The notes under the pieces: model-generated
The model's database searches: none
What the model was told of the DNA's origin: nothing
The model's input: only the letters and a program-made list of their open reading frames with translations
Shown: one piece after another, positions 1-36,211 of the stretch
Numbering within the stretch: position 1 is the stretch's first letter
Layout of the letters: every line of letters begins with the position of its first letter
Source: Methanobacteriota archaeon
Lineage (GTDB): Archaea; Halobacteriota; Methanomicrobia; Methanomicrobiales; Methanospirillaceae
Assembly: GCA_029547605.1 (NCBI GenBank)
Contig: JAKPPB010000003.1
Span: 1 to 36,211, forward strand
DNA: 36,211 nucleotides
Reading direction: 5' to 3'
Translations under genes and position numbers: made by a program

Positions 1-905
1 GTCAGCCCCATGATCAGGACCTTCGAGCCTTTGATCACCTTCCCTGCCTCGTTCAGCCCCTTGATGGTAAGCATCGCGACGTGCTCGGGCATGGAGTCGT
101 TGATGGCACGTCCGGCGAGGATGACCTGGGGGTGGTAGCCGAGCTCCTGGGCCTTGTGGACGAGGTAATAGGGGTCGACGGGGATGCAGTGGCCGCCAAC
201 CAAACCCGGAGAGAACCGGATGAAGTTCCACTTGGTCGCGGCGGCGTCGACGACTGCCCTGGTGTCGAGTCCCATCTTGTGGAATATGATGGAGAGCTCG
301 TTGAAGAGTGCGATGTTCAGGTCCCGCTGGACGTTCTCGATGACTTTCGCGGCCTCTGCAGTCCGGATGTCTTTAGCGATGTAGACGTTGGTGATCAGGC
401 CGTAGAGCTCGGCAAGGGTCTTCGTGGTTGCTTCGTCCATGCCGGCGACGATCTTGGTGATCTTGTCGATGGTGTGCTCCTCGTCGCCGGGGTTGACGCG
501 TTCGGGGGAGTAGCCGACCGCAAAGTCCCGCCCGCACTGCATCCCGGACTCGCGTTCGAGGATGGGAACCATGACCTCCTCGGTGAGGCCGGGCCAGACA
601 GTGGACTCGCCGACGACGATGGCGCCTTTCTTCAGGTTTCTCCCGACAGTGGTGGTGGCATCGATAATGGGTCCGAGGTCCGGCTGCTTGTTCCTAGTGA
701 CGGGGGTGGGGACGCAGATGATGACGATGTCGGCTTTTTGTATTCTTTTCGGGTCAGTGGTGGCAAAAAAGTTACCCCCCATGGTTTGATTGAGTGCGTC
801 CACCGCCTCCTGGTTCCTGCGGTACCCAATCACCTTCAGGTGTCGTGCGAATGCCTCGGCGAGGGGAAGGCCGACGTAGCCGAGGCCGACGACGCAGACG
901 GTCAT
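1..905 (-). CDS. Nucleotide-sugar 6-dehydrogenase, WbpA/TviB type (partial, C-terminus off window)
   Basis: NAD-dependent oxidation of a UDP-N-acetylhexosamine to its uronic acid in the cytoplasm. About 301 residues are visible. The N-terminal Rossmann motif is GLGYVGLP (residues 7-14), followed by CVPTPV (64-69), the ESTVWPG loop (100-106), the SPERVNPGD stretch (133-141) and the catalytic cysteine C240 in GGHCIPVDPYY. The SPERVNPGD form is typical of the UDP-GlcNAc 6-dehydrogenase branch (WbpA/TviB) rather than of E. coli WecC, so the substrate is inferred. The reading frame is intact to the window edge. The start is set at 905 because the protein then begins as family members do (MTVCVVGLG); an in-frame ATG at 938 would add 11 residues. 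Two decayed copies of this 5' end lie at about 2835-3160 and 4185-4245. Confidence 0.9.
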   Translation of the reverse strand, partial: MTVCVVGLGYVGLPLAEAFARHLKVIGYRRNQEAVDALNQTMGGNFFATTDPKRIQKADIVIICVPTPVTRNKQPDLGPIIDATTTVGRNLKKGAIVVGESTVWPGLTEEVMVPILERESGMQCGRDFAVGYSPERVNPGDEEHTIDKITKIVAGMDEATTKTLAELYGLITNVYIAKDIRTAEAAKVIENVQRDLNIALFNELSIIFHKMGLDTRAVVDAAATKWNFIRFSPGLVGGHCIPVDPYYLVHKAQELGYHPQVILAGRAINDSMPEHVAMLTIKGLNEAGKVIKGSKVLIMGL

Positions 906-1102
906 GTCTTTGATCTCTTTCTCTTTCGTGGGTGACATTTCCTTAAAAGAATAGTATGAGGGAAAAAGACGATAACTGCTTTGGTTGGGAAGGGGAAGGA
1001 GGGTTTGGGAAAAACGCTGTGATAGGGACCATCTTCAGGCACAACCATTATCTTTTTCAGATTCCTTTGTGGTATGAGGAACGGGAGTCCTGGACTATTG
1101 GT

Positions 1103-1306
1103 ATGCCTGAACTCAAGACCTATGCAGTGTATAAAAATGGCACGCTGATACTTGACGACCCGCTGAATCTGCCGGATCACACCCGGGTCGAAGTCGTTAT
1201 CCGGAAGAGATTTTCAGAGTTTGTGAGAAAATTCGGGGAGCCTGAAGCAAAAGAAGACATCGATCAACTCCTCCTGAAGACCAGGAGAAGAGTGAGAGAT
1301 GCATAA
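1103..1306 (+). CDS. DUF104/AF2212-like antitoxin
   Basis: A 67-residue protein whose N-terminal half fits the DUF104 (AF2212-like) antitoxin family: a short beta-rich segment with Y-K-N-G-T-L-I-L followed by P-L-N-L-P and V-E-V-V-I. The basic tail probably binds the toxin. Members usually sit directly before a PIN-domain toxin, and here the stop codon overlaps the ATG of a PIN reading frame (1299), which supports the call. The ATG at 1103 is chosen over an upstream in-frame start at 956 because only this portion has family character. It is on the opposite strand to the adjacent dehydrogenase. Its partner toxin is interrupted, so the module is probably no longer a working TA pair. Confidence 0.75.
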   Translation: MPELKTYAVYKNGTLILDDPLNLPDHTRVEVVIRKRFSEFVRKFGEPEAKEDIDQLLLKTRRRVRDA

Positions 1307-1784
1307 TTTTTCATCCTGTGTCCTCGATACTTCTGTTGTGGCATAAGCACTCTTCTCTCCCTCGAAAAGCCTTTCAGGAAAAACACTTGTGCGGGAGAGA
1401 AAGACTCACGACTCCTGCGTCGCACTCCTTACACTTTTCGATGACCATGGAATTGAAGCGCTCCTTCCCCGCTGTGGAGTCATCGAGATAGCAGCGGTTG
1501 CAACAAGACTCGCAGATCAGTCCATTTCTGAAAATATCTGCAGAGAAGTCGAGATGAGCTTCACCTTGATCCCTGAGGAACACCTGTTTTCCACTGCGAA
1601 AAACATTGCACTCATTGAAGGCTGTCCGGGTTTCGATACGTATTTTCTCGCAATTTCAGAGCAGAACCGCATCCCTCTCTTCACCGATGATCAGGGCATG
1701 CATCGCATCTGTGAACGAAGGAATGTCCCTTCCTGGCTTGTTCGTGATATGGACCTCGAATCTTTCAAGGCAAATCTTCCATAG
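1299..1784 (+). pseudogene. PIN-domain toxin (VapC-like) interrupted by one in-frame stop
   Basis: The frame opens at ATG 1299, overlapping the end of the DUF104 antitoxin. It encodes a classic PIN start (M-H-N-F-S-S-C-V-L-D-T-S-V-V-A) and then meets TAA at 1344-1346. The same frame continues without another stop to 1784, with PIN features: a central acidic residue in G-V-I-E-I-A-A, the G-C-P-G-F-D-T-Y-F-L-A segment carrying the third acidic position, and L-F-T-D-D-Q near the end. A single AAA to TAA change (Lys is common at this position after D-T-S-V-V) would explain the break. Internal starts exist (GTG 1389) but would lack the first catalytic Asp. PIN proteins are Mg-dependent RNases. The product is probably dead, unless the stop is a sequencing error or is read through. 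Confidence 0.75.
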
Positions 1785-2098
1785 TTCTACCGCCTATACA
1801 TCCGGATTGAGGCCACACGCGACGTATACTCCTATTCTATCGTGGAGAGACGGATGAACGATTATATACCACACGATCCATAGGCACAATCGACGCATAG
1901 GTCTTCTTTGGCATAGTGGCGCGGAATCTTCGCGTGCCCCAAGCGCCTCTATTAAATGAAAACTCATTCAAGCTCGTAAAAACCAACTATTCCGAATGTT
2001 TCTGCAATAAAGCTCGAAAAAAGCGTGATGCCGCATGGTGCAAGACGCCGCCCGGATCATGACACAGGTGTTTCAGAAGACCGGGACTGGTGATGACC
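1785..2098. other. Gap between the PIN pseudogene and vapC, no gene seen
   Basis: No convincing coding sequence. A 13-bp string CTATCGTGGAGAG at 1837-1849 recurs exactly at 31861-31873 in the gene-poor region near the right end. AT-rich stretches near 1860 and 1950 could be promoters, but no start codon follows at a useful distance. This region separates TA modules that point toward each other. Confidence 0.4.
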
Positions 2099-2491
2099 TT
2101 AATATTTTTCAACTGATATGCCAGGGATTTTCGAAAAATGAGCATCACGGGTGACAATCACACCATCATAACAAAGTGTGATAGCCGCGATGATCTCATC
2201 GAAATCTCCTGCCTTTATCCCCTCTCGGGACATTTGCGCCGAGATCTCCCCAAATACCGGAAATACATCGTCAGTGACTGGAAGAGTTGGTATTTCCTCG
2301 AGAATTAATCTGATGAAGGAAAGGTTCCGTTCTACAGAGGACGAGAGATACACTCCGCGGTACAGCTCGAGGACATTCATGCAGGTAGTCGCAAGAAACA
2401 CGCCCCTCTCTTCCAGCTCGTTGAGCTTCCGGCAGGCTGCCGGGCGTTTTCTGAGAAGATCGACAAGGAATGTCGTATCCAGGACTGGCAT
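2099..2491 (-). CDS. vapC: VapC family PIN-domain toxin RNase
   Basis: A 130-residue PIN-domain ribonuclease, the usual VapC length. The acidic residues expected to bind Mg are present: D5 (V-L-D-T-T-F), E42 (V-L-E-L-Y), D96 and D98 (A-G-D-F-D-E) and D116 (T-R-D-A-H-F). VapC toxins cleave tRNA or rRNA and are neutralised by the cognate VapB, whose gene ends 3 nt upstream at 2495. The frame is intact with a natural start, so this module may be functional, unlike the neighbouring PIN gene at 1299. Confidence 0.88.
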   Translation of the reverse strand: MPVLDTTFLVDLLRKRPAACRKLNELEERGVFLATTCMNVLELYRGVYLSSSVERNLSFIRLILEEIPTLPVTDDVFPVFGEISAQMSREGIKAGDFDEIIAAITLCYDGVIVTRDAHFSKIPGISVEKY

Positions 2492-2494
2492 GGT

Positions 2495-2722
2495 TCAGAT
2501 CTCTGCCTTGCGAATCTTCCGGCTTCTCATATCCTTCGAAGCCGACTCGATTGAAGCGGCAAGATCCTCTTTTGGAGTGATGGTCTTTAAGACCTCTGAA
2601 AGGGCACGGCGGCGGGGATAGTACTTCACAATGACTTCTGAAAAGCTCATCCTGCCGGATTCCTTGAGGCTTTTTAATGTCTCGTATGCTTCTTCGCTGA
2701 TACTGATGGTACGTGTGGGCAT
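2495..2722 (-). CDS. vapB: VapB antitoxin (DUF217-like)
   Basis: A 75-residue protein. It begins [20 protein letters not shown], the ribbon-helix-helix-like start of the DUF217/VapB antitoxins common in methanogens, followed by S-F-S-E-V-I and a basic, charged C-terminal tail that would wrap the toxin. The ATG at 2722 is chosen because the upstream in-frame extension to 2893 is not protein-like and runs through a perfect palindrome (2726-2741) that is better explained as the operator. It is co-transcribed with vapC, with a 3-nt gap, and the pair is probably autorepressed. Confidence 0.85.
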
Positions 2723-2725
2723 AGA

Positions 2726-2741
2726 ATACACATATGTGTAT
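2726..2741. promoter_or_regulatory. 16-bp perfect palindrome upstream of vapB, probable autoregulatory operator
   Basis: The sequence ATACACATATGTGTAT is its own reverse complement and ends 4 nt before the vapB start. The surrounding AT-rich DNA (to about 2750) offers TATA-like elements on the minus strand. Position and symmetry fit a VapB dimer binding site overlapping the promoter. The role is inferred; the palindrome is seen directly. Confidence 0.6.
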
Positions 2742-2834
2742 GTATGAATATGTACCTTTCTTTCAAAAAGAGAACGTGACGATCCGCCACAAACACCGCA
2801 ACCGCCCCATTCCACACTCAACGTCGTTAGTTGC

Positions 2835-3160
2835 CACCGAGTCCTTGACTGATCACGGCACGGGAAAGATTGTCGAATAGTGGAAGATATCACCCTTTCC
2901 CCAGATGTACTCCGGCCTGGTGATGGCGAAGTAATCCCCCTTCACAGTCATGTTGAGGGCGTCCACCACCTCCTGGTTCCTGCGATAGACGATAACCTCC
3001 AGGTGTCGTGCGAATGCCCCGGCGAAGGGAAGCCGACGTAGCCGAGGCCGACAACGCAGACGGTCATGCTGGCGATCTTATTTCTGGGCGTGCGTGATAT
3101 TTCCTGGAAGAATAGTATGAGGGAAAGGGACGATACCTGCTCTGGTTGGGAAGGGGAGCG
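2835..3160 (-). pseudogene. Decayed 5' fragment of a nucleotide-sugar dehydrogenase plus its leader (copy 2)
   Basis: The minus strand from about 3066 reads M-T-V-C-V-V-G-L-G-Y-V-G, matching the dehydrogenase at 905. A missing G then shifts the frame, and the coding match continues in another frame ([15 protein letters not shown], like A-L-N-Q-T-M-G-G-N-F-F-A-T-T-D) to about 2840. Similarity also covers the non-coding leader: the block around 3110-3160 (AGAATAGTATGAGGGAAA onward) matches 949-1000. The duplication therefore took the gene start and its promoter region together. Several indels and an in-frame stop show it is dead. It is in the same orientation as the intact gene and separates the VapBC pair from the MntA-HepT pair. 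Confidence 0.82.
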
Positions 3161-3197
3161 ATCCCAGGCGGATGTGCCAGTAAAACAGCGTTCGTGC

Positions 3198-3632
3198 TCA
3201 ATTCTGTGCAAGGAACCTGTCGATATCCCTGCAGAAGAGCTCGAAGTCACCAATCCGGTCCAAGAGGAGAGAATATGCGATACGATCGTCAATCGTTCCG
3301 TACCGGTGTACAACGATATTCCTGAATGCCTTCATCCCCCGGATTTTCTGGACCATCTCCGGCGTGAGGATCCCGTTGTGGCAGAGATTGGCCAGGATAT
3401 CCTCGTCCTCTCCAGGGACTCCCAGCCGCAGGTCTGCATTCAGGATCGCACAGATATCGAGCACCGTCTCGATTGCATACTCGGTCCGTTTGTATATCCC
3501 GTCCTTCAGAAGACCCATGCGTGAGAATTCCCCGAACGTACCGGGGATGTGTGCCCTCACGAGATCGATTCCCTCACGGATCTCCTGGACCTTGATCCTG
3601 ACCAGATCGCGGCGTATCGTGCCGGGACTCAT
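3198..3632 (-). CDS. hepT: HepT-like toxin (HEPN domain, DUF86)
   Basis: A 144-residue all-alpha HEPN protein with the R-x4-H-x-Y active-site motif (R104, H109, Y111 in R-N-I-V-V-H-R-Y). This is the signature of HepT toxins, which act as RNases and in some systems are inactivated by polyadenylylation of the motif tyrosine by MntA. The gene overlaps the end of mntA by 4 nt (ATGA), the usual arrangement for this pair. The frame is intact and the motif residues are complete, so the system looks functional. It is flanked on both sides by decayed copies of the dehydrogenase 5' end. Confidence 0.9.
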   Translation of the reverse strand: MSPGTIRRDLVRIKVQEIREGIDLVRAHIPGTFGEFSRMGLLKDGIYKRTEYAIETVLDICAILNADLRLGVPGEDEDILANLCHNGILTPEMVQKIRGMKAFRNIVVHRYGTIDDRIAYSLLLDRIGDFELFCRDIDRFLAQN

Positions 3633-4015
3633 ATGATGGCCTTTTCCCCGATGTAGTCCTGGAGCCGGTGCTGGAACGCTTCGTAATCCCGGATCGTGGT
3701 GTAGGCCACTGCATACAGGATATCAGGGTCAGGAGCATAGATCGTCTCACCCTTCAGGGCCTGGATTCGCATGACGAGGGGTATCTGCTCAAAGATGCGG
3801 ATGTCTGCATTCACGTCAGACAGGGTGGTCAAAGCCGCGACCCGGAACCGTGATGCGTCCTCGCGTGATCCGTCGTAGGAGATGCAGATGTCGATATCCG
3901 AATCCTTCACTGCCCTCCCTTCTGCAACAGACCCGAAGAGCAGGATGAACCGTACACGAGAAAATCCATCGAGCACCTGCAGCCGTCCCAGGATCAGTTC
4001 ACGAATTCCGGTCAT
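3629..4015 (-). CDS. mntA: MntA-like minimal nucleotidyltransferase antitoxin
   Basis: A 128-residue nucleotidyltransferase of the MNT/pol-beta fold. The G-S-x10-D-x-D motif is complete (G28 S29, D40, D42), and D71 in N-A-D-I-R-I may be the third metal ligand. In characterised pairs MntA transfers AMP to the HepT tyrosine, which fits the R-x4-H-x-Y motif in the next gene. The start is set at ATG 4015: a TATA-like element at about 4044-4053 would place transcription within a few nucleotides of this ATG. An in-frame ATG at 4060 lies upstream of that element. A longer open frame to 4228 is fused to dehydrogenase debris and is not used. Confidence 0.87.
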   Translation of the reverse strand: MTGIRELILGRLQVLDGFSRVRFILLFGSVAEGRAVKDSDIDICISYDGSREDASRFRVAALTTLSDVNADIRIFEQIPLVMRIQALKGETIYAPDPDILYAVAYTTIRDYEAFQHRLQDYIGEKAII

Positions 4016-4043
4016 GGCGCTGTATCCATTTCTGGAAAACGGT

Positions 4044-4053
4044 CTATAATAAT
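4044..4053 (-). promoter_or_regulatory. TATA-like element for mntA-hepT
   Basis: On the minus strand the sequence reads ATTATTATAG about 30 nt before the mntA ATG at 4015. Archaeal transcription starts about 25 nt after the TATA box, giving an almost leaderless mRNA. This spacing decides the start of mntA in favour of 4015. Confidence 0.5.
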
Positions 4054-4184
4054 CTTTCATGCGTTCCGGGCAGGAAGCAGGTGCATGCCCGGCACATTGA
4101 CGAAACTCAGACCTTTTCCCTGGTGGAGAACGCCCATACCATACAACAGGTCGTAAAGGTCCGGCAGTATCGCGAAGCGTCTCC

Positions 4185-4245
4185 AGATCCTGAGCGAATG
4201 CCCCGGCGAGGGGAAGCCGACCACGCACACCACATCATCCGTCAT
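4185..4245 (-). pseudogene. Short decayed 5' fragment of the nucleotide-sugar dehydrogenase (copy 3)
   Basis: The minus strand from 4245 reads M-T-D-D-V-V-C-V-V-G, then after a small deletion and frameshift L-P-L-A-G-A-F-A-Q-D-L, clearly related to the start of the dehydrogenase at 905. It shares with copy 2 the loss of one G in the AAGGCCGAC block (AAGCCGAC here), so the two fragments probably have a common decayed ancestor. It abuts the stop codon of the GalE-like gene. Only about 60 bp remain. Confidence 0.7.
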
Positions 4246-5171
4246 TTTTTTCTGTGCAATGCAATCGTTTCTTTCAGTCCCGATTCAACCGTGTATTCAG
4301 GTGAATACCCCAATGCCTTCTGTGCAGCGGAGATATCCGCCTGGGAGTCGTGGATGTCTCCCGCTCGGGGAGGCTCAAACACTGGGTTCACGTGCATCCC
4401 GGTCTCTTCTGCAATGATGTCCAGGAGTGCCAAGAGCGAGATCCTCTGATTGTATGCCACGTTGAACACCCCTTCAGCATTTCTCTCCATCGCCTTCACG
4501 TTCGCCTGCACAACATCCTTCACGTACGTGAAATCGCGGGTCTGGGTCCCATCGCCGTAGATAACCGGCGGCTGGCCGGCCAGGGTCCGGGTGATGAACC
4601 GCGGTATCACTGCTGCATACTGCGACTCCGGGTCCTGCCTCGGGCCAAAGACATTGAAGTACCGCAACGCCACCGTCCTGGTCCCGTACACTTCGGAGAA
4701 TACCCGGCAGTAATACTCCCCGGCAAGCTTCGACACGGCATAGGGGGACTTCGGATTGGGATTCATCCCCTCCACCTTTGGCAGGGTGGGCGTATCACCA
4801 TACACTGACGACGACGACGCATACACCACCTTCTTCACCCCTGCGTCGCGTGCAGCGACCAGCACATTCAGTGTCCCGTTCACATTCACCTCGTTCGTGG
4901 CGACCGGGTCCTGTATCGATCGCGGTACCGAGGGAATCGCCGCCTGGTGAAAGATCCCGTCCGCATCACGACATACCTCCTTGAGGAGTACGGTGTTGGT
5001 GATGCTCCCCTGCATGAAGTGAAAATGAGGATTGTCACACAGATGCCGGAGGTTCTCCTTCTTCCCTGAGAATAAATTATCAACCACCGTCACGTCATGC
5101 CCGTGATTGACCAGGTATTCCGTAATATGTGACCCGATAAACCCGGCACCACCGGTGACGACGTATTTCAT
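4242..5171 (-). CDS. NAD-dependent epimerase (GalE/WbpP-like, SDR family)
   Basis: A 309-residue extended short-chain dehydrogenase/reductase. The Rossmann motif GGAGFIGS is at residues 7-14, a Ser-rich segment (119-122) supplies the catalytic Ser, and Y144-x3-K148 lies in S-P-Y-A-V-S-K. Length and motifs fit UDP-glucose or UDP-GlcNAc 4-epimerases; the choice of sugar cannot be read from sequence. In this acetamido-sugar cluster a UDP-GlcNAc/GalNAc epimerase (WbpP-like) is plausible. A paralogue of almost equal length lies at 22379-23302. The sequence just upstream (5172-5220) is AT-rich and probably holds its promoter. The 3' end touches dehydrogenase debris next to the MntA-HepT module. Confidence 0.9.
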   Translation of the reverse strand: MKYVVTGGAGFIGSHITEYLVNHGHDVTVVDNLFSGKKENLRHLCDNPHFHFMQGSITNTVLLKEVCRDADGIFHQAAIPSVPRSIQDPVATNEVNVNGTLNVLVAARDAGVKKVVYASSSSVYGDTPTLPKVEGMNPNPKSPYAVSKLAGEYYCRVFSEVYGTRTVALRYFNVFGPRQDPESQYAAVIPRFITRTLAGQPPVIYGDGTQTRDFTYVKDVVQANVKAMERNAEGVFNVAYNQRISLLALLDIIAEETGMHVNPVFEPPRAGDIHDSQADISAAQKALGYSPEYTVESGLKETIALHRKK

Positions 5172-5322
5172 GTTTTTATCAGATTATTTCAGTTAAATCG
5201 CAATTTACACTGGCATCCGGTGAGTGATAAAAATTTCCTCGGGTTTGAGGGATATTTACATGAATTATGAAAAATCAGAAGACTTAAATTTAAACCGTAT
5301 AGTATCCTGGATTATTATTTCT

Positions 5323-5440
5323 CAATCACCCCTGACATACGAACTACGAAGGACCCTTGTAATCCTTCCGTCCGCCCCAACGAGGACATTCCACCCGTCT
5401 TCGACCGTCTCCACCCACTCAGTCATATCGAGGGGTGTCT
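5323..5440 (-). pseudogene. Decayed 3' fragment of UDP-GlcNAc 2-epimerase (wecB)
   Basis: The minus strand reads D-M-T-E-W-V-E-T-V-E-D-G-W-N-V-L-V-G-A, nearly identical to D-T-T-E-W-V-E-T-V-R-D-G-W-N-V-L-V-G-A in the intact wecB 3' region (about 6190-6250). It then runs into a shortened tail with a stop near 5323. It has the same orientation as wecB and lies on the other side of the HicBA module, so HicBA is bracketed by a direct repeat of the wecB end. No start or upstream part of the gene is present. Confidence 0.8.
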
Positions 5441-5491
5441 GTAATAAAAGCATTATTCCCACAGGTTACGTCATCTCAACAAAGGATGTCC

Positions 5492-5716
5492 ATGCTCGTT
5501 AAATTCGAAATATATCCTGATGGCAGGTTCTGGTGTGGCCGTGGAATCGGGAGAGATATTTTCACCCAGGGGAGGACGCTTGACGAGCTGATGGCACATA
5601 TCCGCGAGGCTGCCCGGACTTCATTGAAAAGAAGAGCTGAACCGGGGAGAGTCAATCCGGATCCTCACAATCCCGGAATGCGAGGTCGATCCTCCTGCCC
5701 GGGCTACCAGTTGTGA
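5492..5716 (+). CDS. hicB: HicB-like antitoxin (C-terminus possibly frameshifted)
   Basis: A 74-residue HicB-type protein: M-L-V-K-F-E-I-Y-P-D-G-R-F-W-C-G-R-G-I-G, then Q-G-R-T-L-D-E-L-M-A-H-I-R-E-A, the one-and-a-half RNase-H-like fold of UPF0150/HicB antitoxins. An AAAGGA sequence lies about 7 nt before the ATG at 5492. Its stop overlaps the GTG start of hicA (GTGA). From about residue 50 the sequence is rich in Pro, Asn and Arg, while the +1 frame reads E-S-I-R-I-L-T-I-P-E-C-E-V-D, which looks more like a HicB ending. A one-base indel near 5635-5650 is therefore likely, though unproven. Confidence 0.7.
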   Translation: MLVKFEIYPDGRFWCGRGIGRDIFTQGRTLDELMAHIREAARTSLKRRAEPGRVNPDPHNPGMRGRSSCPGYQL

Positions 5717-5936
5717 AGGGAAAAGACCTCCTCAAGGTTCTTTCCAGGCTGGAATACAGGGTTGTCCGCCAGCGGCTAGTCATGTCCGGCTTCAATGCAC
5801 GACACCTGCGGGAGAACATGCGATTACAATTCCTCTCCATGATGAAATTGCTCCGGGCACACTCAATGACATCCTCTCGAAAGTTGCAGTGTGGAAAGGT
5901 ATTCCCAAAGAAGACCTCATCGAGAAGCTCCGGTAA
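5713..5936 (+). pseudogene. hicA: HicA toxin broken by a one-base frameshift
   Basis: The start M-K-G-K-D-L-L-K-V-L-S-R-L-E-Y-R-V-V-R-Q-R is a typical HicA N-terminus. The next expected residues G-S-H-V-R-L appear only in another frame (S-H-V-R-L-Q from 5778). That frame then runs cleanly through H-A-I-T-I-P-L-H-D-E-I and I-P-K-E-D-L-I-E-K-L-R to TAA at 5934-5936. One base is missing at about 5773-5778, exactly before the catalytic His. HicA is a small dsRBD-like mRNA interferase; this copy would be inactive. Loss of the toxin would relax selection on hicB, which also looks damaged. Confidence 0.82.
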
Positions 5937-6055
5937 GTCACCTCCCTCTTTTCTTCGCATAAATCCCCACAATTAATGAGGTCGTTTTCAACCATTGTCA
6001 CAGAATTCCCCCCTCCCGGCAGGATACAATACCACACCAACCACCCTCACGTCCA

Positions 6056-7132
6056 TCACGAAACGGTGTTCCGGTTCCCACGGATCACCCCCGCGATCCT
6101 CCCGCTCGCTCCAACATCCCCAAAGACCATGCTCCTTTCGCCCATTGGGGAAAAATTCCGCACCGCGTCCACGATTGTCTCTCTGTATGCCCCAACGAGG
6201 ACATTCCACCCGTCCCGGACAGTCTCGACCCACTCCGTCGTGTCCCGGAGCGTGATGCACGGCACGCCGAGCAGGTAGGCCTCCTTCTGCATTCCGCCGG
6301 AATCAGTGAGGATTTTCCTCGCGTTGGCCATGGCCTGGAGCATATCGATATACCCAAGGGGTTCTGTCACGATAATGTTCCCTGGCAGCATGTTCCAGTA
6401 GCCGTATTCATTCAGCATCTTTTTTGTCCGGGGATGGACGGGAAAAAGGACGGGCTGTCCTGAGTCTCTGAGCGCAGACAGGATCGCTTCCATATGCTCC
6501 CTGTTGTCCGTGTTTGCCGGGCGATGGACAGTTGCCACAAGATACCCTTTCGGCGAGAGCCCGAATCGTTCAAGAATCCGTGATCTCTCCGCTGCGATAT
6601 TCCGGTTGTACTCCAGGGCGTCGACCATCACGTCCCCGGAAAGGTGAACACCCCTCGTGATACCCTCGCGGGCAAGGTTCCGGACGGCAGTCTCGGTCGG
6701 GCAGAAGAGGAGGTCGGAGACGTGGTCGGTCACGACCCGGTTGATCTCCTCGGGCATGGTCCTGTCGAAACTCCGGAGGCCGGCTTCGACGTGGGCGACA
6801 GGGATGTGGAGCTTTGCACCCGCAAGGGCTCCGGCAAGGGTCGAGTTTGTGTCACCAAAGACGATTACCATATCAGGCTTCTCCTCAAGCAGCACCTCCT
6901 CGACCTGGGAAAGTATCTCCCCGGTCTGCTCCCCCTGCGGGCCGGAGCCGACGCCGAGGTTGTAGTCCGGTTCAGGGATGGCAAGGTCTGAAAAAAAGAC
7001 ATCCGACATCTCCGGGTCATAATGCTGCCCGGTGTGGATGAGCACCTCGGTGTGCTCTTTCCGCAGTTCCCGGGAGAGCGGGGCGCACTTGATGAACTGG
7101 GGGCGGGCCCCGACGATCGTGGCGATTTTCAT
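6056..7132 (-). CDS. wecB: UDP-N-acetylglucosamine 2-epimerase (non-hydrolysing)
   Basis: 358 residues, the normal length for the non-hydrolysing enzyme that interconverts UDP-GlcNAc and UDP-ManNAc. Family motifs appear in order: G-A-R-P-Q-F-I-K at the N-terminus, F-G-D-T-N-S-T-L-A-G-A, H-V-E-A-G-L-R-S-F-D followed by M-P-E-E-I-N-R, the T-V-H-R-P-A-N-T loop, F-P-V-H-P-R-T, and T-D-S-G-G-M-Q-K-E-A. The start at 7132 gives the usual M-K-I-A-T-I-V beginning with AAAGGT just upstream. It begins 28 nt after the end of a vapC gene on the same strand, so it may be transcribed from the TA promoter. It probably feeds UDP-ManNAc to a WecC-type dehydrogenase. A second epimerase lies at 17061. Confidence 0.93.
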   Translation of the reverse strand: MKIATIVGARPQFIKCAPLSRELRKEHTEVLIHTGQHYDPEMSDVFFSDLAIPEPDYNLGVGSGPQGEQTGEILSQVEEVLLEEKPDMVIVFGDTNSTLAGALAGAKLHIPVAHVEAGLRSFDRTMPEEINRVVTDHVSDLLFCPTETAVRNLAREGITRGVHLSGDVMVDALEYNRNIAAERSRILERFGLSPKGYLVATVHRPANTDNREHMEAILSALRDSGQPVLFPVHPRTKKMLNEYGYWNMLPGNIIVTEPLGYIDMLQAMANARKILTDSGGMQKEAYLLGVPCITLRDTTEWVETVRDGWNVLVGAYRETIVDAVRNFSPMGERSMVFGDVGASGRIAGVIRGNRNTVS

Positions 7133-7160
7133 GGTACCTTTCATCGGCATTGTGCGTTTA

Positions 7161-7541
7161 TCAGATGAGAATTGCCCTTTCAATGTCCCTGAAATGCTGG
7201 TCCCCGGTGAGCATTTCCAGATTATGGACCTCGGCAGTCGCATGGTAGAGAGCATCGACGGCACCATACCCATGGAGAAGCCTGAGCGGTGCGGCTGCCA
7301 GGGCAATTTCACGGTCCACCGGGTGTATGATGGCATGGGAAGAGATTGTCGTGATGAGGTCGTGTGCAGTGGCTTCATCTCGGAGTGTGCGAAGCCTGTA
7401 CGAGACTTCGTAGAGATTCACCACTGACGTGTGAATGGCTTCTGCTCCATCCATTATCTCGAGTGCCTGTTTTCCCTTCTCTGAACCCTGGACAATCTCC
7501 AGCCATATGAAAGAGTCGATAAGGAGGTGCCTATTCCTCAT
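7161..7541 (-). CDS. vapC: VapC-like PIN-domain toxin
   Basis: A 126-residue PIN RNase with the acidic set D9 (L-I-D-S), E45 (N-L-Y-E-V), D96 (G-A-V-D-A-L) and D114 (T-G-D-Q-H-F). The A-V-D-A-L-Y-H-A-T and L-T-G-D-Q-H-F segments are typical of VapC proteins paired with AbrB-type antitoxins. The ATG at 7541 overlaps the 3' end of the antitoxin gene by 11 nt, indicating translational coupling. The frame is intact. It stands between the WecC-type dehydrogenase and wecB, on the same strand as both. Confidence 0.87.
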   Translation of the reverse strand: MRNRHLLIDSFIWLEIVQGSEKGKQALEIMDGAEAIHTSVVNLYEVSYRLRTLRDEATAHDLITTISSHAIIHPVDREIALAAAPLRLLHGYGAVDALYHATAEVHNLEMLTGDQHFRDIERAILI

Positions 7542-7746
7542 CCTTCTCCTCTTCGTGTTCGCGGTATATGCGGGGAAGATCAAGTTCCGGGACAGTTCCA
7601 AATATCGATTCGAGGGACTTGACCGGGATTAGCTCGATTCGATCCTCGTTTGCTTCAAGGAAAAATTTCCGGGTCCGGAACTTTTTCCGGATTTTTCCTG
7701 GTATGACAACACGCCCATTTTTATCCATCTGGATAATTTCTGCCAT
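7531..7746 (-). CDS. vapB: AbrB/SpoVT-type antitoxin (VapB)
   Basis: A 71-residue protein with a swapped-hairpin AbrB DNA-binding domain at residues 1-45: I-I-Q-M-D-K-N-G-R-V-V-I-P-G-K-I-R-K-K-F is the hallmark. A short acidic tail (R-E-H-E-E-E-K-D-E-E) would contact the toxin. A clear TATA box (7768-7776) sits about 25 nt from the ATG, so the mRNA is nearly leaderless from this start. Binding at its own promoter would also affect the downstream wecB if they are co-transcribed. Confidence 0.88.
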   Translation of the reverse strand: MAEIIQMDKNGRVVIPGKIRKKFRTRKFFLEANEDRIELIPVKSLESIFGTVPELDLPRIYREHEEEKDEE

Positions 7747-7767
7747 AATTTAGTATTTGGTTGGATC

Positions 7768-7776
7768 TATATTTAT
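7768..7776 (-). promoter_or_regulatory. TATA box for vapBC (possibly also wecB)
   Basis: The minus strand reads ATAAATATA, a near-consensus archaeal TATA box. The distance to the vapB ATG at 7746 predicts a start site at or within a few bases of the ATG. No other strong TATA box lies between here and wecB (7132). Confidence 0.6.
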
Positions 7777-7837
7777 GTCATTCTTAAGAAAATGGTGATA
7801 AATTTATCATGGTATCAGACAGAGGAGAAGGATCATT

Positions 7838-9271
7838 TCAGGGAAATAACTCGTGCGAGTTCTTGTCGCCCCTCCCGATGCCCTTGTATACCCAGCCCTC
7901 CCGGATGAACGCGTCAGGGTCAATCACGTTGCGCCCGTCCACGATGACGGGGTGCGGGTGTCCTGTCGCCTCCCGGAGCCAGGCAGGGTCAAGCGAGAAA
8001 TACTCGCGGTGGCCGGTGAAAATGGCGACTGCGTCCGCTCCCCCTATCACTTGCCCAAAATCTCTCGAGAGCGTAACACCAGGGTAATCCTCAACCCAGG
8101 GGTCGTGGACGCTCACTTCCCCGCCGGAAGATACGACGATATCGCGGAACACCTCCGATGGCGTGTTCCGGGCATCATCGGAGTTCGGGATAAATGCCCA
8201 TCCAAGGATTGCAACCCTCGAACACGCCACCCCCTTTCCCGCCCGTGCCAGCCCGTCACGGGTGAGGTGGAACATGTGGGCTGGCATGAAATCATTGATC
8301 GCCCGGGCCGAGAGAAACAGCGATCTCTCCCCCTCCGGCCAGTCAAGGTCCCTCCCAAGCACCTTCACTCCCCGCTCCAGGTGATAGGTGTCCTTGGTGA
8401 GACAATGCCCGCCTACCCCCGCTCCGGGCCAGAGGATCGCACGGGTCACGCCTTCCTCTTTCAAAGATGCGATCCCTTCCCGGACATCGTAGAAGTTCAC
8501 CCCCATCGCCTCGCAGTAGAGGGCGAGCTGGTTCGCGGCCGCGATCTGCAGATCGCGAAACGTGTTCTCTGCGGTCTTCTCGACCTCGGCGGCGGTAGCG
8601 GACATCGGGATGATCCGGCCCTGCACAAGGATCGGGGAATAGAGCTCGCAAGCCCTTGCCGTGCTCGCGTCGTCGATCCCCCCCACGACCCGGTCGTGGT
8701 CCTGCAGGTTCCTGATCAGCCGCCCGACCATCACCCGCTCGGGGGCATGGGCAAGGCCGAAGTCCCTGCCCGCGACCATCCCCGACTCCTCTTCGAGGAT
8801 CCGGCGGGCGATACCGGCGGTAGTCCCGGGCGTGACCGTGGATTCAATCACGACAAGCGTCCCCCTGGAAAGGTGCCTCCCGGTGAGGCGGATGCCCTCC
8901 TCGAGAGCAGAAAAGTCGGGGAGGAGGTCCGAAGGGTCAAGAAACGGCGTCTGGATCGCGATGGTGACCGCATCGCACGAGGCGATCTGCGAAAAGTCTG
9001 CGGTGCAGGAAAACTTCCCTGCAGCAACGACTTTCTGGATAAGGGCGGCAAGACCCGGCTCATCACCGCCAAGCGGGCTCTCGCCGCGGTTCAGCATGGA
9101 GATCTTGTAGCCGGACGTGGCAGAGTCCCGCTGGAACCCATATACCATCCTATACTGCGGGACTTCTGCAAAGAGTACGGCGGCAGGAATGCCGACGTAC
9201 CCCATCCCCACCACCCCGATAGTCCGGATTGGCCCCCTCTCCACAAAGGCCTCCGCCAGTCCCCCTGCCAT
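7838..9271 (-). CDS. wecC: Nucleotide-sugar dehydrogenase, WecC (UDP-ManNAc 6-dehydrogenase) type
   Basis: 477 residues. The Rossmann motif is G-M-G-Y-V-G-I-P (22-29), followed by E143 in I-E-S-T-V-T-P-G-T, A-P-E-R-V-M-V-G-R and R-V-V-G-G of the WecC branch, K232 in E-K-T-A-E-N-T-F-R-D, and the catalytic C290 in G-V-G-G-H-C-L-T-K-D. The enzyme makes the uronic acid form of an acetamido sugar using NAD. It is the last of four tightly packed genes (start directly after the stop of the Gfo/Idh/MocA gene, no gap), which suggests the uronic acid is also the substrate for 3-amination in this operon. The specificity (UDP-ManNAc or UDP-GlcNAc) is inferred. Confidence 0.88.
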   Translation of the reverse strand: MAGGLAEAFVERGPIRTIGVVGMGYVGIPAAVLFAEVPQYRMVYGFQRDSATSGYKISMLNRGESPLGGDEPGLAALIQKVVAAGKFSCTADFSQIASCDAVTIAIQTPFLDPSDLLPDFSALEEGIRLTGRHLSRGTLVVIESTVTPGTTAGIARRILEEESGMVAGRDFGLAHAPERVMVGRLIRNLQDHDRVVGGIDDASTARACELYSPILVQGRIIPMSATAAEVEKTAENTFRDLQIAAANQLALYCEAMGVNFYDVREGIASLKEEGVTRAILWPGAGVGGHCLTKDTYHLERGVKVLGRDLDWPEGERSLFLSARAINDFMPAHMFHLTRDGLARAGKGVACSRVAILGWAFIPNSDDARNTPSEVFRDIVVSSGGEVSVHDPWVEDYPGVTLSRDFGQVIGGADAVAIFTGHREYFSLDPAWLREATGHPHPVIVDGRNVIDPDAFIREGWVYKGIGRGDKNSHELFP

Positions 9272-10186
9272 CTATCTCCCCTGGAGGCTCGACTTGATCT
9301 CCTCGCAGAGGGCCAGGTTCCTGGTCGCCTGCTCGGGCGTGACCGGGAACGGTGACCCCCTCTTCACACAGTCGAGAAAAGTCGAAAGCTCCACCTTGAG
9401 CGGTTCGACCTTGTTCACCATCACCTTCTCGATGATATTCTCCTGCACATACCTCTCGTTCTCAACGCGGTAATGCTCGGGCTTGTAATAGGTGAAGACC
9501 TCCTGGTTCATGAAATCCCCCTCGAGCGTGAGATCCTCCTCCTCGATATAGATTCGGCGTATCTTCTTTGAAGACTTCCTGCTGGCCGAGATGAAGGCAG
9601 AAGTCGAGTTGAAACGAAAGAGCGCGGATGCCGCATCAAGGCTCCCGGCGGCAGAGAGATCGTAGTCGCCAGAAAAGAGCACGTGCTGGAGGATGTCAAG
9701 GTCGTGGATCATCAGGTCCTCGATCACCGAGGATCCCATCGGACGTGACGAGGCAGGGTTGTGCCGGTTCATCTCCACAAAGAGGGGTTTTCGAATGATC
9801 CGGCGGATCTCTCCGACGATGGGATTGAACCGCTCGATATGCCCGACACCCACAATCGTGTCACCGTCCATGAGGGAGAGGAGCTCCCGCGCCTCTCTCT
9901 CCGTTGCACTGATTGGCTTTTCGACCAGCATGTGCACCCCGGCCGAGATCACCTGCGCTCCCGTTGCCCGGTGGTACGGGGTGGGGACACACACGCTCAC
10001 GGCATCAACCGACCTCAGGAGTTCCTCAAGCGAGTCACAGGGTGTTGCCTCAAACGCAAGGGCGACCCCCATGGCCGCCTCACGGTTGAGGTCATAAAGA
10101 TACACAGTGCCTGCCTGTTTCAACTCCGAATATACCCGGACGTGGTTCCTCCCCATCAGCCCGACTCCTATCACCCCTACGTCCAT
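9272..10186 (-). CDS. Gfo/Idh/MocA oxidoreductase, WbpB/WlbA-like 3-dehydrogenase
   Basis: 304 residues. The N-terminal NAD-binding motif is G-V-I-G-V-G-L-M-G (4-12), the E-K-P-I-S motif carries the conserved Lys (K90), and a C-terminal beta-sheet domain includes H-D-L-D-I-L. By family and context (aminotransferase and acetyltransferase upstream, 6-dehydrogenase downstream) it most likely oxidises C3 of a UDP-N-acetylhexosaminuronate or UDP-GlcNAc, giving the 3-keto sugar for amination as WbpB does in Pseudomonas. The gap to the aminotransferase gene is 1 nt, and it touches the dehydrogenase gene. Substrate choice is inferred. Confidence 0.85.
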   Translation of the reverse strand: MDVGVIGVGLMGRNHVRVYSELKQAGTVYLYDLNREAAMGVALAFEATPCDSLEELLRSVDAVSVCVPTPYHRATGAQVISAGVHMLVEKPISATEREARELLSLMDGDTIVGVGHIERFNPIVGEIRRIIRKPLFVEMNRHNPASSRPMGSSVIEDLMIHDLDILQHVLFSGDYDLSAAGSLDAASALFRFNSTSAFISASRKSSKKIRRIYIEEEDLTLEGDFMNQEVFTYYKPEHYRVENERYVQENIIEKVMVNKVEPLKVELSTFLDCVKRGSPFPVTPEQATRNLALCEEIKSSLQGR

Positions 10187-10187
10187 T

Positions 10188-11276
10188 TCAGGGCACCTCC
10201 TGAATTACGCGGCATATGTACGCACGCTCTTCATCAGTGACCTGCGGGTGTACCGGAAGGCTGAGCACCGCTCCCGCGAGTTCATCTGCCGCAGGGCACC
10301 CGGTATTCCCGGCAAACCCTGAGAACACGGGCTGCCGGTGGAGGGGGACGGGGTAATGCACCGCCGTCCCAACCCCCTTGTCCCCCAGGTATCTGGCCAG
10401 TTCGTCCCGGGAAAGGGGGAAGTCCCCTGTTACCCTGATCACGTACTGGTGGTATACGTGGGTCATGCCGGGTGCGACCGAGGGCGTGAGAATCCCTTCC
10501 CTGCGGAGGTGGGTGTCGTAGTATCGTGCAACCTCCCTCCTCCTGCGATTGAACCCGTCGAGTTTCTTCAACTGCTCCTTTCCAATCGAAGCGGCGATAT
10601 CCGTCATCCGAAAGTTGTACCCAAGGCAGGTATGGAGGTACTTCTCCTCCTGGCCGTGGTTGATGAACATGCGTATTCTTTTTGCCAGGACTTCGTCGTC
10701 CAGCGTCACCATGCCGCCTTCCCCGGAGGTCATGTTCTTTGTCGGGTAAAAAGAGAAGCATCCCGCGGTCCCCAGTCCTCCTGCTCTCTTTCCGTGGTAT
10801 TCGGCACCGTGGGCCTGCGCGGCGTCCTCGATGAACGGGATCCCCCTTTCTTCGCATAATTCACGCAGCGGTCTCACCTCGCAGGGCTGGCCGAACAGGT
10901 GGACACCAATGACCGCGTGCGTCCTCTGGGAGAGCAACTCCTGGACACTGCCTACAGAGAGGTTGAAGGTATCAGGGTCCACGTCCGCAAAGACCGGCCT
11001 TGCCCCGCACATGCATACTGCCGAACCCGTGGCAAAAAACGTGAACGCGGGCACGATCACCTCGTGGCCGGCGCCGATCCCAAGCGCCGCGAGAGCTGCA
11101 TGGAGTGCCGCGGTACCGGAGTTTACCCCTACTGCATGCCGTGCCCCACAATACCGGGCAAACTGGTCCTCAAAACCGGCGACTTCGGGGCCCTGTGCAA
11201 GCATCCCTGACCTGAGCACGCGTGTCACCGCTTCCTCCTCCTCCCGGCCAATGCTGGGCCTTCCTACAGGGATCAT
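10188..11276 (-). CDS. DegT/DnrJ/EryC1/StrS aminotransferase (WbpE-like)
   Basis: A 362-residue PLP-dependent sugar aminotransferase. D151 (E-D-A-A-Q-A-H-G) pairs with the PLP nitrogen, and K180 in S-F-Y-P-T-K-N-M forms the Schiff base, followed by G-E-G-G-M. It would transfer an amino group (usually from glutamate) to the 3-keto position produced by the neighbouring oxidoreductase, as WbpE does. It starts inside the last codons of the acetyltransferase gene (4-nt overlap) and ends 1 nt before the oxidoreductase gene, so translation is probably coupled. Confidence 0.9.
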   Translation of the reverse strand: MIPVGRPSIGREEEEAVTRVLRSGMLAQGPEVAGFEDQFARYCGARHAVGVNSGTAALHAALAALGIGAGHEVIVPAFTFFATGSAVCMCGARPVFADVDPDTFNLSVGSVQELLSQRTHAVIGVHLFGQPCEVRPLRELCEERGIPFIEDAAQAHGAEYHGKRAGGLGTAGCFSFYPTKNMTSGEGGMVTLDDEVLAKRIRMFINHGQEEKYLHTCLGYNFRMTDIAASIGKEQLKKLDGFNRRRREVARYYDTHLRREGILTPSVAPGMTHVYHQYVIRVTGDFPLSRDELARYLGDKGVGTAVHYPVPLHRQPVFSGFAGNTGCPAADELAGAVLSLPVHPQVTDEERAYICRVIQEVP

Positions 11277-11875
11277 TCCATTCTCCTCCTCATCTCAGGG
11301 GGGATGTCCCGAAGGGTGGCGGGGACCCCCACTGCCATCTTCCCTGCGGGAACGTCCCTCGTGACCACCGCACCAGCCGCCACCGCTGCCCCCTCCCCGA
11401 TCCGGATACCCGGGAGGACCGTTGCATGGGCTCCGATGACTGCGAAATCCCCGATCACAGGGCCTTTCAGTTCAGGCTTCCCGGTGGGGGGGTACCGGTC
11501 ATTTGTCAGGACTGCTGCCGGGCCAATGAAGACGTGGTTTCCTATCTCCGTGTGGGTGGGTACAAACACCATGCTCTGGATGCGGACCTCGTCCCCGATG
11601 CTCCCATATCCCTCGATCACGGAAGAGGACCCGACAGCGGTATTTTTTCCGATGCGCATTCTCTCACGGATCAGCACGGTATGTCCACACTGGAACCCAT
11701 CACCAATCTCTACATCGCAGTAGATGATTGTCCCCGACCTGAGAACTGCGTTGTCCCCTATCCTCGCCCCAGGGAAATCCTCCTGGTGCATCCTCTCCCT
11801 TGATGGAAATCCCAGAATCACCGGTTCAAATACCTGGAGACCCCTTCCCAGGATATTTCTTCCGTACTCAATCAT
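11273..11875 (-). CDS. Left-handed beta-helix N-acetyltransferase (WbpD-like)
   Basis: About 200 residues of hexapeptide repeats ([LIV]-G-x4): A-R-I-G-D-N-A-V, V-E-I-G-D-G, M-R-I-G-K-N, G-S-I-G-D-E, T-E-I-G-N-H, I-R-I-G-E-G. It ends with the loop G-V-P-A-T that is usual in WbpD/PglD-type sugar acetyltransferases using acetyl-CoA. It is expected to acetylate the 3-amino group made by the next gene's product. The start is uncertain: M-I-E-Y at 11875 gives a normal length, while an in-frame ATG at 11950 would add 25 residues without obvious homology. It is the first gene of the operon 11875-7838. Confidence 0.83.
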   Translation of the reverse strand: MIEYGRNILGRGLQVFEPVILGFPSRERMHQEDFPGARIGDNAVLRSGTIIYCDVEIGDGFQCGHTVLIRERMRIGKNTAVGSSSVIEGYGSIGDEVRIQSMVFVPTHTEIGNHVFIGPAAVLTNDRYPPTGKPELKGPVIGDFAVIGAHATVLPGIRIGEGAAVAAGAVVTRDVPAGKMAVGVPATLRDIPPEMRRRME

Positions 11876-12104
11876 GTGTTCACGATAGACCCTTATGAGG
11901 ATGGGAAGGCGACTCTCAACCCACCTGAAATAAAAAACGCCATGATGCACAATAAATCCATCGTGAAAAAAAGATGGACCTTCATCGATTCACCCTCACT
12001 ATTGCCAATCTCCCCCTAAAACACCCTGAATGAAGGAGACCGGAAGACAGGACATCTGATAGCAGTTCCAATTTATTATTACCCTAAAGGACAATATTCA
12101 GGAG

Positions 12105-12866
12105 ATGCCACCTCCTGGTTCTCAAGGTACCTGCCTGCTTTGCAGGAAGACAATAAAGAAGAAGGATGCGGTATCACACGCCAGACAGTGTCTCGAAGCA
12201 CAGGCCTGGCCCAGGCGCAAGAACCCTGCTTTTCTCATCGCAGTGCAGGGCCACCGGATGGGATCGTACTGGCTCCTCCTGCTTGCCCACAAATCCTGCA
12301 CCCTTGCCACACTCGACTCGCTTATCCGCGACGTCTGGGTTGAATGCTGCGGTCACCTCAGTGAATTTATCATCCAGGGCCAGAGGTTCACACGCAGCGC
12401 GGAATATGGCGAGATGGACATGGGGGTTTCTCTCTCCCGCGTACTCTCCCCGGGTGTGCAATTCCTCTATGAATACGATTTTGGTTCTACGACCACCCTT
12501 GACCTGAATGTCATCGATGTCTATCCTGCCTCTCCCCCGAATGGTACCCTCTGCCTCCTTTCGAGGAACAATCTTCCCAAAGTATCCTGCGATATATGCG
12601 GGAGTCCGGCAGAATTCCGGCTGAGTGATGACGATCGAGAATCCTGCACCCACCTCTGCCGCAGGTGTGTGGTGAACTCTGATCATGATCCATGGTGCAT
12701 AGATGTGATCAGCAACTCGCCGAGGGATGGTGTATGTGGATACGAGGAAGATGCGGGAGCTGCGGTCACGTGGTATCCTCCCGGATGGACGCATGAAGAC
12801 CTTCTTGACCCGGAACTCGAATCACTCCTGGAAAGAGTCCAGGAGGAAGATACCGGGCTTCGCTGA
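12105..12866 (+). CDS. pRiA4b ORF-3-like protein with two zinc-binding motifs
   Basis: 253 residues. Residues 10-30 hold a C-x2-C-x11-H-x3-C zinc-finger pattern (C-L-L-C ... H-A-R-Q-C). The middle (about 60-150) resembles the pRiA4b ORF-3-like fold found in plasmid and transposon passenger proteins (W-V-E-C-C-G-H-L-S-E-F, Y-E-Y-D-F-G-S-T-T). A second Cys cluster (C-D-I-C-G-S, later C-R-R-C) lies at about 166-190. The biochemical role of the family is unknown. It has a TATA-like element at about 12071-12080 and GGAG immediately before the ATG. It is monocistronic between divergent and co-directional sugar operons. Confidence 0.75.
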   Translation: MPPPGSQGTCLLCRKTIKKKDAVSHARQCLEAQAWPRRKNPAFLIAVQGHRMGSYWLLLLAHKSCTLATLDSLIRDVWVECCGHLSEFIIQGQRFTRSAEYGEMDMGVSLSRVLSPGVQFLYEYDFGSTTTLDLNVIDVYPASPPNGTLCLLSRNNLPKVSCDICGSPAEFRLSDDDRESCTHLCRRCVVNSDHDPWCIDVISNSPRDGVCGYEEDAGAAVTWYPPGWTHEDLLDPELESLLERVQEEDTGLR

Positions 12867-13044
12867 TTACTCCTTCACTTGCACGCTGCGGGGCAGTGGA
12901 TTGATCTTTTTCCCTCATACCTGAAACATGGATTTCCCTGTATCCTCGATGTACAGGCCGATTGCATCTTTGGCAGGGGGACTCGTCTCCCCGACAGTCA
13001 CTCTGTGGGAGAAGGGTGTGCCTGTCCCCACACTGAATCAAAAT

Positions 13045-13238
13045 AGCTCTTCGCTCTCATATATGGGCAGGATTGGCGATCTTACCACACTTTTTGGGGA
13101 AATCCGCCCCCATGTTTCCTTATGCGATGCCACGCCGCCGCCCCCCTATGAGGCGCTCCCCCGGCGGCTCGGTTGCTGAATAGGTCTGAGAGAGAGAAAT
13201 CCCTCAATTCAGTCCTCCACACCACACAGCGAGGGAGC
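13045..13238 (+). repeat. Dispersed structured repeat, copy A
   Basis: Begins AGCTCTTCGCTCTC and contains GGGCAGGATTG, a GGGG(AAATCCG)CCCC hairpin, the stem GCCGCCG/CGGCGGC around 13133-13168, CTGAATAGGT, CCCTCAATTCAGTCCTCC and ACAGCGAGGGAG. The same blocks in the same order occur at 29308, 30174, 30358 and 33594. This is the only copy outside the gene-poor region. It lies in the 470-bp gap before rfbA, ending about 55 nt before the rfbA TATA box. The rest of the gap (12867-13044) shows no gene. Confidence 0.75.
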
Positions 13239-13293
13239 AAAAAACAGGGGATATCGCCCCCAGCTCGCCACTCTCACCCCATCCCCGCAACAA

Positions 13294-13302
13294 CCTATAA
13301 AA
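13294..13302 (+). promoter_or_regulatory. TATA box of the rfb operon
   Basis: CCTATAAAA lies about 40 nt before the rfbA ATG at 13339, giving a predicted start site near 13322-13326 and a short leader. It lies just downstream of repeat copy A. Confidence 0.6.
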
Positions 13303-13338
13303 CACCTCCGGCGAGACCTTTATTCACAGCGAATACCC

Positions 13339-14229
13339 ATGAAAGGCATCATCCTCGCCGGCGGGTCTGGGACCCGCCTCTACCCCATCACGAAGTCGGT
13401 CTCAAAGCACCTCCTCCCGGTATACGACAAGCCCCTCATCTACTACCCCCTCTCGGTCCTGATGCTTTCGGGCATCCGCGAGATCCTCATCATCTCCACG
13501 GCCAGGGACCTCCCCCTCTACCGGGAACTTCTGGGGGACGGAAGCCAGATCGGGCTCTCGTTCTCGTACGCCGTCCAGGAGAGACCCGGAGGCCTCGCGG
13601 AGGCCTTCATCGTCGGAGAACAATTCATCGGCCGCGACAGAGTGGCACTCGTCCTCGGGGACAACATCTTCTACGGGCAGCACTTCTCTGAACTCCTCAG
13701 GAAGGCGGCTGCACAGAAAGAGGGTGCGACCATCTTCGGGTACTGGGTCCGGGACCCCCGCCCGTATGGAGTGGTGGAAGTGGGACCTGACGGGCGGGCT
13801 CTCTCGATCGAGGAGAAACCGGCAAAACCAAAGTCGCACTACGCGGTCCCAGGCCTGTACTTTTATGACAACCGGGTGGTCGGGATCGCAAAGTCTATCT
13901 CACCCTCTGCCAGGGGAGAACTCGAGATCACTGACCTGAACAGGGAGTATATGAAGAGGGGCGAGCTCTTCGTGCTTGTCTTCGGGCGGGGGATGGCGTG
14001 GCTCGACGCCGGCACCCACGACTCGCTCCTCGAGGCAGGAAACTACATCGAGACCATCCAGAAGAGGCAGGGACTCTACGTGGCCTGCATCGAGGAGATC
14101 GCGTACCGGCAGGGGTTCATCGGGAAGGACCGGCTCCTGGTGCTCGCAGACGGCCTGAAGAACACAGAGTACGGCCGGTACCTGTCAGAACTTGCAGAGA
14201 ATGATACGAATACTCCCGGGCAGGGATGA
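13339..14229 (+). CDS. rfbA: Glucose-1-phosphate thymidylyltransferase
   Basis: 296 residues, the length of bacterial RmlA. It catalyses dTTP + glucose-1-P to dTDP-glucose + PPi, the first step of dTDP-L-rhamnose synthesis. The nucleotide-binding signature [11 protein letters not shown] is at residues 8-18, followed by [11 protein letters not shown]. Later conserved segments are G-D-N-I-F-Y-G, the Y-G-V-V-E segment, E-E-K-P and A-W-L-D-A-G-T-H. It is the first gene of the rfbACDB set, and the next gene starts 3 nt after its stop. It has its own TATA box. Confidence 0.96.
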
Positions 14230-14232
14230 GAT

Positions 14233-14823
14233 ATGGCCTCTGGCAAGTTCACTCCCATCCCGACCGCTCTCGCGGGCGCATTCCTGATCGAGCCCCGCGT
14301 CTTTGGCGACGACCGCGGGTTCTTCCTCGAGTCGTACACGAGAAGAGACATGGCGGCGCTCGGCATCCCCGAAGAGTTCGTCCAGGACAACCATTCGCGG
14401 TCGGCGAAAGGGGTCCTGCGGGGGTTACACTTCCAGTATCCCTTCTCTCAGAGTAAGCTTGTCCGGGTCGCGAGAGGGGCAATATATGACGTGATCGTGG
14501 ACATCAGGAGAGGCTCGCCCACGTTCGGGCGCCACGAGTCCTTCATCCTCTCCGAGGAGAACCACCGGCTGCTCTACGTCCCCGTGGGGTTCGCCCACGG
14601 GTTCCTTGCCCTCTCGGAAAGGACCGAGATCCTTTACAAGACAGGCGAATACTATCACCCCGAGGCCGATGCCGGCATCCGATGGAACGACCCCGACCTC
14701 GCAATCCCATGGCCCCTCTCGGAGCACGGGATCGCGGCACCCCTTCTCTCCGACAAGGACGCACGCCTCCCCCTCTTCTCGGATATCGAGAGCCCGTTCC
14801 TCTTCCAGGGGGCGAACAGATGA
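14233..14823 (+). CDS. rfbC: dTDP-4-dehydrorhamnose 3,5-epimerase
   Basis: 196 residues of the RmlC cupin family. It epimerises C3 and C5 of dTDP-4-keto-6-deoxyglucose. The catalytic H66 lies in V-L-R-G-L-H-F-Q, and the segments P-V-G-F-A-H-G-F and Y-K-T-G-E-Y-Y-H-P-E-A-D contain further active-site residues. It ends N-D-P-D-L-A-I-P-W-P plus the usual tail. It starts 3 nt after rfbA. A 166-nt spacer with no recognisable gene follows before rfbD. Confidence 0.95.
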   Translation: MASGKFTPIPTALAGAFLIEPRVFGDDRGFFLESYTRRDMAALGIPEEFVQDNHSRSAKGVLRGLHFQYPFSQSKLVRVARGAIYDVIVDIRRGSPTFGRHESFILSEENHRLLYVPVGFAHGFLALSERTEILYKTGEYYHPEADAGIRWNDPDLAIPWPLSEHGIAAPLLSDKDARLPLFSDIESPFLFQGANR

Positions 14824-14989
14824 TCATGCAGAAGAACACTCTCCTCAACCTCCATGAAGGAATACACAATCCTAGTCCTCATCGCACACCACTCATCGGG
14901 TCTCCGATGCAGAGGCAAGGGTGCAGGCATCACTCAAACGACTGGCCTGCCACTCTGACCCCTGGCAGTACCTCCCGGAGGCCCTCCCG

Positions 14990-15841
14990 ATGAAAGTCAT
15001 GATCACCGGTGCGGGGGGGCAGCTTGGACAGGAGATGGCAAAACAGGCCGCATTGAGGGGTTACGATACCACTCCGTTCACTTCCCGCGAGCTCGATATC
15101 ACAAATTCAGGATCAGTCCGCGACGCCATCTTCCGCTGCCGCCCAGACGCCATCGTCAACTGCGCCGCCTACAACGCCGTCGACGAGGCCGAGCGCGAAT
15201 GGAAGCGGGCATTCCTCGTCAACGGCCTCGCGGTGCGAAACCTTGCGCTCGCGGCAAGTGAGGGAGGGGCCATCCTCGTCCACTACTCAACCGACTACGT
15301 CTTCGACGGGCTCTCCTCACGCCCCTACACGATCGCCGACTGCCCGAATCCCCTCAGCAGATACGGGGAGAGCAAGCTCCTGGGAGAGCAGGCTGTCCGC
15401 GGCCATTCCAGGCGCTACTTCCTTATCAGGACCTCCTGGGTCTTTGGACCCGGGAATACCAATTTCGTGCAGAAGGTGATCGAATGGAGCCGCCAGAACG
15501 ATCGCCTGAAGGTGGTGGGCGACCAGGTCTCTTCGCCCACCTCCACGCGTGACCTGGCAGGTGCCACCCTCGACCTCCTGGAGACAGGGCAGTTCGGGCT
15601 CTACCACCTCACCAACGGGGGATCATGCTCGCGGTACGAATGGGCGAAGTGTATCCTGGATGCAACGGGGTGGAAGGGCGTGCTCCTTCCTGCAAGGAGC
15701 AACGAGTTCCCGACCCCCGCCCGAAGACCTGCTTACTCGGTCCTCGACAACTTCGGGGCTGCCGAGGTGAGGGGAAAAGATCTCCCCCCGTGGGAGGAGG
15801 CGACGCGGACGTACCTCGAAGAGATGGGAGGGGTCCCTTGA
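14990..15841 (+). CDS. rfbD: dTDP-4-dehydrorhamnose reductase
   Basis: 283 residues, SDR family. It reduces dTDP-4-keto-L-rhamnose to dTDP-L-rhamnose with NAD(P)H. The Rossmann motif is G-A-G-G-Q-L-G (7-13), S-T-D-Y-V-F-D-G is at 100-107, and the catalytic pair is Y125-x3-K129 in S-R-Y-G-E-S-K. The ATG at 14990 has GGAGG about 9 nt upstream and gives the family start M-K-V-M-I-T-G-A-G-G. An in-frame start at 14921 is less likely. Its stop TGA overlaps the TTG start of rfbB. Confidence 0.95.
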   Translation: MKVMITGAGGQLGQEMAKQAALRGYDTTPFTSRELDITNSGSVRDAIFRCRPDAIVNCAAYNAVDEAEREWKRAFLVNGLAVRNLALAASEGGAILVHYSTDYVFDGLSSRPYTIADCPNPLSRYGESKLLGEQAVRGHSRRYFLIRTSWVFGPGNTNFVQKVIEWSRQNDRLKVVGDQVSSPTSTRDLAGATLDLLETGQFGLYHLTNGGSCSRYEWAKCILDATGWKGVLLPARSNEFPTPARRPAYSVLDNFGAAEVRGKDLPPWEEATRTYLEEMGGVP

Positions 15842-16902
15842 ATCACCTCCTTGTCACCGGGGTCGCCGGGTTCATCGGCAGCAACTTCGTGTACCACGTC
15901 CTTGGGACCCACCCTGAAATCTCCGTCGTAGGCCTCGACTCCCTCACGTATGCAGGGAACCTCGAGAACCTCGCAGCGCTTGGAAAGAAGGAGCGGGAGC
16001 GGTTCACCTTCGTGAAGGGGGATATCGGGGACCGCCCCCTCGCAGACTCGCTCTTCTCGGAGCATGAGATCGACGCCGTCGTCAACTTCGCGGCCGAGTC
16101 CCATGTCGACCGCTCCATCGAGGACCCCCAGCTCTTCCTCCGCACGAATATCCTTGGGACCTGCACCCTCCTCGATGCGGCACGGGCTGCCTGGCACCGG
16201 AAAGGCGAATGGCTCCCTGGCTCCAGGTTCCTCCAGGTCTCGACCGACGAGGTGTACGGGTCGCTCGGGCCGGAAGGATACTTCACCGAAGAGACCCCCC
16301 TTGACCCCCACAGCCCCTACTCGGCGAGCAAGGCTGCCGCGGACATGATCGCAAAGGCCTACCACGACACCTTTGGGATGCCGGTCCTTATCACCCGGTG
16401 CTCAAACAACTACGGCCCCTACCAGTTCCCCGAGAAGCTGATCCCCCTGATGATCAGAAACGCCCTGCAGCACCGCCCGCTTCCGGTCTACGGGGACGGC
16501 AAGAACGTCCGGGACTGGCTCTATGTCGAGGACCACTGCCGGGCGATAGAGGTGGTCCTTTCTGCCGGCAGGCCCGGCGAGGTGTACAACATCGGCGGGA
16601 ACAACGAGTGGGAGAACATCGCGATCGTAAGACTCCTCCTCTCCCTCCTGCGAGAGGAGACAGGGGACCCGGGGATCAACGAGAGCCTGATCCAGTTCGT
16701 GAAGGACCGGCCAGGCCACGACCGGCGGTATGCGATCGACTCGACCAGGATCTCCCGCGAACTCGGGTGGGAGCCTGCAACCCCGTTTCCGGAAGGCATA
16801 AAAAAGACCGTCCGCTGGTACCTGGACCACCAGGAATGGATGGAAAGGGTGATATCAGGCGAATACCTGTCATTCTACGAGCGAAATTACGAATACCGGT
16901 GA
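15838..16902 (+). CDS. rfbB: dTDP-glucose 4,6-dehydratase (TTG start)
   Basis: 354 residues. It converts dTDP-glucose to dTDP-4-keto-6-deoxyglucose using bound NAD. The Rossmann motif G-V-A-G-F-I-G-S is at 8-15. Catalytic D137-E138 lie in V-S-T-D-E-V-Y-G, and Y161-x3-K165 in S-P-Y-S-A-S-K. The family segment N-N-Y-G-P-Y-Q-F-P-E-K-L-I-P is present. The TTG at 15838 is chosen because it overlaps the rfbD stop (TTGA) and gives the standard N-terminus N-H-L-L-V-T-G; no ATG or GTG is placed to do this. It is the last rfb gene. Confidence 0.94.
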   Translation: MNHLLVTGVAGFIGSNFVYHVLGTHPEISVVGLDSLTYAGNLENLAALGKKERERFTFVKGDIGDRPLADSLFSEHEIDAVVNFAAESHVDRSIEDPQLFLRTNILGTCTLLDAARAAWHRKGEWLPGSRFLQVSTDEVYGSLGPEGYFTEETPLDPHSPYSASKAAADMIAKAYHDTFGMPVLITRCSNNYGPYQFPEKLIPLMIRNALQHRPLPVYGDGKNVRDWLYVEDHCRAIEVVLSAGRPGEVYNIGGNNEWENIAIVRLLLSLLREETGDPGINESLIQFVKDRPGHDRRYAIDSTRISRELGWEPATPFPEGIKKTVRWYLDHQEWMERVISGEYLSFYERNYEYR

Positions 16903-17023
16903 ACCTGTGCGGTCCCATCCCGCCTGGCGGCCGCACGGAAAACGCTCCCCGGAATGATCTGCTGTCTGGCACCGGGCCAAAGGGCCCGCATCCCGGCATG
17001 CGTGGCAGCCTTCATTCCTCCCC

Positions 17024-17034
17024 CTTTTTATTCT
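17024..17034 (+). promoter_or_regulatory. TATA-like element for the second UDP-GlcNAc 2-epimerase
   Basis: CTTTTTATTC-type sequence about 30 nt before the ATG at 17061 in otherwise GC-rich DNA. A CGGGCC(AAAG)GGCCCG hairpin lies upstream around 16972-16990 and could end rfb transcription. Both suggest a separate transcription unit. Confidence 0.4.
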
Positions 17035-17060
17035 TCAGTCCCCCACCTTTCAGGGTGATC

Positions 17061-18140
17061 ATGATCTGCCTCGTGCTCGGCACCCGACCCGAGATCATCA
17101 AGCTCTCCCCACTCATACGGGAGTGCGGGCGACGGCAGATCCCTTTCTTCGTCCTCCATACCGGGCAGCACTACTCGTACGAGATGGACAGGGTCTTTTT
17201 TGAGGACCTGGAACTGCCGGCGCCGGAGTACAACCTCGATGCCGGCTCAGGTCTGCACGGGGAACAGACAGGAAAGATCCTTGCCGGCGCCGAGCAGGTC
17301 TTTTTCAGGCACCGGCCCGATGCGGTCCTCGTCCAGGGCGACACGAATACCGTGCTCGCGGGAGCGCTTGCGGCTGCCAAACTCCATATCCCGGTCGGCC
17401 ACGTCGAGGCTGGCCTGAGGTCCTTTGACCGCCGGATGCCAGAGGAGATCAACCGGATCGTCGCGGACCATGTGAGTGACCTCCTCTTCGCACCCACAGA
17501 GACCGCCGCCAGGTACCTTCGAGGCGAAGGGATACCCGAAGAGAAGATATTCGTGACCGGGAACACCGTCGTGGACGCAGTCTTCCAGAACCTGGAGATC
17601 GCGCAAAAGAAGACGGGCGTGATGGAGCGGATGGAGACCAGGGAGGGGGACTTTATCCTCGTGACCGCCCACCGTGCCGAGAACGTCGACGACAGGGGCC
17701 GCCTGGCGGGAATCCTCGAAGGCCTCAGCGCGGTGGGAGAGGAGACCGGCATGCAGGTCATCTTCCCGGTCCACCCCCGGACTGCGAAGATGACAAGGGA
17801 GTTTGGGCTGGACACCAGGGGAATCCGCATCGTCCCTCCCCTCGGGTACCTGGAATTCCTTCTCCTCGAGTCAAAAGCCGCCCTTATCCTCACTGACTCC
17901 GGAGGGATCCAGGAGGAGGCCTGCGTGCTTGGCGTCCCCTGCGTCACGCTTCGGGAGAACACCGAGCGGCCCGAGACCCTTAAAGTGGGATCAAACGTGC
18001 TCGCCGGGACAGATCCCATGACCATCCTGGAGAGCGCCCGGGAGATGCGCTCCCGCGACCGCGGCTGGGAGAACCCTTACGGCGACGGGCATGCCGGTGA
18101 GCGGATACTCGATGCGCTGGCCAGAAGGGGGCTGACGTGA
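17061..18140 (+). CDS. UDP-N-acetylglucosamine 2-epimerase paralogue (WecB/WbpI family)
   Basis: 359 residues, non-hydrolysing 2-epimerase family. Motifs in order: L-G-T-R-P-E-I-I-K, Q-G-D-T-N-T-V-L-A-G, H-V-E-A-G-L-R-S-F-D, M-P-E-E-I-N-R, T-A-H-R-A-E-N-V-D, F-P-V-H-P-R-T, and T-D-S-G-G-I-Q-E-E-A. The ATG at 17061 has AGGGTGAT just upstream and starts directly at the conserved strand; a longer open frame from 16398 is an artefact over rfbB. With the 3-amination operon nearby, one of the two epimerases may act on the di-N-acetylated uronic acid (WbpI role). Which one cannot be told from sequence. Confidence 0.92.
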   Translation: MICLVLGTRPEIIKLSPLIRECGRRQIPFFVLHTGQHYSYEMDRVFFEDLELPAPEYNLDAGSGLHGEQTGKILAGAEQVFFRHRPDAVLVQGDTNTVLAGALAAAKLHIPVGHVEAGLRSFDRRMPEEINRIVADHVSDLLFAPTETAARYLRGEGIPEEKIFVTGNTVVDAVFQNLEIAQKKTGVMERMETREGDFILVTAHRAENVDDRGRLAGILEGLSAVGEETGMQVIFPVHPRTAKMTREFGLDTRGIRIVPPLGYLEFLLLESKAALILTDSGGIQEEACVLGVPCVTLRENTERPETLKVGSNVLAGTDPMTILESAREMRSRDRGWENPYGDGHAGERILDALARRGLT

Positions 18141-18318
18141 TGACTCCCTGGCGTTGCCCGGACCAGAAAAATAATTGTTGCCCGCAGGGGGCCGTGACGC
18201 CCCGGACCGAAGGCCACGCCATGGTTACAGGGAGTCGCGTCAAAGTCTGCCTTATCCCCTGCAATAATGCACTCGCGAACTCTTCCCACTTCTCCCTGTC
18301 CCACAAAGGGTGGTTCCC

Positions 18319-19476
18319 ATGAGATTTATTTGCGTATTCGTGCTCTTCATCCTGGTATCCCTTGTCCTCCCTGCTGCCGCGGTGACGATCACCGAGAGGC
18401 CTGACGCGATTGTAAACGGCCAGCCCATATTCGTGACCGTCCGTGACCTCCCGGGGAACTCTTCGTTCTCGCTCCTGGTGCAGGCCGACTGCGCCGTCCA
18501 GCCCAACTCCGAGTTCCGGTTCCAGATGAGCCAGTTCGTAATGCCGTTTGCGTTGAAGAAGAGCAGCATCACCGCGACCCTCTCGGGCACCTCGACGAAC
18601 CGTCTCGAGGTGATGAAGGAGTCGACCATCGTCACGGTCTCGGGGCAGTCCAGGGATGGCCAGTTCTCCACCACAAAGCATTACGATATCACGCCGGGGA
18701 CCTACGATTACTTCCGGCTCTCGGGAACCTCCCTTCCCACCGCAAGGAGCATCACCGCTCAGCTCCAGGTGACCGGGACTACGCAGGGGTCGAAAAACTC
18801 GGAGATATCGTTCGTGGTCGAGGGCCTCACTGCCGGGACCATCACCATTGCAGCCCTCGTCGACGGGACGCAGGCCCTCTACAAGAACATCCCCATCGGG
18901 GGGCCAGAACCATCCCCTGCAGGGAGCAGCGTGCCCGCTGCCTCAACTGCGGCGCCTCCCCCCGAGCAATGGCGCACGTTCACGTCAGCCGACGGCATGG
19001 TCAGCATCACGGTCTCGCGTGCGGAACCGGTCGGGTTCCTCATGGTGCCGGCCGAAGACCCGGCGCGGGGGACGCGGGTCCTCTCCGGCCCCTACACCCT
19101 TGTTCCACAGGACACATATTTTTCTCCCCCGGGCAGGATCGAGTTCCGCATCCCTGTGGGGACTCCCGCGGAGGGGCTCGTCATCGCCTCCCATGACCGC
19201 GGAAACTGGACCAGCCTTCCCTCGACGATTGGAAACACCACCGTGACGGCTCCTGTCACCATCAGCGGAACGTTTGCCCTGCTTGGCCCGCTCCCTGCCA
19301 ATACCACCATCGTCAGCACCGTCACCACGACACCCGCAACCCCGGCAACCACAATACCAAAGACTACGGAGACCCCCCCCGCTACTCCCACGGCGAGGGC
19401 AGGAATCGAACCCGCAAGGCTCCTCCTTCTTGCCGTGGGCGCTGGCTGTGCGGTAGCGATGAGAAAGAGAGAATAA
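18319..19476 (+). CDS. Secreted, C-terminally membrane-anchored surface protein of unknown function
   Basis: 385 residues. An N-terminal signal peptide (M-R-F-I-C-V-F-V-L-F-I-L-V, cleavage near A-A-A-V) is followed by two beta-rich halves (about 25-200 and 215-330). Then comes a Thr/Pro-rich stalk (T-T-P-A-T-P-A-T-T-I-P and following) likely to be O-glycosylated, and a single C-terminal membrane segment ending R-K-R-E. This layout is common among methanogen surface proteins. No enzymatic motif is seen. The ATG at 18319 is preferred over GTG 18310 because AAAGGGTGG lies at a good distance. It sits beside sugar-nucleotide genes, so it may be a glycosylation substrate, which is inference. Confidence 0.8.
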   Translation: MRFICVFVLFILVSLVLPAAAVTITERPDAIVNGQPIFVTVRDLPGNSSFSLLVQADCAVQPNSEFRFQMSQFVMPFALKKSSITATLSGTSTNRLEVMKESTIVTVSGQSRDGQFSTTKHYDITPGTYDYFRLSGTSLPTARSITAQLQVTGTTQGSKNSEISFVVEGLTAGTITIAALVDGTQALYKNIPIGGPEPSPAGSSVPAASTAAPPPEQWRTFTSADGMVSITVSRAEPVGFLMVPAEDPARGTRVLSGPYTLVPQDTYFSPPGRIEFRIPVGTPAEGLVIASHDRGNWTSLPSTIGNTTVTAPVTISGTFALLGPLPANTTIVSTVTTTPATPATTIPKTTETPPATPTARAGIEPARLLLLAVGAGCAVAMRKRE

Positions 19477-19527
19477 CGCCAGGAACCCCGGATTTTCTCG
19501 CTCGCAACAGCCCCTGGCTCCTCCCTC

Positions 19528-20373
19528 TCACCCCATCTCGAACGTGGTGACTCCGAAGATCCGGCCGACCGGAAGCGGCGGGATCTCCCTCGTGTACATC
19601 CTGGCAGTGCCAAAGACCTCCTCCATTCGCCGGTCCTGCGCCATAGCCACCGCCTCGCGGTTCGGCTCCGGGGTGTCAAAGAAGAACAGATGTCCCCTCA
19701 CCTCATCCCACCCGGTCAGGTCCTCAAGGATACTCTCGGCAATCTCCGGCGTGTCGGCAAAGAGCGGGCCGATCTTAAATCCCTCGAAGCACTTCCGGAT
19801 CACGCCGTAGCCCCGGAGAGCCCCTCCATCCACAAATGCAGATGACCATGACCCCGGCATGTGGATCCACCGCTCCAGGAAGCGGCCCCGTTCCGCGGGG
19901 AAATGGATGGCATCGTACGCAACGAGAGCGGAAAAGGGCACATCCTGCACGGAGCAGAGCCCGGCCTGCCTCCTTCCATCCGCAATGCCCCGCCACCTGA
20001 TGTTCCGGTATGCGAAGCGAAACCCCATCCGCGAAGAATACTTCTCCTGCATCTCGTAGACCCCGTCGATTCCAAGGTTCCGGTTGCCCGCGTGCCGGAT
20101 GGCTGCACTCGAGAGCTGCCAGCCAAGACCCTTGGACCGCATATCTTCCCTGATGACAAAGAACCCCCCAAAGGAGAACCGGGAATCGTAATTGCTGACC
20201 GCAACCGTCCCGGCGATCTCCCCATCCGCCTCCGCGATATACCACCCGGCCGGGTCAACCGCGTAGTGGCACTCCCCGTCATGCAGCCCCGGGTTCCATC
20301 CCTCTCTTCTCGCCCACTCGATGAAGACCCCAACCTCATCCTTCCGCGCCGCCCGGATTACAAGGTTATCCAT
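19528..20373 (-). CDS. GNAT-family acetyltransferase, two-domain
   Basis: 281 residues. The N-terminal half is a GNAT domain: I-R-A-A-R-K-D-E at the start, G-T-V-A-V-S-N-Y, F-F-V-I-R-E-D-M-R-S-K-G-L-G-W-Q-L containing the acetyl-CoA loop R-x2-G-x-G-like, and G-V-Y-E-M-Q followed by Y-S-S-R-M-G-F. The C-terminal half (from about 150) resembles the second domain of YitH-type GNAT proteins (L-R-G-Y-G-V-I-R, I-G-P-L-F-A-D). It transfers an acetyl group to an unknown amine. It converges with the surface-protein gene; its promoter side faces a strong hairpin at 20550-20597. Confidence 0.8.
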   Translation of the reverse strand: MDNLVIRAARKDEVGVFIEWARREGWNPGLHDGECHYAVDPAGWYIAEADGEIAGTVAVSNYDSRFSFGGFFVIREDMRSKGLGWQLSSAAIRHAGNRNLGIDGVYEMQEKYSSRMGFRFAYRNIRWRGIADGRRQAGLCSVQDVPFSALVAYDAIHFPAERGRFLERWIHMPGSWSSAFVDGGALRGYGVIRKCFEGFKIGPLFADTPEIAESILEDLTGWDEVRGHLFFFDTPEPNREAVAMAQDRRMEEVFGTARMYTREIPPLPVGRIFGVTTFEMG

Positions 20374-20549
20374 ATGGTTCTTTTTGGATCAGCAATGGCC
20401 TTATAGTCCATTGCTGCGGGGGAGATACCGGAAAGAGATACTCCTTATGGTCTTAGATCCCGGTATCGTCTCATTGCGAGGGGAACACAATATTACTCCT
20501 TCAATGACGACCTCCGGGGGGCTCGCCTTTCCGCTCCAATAGCGTCCCT

Positions 20550-20597
20550 GGACCCGGATAGAGCAGTTGGGGCCAGGGCCCCAACTGCGGGGGGTCC
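20550..20597. terminator. Strong hairpin between the Cache lipoprotein gene and the GNAT gene
   Basis: GCAGTTGGGGCC (20563-20574) and GGCCCCAACTGC (20577-20588) are perfect 12-bp inverted arms around two bases, enclosed by GGACCC (20550-20555) and GGGTCC (20592-20597). It lies 56 nt after the stop of the minus-strand lipoprotein gene, so a transcription end or mRNA 3'-end stabiliser is the simplest reading. No T-run follows. Another 8-bp inverted repeat, GATACCGG (20424-20431) with CCGGTATC (20460-20467), lies between it and the GNAT start. Confidence 0.55.
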
Positions 20598-20652
20598 TGT
20601 CGGGAAGTGTCCGTATTACAAATAATCCACGGGTTGAACTGGACCTCCCTCC

Positions 20653-22314
20653 TCACACCTCCGGCCCGTACACTCCCGACCCAACGAACCATTCGTCATC
20701 CACCGGCACCACGTAACAGAGCTTCAGGGCCTCGGACCCGGTATCAGGGTTCAGGTACACCACGTAGACGAACCCCCCGCCAGCGCGTGCCACTTCGATC
20801 TCCCAGTCGATGATCGCGACCCCGTAGTGGTCAAGGAATCCAAGGCGGCTGGTTCCGATCAGCTCAGGCTGGTGGGGAAGCGCGAGCGTCGTCCCGTTCA
20901 TCGCATACGCAAAGACGTAGTCTCCTCCGGGTGCCCACTTGCCTGAAAGGTCATTGAACGCAGCGAGGGCAACGCCCATTCCCTCCTTCCGGGCAAAGTC
21001 ACGGGCCGCATGCACCCTCTGCATGAGTGCGTCCTTCTCCTGCCGGCTGAAGGTTGCGTTCACATGGGAGAGATAGATCCCGGATCCAAGGAACCAGTCA
21101 TCGTCCACCGGCACCACTGAAGAGATCTTCAGTTCCTCGGCGAATCCTGCAGCGGGGTTGGGGTACACGTAGTACACGTGCCCGCCCCCGCGTGAGGCTG
21201 CCCCCACAAGCGCCCTGACGAAGGCAACGCCGTGTACGTCATGGACATCAAGGCGGTTCTGCCCGATGAGGCCCTGCTGGAAGGGCAGCGCAAATACCGT
21301 CCCGTTCATGTCGTACGCGAAAATATACAGGTCTCCGTCCACAAACCGGCCGACTGGATCATTGAACTCCCTGAGGGCAGCCTCTCTTCCCTCACTCGCG
21401 GCAAATGCAACAGCGGACCGCACGTACGAATCGAGGTCTTTCAGTTCTGCGAGGGAGGCATTCCTCGCGGAGGAAGTCGCCGCGCTGCGGGGCGGGATCT
21501 TTCCCTCCGTCAGCACCACCCGCCATGCTGCCCCGTCAATTCCGGCGGTCTCCCAGGAGGCCTCTTTTTCGATCTCCCTGTCCCACCCGCGGCCCCAGAA
21601 CCGGTAGGAGCCTGTTCCCGAGGGTTCCGATACCACCCTCCTGAAAAACTCCTGGAGTCCTGGTTCCTGGTAGACAGGATCAGAAAAGAGGTTCTTTCCT
21701 ATCTCCTCCTGCGTCGTGTCGTAGATGACCGTCCCGTCTGTCTGGGTCACCCAGATGTCATAGTCCGTCCCCTCCACCACGGGCCCAATGGCCCTCCCAA
21801 TGAGGGTCTCGGGGCGGTACGTCACGTCGGTATACCCAAGGTAGGTGCCGTTTGACGAGAATACCGGGGCACTCTGTGAGATCCCGGCAAACCCTTCCTC
21901 CATCATGAAGACTTCGCTTACCCGGGGCACCTTCATGGCAAGGGCTTCCTGGACCGGTCCCTGGTAATTCACGTCCCTCCCGACGATCTCGCGGTAATGC
22001 TCCGGGACCGCGGCGACAATGATTCCCTCAGGGGAGATCGTGACAGACGAGAGTGCCCATGGGAGCGCGTCAAGTTTCTCGCGGAGGACAGCTTCTGCCG
22101 AAGGGCCGACGAGCCCTGTCCGGGACAGCCGATCGGCACTTGCGAGGTTGAGTGCCCGCACCCCTGCGAGATCCGCATCGATGGCCTTTACGGCCCCCGT
22201 GAGCGTCACGCTGGCCGCGGATGCCTTTGGCTGTTCCTTTTCCGGGATAATGCACCCGCTGGCGAGAAGCGCGGCTCCCATGACAAGGAGAAATAAGAAG
22301 AAGCGTACTTTCAT
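20653..22314 (-). CDS. Lipoprotein composed of Cache sensor domains
   Basis: 553 residues. Signal peptide with lipobox L-L-A-S-G-C; the Cys at 21 would be lipidated and the protein anchored outside the membrane. Residues about 40-285 look like a double Cache domain (W-V-T-Q-T-D-G-T-V-I-Y-D-T segment). Two similar single-Cache-like repeats follow: about 290-425 with D-G-D-L-Y-I-F-A-Y-D-M-N-G-T, and about 430-553 with G-G-D-Y-V-F-A-Y-A-M-N-G-T. Each ends in V-V-P-V-D-D-x-W-F-x-G-S-G. Cache domains bind small ligands such as amino acids or organic acids. There is no transmembrane transmitter, HAMP, kinase or methyl-accepting part, so it probably acts as a ligand-binding accessory protein. Confidence 0.85.
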   Translation of the reverse strand: MKVRFFLFLLVMGAALLASGCIIPEKEQPKASAASVTLTGAVKAIDADLAGVRALNLASADRLSRTGLVGPSAEAVLREKLDALPWALSSVTISPEGIIVAAVPEHYREIVGRDVNYQGPVQEALAMKVPRVSEVFMMEEGFAGISQSAPVFSSNGTYLGYTDVTYRPETLIGRAIGPVVEGTDYDIWVTQTDGTVIYDTTQEEIGKNLFSDPVYQEPGLQEFFRRVVSEPSGTGSYRFWGRGWDREIEKEASWETAGIDGAAWRVVLTEGKIPPRSAATSSARNASLAELKDLDSYVRSAVAFAASEGREAALREFNDPVGRFVDGDLYIFAYDMNGTVFALPFQQGLIGQNRLDVHDVHGVAFVRALVGAASRGGGHVYYVYPNPAAGFAEELKISSVVPVDDDWFLGSGIYLSHVNATFSRQEKDALMQRVHAARDFARKEGMGVALAAFNDLSGKWAPGGDYVFAYAMNGTTLALPHQPELIGTSRLGFLDHYGVAIIDWEIEVARAGGGFVYVVYLNPDTGSEALKLCYVVPVDDEWFVGSGVYGPEV

Positions 22315-22378
22315 GCATTGACTTTTAATCGACTACCCTGCATAAGCATTGTGAAACACGCGGCCTGACGCCCGGGTA

Positions 22379-23302
22379 TCATTCCATCGAGGCGAGGGTA
22401 TCAGAAAGCCCTTCTCTCAACGTGAACCGCGGAGAATACCCAAGCGTGGCCTCTGCCAGGGAAATGTCTGCAACAGACCGCCTCACCTCGCCGGGCCTCT
22501 CGGGGCAATGGACCGGGTCCAGCCTGCACCCAAGGAGGTCCATGAGCATCGAGGCCAGTTGGTCGACGCGGGTCTCGCTCCCTGATGCAATGTTGAAGAC
22601 CCCGCACACATCTGACTCCATTGCTTTGATCATTGCCGTGACTACGTCCTTTACGTAGACGAAGTCCCGTGTCTGGCCCCCGTCACCGTAGATCAGGGGT
22701 GCCTCTCCTGCCCGTATCCTCGCGATGAACCTGGGGATGACCGCTGCATAGTCGGAACATGGGTCCTGCCTCGGGCCGTACACATTGAAGAATCGAAGGG
22801 ATACCGCCTGCAGGCCGAAAAGAAGCGAAAACACCCTGCAGTACCGCTCCCCCGCGTACTTGGCAACCGCGTATGGGGAGAGTGGGTCGACCGGCATGTC
22901 CTCCCTCTTGGGGAGACCCGGGAGGTTTCCGTACACGGCAGCAGAAGACGCGTGTACCACCCGCTTCACGCCGGCATCCCTTGCGGCAAGGAGCACGTTG
23001 AGGGTGCCGGTGAGTGTGACCTCGTGGCTCGCAAGGGGATGCGCGATGGACCGCGGGACCGATACCATCGCCGCAAGGTGGAAGACCCCGTCCGCACCGT
23101 GGAAATAGTCAAGAAGCGAGGGGAAGTCCTGGACCGTGTCCTGGATGAAATTCACCCGTGGACTCGGCAGGAGCGGGGAGATGTGCTCCATCTTTCCCGA
23201 GGAGAGGTCATCGATGATCGTCAAGTGGTGACCGGCGTGCGCCAGTGCCTCGCAGAGATGCGACCCAATGAACCCGGCGCCACCGGTGACGACGTAATGC
23301 AT
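22379..23302 (-). CDS. NAD-dependent epimerase (GalE-like, SDR family), second paralogue
   Basis: 307 residues, closely related to the gene at 4242-5171. G-G-A-G-F-I-G-S is at 7-14, H-A-S-S-A-A-V-Y-G holds the catalytic Ser region, Y144-x3-K148 lies in S-P-Y-A-V-A-K, and N-V-Y-G-P-R-Q-D-P follows. It probably interconverts C4 epimers of UDP-hexoses or UDP-N-acetylhexosamines; substrate not decidable. The two paralogues keep the same length and motif spacing but have clearly diverged, suggesting separate substrates. It is divergent from the threonine ammonia-lyase gene and shares a 113-bp intergenic region with it. Confidence 0.9.
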   Translation of the reverse strand: MHYVVTGGAGFIGSHLCEALAHAGHHLTIIDDLSSGKMEHISPLLPSPRVNFIQDTVQDFPSLLDYFHGADGVFHLAAMVSVPRSIAHPLASHEVTLTGTLNVLLAARDAGVKRVVHASSAAVYGNLPGLPKREDMPVDPLSPYAVAKYAGERYCRVFSLLFGLQAVSLRFFNVYGPRQDPCSDYAAVIPRFIARIRAGEAPLIYGDGGQTRDFVYVKDVVTAMIKAMESDVCGVFNIASGSETRVDQLASMLMDLLGCRLDPVHCPERPGEVRRSVADISLAEATLGYSPRFTLREGLSDTLASME

Positions 23303-23415
23303 GGTGTGTCCCTTTTTACCACCTATGGTATGAACAGGGAAAAAACTGCGGGCGAGACAGGCCCTTGTACCACCCCCGAATCCTTAATGTCCAGGAGCGG
23401 CAGAACCTATCATCC

Positions 23416-24636
23416 ATGGTCTCACTCGCCGAAATCCAGGCTGCCTCACTTCTCCTGGAGGGAAAGGTGATCCGCACCCCCCTCGTGTATTCCCCCACCT
23501 TCTCTGAGATGACCGGTGGCGAGGTGTACCTGAAGCTTGAGACCATGCAGAAGGCAGGGTCCTTCAAGGTCCGCGGCGCGGCCAACCGGATATTCGGGAA
23601 ACGGAGCGAGATCGGCAAACGCGGCGTAATCGCGGCGTCCGCCGGGAACCATGCCCAGGGTGTCGCCGTGGCCGCCTCGATGGCGGGTGTCGCGGCCACT
23701 ATCGTCATGCCCGAGTGGGTCTCGCTCGCCAAGCAGGAAGCCACGGTAGGATATGGTGCAAGGGTCATCCTCAGGGGCGGCAGCCTTGAGGAGAGCATCG
23801 CTCATGCCATGCAGGCGGCCCTCGACGAGGAAATGACCTTCATCCACCCTTACGACGACCCGCTGGTCATCGCCGGCCAGGGGACCATCGGGCTCGAGAT
23901 CCTCGAAGACCTTCCGAACGTCGATCTCGTGATCGTTCCCGTCGGGGGAGGCGGACTGATCTCAGGGATTGCGAGTGCGGTGAAGTCCGCCCGGCCGGGC
24001 ACGCGGGTGGTCGGCGTCCAGGCGGCAGCATGTCCCTCGGCGGCCGAGGCCCTCCGCCGGGGAGGCCCGGTCGAAGTCGGGGCCGGTCCTACCATCGCTG
24101 ACGGGATACGGGTGAAACGGACCGGCGACCATACGTATCCAGTCCTCCGGGACTGTGTCAGCAGCGTGGTGCTCGTGGACGAGGAGGCCATCACGAGCGC
24201 GATGCTCCAGCTCCTCGAGCGAAAGAAAGTCCTCTCCGAGGGGGCGGGTGCAGCGCCCCTTGCTGCACTCCTCTCTGGTGTGGTCCCTCTGGCACAGGGG
24301 GAGAAGGTGGCCCTCGTGATAAGCGGCGGGAACGTGGATACCTTCCTCCTGGAAAGGATCCTGAAAAAAGGTCTGTATTCAGGCGGGAGGATGGTGCAGC
24401 TCGCCGTCGTTGTCGAAGAGGGGGCCCATTCCCTCCCTGCGCTCCTGCAAATCCTCGCCCGTGCCGGCGGAGTCGTCAACCGTATTGATCAGGAACGGAG
24501 CGCCCCCGACCTCCCCGTGCACCAGATGCGGGTGATACTGGAACTTGAAGTGCGGGGTCAGGCTCATCGGGAAGCGTTGATTGCCGCGCTGCACGAGGCT
24601 GGCTTCGCTGCACGACCCTTCCCGGGGGGTTACTGA
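23416..24636 (+). CDS. ilvA: Threonine ammonia-lyase (threonine dehydratase)
   Basis: 406 residues, PLP-dependent deamination of threonine to 2-oxobutanoate (isoleucine pathway or threonine breakdown). K51 in G-S-F-K-V-R-G-A binds PLP, S-A-G-N-H-A-Q-G is the phosphate or substrate loop, and the glycine loop is V-G-G-G-G-L. A C-terminal ACT-like regulatory domain (about 330-406: M-V-Q-L-A-V-V-V-E-E) resembles the shorter, TdcB-like enzymes. The ATG at 23416 is chosen over 23365 because the family begins near S-L-A-E-I-Q. Its last 160 bp are overlapped on the opposite strand by the tail of the Clp1-like gene. Confidence 0.92.
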   Translation: MVSLAEIQAASLLLEGKVIRTPLVYSPTFSEMTGGEVYLKLETMQKAGSFKVRGAANRIFGKRSEIGKRGVIAASAGNHAQGVAVAASMAGVAATIVMPEWVSLAKQEATVGYGARVILRGGSLEESIAHAMQAALDEEMTFIHPYDDPLVIAGQGTIGLEILEDLPNVDLVIVPVGGGGLISGIASAVKSARPGTRVVGVQAAACPSAAEALRRGGPVEVGAGPTIADGIRVKRTGDHTYPVLRDCVSSVVLVDEEAITSAMLQLLERKKVLSEGAGAAPLAALLSGVVPLAQGEKVALVISGGNVDTFLLERILKKGLYSGGRMVQLAVVVEEGAHSLPALLQILARAGGVVNRIDQERSAPDLPVHQMRVILELEVRGQAHREALIAALHEAGFAARPFPGGY

Positions 24637-25492
24637 GATCTACCTGGAGGGACCCCACATGGACCGTGGCAACCCGGTGCGCATCGTGCGGTGGTGCGCG
24701 GAATGCCAGGGTGCCTGACACGAGGTCGAGCCTGTCCACAAGCCCGAGGGTGACCACCATCATCTCGGCATCGCAGAGGGCGATAAGCAGGTCTTTCCAT
24801 GACTCCTCCCTGAAGGACTCGGGCATCCTGCCGTGCACCCCGAGCCCCGAGAGGAACCTGGCGTGCGGGATGGCATTCGCGAAATACTCCGAGAATTTCT
24901 GGAAGCGGTAGAGGCGCCTCCAGTCGCGTTTCCGCTCCACGACCTGCGGGGGCGCGGTGCACTCGATGATCTGGATCCGGGGATGGCGGCGGAAGTTCAC
25001 CAGTATCCCCTCGAGTTCCGGCCCGCGTTCGAATCCCACCACCAGGTCGGGCTGGAGGAGGTCGATCATCCGGACATGGAACTCCTGTGCCGCCGGCTCC
25101 ACTACCCACCCAGGCGAGTCCACCACCAGGAACGACGCGCCCTCATCCCTCGCCCGCTCCTTGAGCCGGAGTGCCCCGACAAGCTCCTGGACCATGTGCC
25201 CGCTCGGGGTCACCGCGCCAACGAACCTGAGAAAGGTCGCCCGTGGGCAGTCGAACGAGTCCTGGTAGAGGGCCAGTCCCACGGTCGCCGGGGGACCAAG
25301 GGTGGACTGTCCGATGTCACAGTCAAGAAAGCCTGTGAGGGCCACATTGGCCAGCCGGGAAGTCAGCCAGCGGCAGAACGTGGTCTTTCCCCTGTCTGCG
25401 GCACCGACCACGTACACCATCCCCGATCCCCTGTCCCGGAGTGCGCGGAGCACCGCTTCCCACTCGGAGGGGATCACAATATCAGACGCCAC
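24476..25492 (-). CDS. Clp1-like polynucleotide 5'-kinase family P-loop protein
   Basis: 338 residues. Walker A is G-A-A-D-R-G-K-T (30-37), and D-C-D-I-G-Q-S-T-L-G-P-P and V-V-D-S-P-G-W-V follow as in Clp1/Grc3-type RNA kinases. Archaeal relatives phosphorylate 5'-OH ends of RNA or DNA. The recognisable domain ends about residue 287 (H-V-G-S-L-Q-V-D-L-S), precisely where the opposite-strand ilvA gene ends. The remaining about 51 residues are antisense to ilvA and rich in Pro, Arg and Ser. The original stop was probably lost, extending the protein. It is followed upstream by the RsbW-like gene on the same strand. Confidence 0.8.
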   Translation of the reverse strand: MASDIVIPSEWEAVLRALRDRGSGMVYVVGAADRGKTTFCRWLTSRLANVALTGFLDCDIGQSTLGPPATVGLALYQDSFDCPRATFLRFVGAVTPSGHMVQELVGALRLKERARDEGASFLVVDSPGWVVEPAAQEFHVRMIDLLQPDLVVGFERGPELEGILVNFRRHPRIQIIECTAPPQVVERKRDWRRLYRFQKFSEYFANAIPHARFLSGLGVHGRMPESFREESWKDLLIALCDAEMMVVTLGLVDRLDLVSGTLAFRAPPHDAHRVATVHVGSLQVDLSNPPGRVVQRSQPRAARQSTLPDEPDPALQVPVSPASGARGGRGRSVPDQYG

Positions 25493-25519
25493 TCCACTCT
25501 TCCTCTTGGTGCTCTTTCG

Positions 25520-25972
25520 TCATAAATGATCAGACTCACTCGCCGGCTCACCCGGCTTTCGGAATCTCGTCATGCAGAGGATATTCTTGCCCCCTGAATA
25601 CTCGTATGTGACCGTATCCATGAGGTTTCGGATGAGATGGACCCCGAGCCCTCCGATGGGCCGATCCTCCACCCCGCCACTGAGATCAGGGGGTTCGACT
25701 GCAAGGGGGTCGAAGGGGTGTCCGCTGTCGATGATACAGACTGTCGCGGAGGTGGGGGTCACGGTGCACTCCACCGTCACCTCACCCTCGCCGGGAGTAT
25801 AGGCATACCGGATGATGTTGGTGCAGGCCTCGTCAACGGCAAGATCCATCTCAAAGATTGTCTTCTCGGGGAAGCCATGCTCTCTAAGGAGACCGGTGAC
25901 CATGCTGGTCAGCGCCTCGAGGTGCCCGAGCGTCGCAGGGACGGTCAGCCTGCGGGTCACACCGCCTGTCAT
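25520..25972 (-). CDS. RsbW/SpoIIAB-like anti-sigma-type serine kinase (HATPase)
   Basis: 150 residues of the HATPase_c_2 family. The N-box is D-L-A-V-D-E-A-C-T-N-I-I-R-Y-A-Y (43-58), then I-D-S-G-H-P-F-D-P and the G-box G-G-L-G-V-H-L-I-R-N-L-M-D. In bacteria such kinases bind a sigma factor and phosphorylate a STAS antagonist. Here the 4-nt overlap with the PP2C phosphatase gene and the STAS gene just upstream complete the same regulatory circuit. Archaea have no sigma factors, so the kinase's other partner is unknown. Confidence 0.87.
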   Translation of the reverse strand: MTGGVTRRLTVPATLGHLEALTSMVTGLLREHGFPEKTIFEMDLAVDEACTNIIRYAYTPGEGEVTVECTVTPTSATVCIIDSGHPFDPLAVEPPDLSGGVEDRPIGGLGVHLIRNLMDTVTYEYSGGKNILCMTRFRKPGEPASESDHL

Positions 25973-27333
25973 GTTCCCACCTTCAGGACGAGCAGCGTCA
26001 TGTCGTCGTTCTGCGGCGCAGCCCCCGTATGGGCTGCCACTGCGTCCTGGATTGCGGCAAGCGCCTCGCCTGCGGTGCGATCGTGCAGCCCTTTCACCAG
26101 GTCCGCCAGCCGCTCGTCCCCGAACTGCTGCTGCGATGCGTCTTCCGCCTCGGTTACGCCGTCGGTATAGAGGACAAGCAGGTCACCAGGATAGAGCTTG
26201 ACAGATCGCTCCTCGTAGACCGCTCCTTCGTCAGCCCCAAGCGCAATCCCGGAGGCCGGAAGTTCGCTGAGGGATCCGTCCGCCCTTGCAAGCATCGGCG
26301 GGTTATGGCCGGCGTTTACGTAGGAAAGGGTTCTTTCCGCGGGTTCAAGGATACAGAAGAAGAGCGTCACGAACATCCCCGATCCGGATTCACGGCAGAT
26401 GAGGGCATTCGCATCGCTCACCGCATCGCGCGGCCGCTGGTGCCATGCGGCGCTTGCGCGCATCACCGTGGAAGAGAGGGCCATGAAAAGTGCGGCAGGA
26501 ACCCCCTTGTCCGAGACATCGGCGATCACGAGGCCAACCCTTCCCCCCGGAGAACCAAGCACGTCGTAGAAGTCCCCACCCACCTCGCGTGCAGGCCGAC
26601 TCTCCGCGGCAAGTGCATATCCAGGGAGTGTGGGGAGGGAAGGGGGAAGGAAGCTCTCCTGGATCTCCCTGGCAATCTGGAGCTCAGCGTTCTTCCGCTG
26701 CAGCTCGGCCTGGTAGCGGTCACGCTCCCTGCAGGTCCTTCTCTCGTTCTCGAGGTTGAGCGTGATGAACGCAAAGATGAACATGCCGGCCGCGTTTGCA
26801 GCAATCATAGGGAATGCCGCATCCGAGACGAGCTCGACTGCGTCGGGGAGGGGACGACTCAGGAGGAGGACGAGTCCCATGTGCATCCCCTCGATCAGGA
26901 CCGCACCCGAGACCGCGAGGAGGAGGCCAGGAAAACGCTTCCGGTTGGCAAGGTTGATGATGCCTGCAAGGAGGCCGGCAAGCACAGTCGCAAGCGAGCA
27001 TGAGACCGCGGTAAACCCACCCATGGTCATCCGGTACCCCGCCCCTATCAGACCCGCGCCAATTCCCGCGACCGGTCCTCCCACAAACCCGGCCACCATC
27101 GGGCCAAGGTCGCGGATGTTGAGGGGGGCGCCGAGGATATCGATGCCACTCTCGGAACCATAGATAGAGAGGATCCCAAAGATCAGGATAAGGATAGCCT
27201 GGTTCTTCCAGGAGAAGCCCCCCTCGAGCACCTCGGGATAGAAGCGGGTCCTCGTCACAAGGTAGGCGAAGACCACCACCACGCACATCATCTGAAAGAG
27301 GATGAGGAAATCGGTGACCACTTCGGGGAGCAT
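25969..27333 (-). CDS. Membrane-anchored PP2C/SpoIIE-type serine phosphatase with 5TM-LYT-like sensor
   Basis: 454 residues. Residues about 1-200 form several transmembrane helices with the N-I-R-D-L-G-P and G-P-V-A-G-I-G-A-G segments of 5TMR-LYT-type sensors. A coiled linker (about 205-235, E-R-D-R-Y-Q-A-E-L-Q-R-K-N-A-E-L-Q) leads to a SpoIIE/RsbU PP2C domain (about 240-454) with G-G-D-F-Y-D, I-A-D-V-S-D-K-G, N-A-G-H-N-P-P, Y-T-D-G-V-T-E and N-D-D-M-T, the metal-binding set. It would dephosphorylate the STAS protein (27373-27726) in response to a membrane signal. It is 40 nt downstream of the STAS gene and overlaps the kinase gene by 4 nt. Confidence 0.9.
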   Translation of the reverse strand: MLPEVVTDFLILFQMMCVVVVFAYLVTRTRFYPEVLEGGFSWKNQAILILIFGILSIYGSESGIDILGAPLNIRDLGPMVAGFVGGPVAGIGAGLIGAGYRMTMGGFTAVSCSLATVLAGLLAGIINLANRKRFPGLLLAVSGAVLIEGMHMGLVLLLSRPLPDAVELVSDAAFPMIAANAAGMFIFAFITLNLENERRTCRERDRYQAELQRKNAELQIAREIQESFLPPSLPTLPGYALAAESRPAREVGGDFYDVLGSPGGRVGLVIADVSDKGVPAALFMALSSTVMRASAAWHQRPRDAVSDANALICRESGSGMFVTLFFCILEPAERTLSYVNAGHNPPMLARADGSLSELPASGIALGADEGAVYEERSVKLYPGDLLVLYTDGVTEAEDASQQQFGDERLADLVKGLHDRTAGEALAAIQDAVAAHTGAAPQNDDMTLLVLKVGT

Positions 27334-27372
27334 GGTATCAGGCGGCAGTCAAGTGATAGGCGGAGAGCGCAG

Positions 27373-27726
27373 TCATCGTGCCGGGTCCGCCCCGAGCGCC
27401 TCGTCAAGGTTCCGGTAGATGGGAAAGAGGCGGTTGAACCCTGCAATATCAAAGACCTTCTGGATCTCAGGTGCGAGTGCGGTGAGCTTCAACATTCCTC
27501 CCGAGGATTTCAGCCTCTTCAACCCCGAGAGCAGCACCCGCAGGCCGGCACTGCTGATATACTCGAGGCCGGAGAGATCGACGACCAGCTGGCGATCTCC
27601 TCCATCAATAAGGCGGTTGATATGCGCCTCCGCGTCCGGGGAGGTGGTTGCATCCATGCGTCCTTTCAGAAACACCACGGGAATATCACCCCGGCGCTCT
27701 TCCGCAACCTGCAGGATTGTGCTCAT
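27373..27726 (-). CDS. STAS-domain anti-anti-sigma-type protein (RsbV/SpoIIAA-like)
   Basis: 117 residues. It starts S-T-I-L-Q-V-A-E-E and has G-R-M-D-A-T-T-S and the phosphorylation loop L-E-Y-I-S-S-A-G-L-R-V-L-L, where S58 or S59 is the likely target of the RsbW-like kinase. The ATG at 27726 has a GGAGAG stretch about 11 nt upstream; a longer frame from a TTG at 27834 is less family-like. A minus-strand TATA-like sequence near 27850 (CGAATATAACTG) probably drives the three-gene operon. First gene of the partner-switching set. Confidence 0.87.
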   Translation of the reverse strand: MSTILQVAEERRGDIPVVFLKGRMDATTSPDAEAHINRLIDGGDRQLVVDLSGLEYISSAGLRVLLSGLKRLKSSGGMLKLTALAPEIQKVFDIAGFNRLFPIYRNLDEALGADPAR

Positions 27727-28249
27727 TGAAGAATCTCTCTCTCCTTCATCCCATATGAGCGTAGCGAGAGGGGCGCTGCGGCAGAGGAGACAGCGCTGTT
27801 TCGATTGGAGAGAGGAGGGGCCCGGAGAGAGCAAATATCCTCAAATAACAGTTATATTCGAAATTAAAACTTAAATTTTGCGTATTTTTTGAAGCTGGGA
27901 AATATCCCCCGTGACGTATCTCAGCATCCTGATGTTTCAGAAATGGACCCAAAAAGAGGTAAGGGAAATGGTCCTGAAAGGAAAAACCTATCGGTCTTTT
28001 CATATAGCAATATATGGTTTATTGAATTTTCGGGCTGCAGGATCCGCTGCCAGAAAGTGTCCCAATACACCAGGGGATATTCATAATACGCACAATCACA
28101 CAAGAAAAAGGCTGGCTTGAGGGATCAACTCCCACACCCTCGGGACGAAAGGAAGTCTGCACGCCTACGCTTTGTCCGTTTCGCACTCCCGGAAAAAAAG
28201 ATCATCCCCTGCCAGAAACCGCTGGACCGTCACCTCCGGGAGAGTGGCC
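27727..28249. other. AT-rich intergenic region between the STAS gene and xerA
   Basis: About 520 bp without a supportable gene. It contains the probable STAS operon TATA box near 27850, AT-rich DNA at 27840-27890, and one copy of a 28-bp inverted-repeat-containing motif at 27997-28024. Open frames here are short and have no family features. Confidence 0.5.
27997..28024 (-). repeat. 28-bp motif with inverted arms, copy 1 (candidate Xer or operator site)
   Basis: On the minus strand it reads AATAAACCATAT-ATTGCT-ATATGAAAAG: arms CATAT/ATATG around a 6-bp centre. It matches 26 of 28 positions with a copy at 33857-33884 in the opposite orientation. It lies 226 bp from the 3' end of xerA. Length and arm-centre-arm layout resemble Xer dif sites, but the sequence is not a recognised dif consensus. 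A TATA/operator element is the alternative. Confidence 0.55.
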
Positions 28250-29212
28250 TTACCACTGCTCGCTCTCCGGTTCAGTTCTCTGCTCAGATTTCTTGTCGCT
28301 GTTTTTTCGCTCTGACAGGGGGAAAAATTCCTGGTACACTCTCTTTCGCTCTTCCAGGTCAGTATGCAGGTAGATCTCGGTCGTCTTGATCGAGGTGTGC
28401 CCCAGGTTCTCCTGCACCACCCGCAGGTTCTTTGATCTCCGGTAGAGCTCGCTTGCGTAACTGTGGCGGATCTTATGCGGGGTGATCCCTTCGGGGGCAT
28501 ATTTCCTGAATATATGCTGAACTGCCCTCGGAGAGATGTGATGGCCCTGCTGGCCGACAAAGAGCGGCCCCTCGATCCTCTTACCGATGAATGCATCCAT
28601 CTCTGCGAGGGTATCCGGGTCGACAAACACGATCCGTATCTTGCCCCCCTTTCCCCGCACCTTGATAGTCCCGTCCTCGAAGTCGATATCCTCGATGTTG
28701 ATCCCGCAGAGCTCGGAGACCCGGACGCCAGTCGCGTAGATGGCCCGCACGATCAGCCTGTCGCGGACATCGTCGATTGAATCGATCAGCCTGAGCACCT
28801 GGCTGTGCTTGAGGTACCGCAGTTCCTGACCCTTGATCTTTGGTCGTTCCACAGCAAGCATGGGGTTGGCGGAGACCGCCCCCTGGGAGTACAGGAACCG
28901 GTAAAAAGAACTCAAAGTGGAGATGATCCGGTGGAGGGTCTTCGGCTTATACGTCCGCATCGAGGTCACAAACGAGAGGTAATCGTCAAGGAGCACCGGT
29001 GGGACTTCGACGCTCGTCTCAACCCGGGCCTTTGAGAAGTCTTCCCAGTAGATCATCAGCTTCTGGGGGTCGATGTTTCGCCTGAGCCAGACATAGTATG
29101 CGAAGTGTTTGACCACCTGCTCGTAGCTCTGGATGGTACGGGGGGAATAATTGCGCATTCTCAGGTAGTGGCGGTAGCGGTTGAGCCATTCCGAGAAAAA
29201 TCCCCCCTGCAT
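28250..29212 (-). CDS. xerA: XerA-like tyrosine recombinase
   Basis: 320 residues. An N-terminal SAM-like core-binding domain (about 1-110: Y-S-P-R-T-I-Q-S-Y) is followed by a catalytic domain with all six residues: R164 (T-G-V-R-V-S-E-L), K188 (V-R-G-K-G-G-K), H246 and R249 (T-P-H-K-I-R-H-S), H272 (L-G-H-T-S-I-K-T-T) and nucleophile Y281 (E-I-Y-L-H). In archaea XerA resolves chromosome dimers at dif, and related enzymes move integrated elements. A charged tail (K-N-S-D-K-K-S-E-Q-R-T-E) extends beyond Y281. Its flank is unusually gene-poor and repeat-rich. Confidence 0.92.
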   Translation of the reverse strand: MQGGFFSEWLNRYRHYLRMRNYSPRTIQSYEQVVKHFAYYVWLRRNIDPQKLMIYWEDFSKARVETSVEVPPVLLDDYLSFVTSMRTYKPKTLHRIISTLSSFYRFLYSQGAVSANPMLAVERPKIKGQELRYLKHSQVLRLIDSIDDVRDRLIVRAIYATGVRVSELCGINIEDIDFEDGTIKVRGKGGKIRIVFVDPDTLAEMDAFIGKRIEGPLFVGQQGHHISPRAVQHIFRKYAPEGITPHKIRHSYASELYRRSKNLRVVQENLGHTSIKTTEIYLHTDLEERKRVYQEFFPLSERKNSDKKSEQRTEPESEQW

Positions 29213-29307
29213 GCTCTATTCTTTTTTTCCTCGAATTATAAACTTTTTGCGCAGAATACACATTTCACGACAAATAACGCTCGACCATGTCAGGGATGAA
29301 AAAAACA

Positions 29308-29488
29308 GACTCTTCGCTCTCTGGTATGGGCAGGATTGATGGACTGTATGGTTATATAGGAGCTATCCGCCCCTACACTCATATATGGAGTGCAAGGCTG
29401 TTGCCCCCTATAGGGCACCCAGGCAATGGTTCGACGACTCAATGGGTATGCAGAAAAAATCTCAATTCAGATCCTCACAAAAACCATC
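29308..29488 (+). repeat. Dispersed structured repeat, copy B
   Basis: Contains GACTCTTCGCTCTCTGGTAT, GGGCAGGATTGATGGACT, a TATA-like TTATATAGG, GGAGCTATCCGCCCC, the stem TTGCC/GGCAA around CCCTATAGGG, GACTCAATGGGTATGCAGA and CTCAATTCAGATCCTCACA. Same block order as copy A. The TTGCC/GGCAA stem occupies the place of GCCGCCG/CGGCGGC in copy A. Confidence 0.75.
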
Positions 29489-30173
29489 AGGGAGATTAAA
29501 ACAAGTGCCATGGAAGTTGGTTGCCCTTCCGAAGCATGAATGGCATCCATGTGGAAAGCACACGATATCGATCAAAGACGCACTTATAAATCTCCAATTT
29601 CCTGGGCTTTTATTCGCACGAGATTGGAAAATTTTTCTTTCGACAAGGGTTTCCCTCTATTTATTGAAATTGTGCCGAAAAAGCACGATTATTTATGTAT
29701 CTGAAATTCTGGAACCCTGCGATGGTTCCCGCACTTGCGAATATATGAATTCCTCCGCCCCTTCCTTTCGAAAAAAAAGGTGTGCAAGGGGAAATAGACG
29801 AGACAGGAAACCACACTTGGGCATCGGCTGTAATGGAATGCTCAATCAACATTGATGCACAAAATCCGTTTACTAAAGGTTCGGTTGCATCACCTACGGC
29901 AATATCAGTCGTGATTAATGTCTCCTGTTGCTCAACCGGTTGAGATCCTGAGTTTCTCTGCCTGAAAAGCAATGAATCGTTTTAAAACTCGCATCCACAC
30001 GCCATGTGACACACTGGAATAGCCTTTGGGATATAGCAATTCACCCTCCTTTGGGAAGGTGTTGTGAGCAGGCTAAGGAAAGAATATGATTCTGTCGATC
30101 ACGATGTGCCCAATTGGGTGAGGAAAAGGGGGAAGTTTCCCCGAAAGAGGCGGGAATGTGGGATCTTTTATGG

Positions 30174-30359
30174 CCCTTCGCAACCTGGTGTGGGGAGGAT
30201 TGGGTGAACCGGACACATTTTGTGGGGGCTATCCGGCCCTACACCCCCACCTGCGATGCATTCCGCCTCCCCCGAAGGACGCCCCGGCGGCGGGCTCAGT
30301 GACTCGATTGATATGCAGATAACAATTGATTCAGTCTTCCCACACAAAACAGCGAGGAG
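30174..30359 (+). repeat. Dispersed structured repeat, copy C (tandem with D)
   Basis: Blocks: CCCTTCGC, TGGTGTGGGGAGGATTGG, GGGGGCTATCCGGCCCTACA, stem CCGCC/GGCGG across 30262-30291, GTGACTCGATTGATATGCAG, GATTCAGTCTTCCCACAC and ACAGCGAGGAG. The last block leads straight into copy D, giving a period of about 186 bp. Confidence 0.7.
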
Positions 30360-30530
30360 ACTCTTTTTTTTCTATTGCGGGCAGGATTGACGGACTATAG
30401 TATAAAGGGGGATTATCCGGCCCCCACATTCGATGGCTACACCGCTGTTATTGAGAAGGCGCCCCTGCAGCGGTTGGATGACTGAATAGGTATGCAAAAG
30501 AATCCCCTCAATTTATCCCCCCACTTAAAA
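30358..30530 (+). repeat. Dispersed structured repeat, copy D
   Basis: Blocks: GACTCTTTTTT, GCGGGCAGGATTGACGGACT, TATA-like GTATAAAG, a GGGGG(ATTATCCGG)CCCCC hairpin, stem ACCGCTG/CAGCGGT (30440-30476), GACTGAATAGGTATGCA and CCCCTCAATTTATCC. A GGGG-rich segment (GGGGAGG) near 30530 may be its end. Confidence 0.75.
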
Positions 30531-31591
30531 GGGGAGGCAGAGGAAAAATTTTATTCAGTTTCTCATTCCCATTGTGCGAGAGTATGCGGGAAGTGACAGG
30601 AAGACCCACCTGGAATACCCCCTCAATGGAAATCAGTTCAGTCTCTCTCACTTATGACTTGTGCCATTGCGTTCAAATGCAGTCCGAGTGTTTATACAAA
30701 GATCATAGGTTTTCGCATCATTTTGGAATGAATTTCATGCCTTGCTTCCTATCTATACACTGAGGGAAGAGAGGAGAGAGGGAAGTTCCTGTATGCAATT
30801 CCAGATCACTCTCAAACACCAATAAATCCAAAGAAGTGTTATCGGGGCACTGAATCCATTCTCATGGACAAAACGGACAAACAGTTGGAAAAACCCTCGG
30901 TTTCCAGTGGTTCAAAGAGGAGTCTCCCCGGGCAATCCAGTGAGTGCCAAAAGGCCGGCAGGGACAAATCATTGGGAGGGAGGATCTCTCCAATTCGTAT
31001 CCTGTTCATCGTGTTCAACCCAAAAACTGGTTATGTAAGATCTCGTGGGTGTGTCCCGGTTTCCAATGATAGTGTGAGGTAACGCAAGTGATTGATAAAG
31101 TGTTTTTCAACCGAGGAGGAAAAAATCCTCCATTCTCTCCACCACATCCATTTTCCGAGATTCTACTCGCCTATTAAATGGAAGAGGGAAATGTGAACTG
31201 CGTGGAACACTGAATCGCGTTTCCGGGATGCCATACGGGTGTGGCCCATCATCGAGCGGGAAGTGTGCATTCAGGTCGCGTATGAGGAATTGTGGTCATC
31301 CGGGTAGATCTCCGCTCAACTTCATGCAGATTGGGCGTATCACCCCAACTGCTCTCTCCCTGCAATCATTTGAACGCAGGACCATTGGGTCAAAGCACAC
31401 TCTCTCAGTTCCCATTCGATGCAGCTCTCTCCAGGCAAGAAGGGGATTCCCACACATTATCTTACTCTGCACAAATCCTTGGGGTGAGAACGAAGGCACT
31501 CAGTTGCTTTTGCCACGCACTCATAGGCGAGATATTCACTTTCACCCTCCCCGGCAGAGGTTTTTCTAGGTGATCCCCTCCAGATAAGAAG

Positions 31592-31711
31592 TGTCTGTAT
31601 CAATGCCACCTTGAGGATACAGACATGGGCAGAAACCCCATGGAAAAGTAATCTGCCAAGAGAAACCTGGATTCACGGGGGATCCCGGTACCCCCTTTTT
31701 GCGGGATCCCC
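31592..31711. ncRNA. Candidate structured RNA: three successive perfect hairpins
   Basis: TGTCTGTATC (31592-31601) pairs with GATACAGACA (31616-31625). CATGGG (31624-31629) pairs with CCCATG (31637-31642). GGGGATCCCG (31678-31687) pairs with CGGGATCCCC (31702-31711). Inside the last hairpin, GGGGG (31677-31681) and CCCCC (31691-31695) can form an alternative short stem directly followed by TTTTT, like an intrinsic terminator. GATCCCCTCC occurs both at 31572-31581 and 31705-31714, so the GGGGATC arm could pair with either. No gene overlaps. No known RNA family was recognised; strand is unknown. Confidence 0.5.
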
Positions 31712-32152
31712 TCCTGTTTTCCCTCATGAAAAACTCTGCGCCAGATCCCGATTAATCGCACATAAAAACTTCTGATTCCGATTTTAGAGATAAATCGAAG
31801 ACTTTCACCTCCAATCGCGGATACTGTGCAAAAAATCCATACACCATATGATGCTATATCCTATCGTGGAGAGGGTGGACTGCCAGAGAGAAGGATTGCG
31901 CGATTGTTTTGAATGAAATCCATGAAATGAATTAAACTGGACGAACAGGCATGGACTTGCGAAGCCAGAAAGGAAAGACAATGCAATGCCAGGAATTCCT
32001 CGCAACGCCCTGCAAGGAATTGTTCATCGTTCCCTCATACGCCGAACCCAGATCCTCCAGGTTTCATCCAGTTACCTATTTAAAGGAAACACAAACCATA
32101 TCTACACAAAGCAGCCCTCCCCCCGGCTGGCACCGCATCCCAATGATAGCCC

Positions 32153-33277
32153 ATGATTACCGTTCTGTTCGTGGATGACGAGCCGGCCCTCCTGGATGTT
32201 TCGAGACTCTACCTTGAGAAGTCCGGAGATATCAAGGTCGACACCTGTTTCTCCGTTGAGCAGGCGATAGAATCACTCAAGGAGCGTTCGTATGACGTCA
32301 TCGTATCTGATTACGAGATGCCGGGGATAGATGGCATAGAGTTCCTGAAATTGTTACGAAACCTTGGCGACCGCACACCTTTCATCATCTTCACCGGCAG
32401 AGGACGTGAGCATGTTGTGATCGAGGCCTTGAACAGTGGCGCCGATTTCTATCTCCAGAAAGGAGGAGACCCCAAATCACAGTTTGCAGAACTCAGCCAC
32501 AAGATCAGACTCGCAGTAGAGCGCCAGAGGAACGAGAGGTCACTTCAAATCACGCGGCATTCGGTCGATAAGGCATCCATCCGGATCTTCTGGTTCGACA
32601 CCCGTGGAAGAATAATATACGCAAACGAAGCGTCCTGCAAGGCACTCGGATACACGCCTGAAGAACTCCTGCGTATGACAATCGGAGAGATCGATCCTTT
32701 CTTTACAAGGGACGAGTGGGACTTGTTCGTCCAACGGTTGCGTGCACACGGATCCATGCTCCTGCAGGCATTTCACATTCGAAGAGACCGGGATATGGCC
32801 GCAGTCGAGGTCTCGTTCACGATAAGAGATTTCCAGGAGCGGGAAATCATATTCGCGTACTCCTGGAGTGCGGGGGACTGGTCCGCAAATAAAATACGGG
32901 AAAAACAGGCTGAGATTCGCTGTCACCGGATTGCGGATGCCATGCCGTGCCTTTACTTTGAGGTTTCGACCGATGGAACACTCCGGTTCTGGAACGATAC
33001 TGCCTCGGCATTCACGGGATACAGGTATAAAGACCGGGCGAACCCAGGAGGAGTTACTTTTCTTGACCTGGTGCTGAAGGGCCAACAGGCGCATATTGCC
33101 GGGATCATCTCCAGGGTGGGTGAGACATGCCAGAGCGAGATCATCCAGGTCCCAATGGTCGGAACTGGCGGGATAACCCGGACTGTCCTCTTCCAGGCAC
33201 ATGGATACGAGGGGCAAGCCGGACGACATTTCGTGCAACTGCTGGAGATCTTCCCGAAGTCCCCCGGCAGCCCGTGA
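32153..33277 (+). CDS. Response-regulator receiver protein with two PAS domains
   Basis: 374 residues. A REC domain (1-125) has the acidic pocket D8-D9, phospho-acceptor D53 (V-S-D-Y-E-M-P-G), T81 and K103 (L-Q-K-G-G-D), all intact. PAS 1 is at about 135-250 (F-D-T-R-G-R-I-I-Y-A-N-E-A) and PAS 2 at about 260-370 (V-S-T-D-G-T-L-R-F-W-N-D-T-A). There is no histidine kinase, DNA-binding or other output domain. Such REC-PAS proteins are abundant in Methanomicrobiales and probably pass signals by protein contact. A TATA-like TATTTAAAG at about 32077 lies in front. It is isolated between gene-poor stretches, with no kinase gene in the window. Confidence 0.88.
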   Translation: MITVLFVDDEPALLDVSRLYLEKSGDIKVDTCFSVEQAIESLKERSYDVIVSDYEMPGIDGIEFLKLLRNLGDRTPFIIFTGRGREHVVIEALNSGADFYLQKGGDPKSQFAELSHKIRLAVERQRNERSLQITRHSVDKASIRIFWFDTRGRIIYANEASCKALGYTPEELLRMTIGEIDPFFTRDEWDLFVQRLRAHGSMLLQAFHIRRDRDMAAVEVSFTIRDFQEREIIFAYSWSAGDWSANKIREKQAEIRCHRIADAMPCLYFEVSTDGTLRFWNDTASAFTGYRYKDRANPGGVTFLDLVLKGQQAHIAGIISRVGETCQSEIIQVPMVGTGGITRTVLFQAHGYEGQAGRHFVQLLEIFPKSPGSP

Positions 33278-33593
33278 GGAAAAAGGTGGATGCGAAGCCT
33301 CCTGCAGGAAGGTTATTCACTCGGCACTATTCCCTATTCGTTCACTCTCCCACGAAGAGCAGGATTCCCTGGATTATTCCCCAGTGTCAGTAGAATAGAT
33401 GCCATAATGTGCGGAGGGAGACTTTACAGTCCCTACGATCTCACTGTAAGAATACTCTTCTCTTCACAACTCCACTGAAGATTATAGGATTAAGGAATTA
33501 CCTATCATATTCACATTAAGCACACGATACGGCTATTATCCCTGTATCTAAGGATTTGTGCCGAAAATCAACCCTGAAATTAAAAGAGAAATG

Positions 33594-33720
33594 GGCTCTT
33601 TGCTCTCTGGTATGGGGAGGATTCACGAACCATGTTCATTATAGGAGGGGGCTTTCTGCCCCTACGAATGGATACGATTCACTCTCACGCGCCGGGGCGT
33701 CCTGGGTGTCGATACTTCAA
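33594..33720 (+). repeat. Dispersed structured repeat, copy E (3' part degraded)
   Basis: Blocks: GGCTCTTTGCTCTCTGGTAT, GGGGAGGATT, TATA-like CATTATAGG, GGGGGCTTTCTGCCCCTACG and a shortened GC-rich stem (ACGCGCCGGGGCGT). The block GACTGAATAGGTATGCAG and the end seen in copies A-D are missing or unrecognisable. This is the most decayed copy, 225 bp before the DUF5806-like gene. Confidence 0.65.
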
Positions 33721-33856
33721 AACCGGCCCTCACTGCTTCTGTTCAATGTGTCTCTTTTATCCAGGTTCACATCCCGCTGGGATAATTGAATTTCCGGGCA
33801 TTCTCTCTCAATAGCGCTGATTTTCAGGGTCTTTTTGAGAGATTCCCCACGACTAT

Positions 33857-33884
33857 AATAAACTATATATTGCTATATGATAAG
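33857..33884 (+). repeat. 28-bp motif with inverted arms, copy 2
   Basis: Reads AATAAACTATAT-ATTGCT-ATATGATAAG. It differs from copy 1 (27997-28024, opposite strand) at two positions. It lies 62 bp before the DUF5806-like start, so the CTATATAT core could also be that gene's TATA box. Together the copies bracket xerA, four structured repeats and the REC-PAS gene. Confidence 0.55.
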
Positions 33885-33945
33885 AAATAGAGAGAATACA
33901 CGGGCGCAGCGTTGGAACGGGGCTCGTTTGCGCCGGGAGAACCCT

Positions 33946-34515
33946 ATGCGAACACAGTATGGCCAGGAGGATATCAACAAGTACCGGAAATTCAAGAAGG
34001 TGGATGGCGCGACCTACCGAAAAGTCAACCAGTTCCTGAGAAAGCGGACCTATGTCACTGCAAGGGAATGGGCCATTGCACGCCTCTGCACCGATTTCCG
34101 GACGCGGAGCGGCGCGGAGATGACCTTCATAGGGCAGCATTTACCCGAACTTGTCCCCTTCATGCAGGAATGTTATACTCCCCAGGCGGTGAACCAGGCC
34201 CGTAACTCGTTCAAGAAAAAGGTCTACAAGTCAGGGGCCACGTTCTTTTACGGGGCGATGTGCGGGTTCTTCACGAGCGAGGAACTTGACGACCTGCTCT
34301 TTGAGGCAAGCGAAGTTGCCCGGTTCCTCCTCGAGGTAGAGAAGACATCCCTTGATATCGACGAGGAGATCGAGATAGAGGACCGGATCACCGACGTGAT
34401 GAGAAGCGTCGGAGAGGCAGCTGCAAAGATCCTCCACGCAAGGATGCAGGAGGAAGAAAAGGAGAGCGAGGAGCCGGTATCCGCCGATATGCCCCCGGGC
34501 GGGGATATCGCATGA
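33946..34515 (+). CDS. Archaeal protein of unknown function, DUF5806-like
   Basis: 189 residues, soluble, mostly helical. The N-terminal half is basic (Y-R-K-F-K-K-V-D-G-A-T-Y-R-K-V-N-Q-F-L-R-K-R) with Y-V-T-A-R-E-W-A-I-A-R-L-C-T-D-F-R-T following. The C-terminal third is acidic and probably coiled (I-D-E-E-I-E-I-E-D-R-I and E-E-E-K-E-S-E-E). It resembles a conserved euryarchaeal family (DUF5806), recalled rather than searched. The ATG at 33946 has GGGAGA about 6 nt upstream; an in-frame ATG at 33877 lies inside the probable TATA box. Its stop overlaps the start of the MobB-like gene by 4 nt (ATGA), so the two are co-transcribed. Function unknown. Confidence 0.8.
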   Translation: MRTQYGQEDINKYRKFKKVDGATYRKVNQFLRKRTYVTAREWAIARLCTDFRTRSGAEMTFIGQHLPELVPFMQECYTPQAVNQARNSFKKKVYKSGATFFYGAMCGFFTSEELDDLLFEASEVARFLLEVEKTSLDIDEEIEIEDRITDVMRSVGEAAAKILHARMQEEEKESEEPVSADMPPGGDIA

Positions 34516-35267
34516 GGGTGATCCACGTCGCAGGGGTCTCGGGATCCGGCAAGACCACTTTCATCAGGTCCCTCATCCCGATGCTCGGGCAAATGGGTCC
34601 CACCGCAGTCGTAAAACATCTCGGCCACCACAGCTACTCGCTCGAGGCCGGCAAGGATACCACTCTCTTCCTGGAGGAGGGTGCATCTGCCTCAGCAGGG
34701 GTTGACAAAGAGAAGGCAGTCGTGGTAGTCCGCGGGAATACCCTGAGAGAGATCTTCACGCTGATGTCATCGATTGGAACAGAGTACCTGCTGGTGGAAG
34801 GGTGGAAGACCCACCCACTGCCGAAAGTGCTTATCGGAGACCTGCCCGGTGCCACGGACGTGGTCCTCTCCAACCCTACCGCTGGTGAGGTCATCGACTC
34901 CCTTGAACTGTTTCCTCTATATTACTCCCCTGAAGGACTTGCGCGGAAAGTTCGGGGTGAGGACCCTGGGCGTGTGGTCCTGACCGGTCAATACCCTTCA
35001 CCGTGCGACAGAGGCACCCCCGATTCAAGAAGAGAGTTTTATCTCCGGTTTTCACCCATCCTAAAGGAGATAGCAAGGGGTGCGGAATCCCGTCCCGGAG
35101 GAGCGCATACCATGGTGCACCTGCACCGGGGGCTCATCTTTGGGGGGGAGGATGTGATCCTCGTGGCTGTGGGTGCGCCGGCTCCCGCAGCCGCGCTGGA
35201 GGCATTCTCCTCCTGCCACAGGCACATGCTCTCCGCACTTGGCACCGGCAGCCCGCACAAGGGGTGA
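34512..35267 (+). CDS. MobB-MoaE-like fusion (molybdopterin cofactor maturation)
   Basis: 251 residues. The N-terminal MobB-type GTPase domain has a P-loop G-V-S-G-S-G-K-T (8-15), then V-V-K-H-L-G-H-H and L-L-V-E-G-W-K. MobB helps attach GMP to molybdopterin. The C-terminal about 100 residues resemble MoaE, the large subunit of molybdopterin synthase (V-V-L-T-G, then M-V-H-L-H-R-G-L-I-F-G-G-E-D-V-I-L-V-A-V-G-A-P). The protein ends soon after this, before the segment where E. coli MoaE carries its catalytic lysines (K119, K126), so synthase activity is doubtful. Molybdo- or tungstopterin is needed for formylmethanofuran dehydrogenase in methanogens. It lies between the DUF5806-like gene and glmM. 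Confidence 0.8.
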   Translation: MRVIHVAGVSGSGKTTFIRSLIPMLGQMGPTAVVKHLGHHSYSLEAGKDTTLFLEEGASASAGVDKEKAVVVVRGNTLREIFTLMSSIGTEYLLVEGWKTHPLPKVLIGDLPGATDVVLSNPTAGEVIDSLELFPLYYSPEGLARKVRGEDPGRVVLTGQYPSPCDRGTPDSRREFYLRFSPILKEIARGAESRPGGAHTMVHLHRGLIFGGEDVILVAVGAPAPAAALEAFSSCHRHMLSALGTGSPHKG

Positions 35268-35269
35268 AT

Positions 35270-36211
35270 ATGGAAGAGAAGAAACTCGAGAAGAGACTCT
35301 TCGGAACAAACGGCGTGCGTGGTGTGGCAGGAAAGGACCTGACCCCTGCACTTGTACTCTCTATAGGAACCGCGCTCGGCTCCATGCGCCCTGGCACTAT
35401 CGCCGTCGGCAGAGACACCCGGACCTCGGGACCCGCGCTGGCAAGCGCCCTGAAGGCAGGGCTTCTCTCGTCAGGGTGCGACGTGGTCGACCTCGGCGTC
35501 CTGCCAACACCGGCGCTCCAGTACCTCGTCCGGGACCACTTCGACGCCGGAGCGGTGGTCACCGCATCGCATAACCCTCCCGAGTACAACGGGATAAAGG
35601 TGGTGGAACCTGACGGCACCGAGATGGGAGACGAGCAGTGCATCGTGCTCGAAGACCATATCTTCAAGGGGACGGCCTATCACGCCGCCTGGGACCGTGT
35701 GGGCCGCGAGATTGCGGCGCCGTCTATGGTCGAGGAGTACGTGAAGGCGGTCGCAGGTACATTTCCGCCCGGAACGGGCGACGGGACACTGGTGGTGGCA
35801 GACCCCGGGTGCGGGGCTGCGGCCTTGACCACTCCCGATATCCTCACCCGAATGGGATGCAGGGTCTTCTCCCTCAACAGCCAGATGGACGGAACCTTCC
35901 CGGGCCGTCTGCCGGAACCTTCCCCAGAAGGGCTTGCACCTCTTGCTGACCTCGTGAAGGCAACAGGGGCAGATTTTGGTGTTGCCCACGACGGGGACGC
36001 GGACCGGGCAGTCTTCATCGACGACCGCGGGAGATTCGTCGAAGAAAATCGGCAATTCGGCCTTATCGCCGATTTTATATGCCGCACGCAGAAGGGAGTT
36101 GTGGTCACCCCTGTGAGCACGTCCCGGTTAATCGAGGTGATCGCACGCCGCCATGGGTCGAGGGTGATCTACACGGCGGTGGGCAGTATCTACGTGGCAA
36201 GGACCATGATC
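35270..36211 (+). CDS. glmM: Phosphoglucosamine mutase / phosphohexomutase (partial, C-terminus off window)
   Basis: 314 codons visible of a protein usually about 450. It interconverts glucosamine-6-P and glucosamine-1-P (or hexose phosphates), supplying UDP-GlcNAc, the precursor for the acetamido sugars elsewhere in the window. The phosphoserine loop T-A-S-H-N-P has S100, the Mg-binding loop D-G-D-A-D-R holds D242, D244 and D246, and F-G-T-N-G-V-R-G at 11-18 is a typical N-terminus. It starts 2 nt after the stop of the MobB-MoaE gene. GlmM versus phosphomannomutase cannot be fully separated without the missing sugar-specificity loop. Confidence 0.88.
   Translation, partial: MEEKKLEKRLFGTNGVRGVAGKDLTPALVLSIGTALGSMRPGTIAVGRDTRTSGPALASALKAGLLSSGCDVVDLGVLPTPALQYLVRDHFDAGAVVTASHNPPEYNGIKVVEPDGTEMGDEQCIVLEDHIFKGTAYHAAWDRVGREIAAPSMVEEYVKAVAGTFPPGTGDGTLVVADPGCGAAALTTPDILTRMGCRVFSLNSQMDGTFPGRLPEPSPEGLAPLADLVKATGADFGVAHDGDADRAVFIDDRGRFVEENRQFGLIADFICRTQKGVVVTPVSTSRLIEVIARRHGSRVIYTAVGSIYVARTMI

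Follow-up and report, generated by a model that had tools for sequence, protein, structure and literature searches.

The window analysed here, a stretch of 36,211 nt, is part of a 123-kb contig in a 2.26-Mb genome reported to be 100% complete. On its minus strand it carries an operon for a STAS protein, a membrane phosphatase and an RsbW-like serine kinase. An earlier note, made from the DNA letters and their translations, had placed these three genes at 25520–27726; all three are located there, and their domains are unambiguous. The features of the locus are the following, the last being a neighbour that we do not judge to be a member of the circuit:

27373..27726, minus strand: STAS anti-anti-sigma-like protein, predicted substrate of the switch (117 aa; PF01740, E 7.7e-21; TIGR00377 ant_ant_sig above cut-off)
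27550..27552, minus strand: codon of S59, the predicted phospho-acceptor, which aligns with SpoIIAA S58 (motif YISSAG against FMDSSG, aligned by inspection)
25969..27333, minus strand: membrane sensor PP2C phosphatase of the RsbU/SpoIIE type (454 aa; 5TM-5TMR_LYT and SpoIIE domains)
26761..27225, minus strand: 5TM-5TMR_LYT membrane sensor region, phosphatase residues 37–191 (PF07694, E 1.4e-39)
25978..26550, minus strand: SpoIIE/PP2C catalytic domain, phosphatase residues 262–452 (PF07228, E 2.1e-52)
25520..25972, minus strand: RsbW/SpoIIAB-like GHKL serine kinase (150 aa; PF13581, HATPase_c_2, E 6.8e-34)
24476..25492, minus strand: gene of the CLP1-like polynucleotide-kinase family (PF16575, CLP1_P, E 6.1e-32)

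The spacings given in the earlier note held for the 4-nt overlap between kinase start and phosphatase stop and for the 27-nt gap between the kinase and the Clp1-like gene on the same strand, whereas the gap between the STAS and phosphatase genes, put there at 40 nt, measures 39 nt. Operon spacing in Methanolinea relatives is equal to within 1 nt. Evolutionarily, dN/dS lies between 0.07 and 0.20 for the trio genes in all comparisons with an estimable dS (the kinase is saturated against its homologue at locus L056); the trio is under purifying selection and is not a chance set of open reading frames.

Two other parts of the window deserve a brief description. Just upstream of the operon, G+C falls from about 0.62 to 0.49–0.52 over 27750–34500, a stretch with few long open reading frames and with a tyrosine recombinase at 28250–29212, and this stretch is possibly an integrated element adjoining the switch operon. 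At 20653–22314 lies the gene of an apparent lipoprotein of 553 aa, with a HK/GC/chemotaxis-type sensor domain, two sCache_2 stretches and no output domain.

Residues, fold and class of the three proteins

Functionally, each protein can be compared with its bacterial class. Like RsbV and SpoIIAA, the small protein consists of a single STAS domain with a conserved phospho-serine in an SSxG loop, a loop that the earlier note had picked out; in an alignment of 76 STAS sequences S59 never varies, while conservation of S58 is 97%, and S59 is the predicted acceptor because of its alignment with SpoIIAA. The phosphatase has the SpoIIE-type PP2C domain with metal-binding aspartates that defines RsbU and SpoIIE, its metal-ligand motifs (GGD, AD, TDG and DD) being 99–100% conserved in 68 sequences, and the PF07694 match bears out the 5TM-LYT-type sensor previously read from the translation. 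In the kinase, the GHKL/HATPase_c_2 signature is complete, with N-box glutamate and asparagine, DxG and GGLG motifs, and E48 and N52 of the N-box, D82, G108 and G110 are invariant among 56 aligned kinase sequences. As judged from these alignments, the catalytic residues of all three proteins are intact.

Structurally, the AlphaFold model of the kinase (pLDDT 83.6) has SpoIIAB (1th8) and RsbW (6m37) as its best PDB matches, and ranks 1–18 of the fold search are occupied by SpoIIAB, RsbW, UsfX or other anti-sigma complexes; SiaB (6kko) follows at rank 37 (E 0.018), and histidine kinases also fall well below SpoIIAB and RsbW. The modelled fold is thus that of RsbW/SpoIIAB and not that of a histidine kinase, in agreement with the earlier description of the protein as RsbW-like. 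Scores of the full proteins are far under the RsbW, SpoIIAB and SpoIIE equivalog cut-offs, the kinase reaching 69.9 bits against a cut-off of 145 for the NCBIfam RsbW model and 28.2 against 135 for the SpoIIAB model.

Host, absence of sigma factor and taxonomic spread

Methanolinea sp. isolate QR_Bin.1 has a kinase of 95% identity to this one, and its gene order and operon spacing match as well; by these sequence comparisons the host is a Methanolinea-type archaeon of the Methanomicrobiales, as the earlier reading of an archaeal rather than a bacterial organism required. A Sigma70_r2 profile search of this genome returned no match, while 10 bacterial controls were positive. The earlier proposal of a complete partner-switching trio in an organism devoid of sigma factors is therefore upheld, with the trio intact and no detectable sigma-70, and so is its corollary that a sigma factor cannot be the client. 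Since the genome has no Sigma70_r2 match, we describe the kinase as working like RsbW and not as being an anti-sigma factor.

A SpoIIAA/AB/E-like trio was reported in 2009 in two Methanomicrobiales, M. labreanum and M. marisnigri (loci Mlab_1450-1452 and Memar_2467-2469), and was placed in this order only; its targets could not be determined, and sigma factors were absent (Anderson et al., PMC2686161). The paradox of anti-sigma machinery without a sigma factor is thus already known. In our literature searches on archaeal partner switching, PMC2686161 was alone in treating the trio (PMC5847659 deals with archaeal two-component systems), and no named target of the archaeal trio was found in the literature searched. 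The present circuit agrees with the 2009 report in its order, its three clustered components, the lack of a sigma factor and the open question of the target, whereas the spread to other families of the phylum and the candidate targets come from this analysis only. The circuit in Methanomicrobiales is of a published kind, and what is new is a short list of candidate clients drawn from co-occurrence.

Taxonomically, the kinase occurs in 85 of 150 sampled genomes of Methanomicrobiales, single-contig genomes included, and, phylum-wide, in 64 of 345 sampled genomes, other families beyond this order included; at two loci outside Methanomicrobiales (L171 and L184) its phosphatase and STAS neighbours are the same. 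Outside Archaea, the nearest kinases found are 43% identical and come from Clostridia, with others in Eubacterium and Synergistetes, which makes horizontal exchange at some time plausible. Such exchange is what could be said for regarding the operon as a relic or a contaminant, that is, as a misbinned bacterial operon or a decayed, functionless transfer. Against this, single-contig genomes from across the order also carry the trio, so it is not MAG contamination, and its genes are under purifying selection with invariant active sites; we regard this explanation as refuted by the conservation data and give it almost no credence.

Two fusions of RsbW-like domains were seen in passing. One, from a single genome of the family, joins such a domain to a GNAT acetyltransferase domain (L086:4646-6127), in a gene adjoining two paralogous genes that resemble AMP-ligase/reductase genes. 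In genus g24, the RsbW-like kinase makes up the C-terminal end of a protein of 804 aa that also has a Cthe_2159-like repeat region (L076:5360-7774), and this fusion gene is followed by a STAS gene and then by an opposite-strand PP2C gene with a different membrane region.

Candidate clients of the kinase

Within the genome that contains the window, the switch components extend beyond the operon. There are four SpoIIE phosphatases, whose sensors are 5TM-LYT, dCache-HAMP, HAMP with an unassigned N-terminal region, and three PAS domains, and one stand-alone HATPase_c_2 kinase matched over its full length; of nine other matches, those read resemble sensor histidine kinases. Four STAS proteins accompany them: the 117-aa protein of the window; MBL-STAS, a metallo-beta-lactamase-fold protein of 694 aa with a C-terminal STAS domain, at L099:3942-6026; STAS-TCAD9, of 786 aa; and STAS-XC, of 436 aa, at L101:5064-6374 on the minus strand of contig C33, whose C-terminal 310 residues (named XC here) match no family. 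The three larger proteins are encoded on contigs other than that of the switch operon. The phospho-serine motif of STAS-XC (the SSxG serines) is invariant in 18 sequences. Outside the STAS part, Pfam, NCBIfam and PADLOC give no match for XC, and the PDB no significant one; that it is an output domain we infer, since it has no detectable homologue of known function. The idea that XC might be a decayed form of a PP2C, kinase, STAS or MBL domain was rejected, all profile-profile comparisons being negative. A histidine-kinase core was suspected by eye at the C-terminus of the MBL protein, but a profile comparison with the kinases gave a probability of only 1.8%, and we make no such claim. In the STAS-TCAD9 protein (G000:C62:11374-12036; L100:6372-8732), TCAD9 corresponds to the Pfam "ternary complex associated domain 9", with which a weak APH-kinase match overlaps, and a link of the switch to ternary conflict-type systems via STAS-TCAD9 is possible.

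The co-occurrence analysis called for earlier was run over the same 150 Methanomicrobiales genomes, which were searched for the kinase, the phosphatase, STAS-XC, the MBL protein and Clp1. Kinase status was permuted within genera, a procedure that controls for relatedness, using 16 kinase-less genomes with a given genus that had been listed independently of Clp1, and Clp1 served as an internal control for genome incompleteness. The phosphatase is present in 72 genomes (68 full-length matches, four in the 5TM part only), all of them kinase-positive, and in 62 its distance from the kinase is under 6 kb. STAS-XC is present in 61 genomes, 60 of which have the kinase, and the copy in the lone exception (G108) is a pseudogene broken by frameshifts and stops; for the MBL protein the corresponding figures are 64 and 63. 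Both track the kinase within genera, with no occurrence among the 16 kinase-less genomes against 5.8 expected for STAS-XC and 7.0 for the MBL protein (P 2e-5 each). A genome of another order, 91% complete (G182), has STAS-XC and no kinase match, and one that is 81% complete (G142) has an MBL match but not the kinase.

Physical linkage was also frequent. Of the 60 genomes with both genes, 23 have STAS-XC no more than 6 kb from the kinase, and at several loci (L063, L064, L067 and L080) STAS-XC is directly downstream, either a few nucleotides away or slightly overlapping. The MBL protein lies within 20 kb of the kinase in 37 of 63 genomes, adjoining a small STAS gene in several; three Methanolinea genomes encode it as a fusion with a STAS domain, and elsewhere it is separate. 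In an archaeon outside the order (L171), a single STAS-XC-TCAD9 protein is encoded close to kinase, phosphatase and STAS genes. Near-obligate co-occurrence and frequent linkage with the kinase are thus shown for both STAS-XC and the MBL protein. Co-occurrence is not proof of contact, and the two families could serve a shared regulon.

A further candidate effector is an NCS2 nucleobase permease with an RsbW-related tail (hhalign 95%), found in 15 of the 150 genomes, all kinase-positive, and absent from the genome of the window. The tail is degenerate, having lost the N-box asparagine and the glycine-rich motif, and the fusion gene lies beside STAS and 5TM phosphatase genes in five of 10 loci checked.

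Among the 85 kinase-positive genomes, STAS-XC is missing from 25 and the MBL protein from 22, so neither is universal, and both are missing from 14, so clients vary. Some other client must be at work in those 14, which leaves room for a classical switch acting on transcription, in which the kinase would sequester TFB or another general transcription regulator until freed by the binding of unphosphorylated STAS. The SpoIIAB/RsbW fold of the kinase and the full classical set of stand-alone STAS protein, phosphatase and kinase fit such a switch. The genome has no sigma-70, however, and in the loci read, where most neighbours are unannotated, none of the genes identified next to the kinase encodes TFB or another transcription factor; we consider a transcriptional client of this kind unlikely.

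The earlier note had suggested a TFB, a second-messenger enzyme or the adjacent Clp1-like kinase as a possible client, and in the last case the circuit would control RNA 5'-end phosphorylation. The position of the gene, 27 nt downstream of the kinase on the same strand, is repeated in five Methanolinea genomes, and Clp1 is near the kinase in two other genera. Over the 150 genomes, though, Clp1 presence does not depend on the switch kinase by either co-occurrence or linkage: 18 of its 60 carriers are kinase-less, 43 of the 85 kinase-positive genomes are devoid of it, only seven of the 42 genomes with both genes have it less than 6 kb from the kinase, and in two kinase-bearing Methanolinea (G081 and G089) the two are unlinked. 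The within-genus association is nil, with six kinase-less carriers observed against 5.8 expected (P 0.86). Co-occurrence and fusion data therefore argue against this most obvious neighbour, whose role as client we hold to be very improbable. The Clp1-like gene also overlaps, by 161 nt at the 3' ends (24476–24636), a convergent PLP-dependent gene that is threonine-dehydratase-like with a C-terminal region resembling ACT; this overlap is kept in Methanolinea relatives (158–161 nt), with a dN/dS of 0.14–0.25 for the Clp1 tail.

Proposed mechanism and comparison with known partner switches

In Bacillus, a sigma factor is the output of this switch. We think it fairly probable that Methanomicrobiales have a conserved partner switch without sigma, in which effectors that bear or bind STAS domains take over that place. 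Mechanistically, the RsbW-like kinase would use ATP to phosphorylate S59 of the 117-aa STAS protein, and removal of the phosphate on signal would fall to the 5TM-LYT membrane phosphatase and the three other sensor-SpoIIE phosphatases. The kinase may also act on the STAS domains of the larger proteins STAS-XC, MBL-STAS and STAS-TCAD9, in which case the phosphorylation state of those domains would be the output; alternatively, the output may be the binding of STAS to degenerate RsbW-like tails such as those on the permeases of related genera. The fuller scheme, which we advance tentatively as somewhat less than an even prospect, is one of a single kinase and many sensor phosphatases, with modular effectors in sigma's place, namely STAS domains joined to XC as a new output domain, to TCAD9 and to a metallo-beta-lactamase-fold protein that would be a sensor or an enzyme, and, in other genera, transporters whose dead RsbW-like tails compete with the kinase for STAS.

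If true, such a one-kinase, many-phosphatase network would constitute post-translational, non-transcriptional partner switching in Archaea. The sigma-free anti-sigma paradox has stood in Methanomicrobiales since 2009, and the candidate list, with STAS-XC first, is testable with purified proteins; confirmation would show what partner switching regulates when it has no sigma output and would characterise part of the serine phosphorylation signalling of methanogens.

Non-sigma outputs are known from bacterial systems built of STAS, HATPase kinase and PP2C proteins, namely SiaABCD of Pseudomonas aeruginosa, BtrUVW of Bordetella and SypA/SypE of Vibrio (PMC8256260, PMC9239204). On this precedent, the small STAS protein, when unphosphorylated, could bind and activate an unlinked enzyme and be the sole client of the kinase, a possibility with which the STAS–MBL fusions of the three Methanolinea genomes would agree. 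The kinase is not SiaB-like, however, given the SpoIIAB/RsbW fold and the low rank of SiaB in the fold search. This alternative overlaps our favoured reading and differs from it only in placing all output on the stand-alone STAS protein; in that exclusive form we give it a low probability, and we continue to favour a switch with STAS-bearing or STAS-binding effectors. Compared with these three bacterial systems, the archaeal kinase has a fold more like that of RsbW/SpoIIAB than that of SiaB, and STAS-fused proteins, in place of a diguanylate cyclase or a secretion system, are the candidate outputs; none of the operon's neighbours examined in the window was found to be a diguanylate cyclase.

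A bacterial parallel to the archaeal permease and STAS-TCAD9 fusions is provided by two loci in public MAGs of gut Eubacterium and Fretibacterium (L051 and L052), which encode a PP2C-kinase with STAS and STAS-APH fusions; L051 also encodes a dicarboxylate symporter to which a degenerate RsbW-like domain is attached. They differ from the archaeal loci in being bacterial, in having phosphatase and kinase fused in one chain, and in that no STAS-XC was found there. With RsbU/RsbV/RsbW and SpoIIE/SpoIIAA/SpoIIAB of Bacillus, the archaeal trio shares its domain set, catalytic residues, predicted kinase fold and position of the acceptor serine, while differing from them in its sub-equivalog scores, in the 5TM-LYT membrane domain that is its sensor, and in operating in a genome without a sigma factor.
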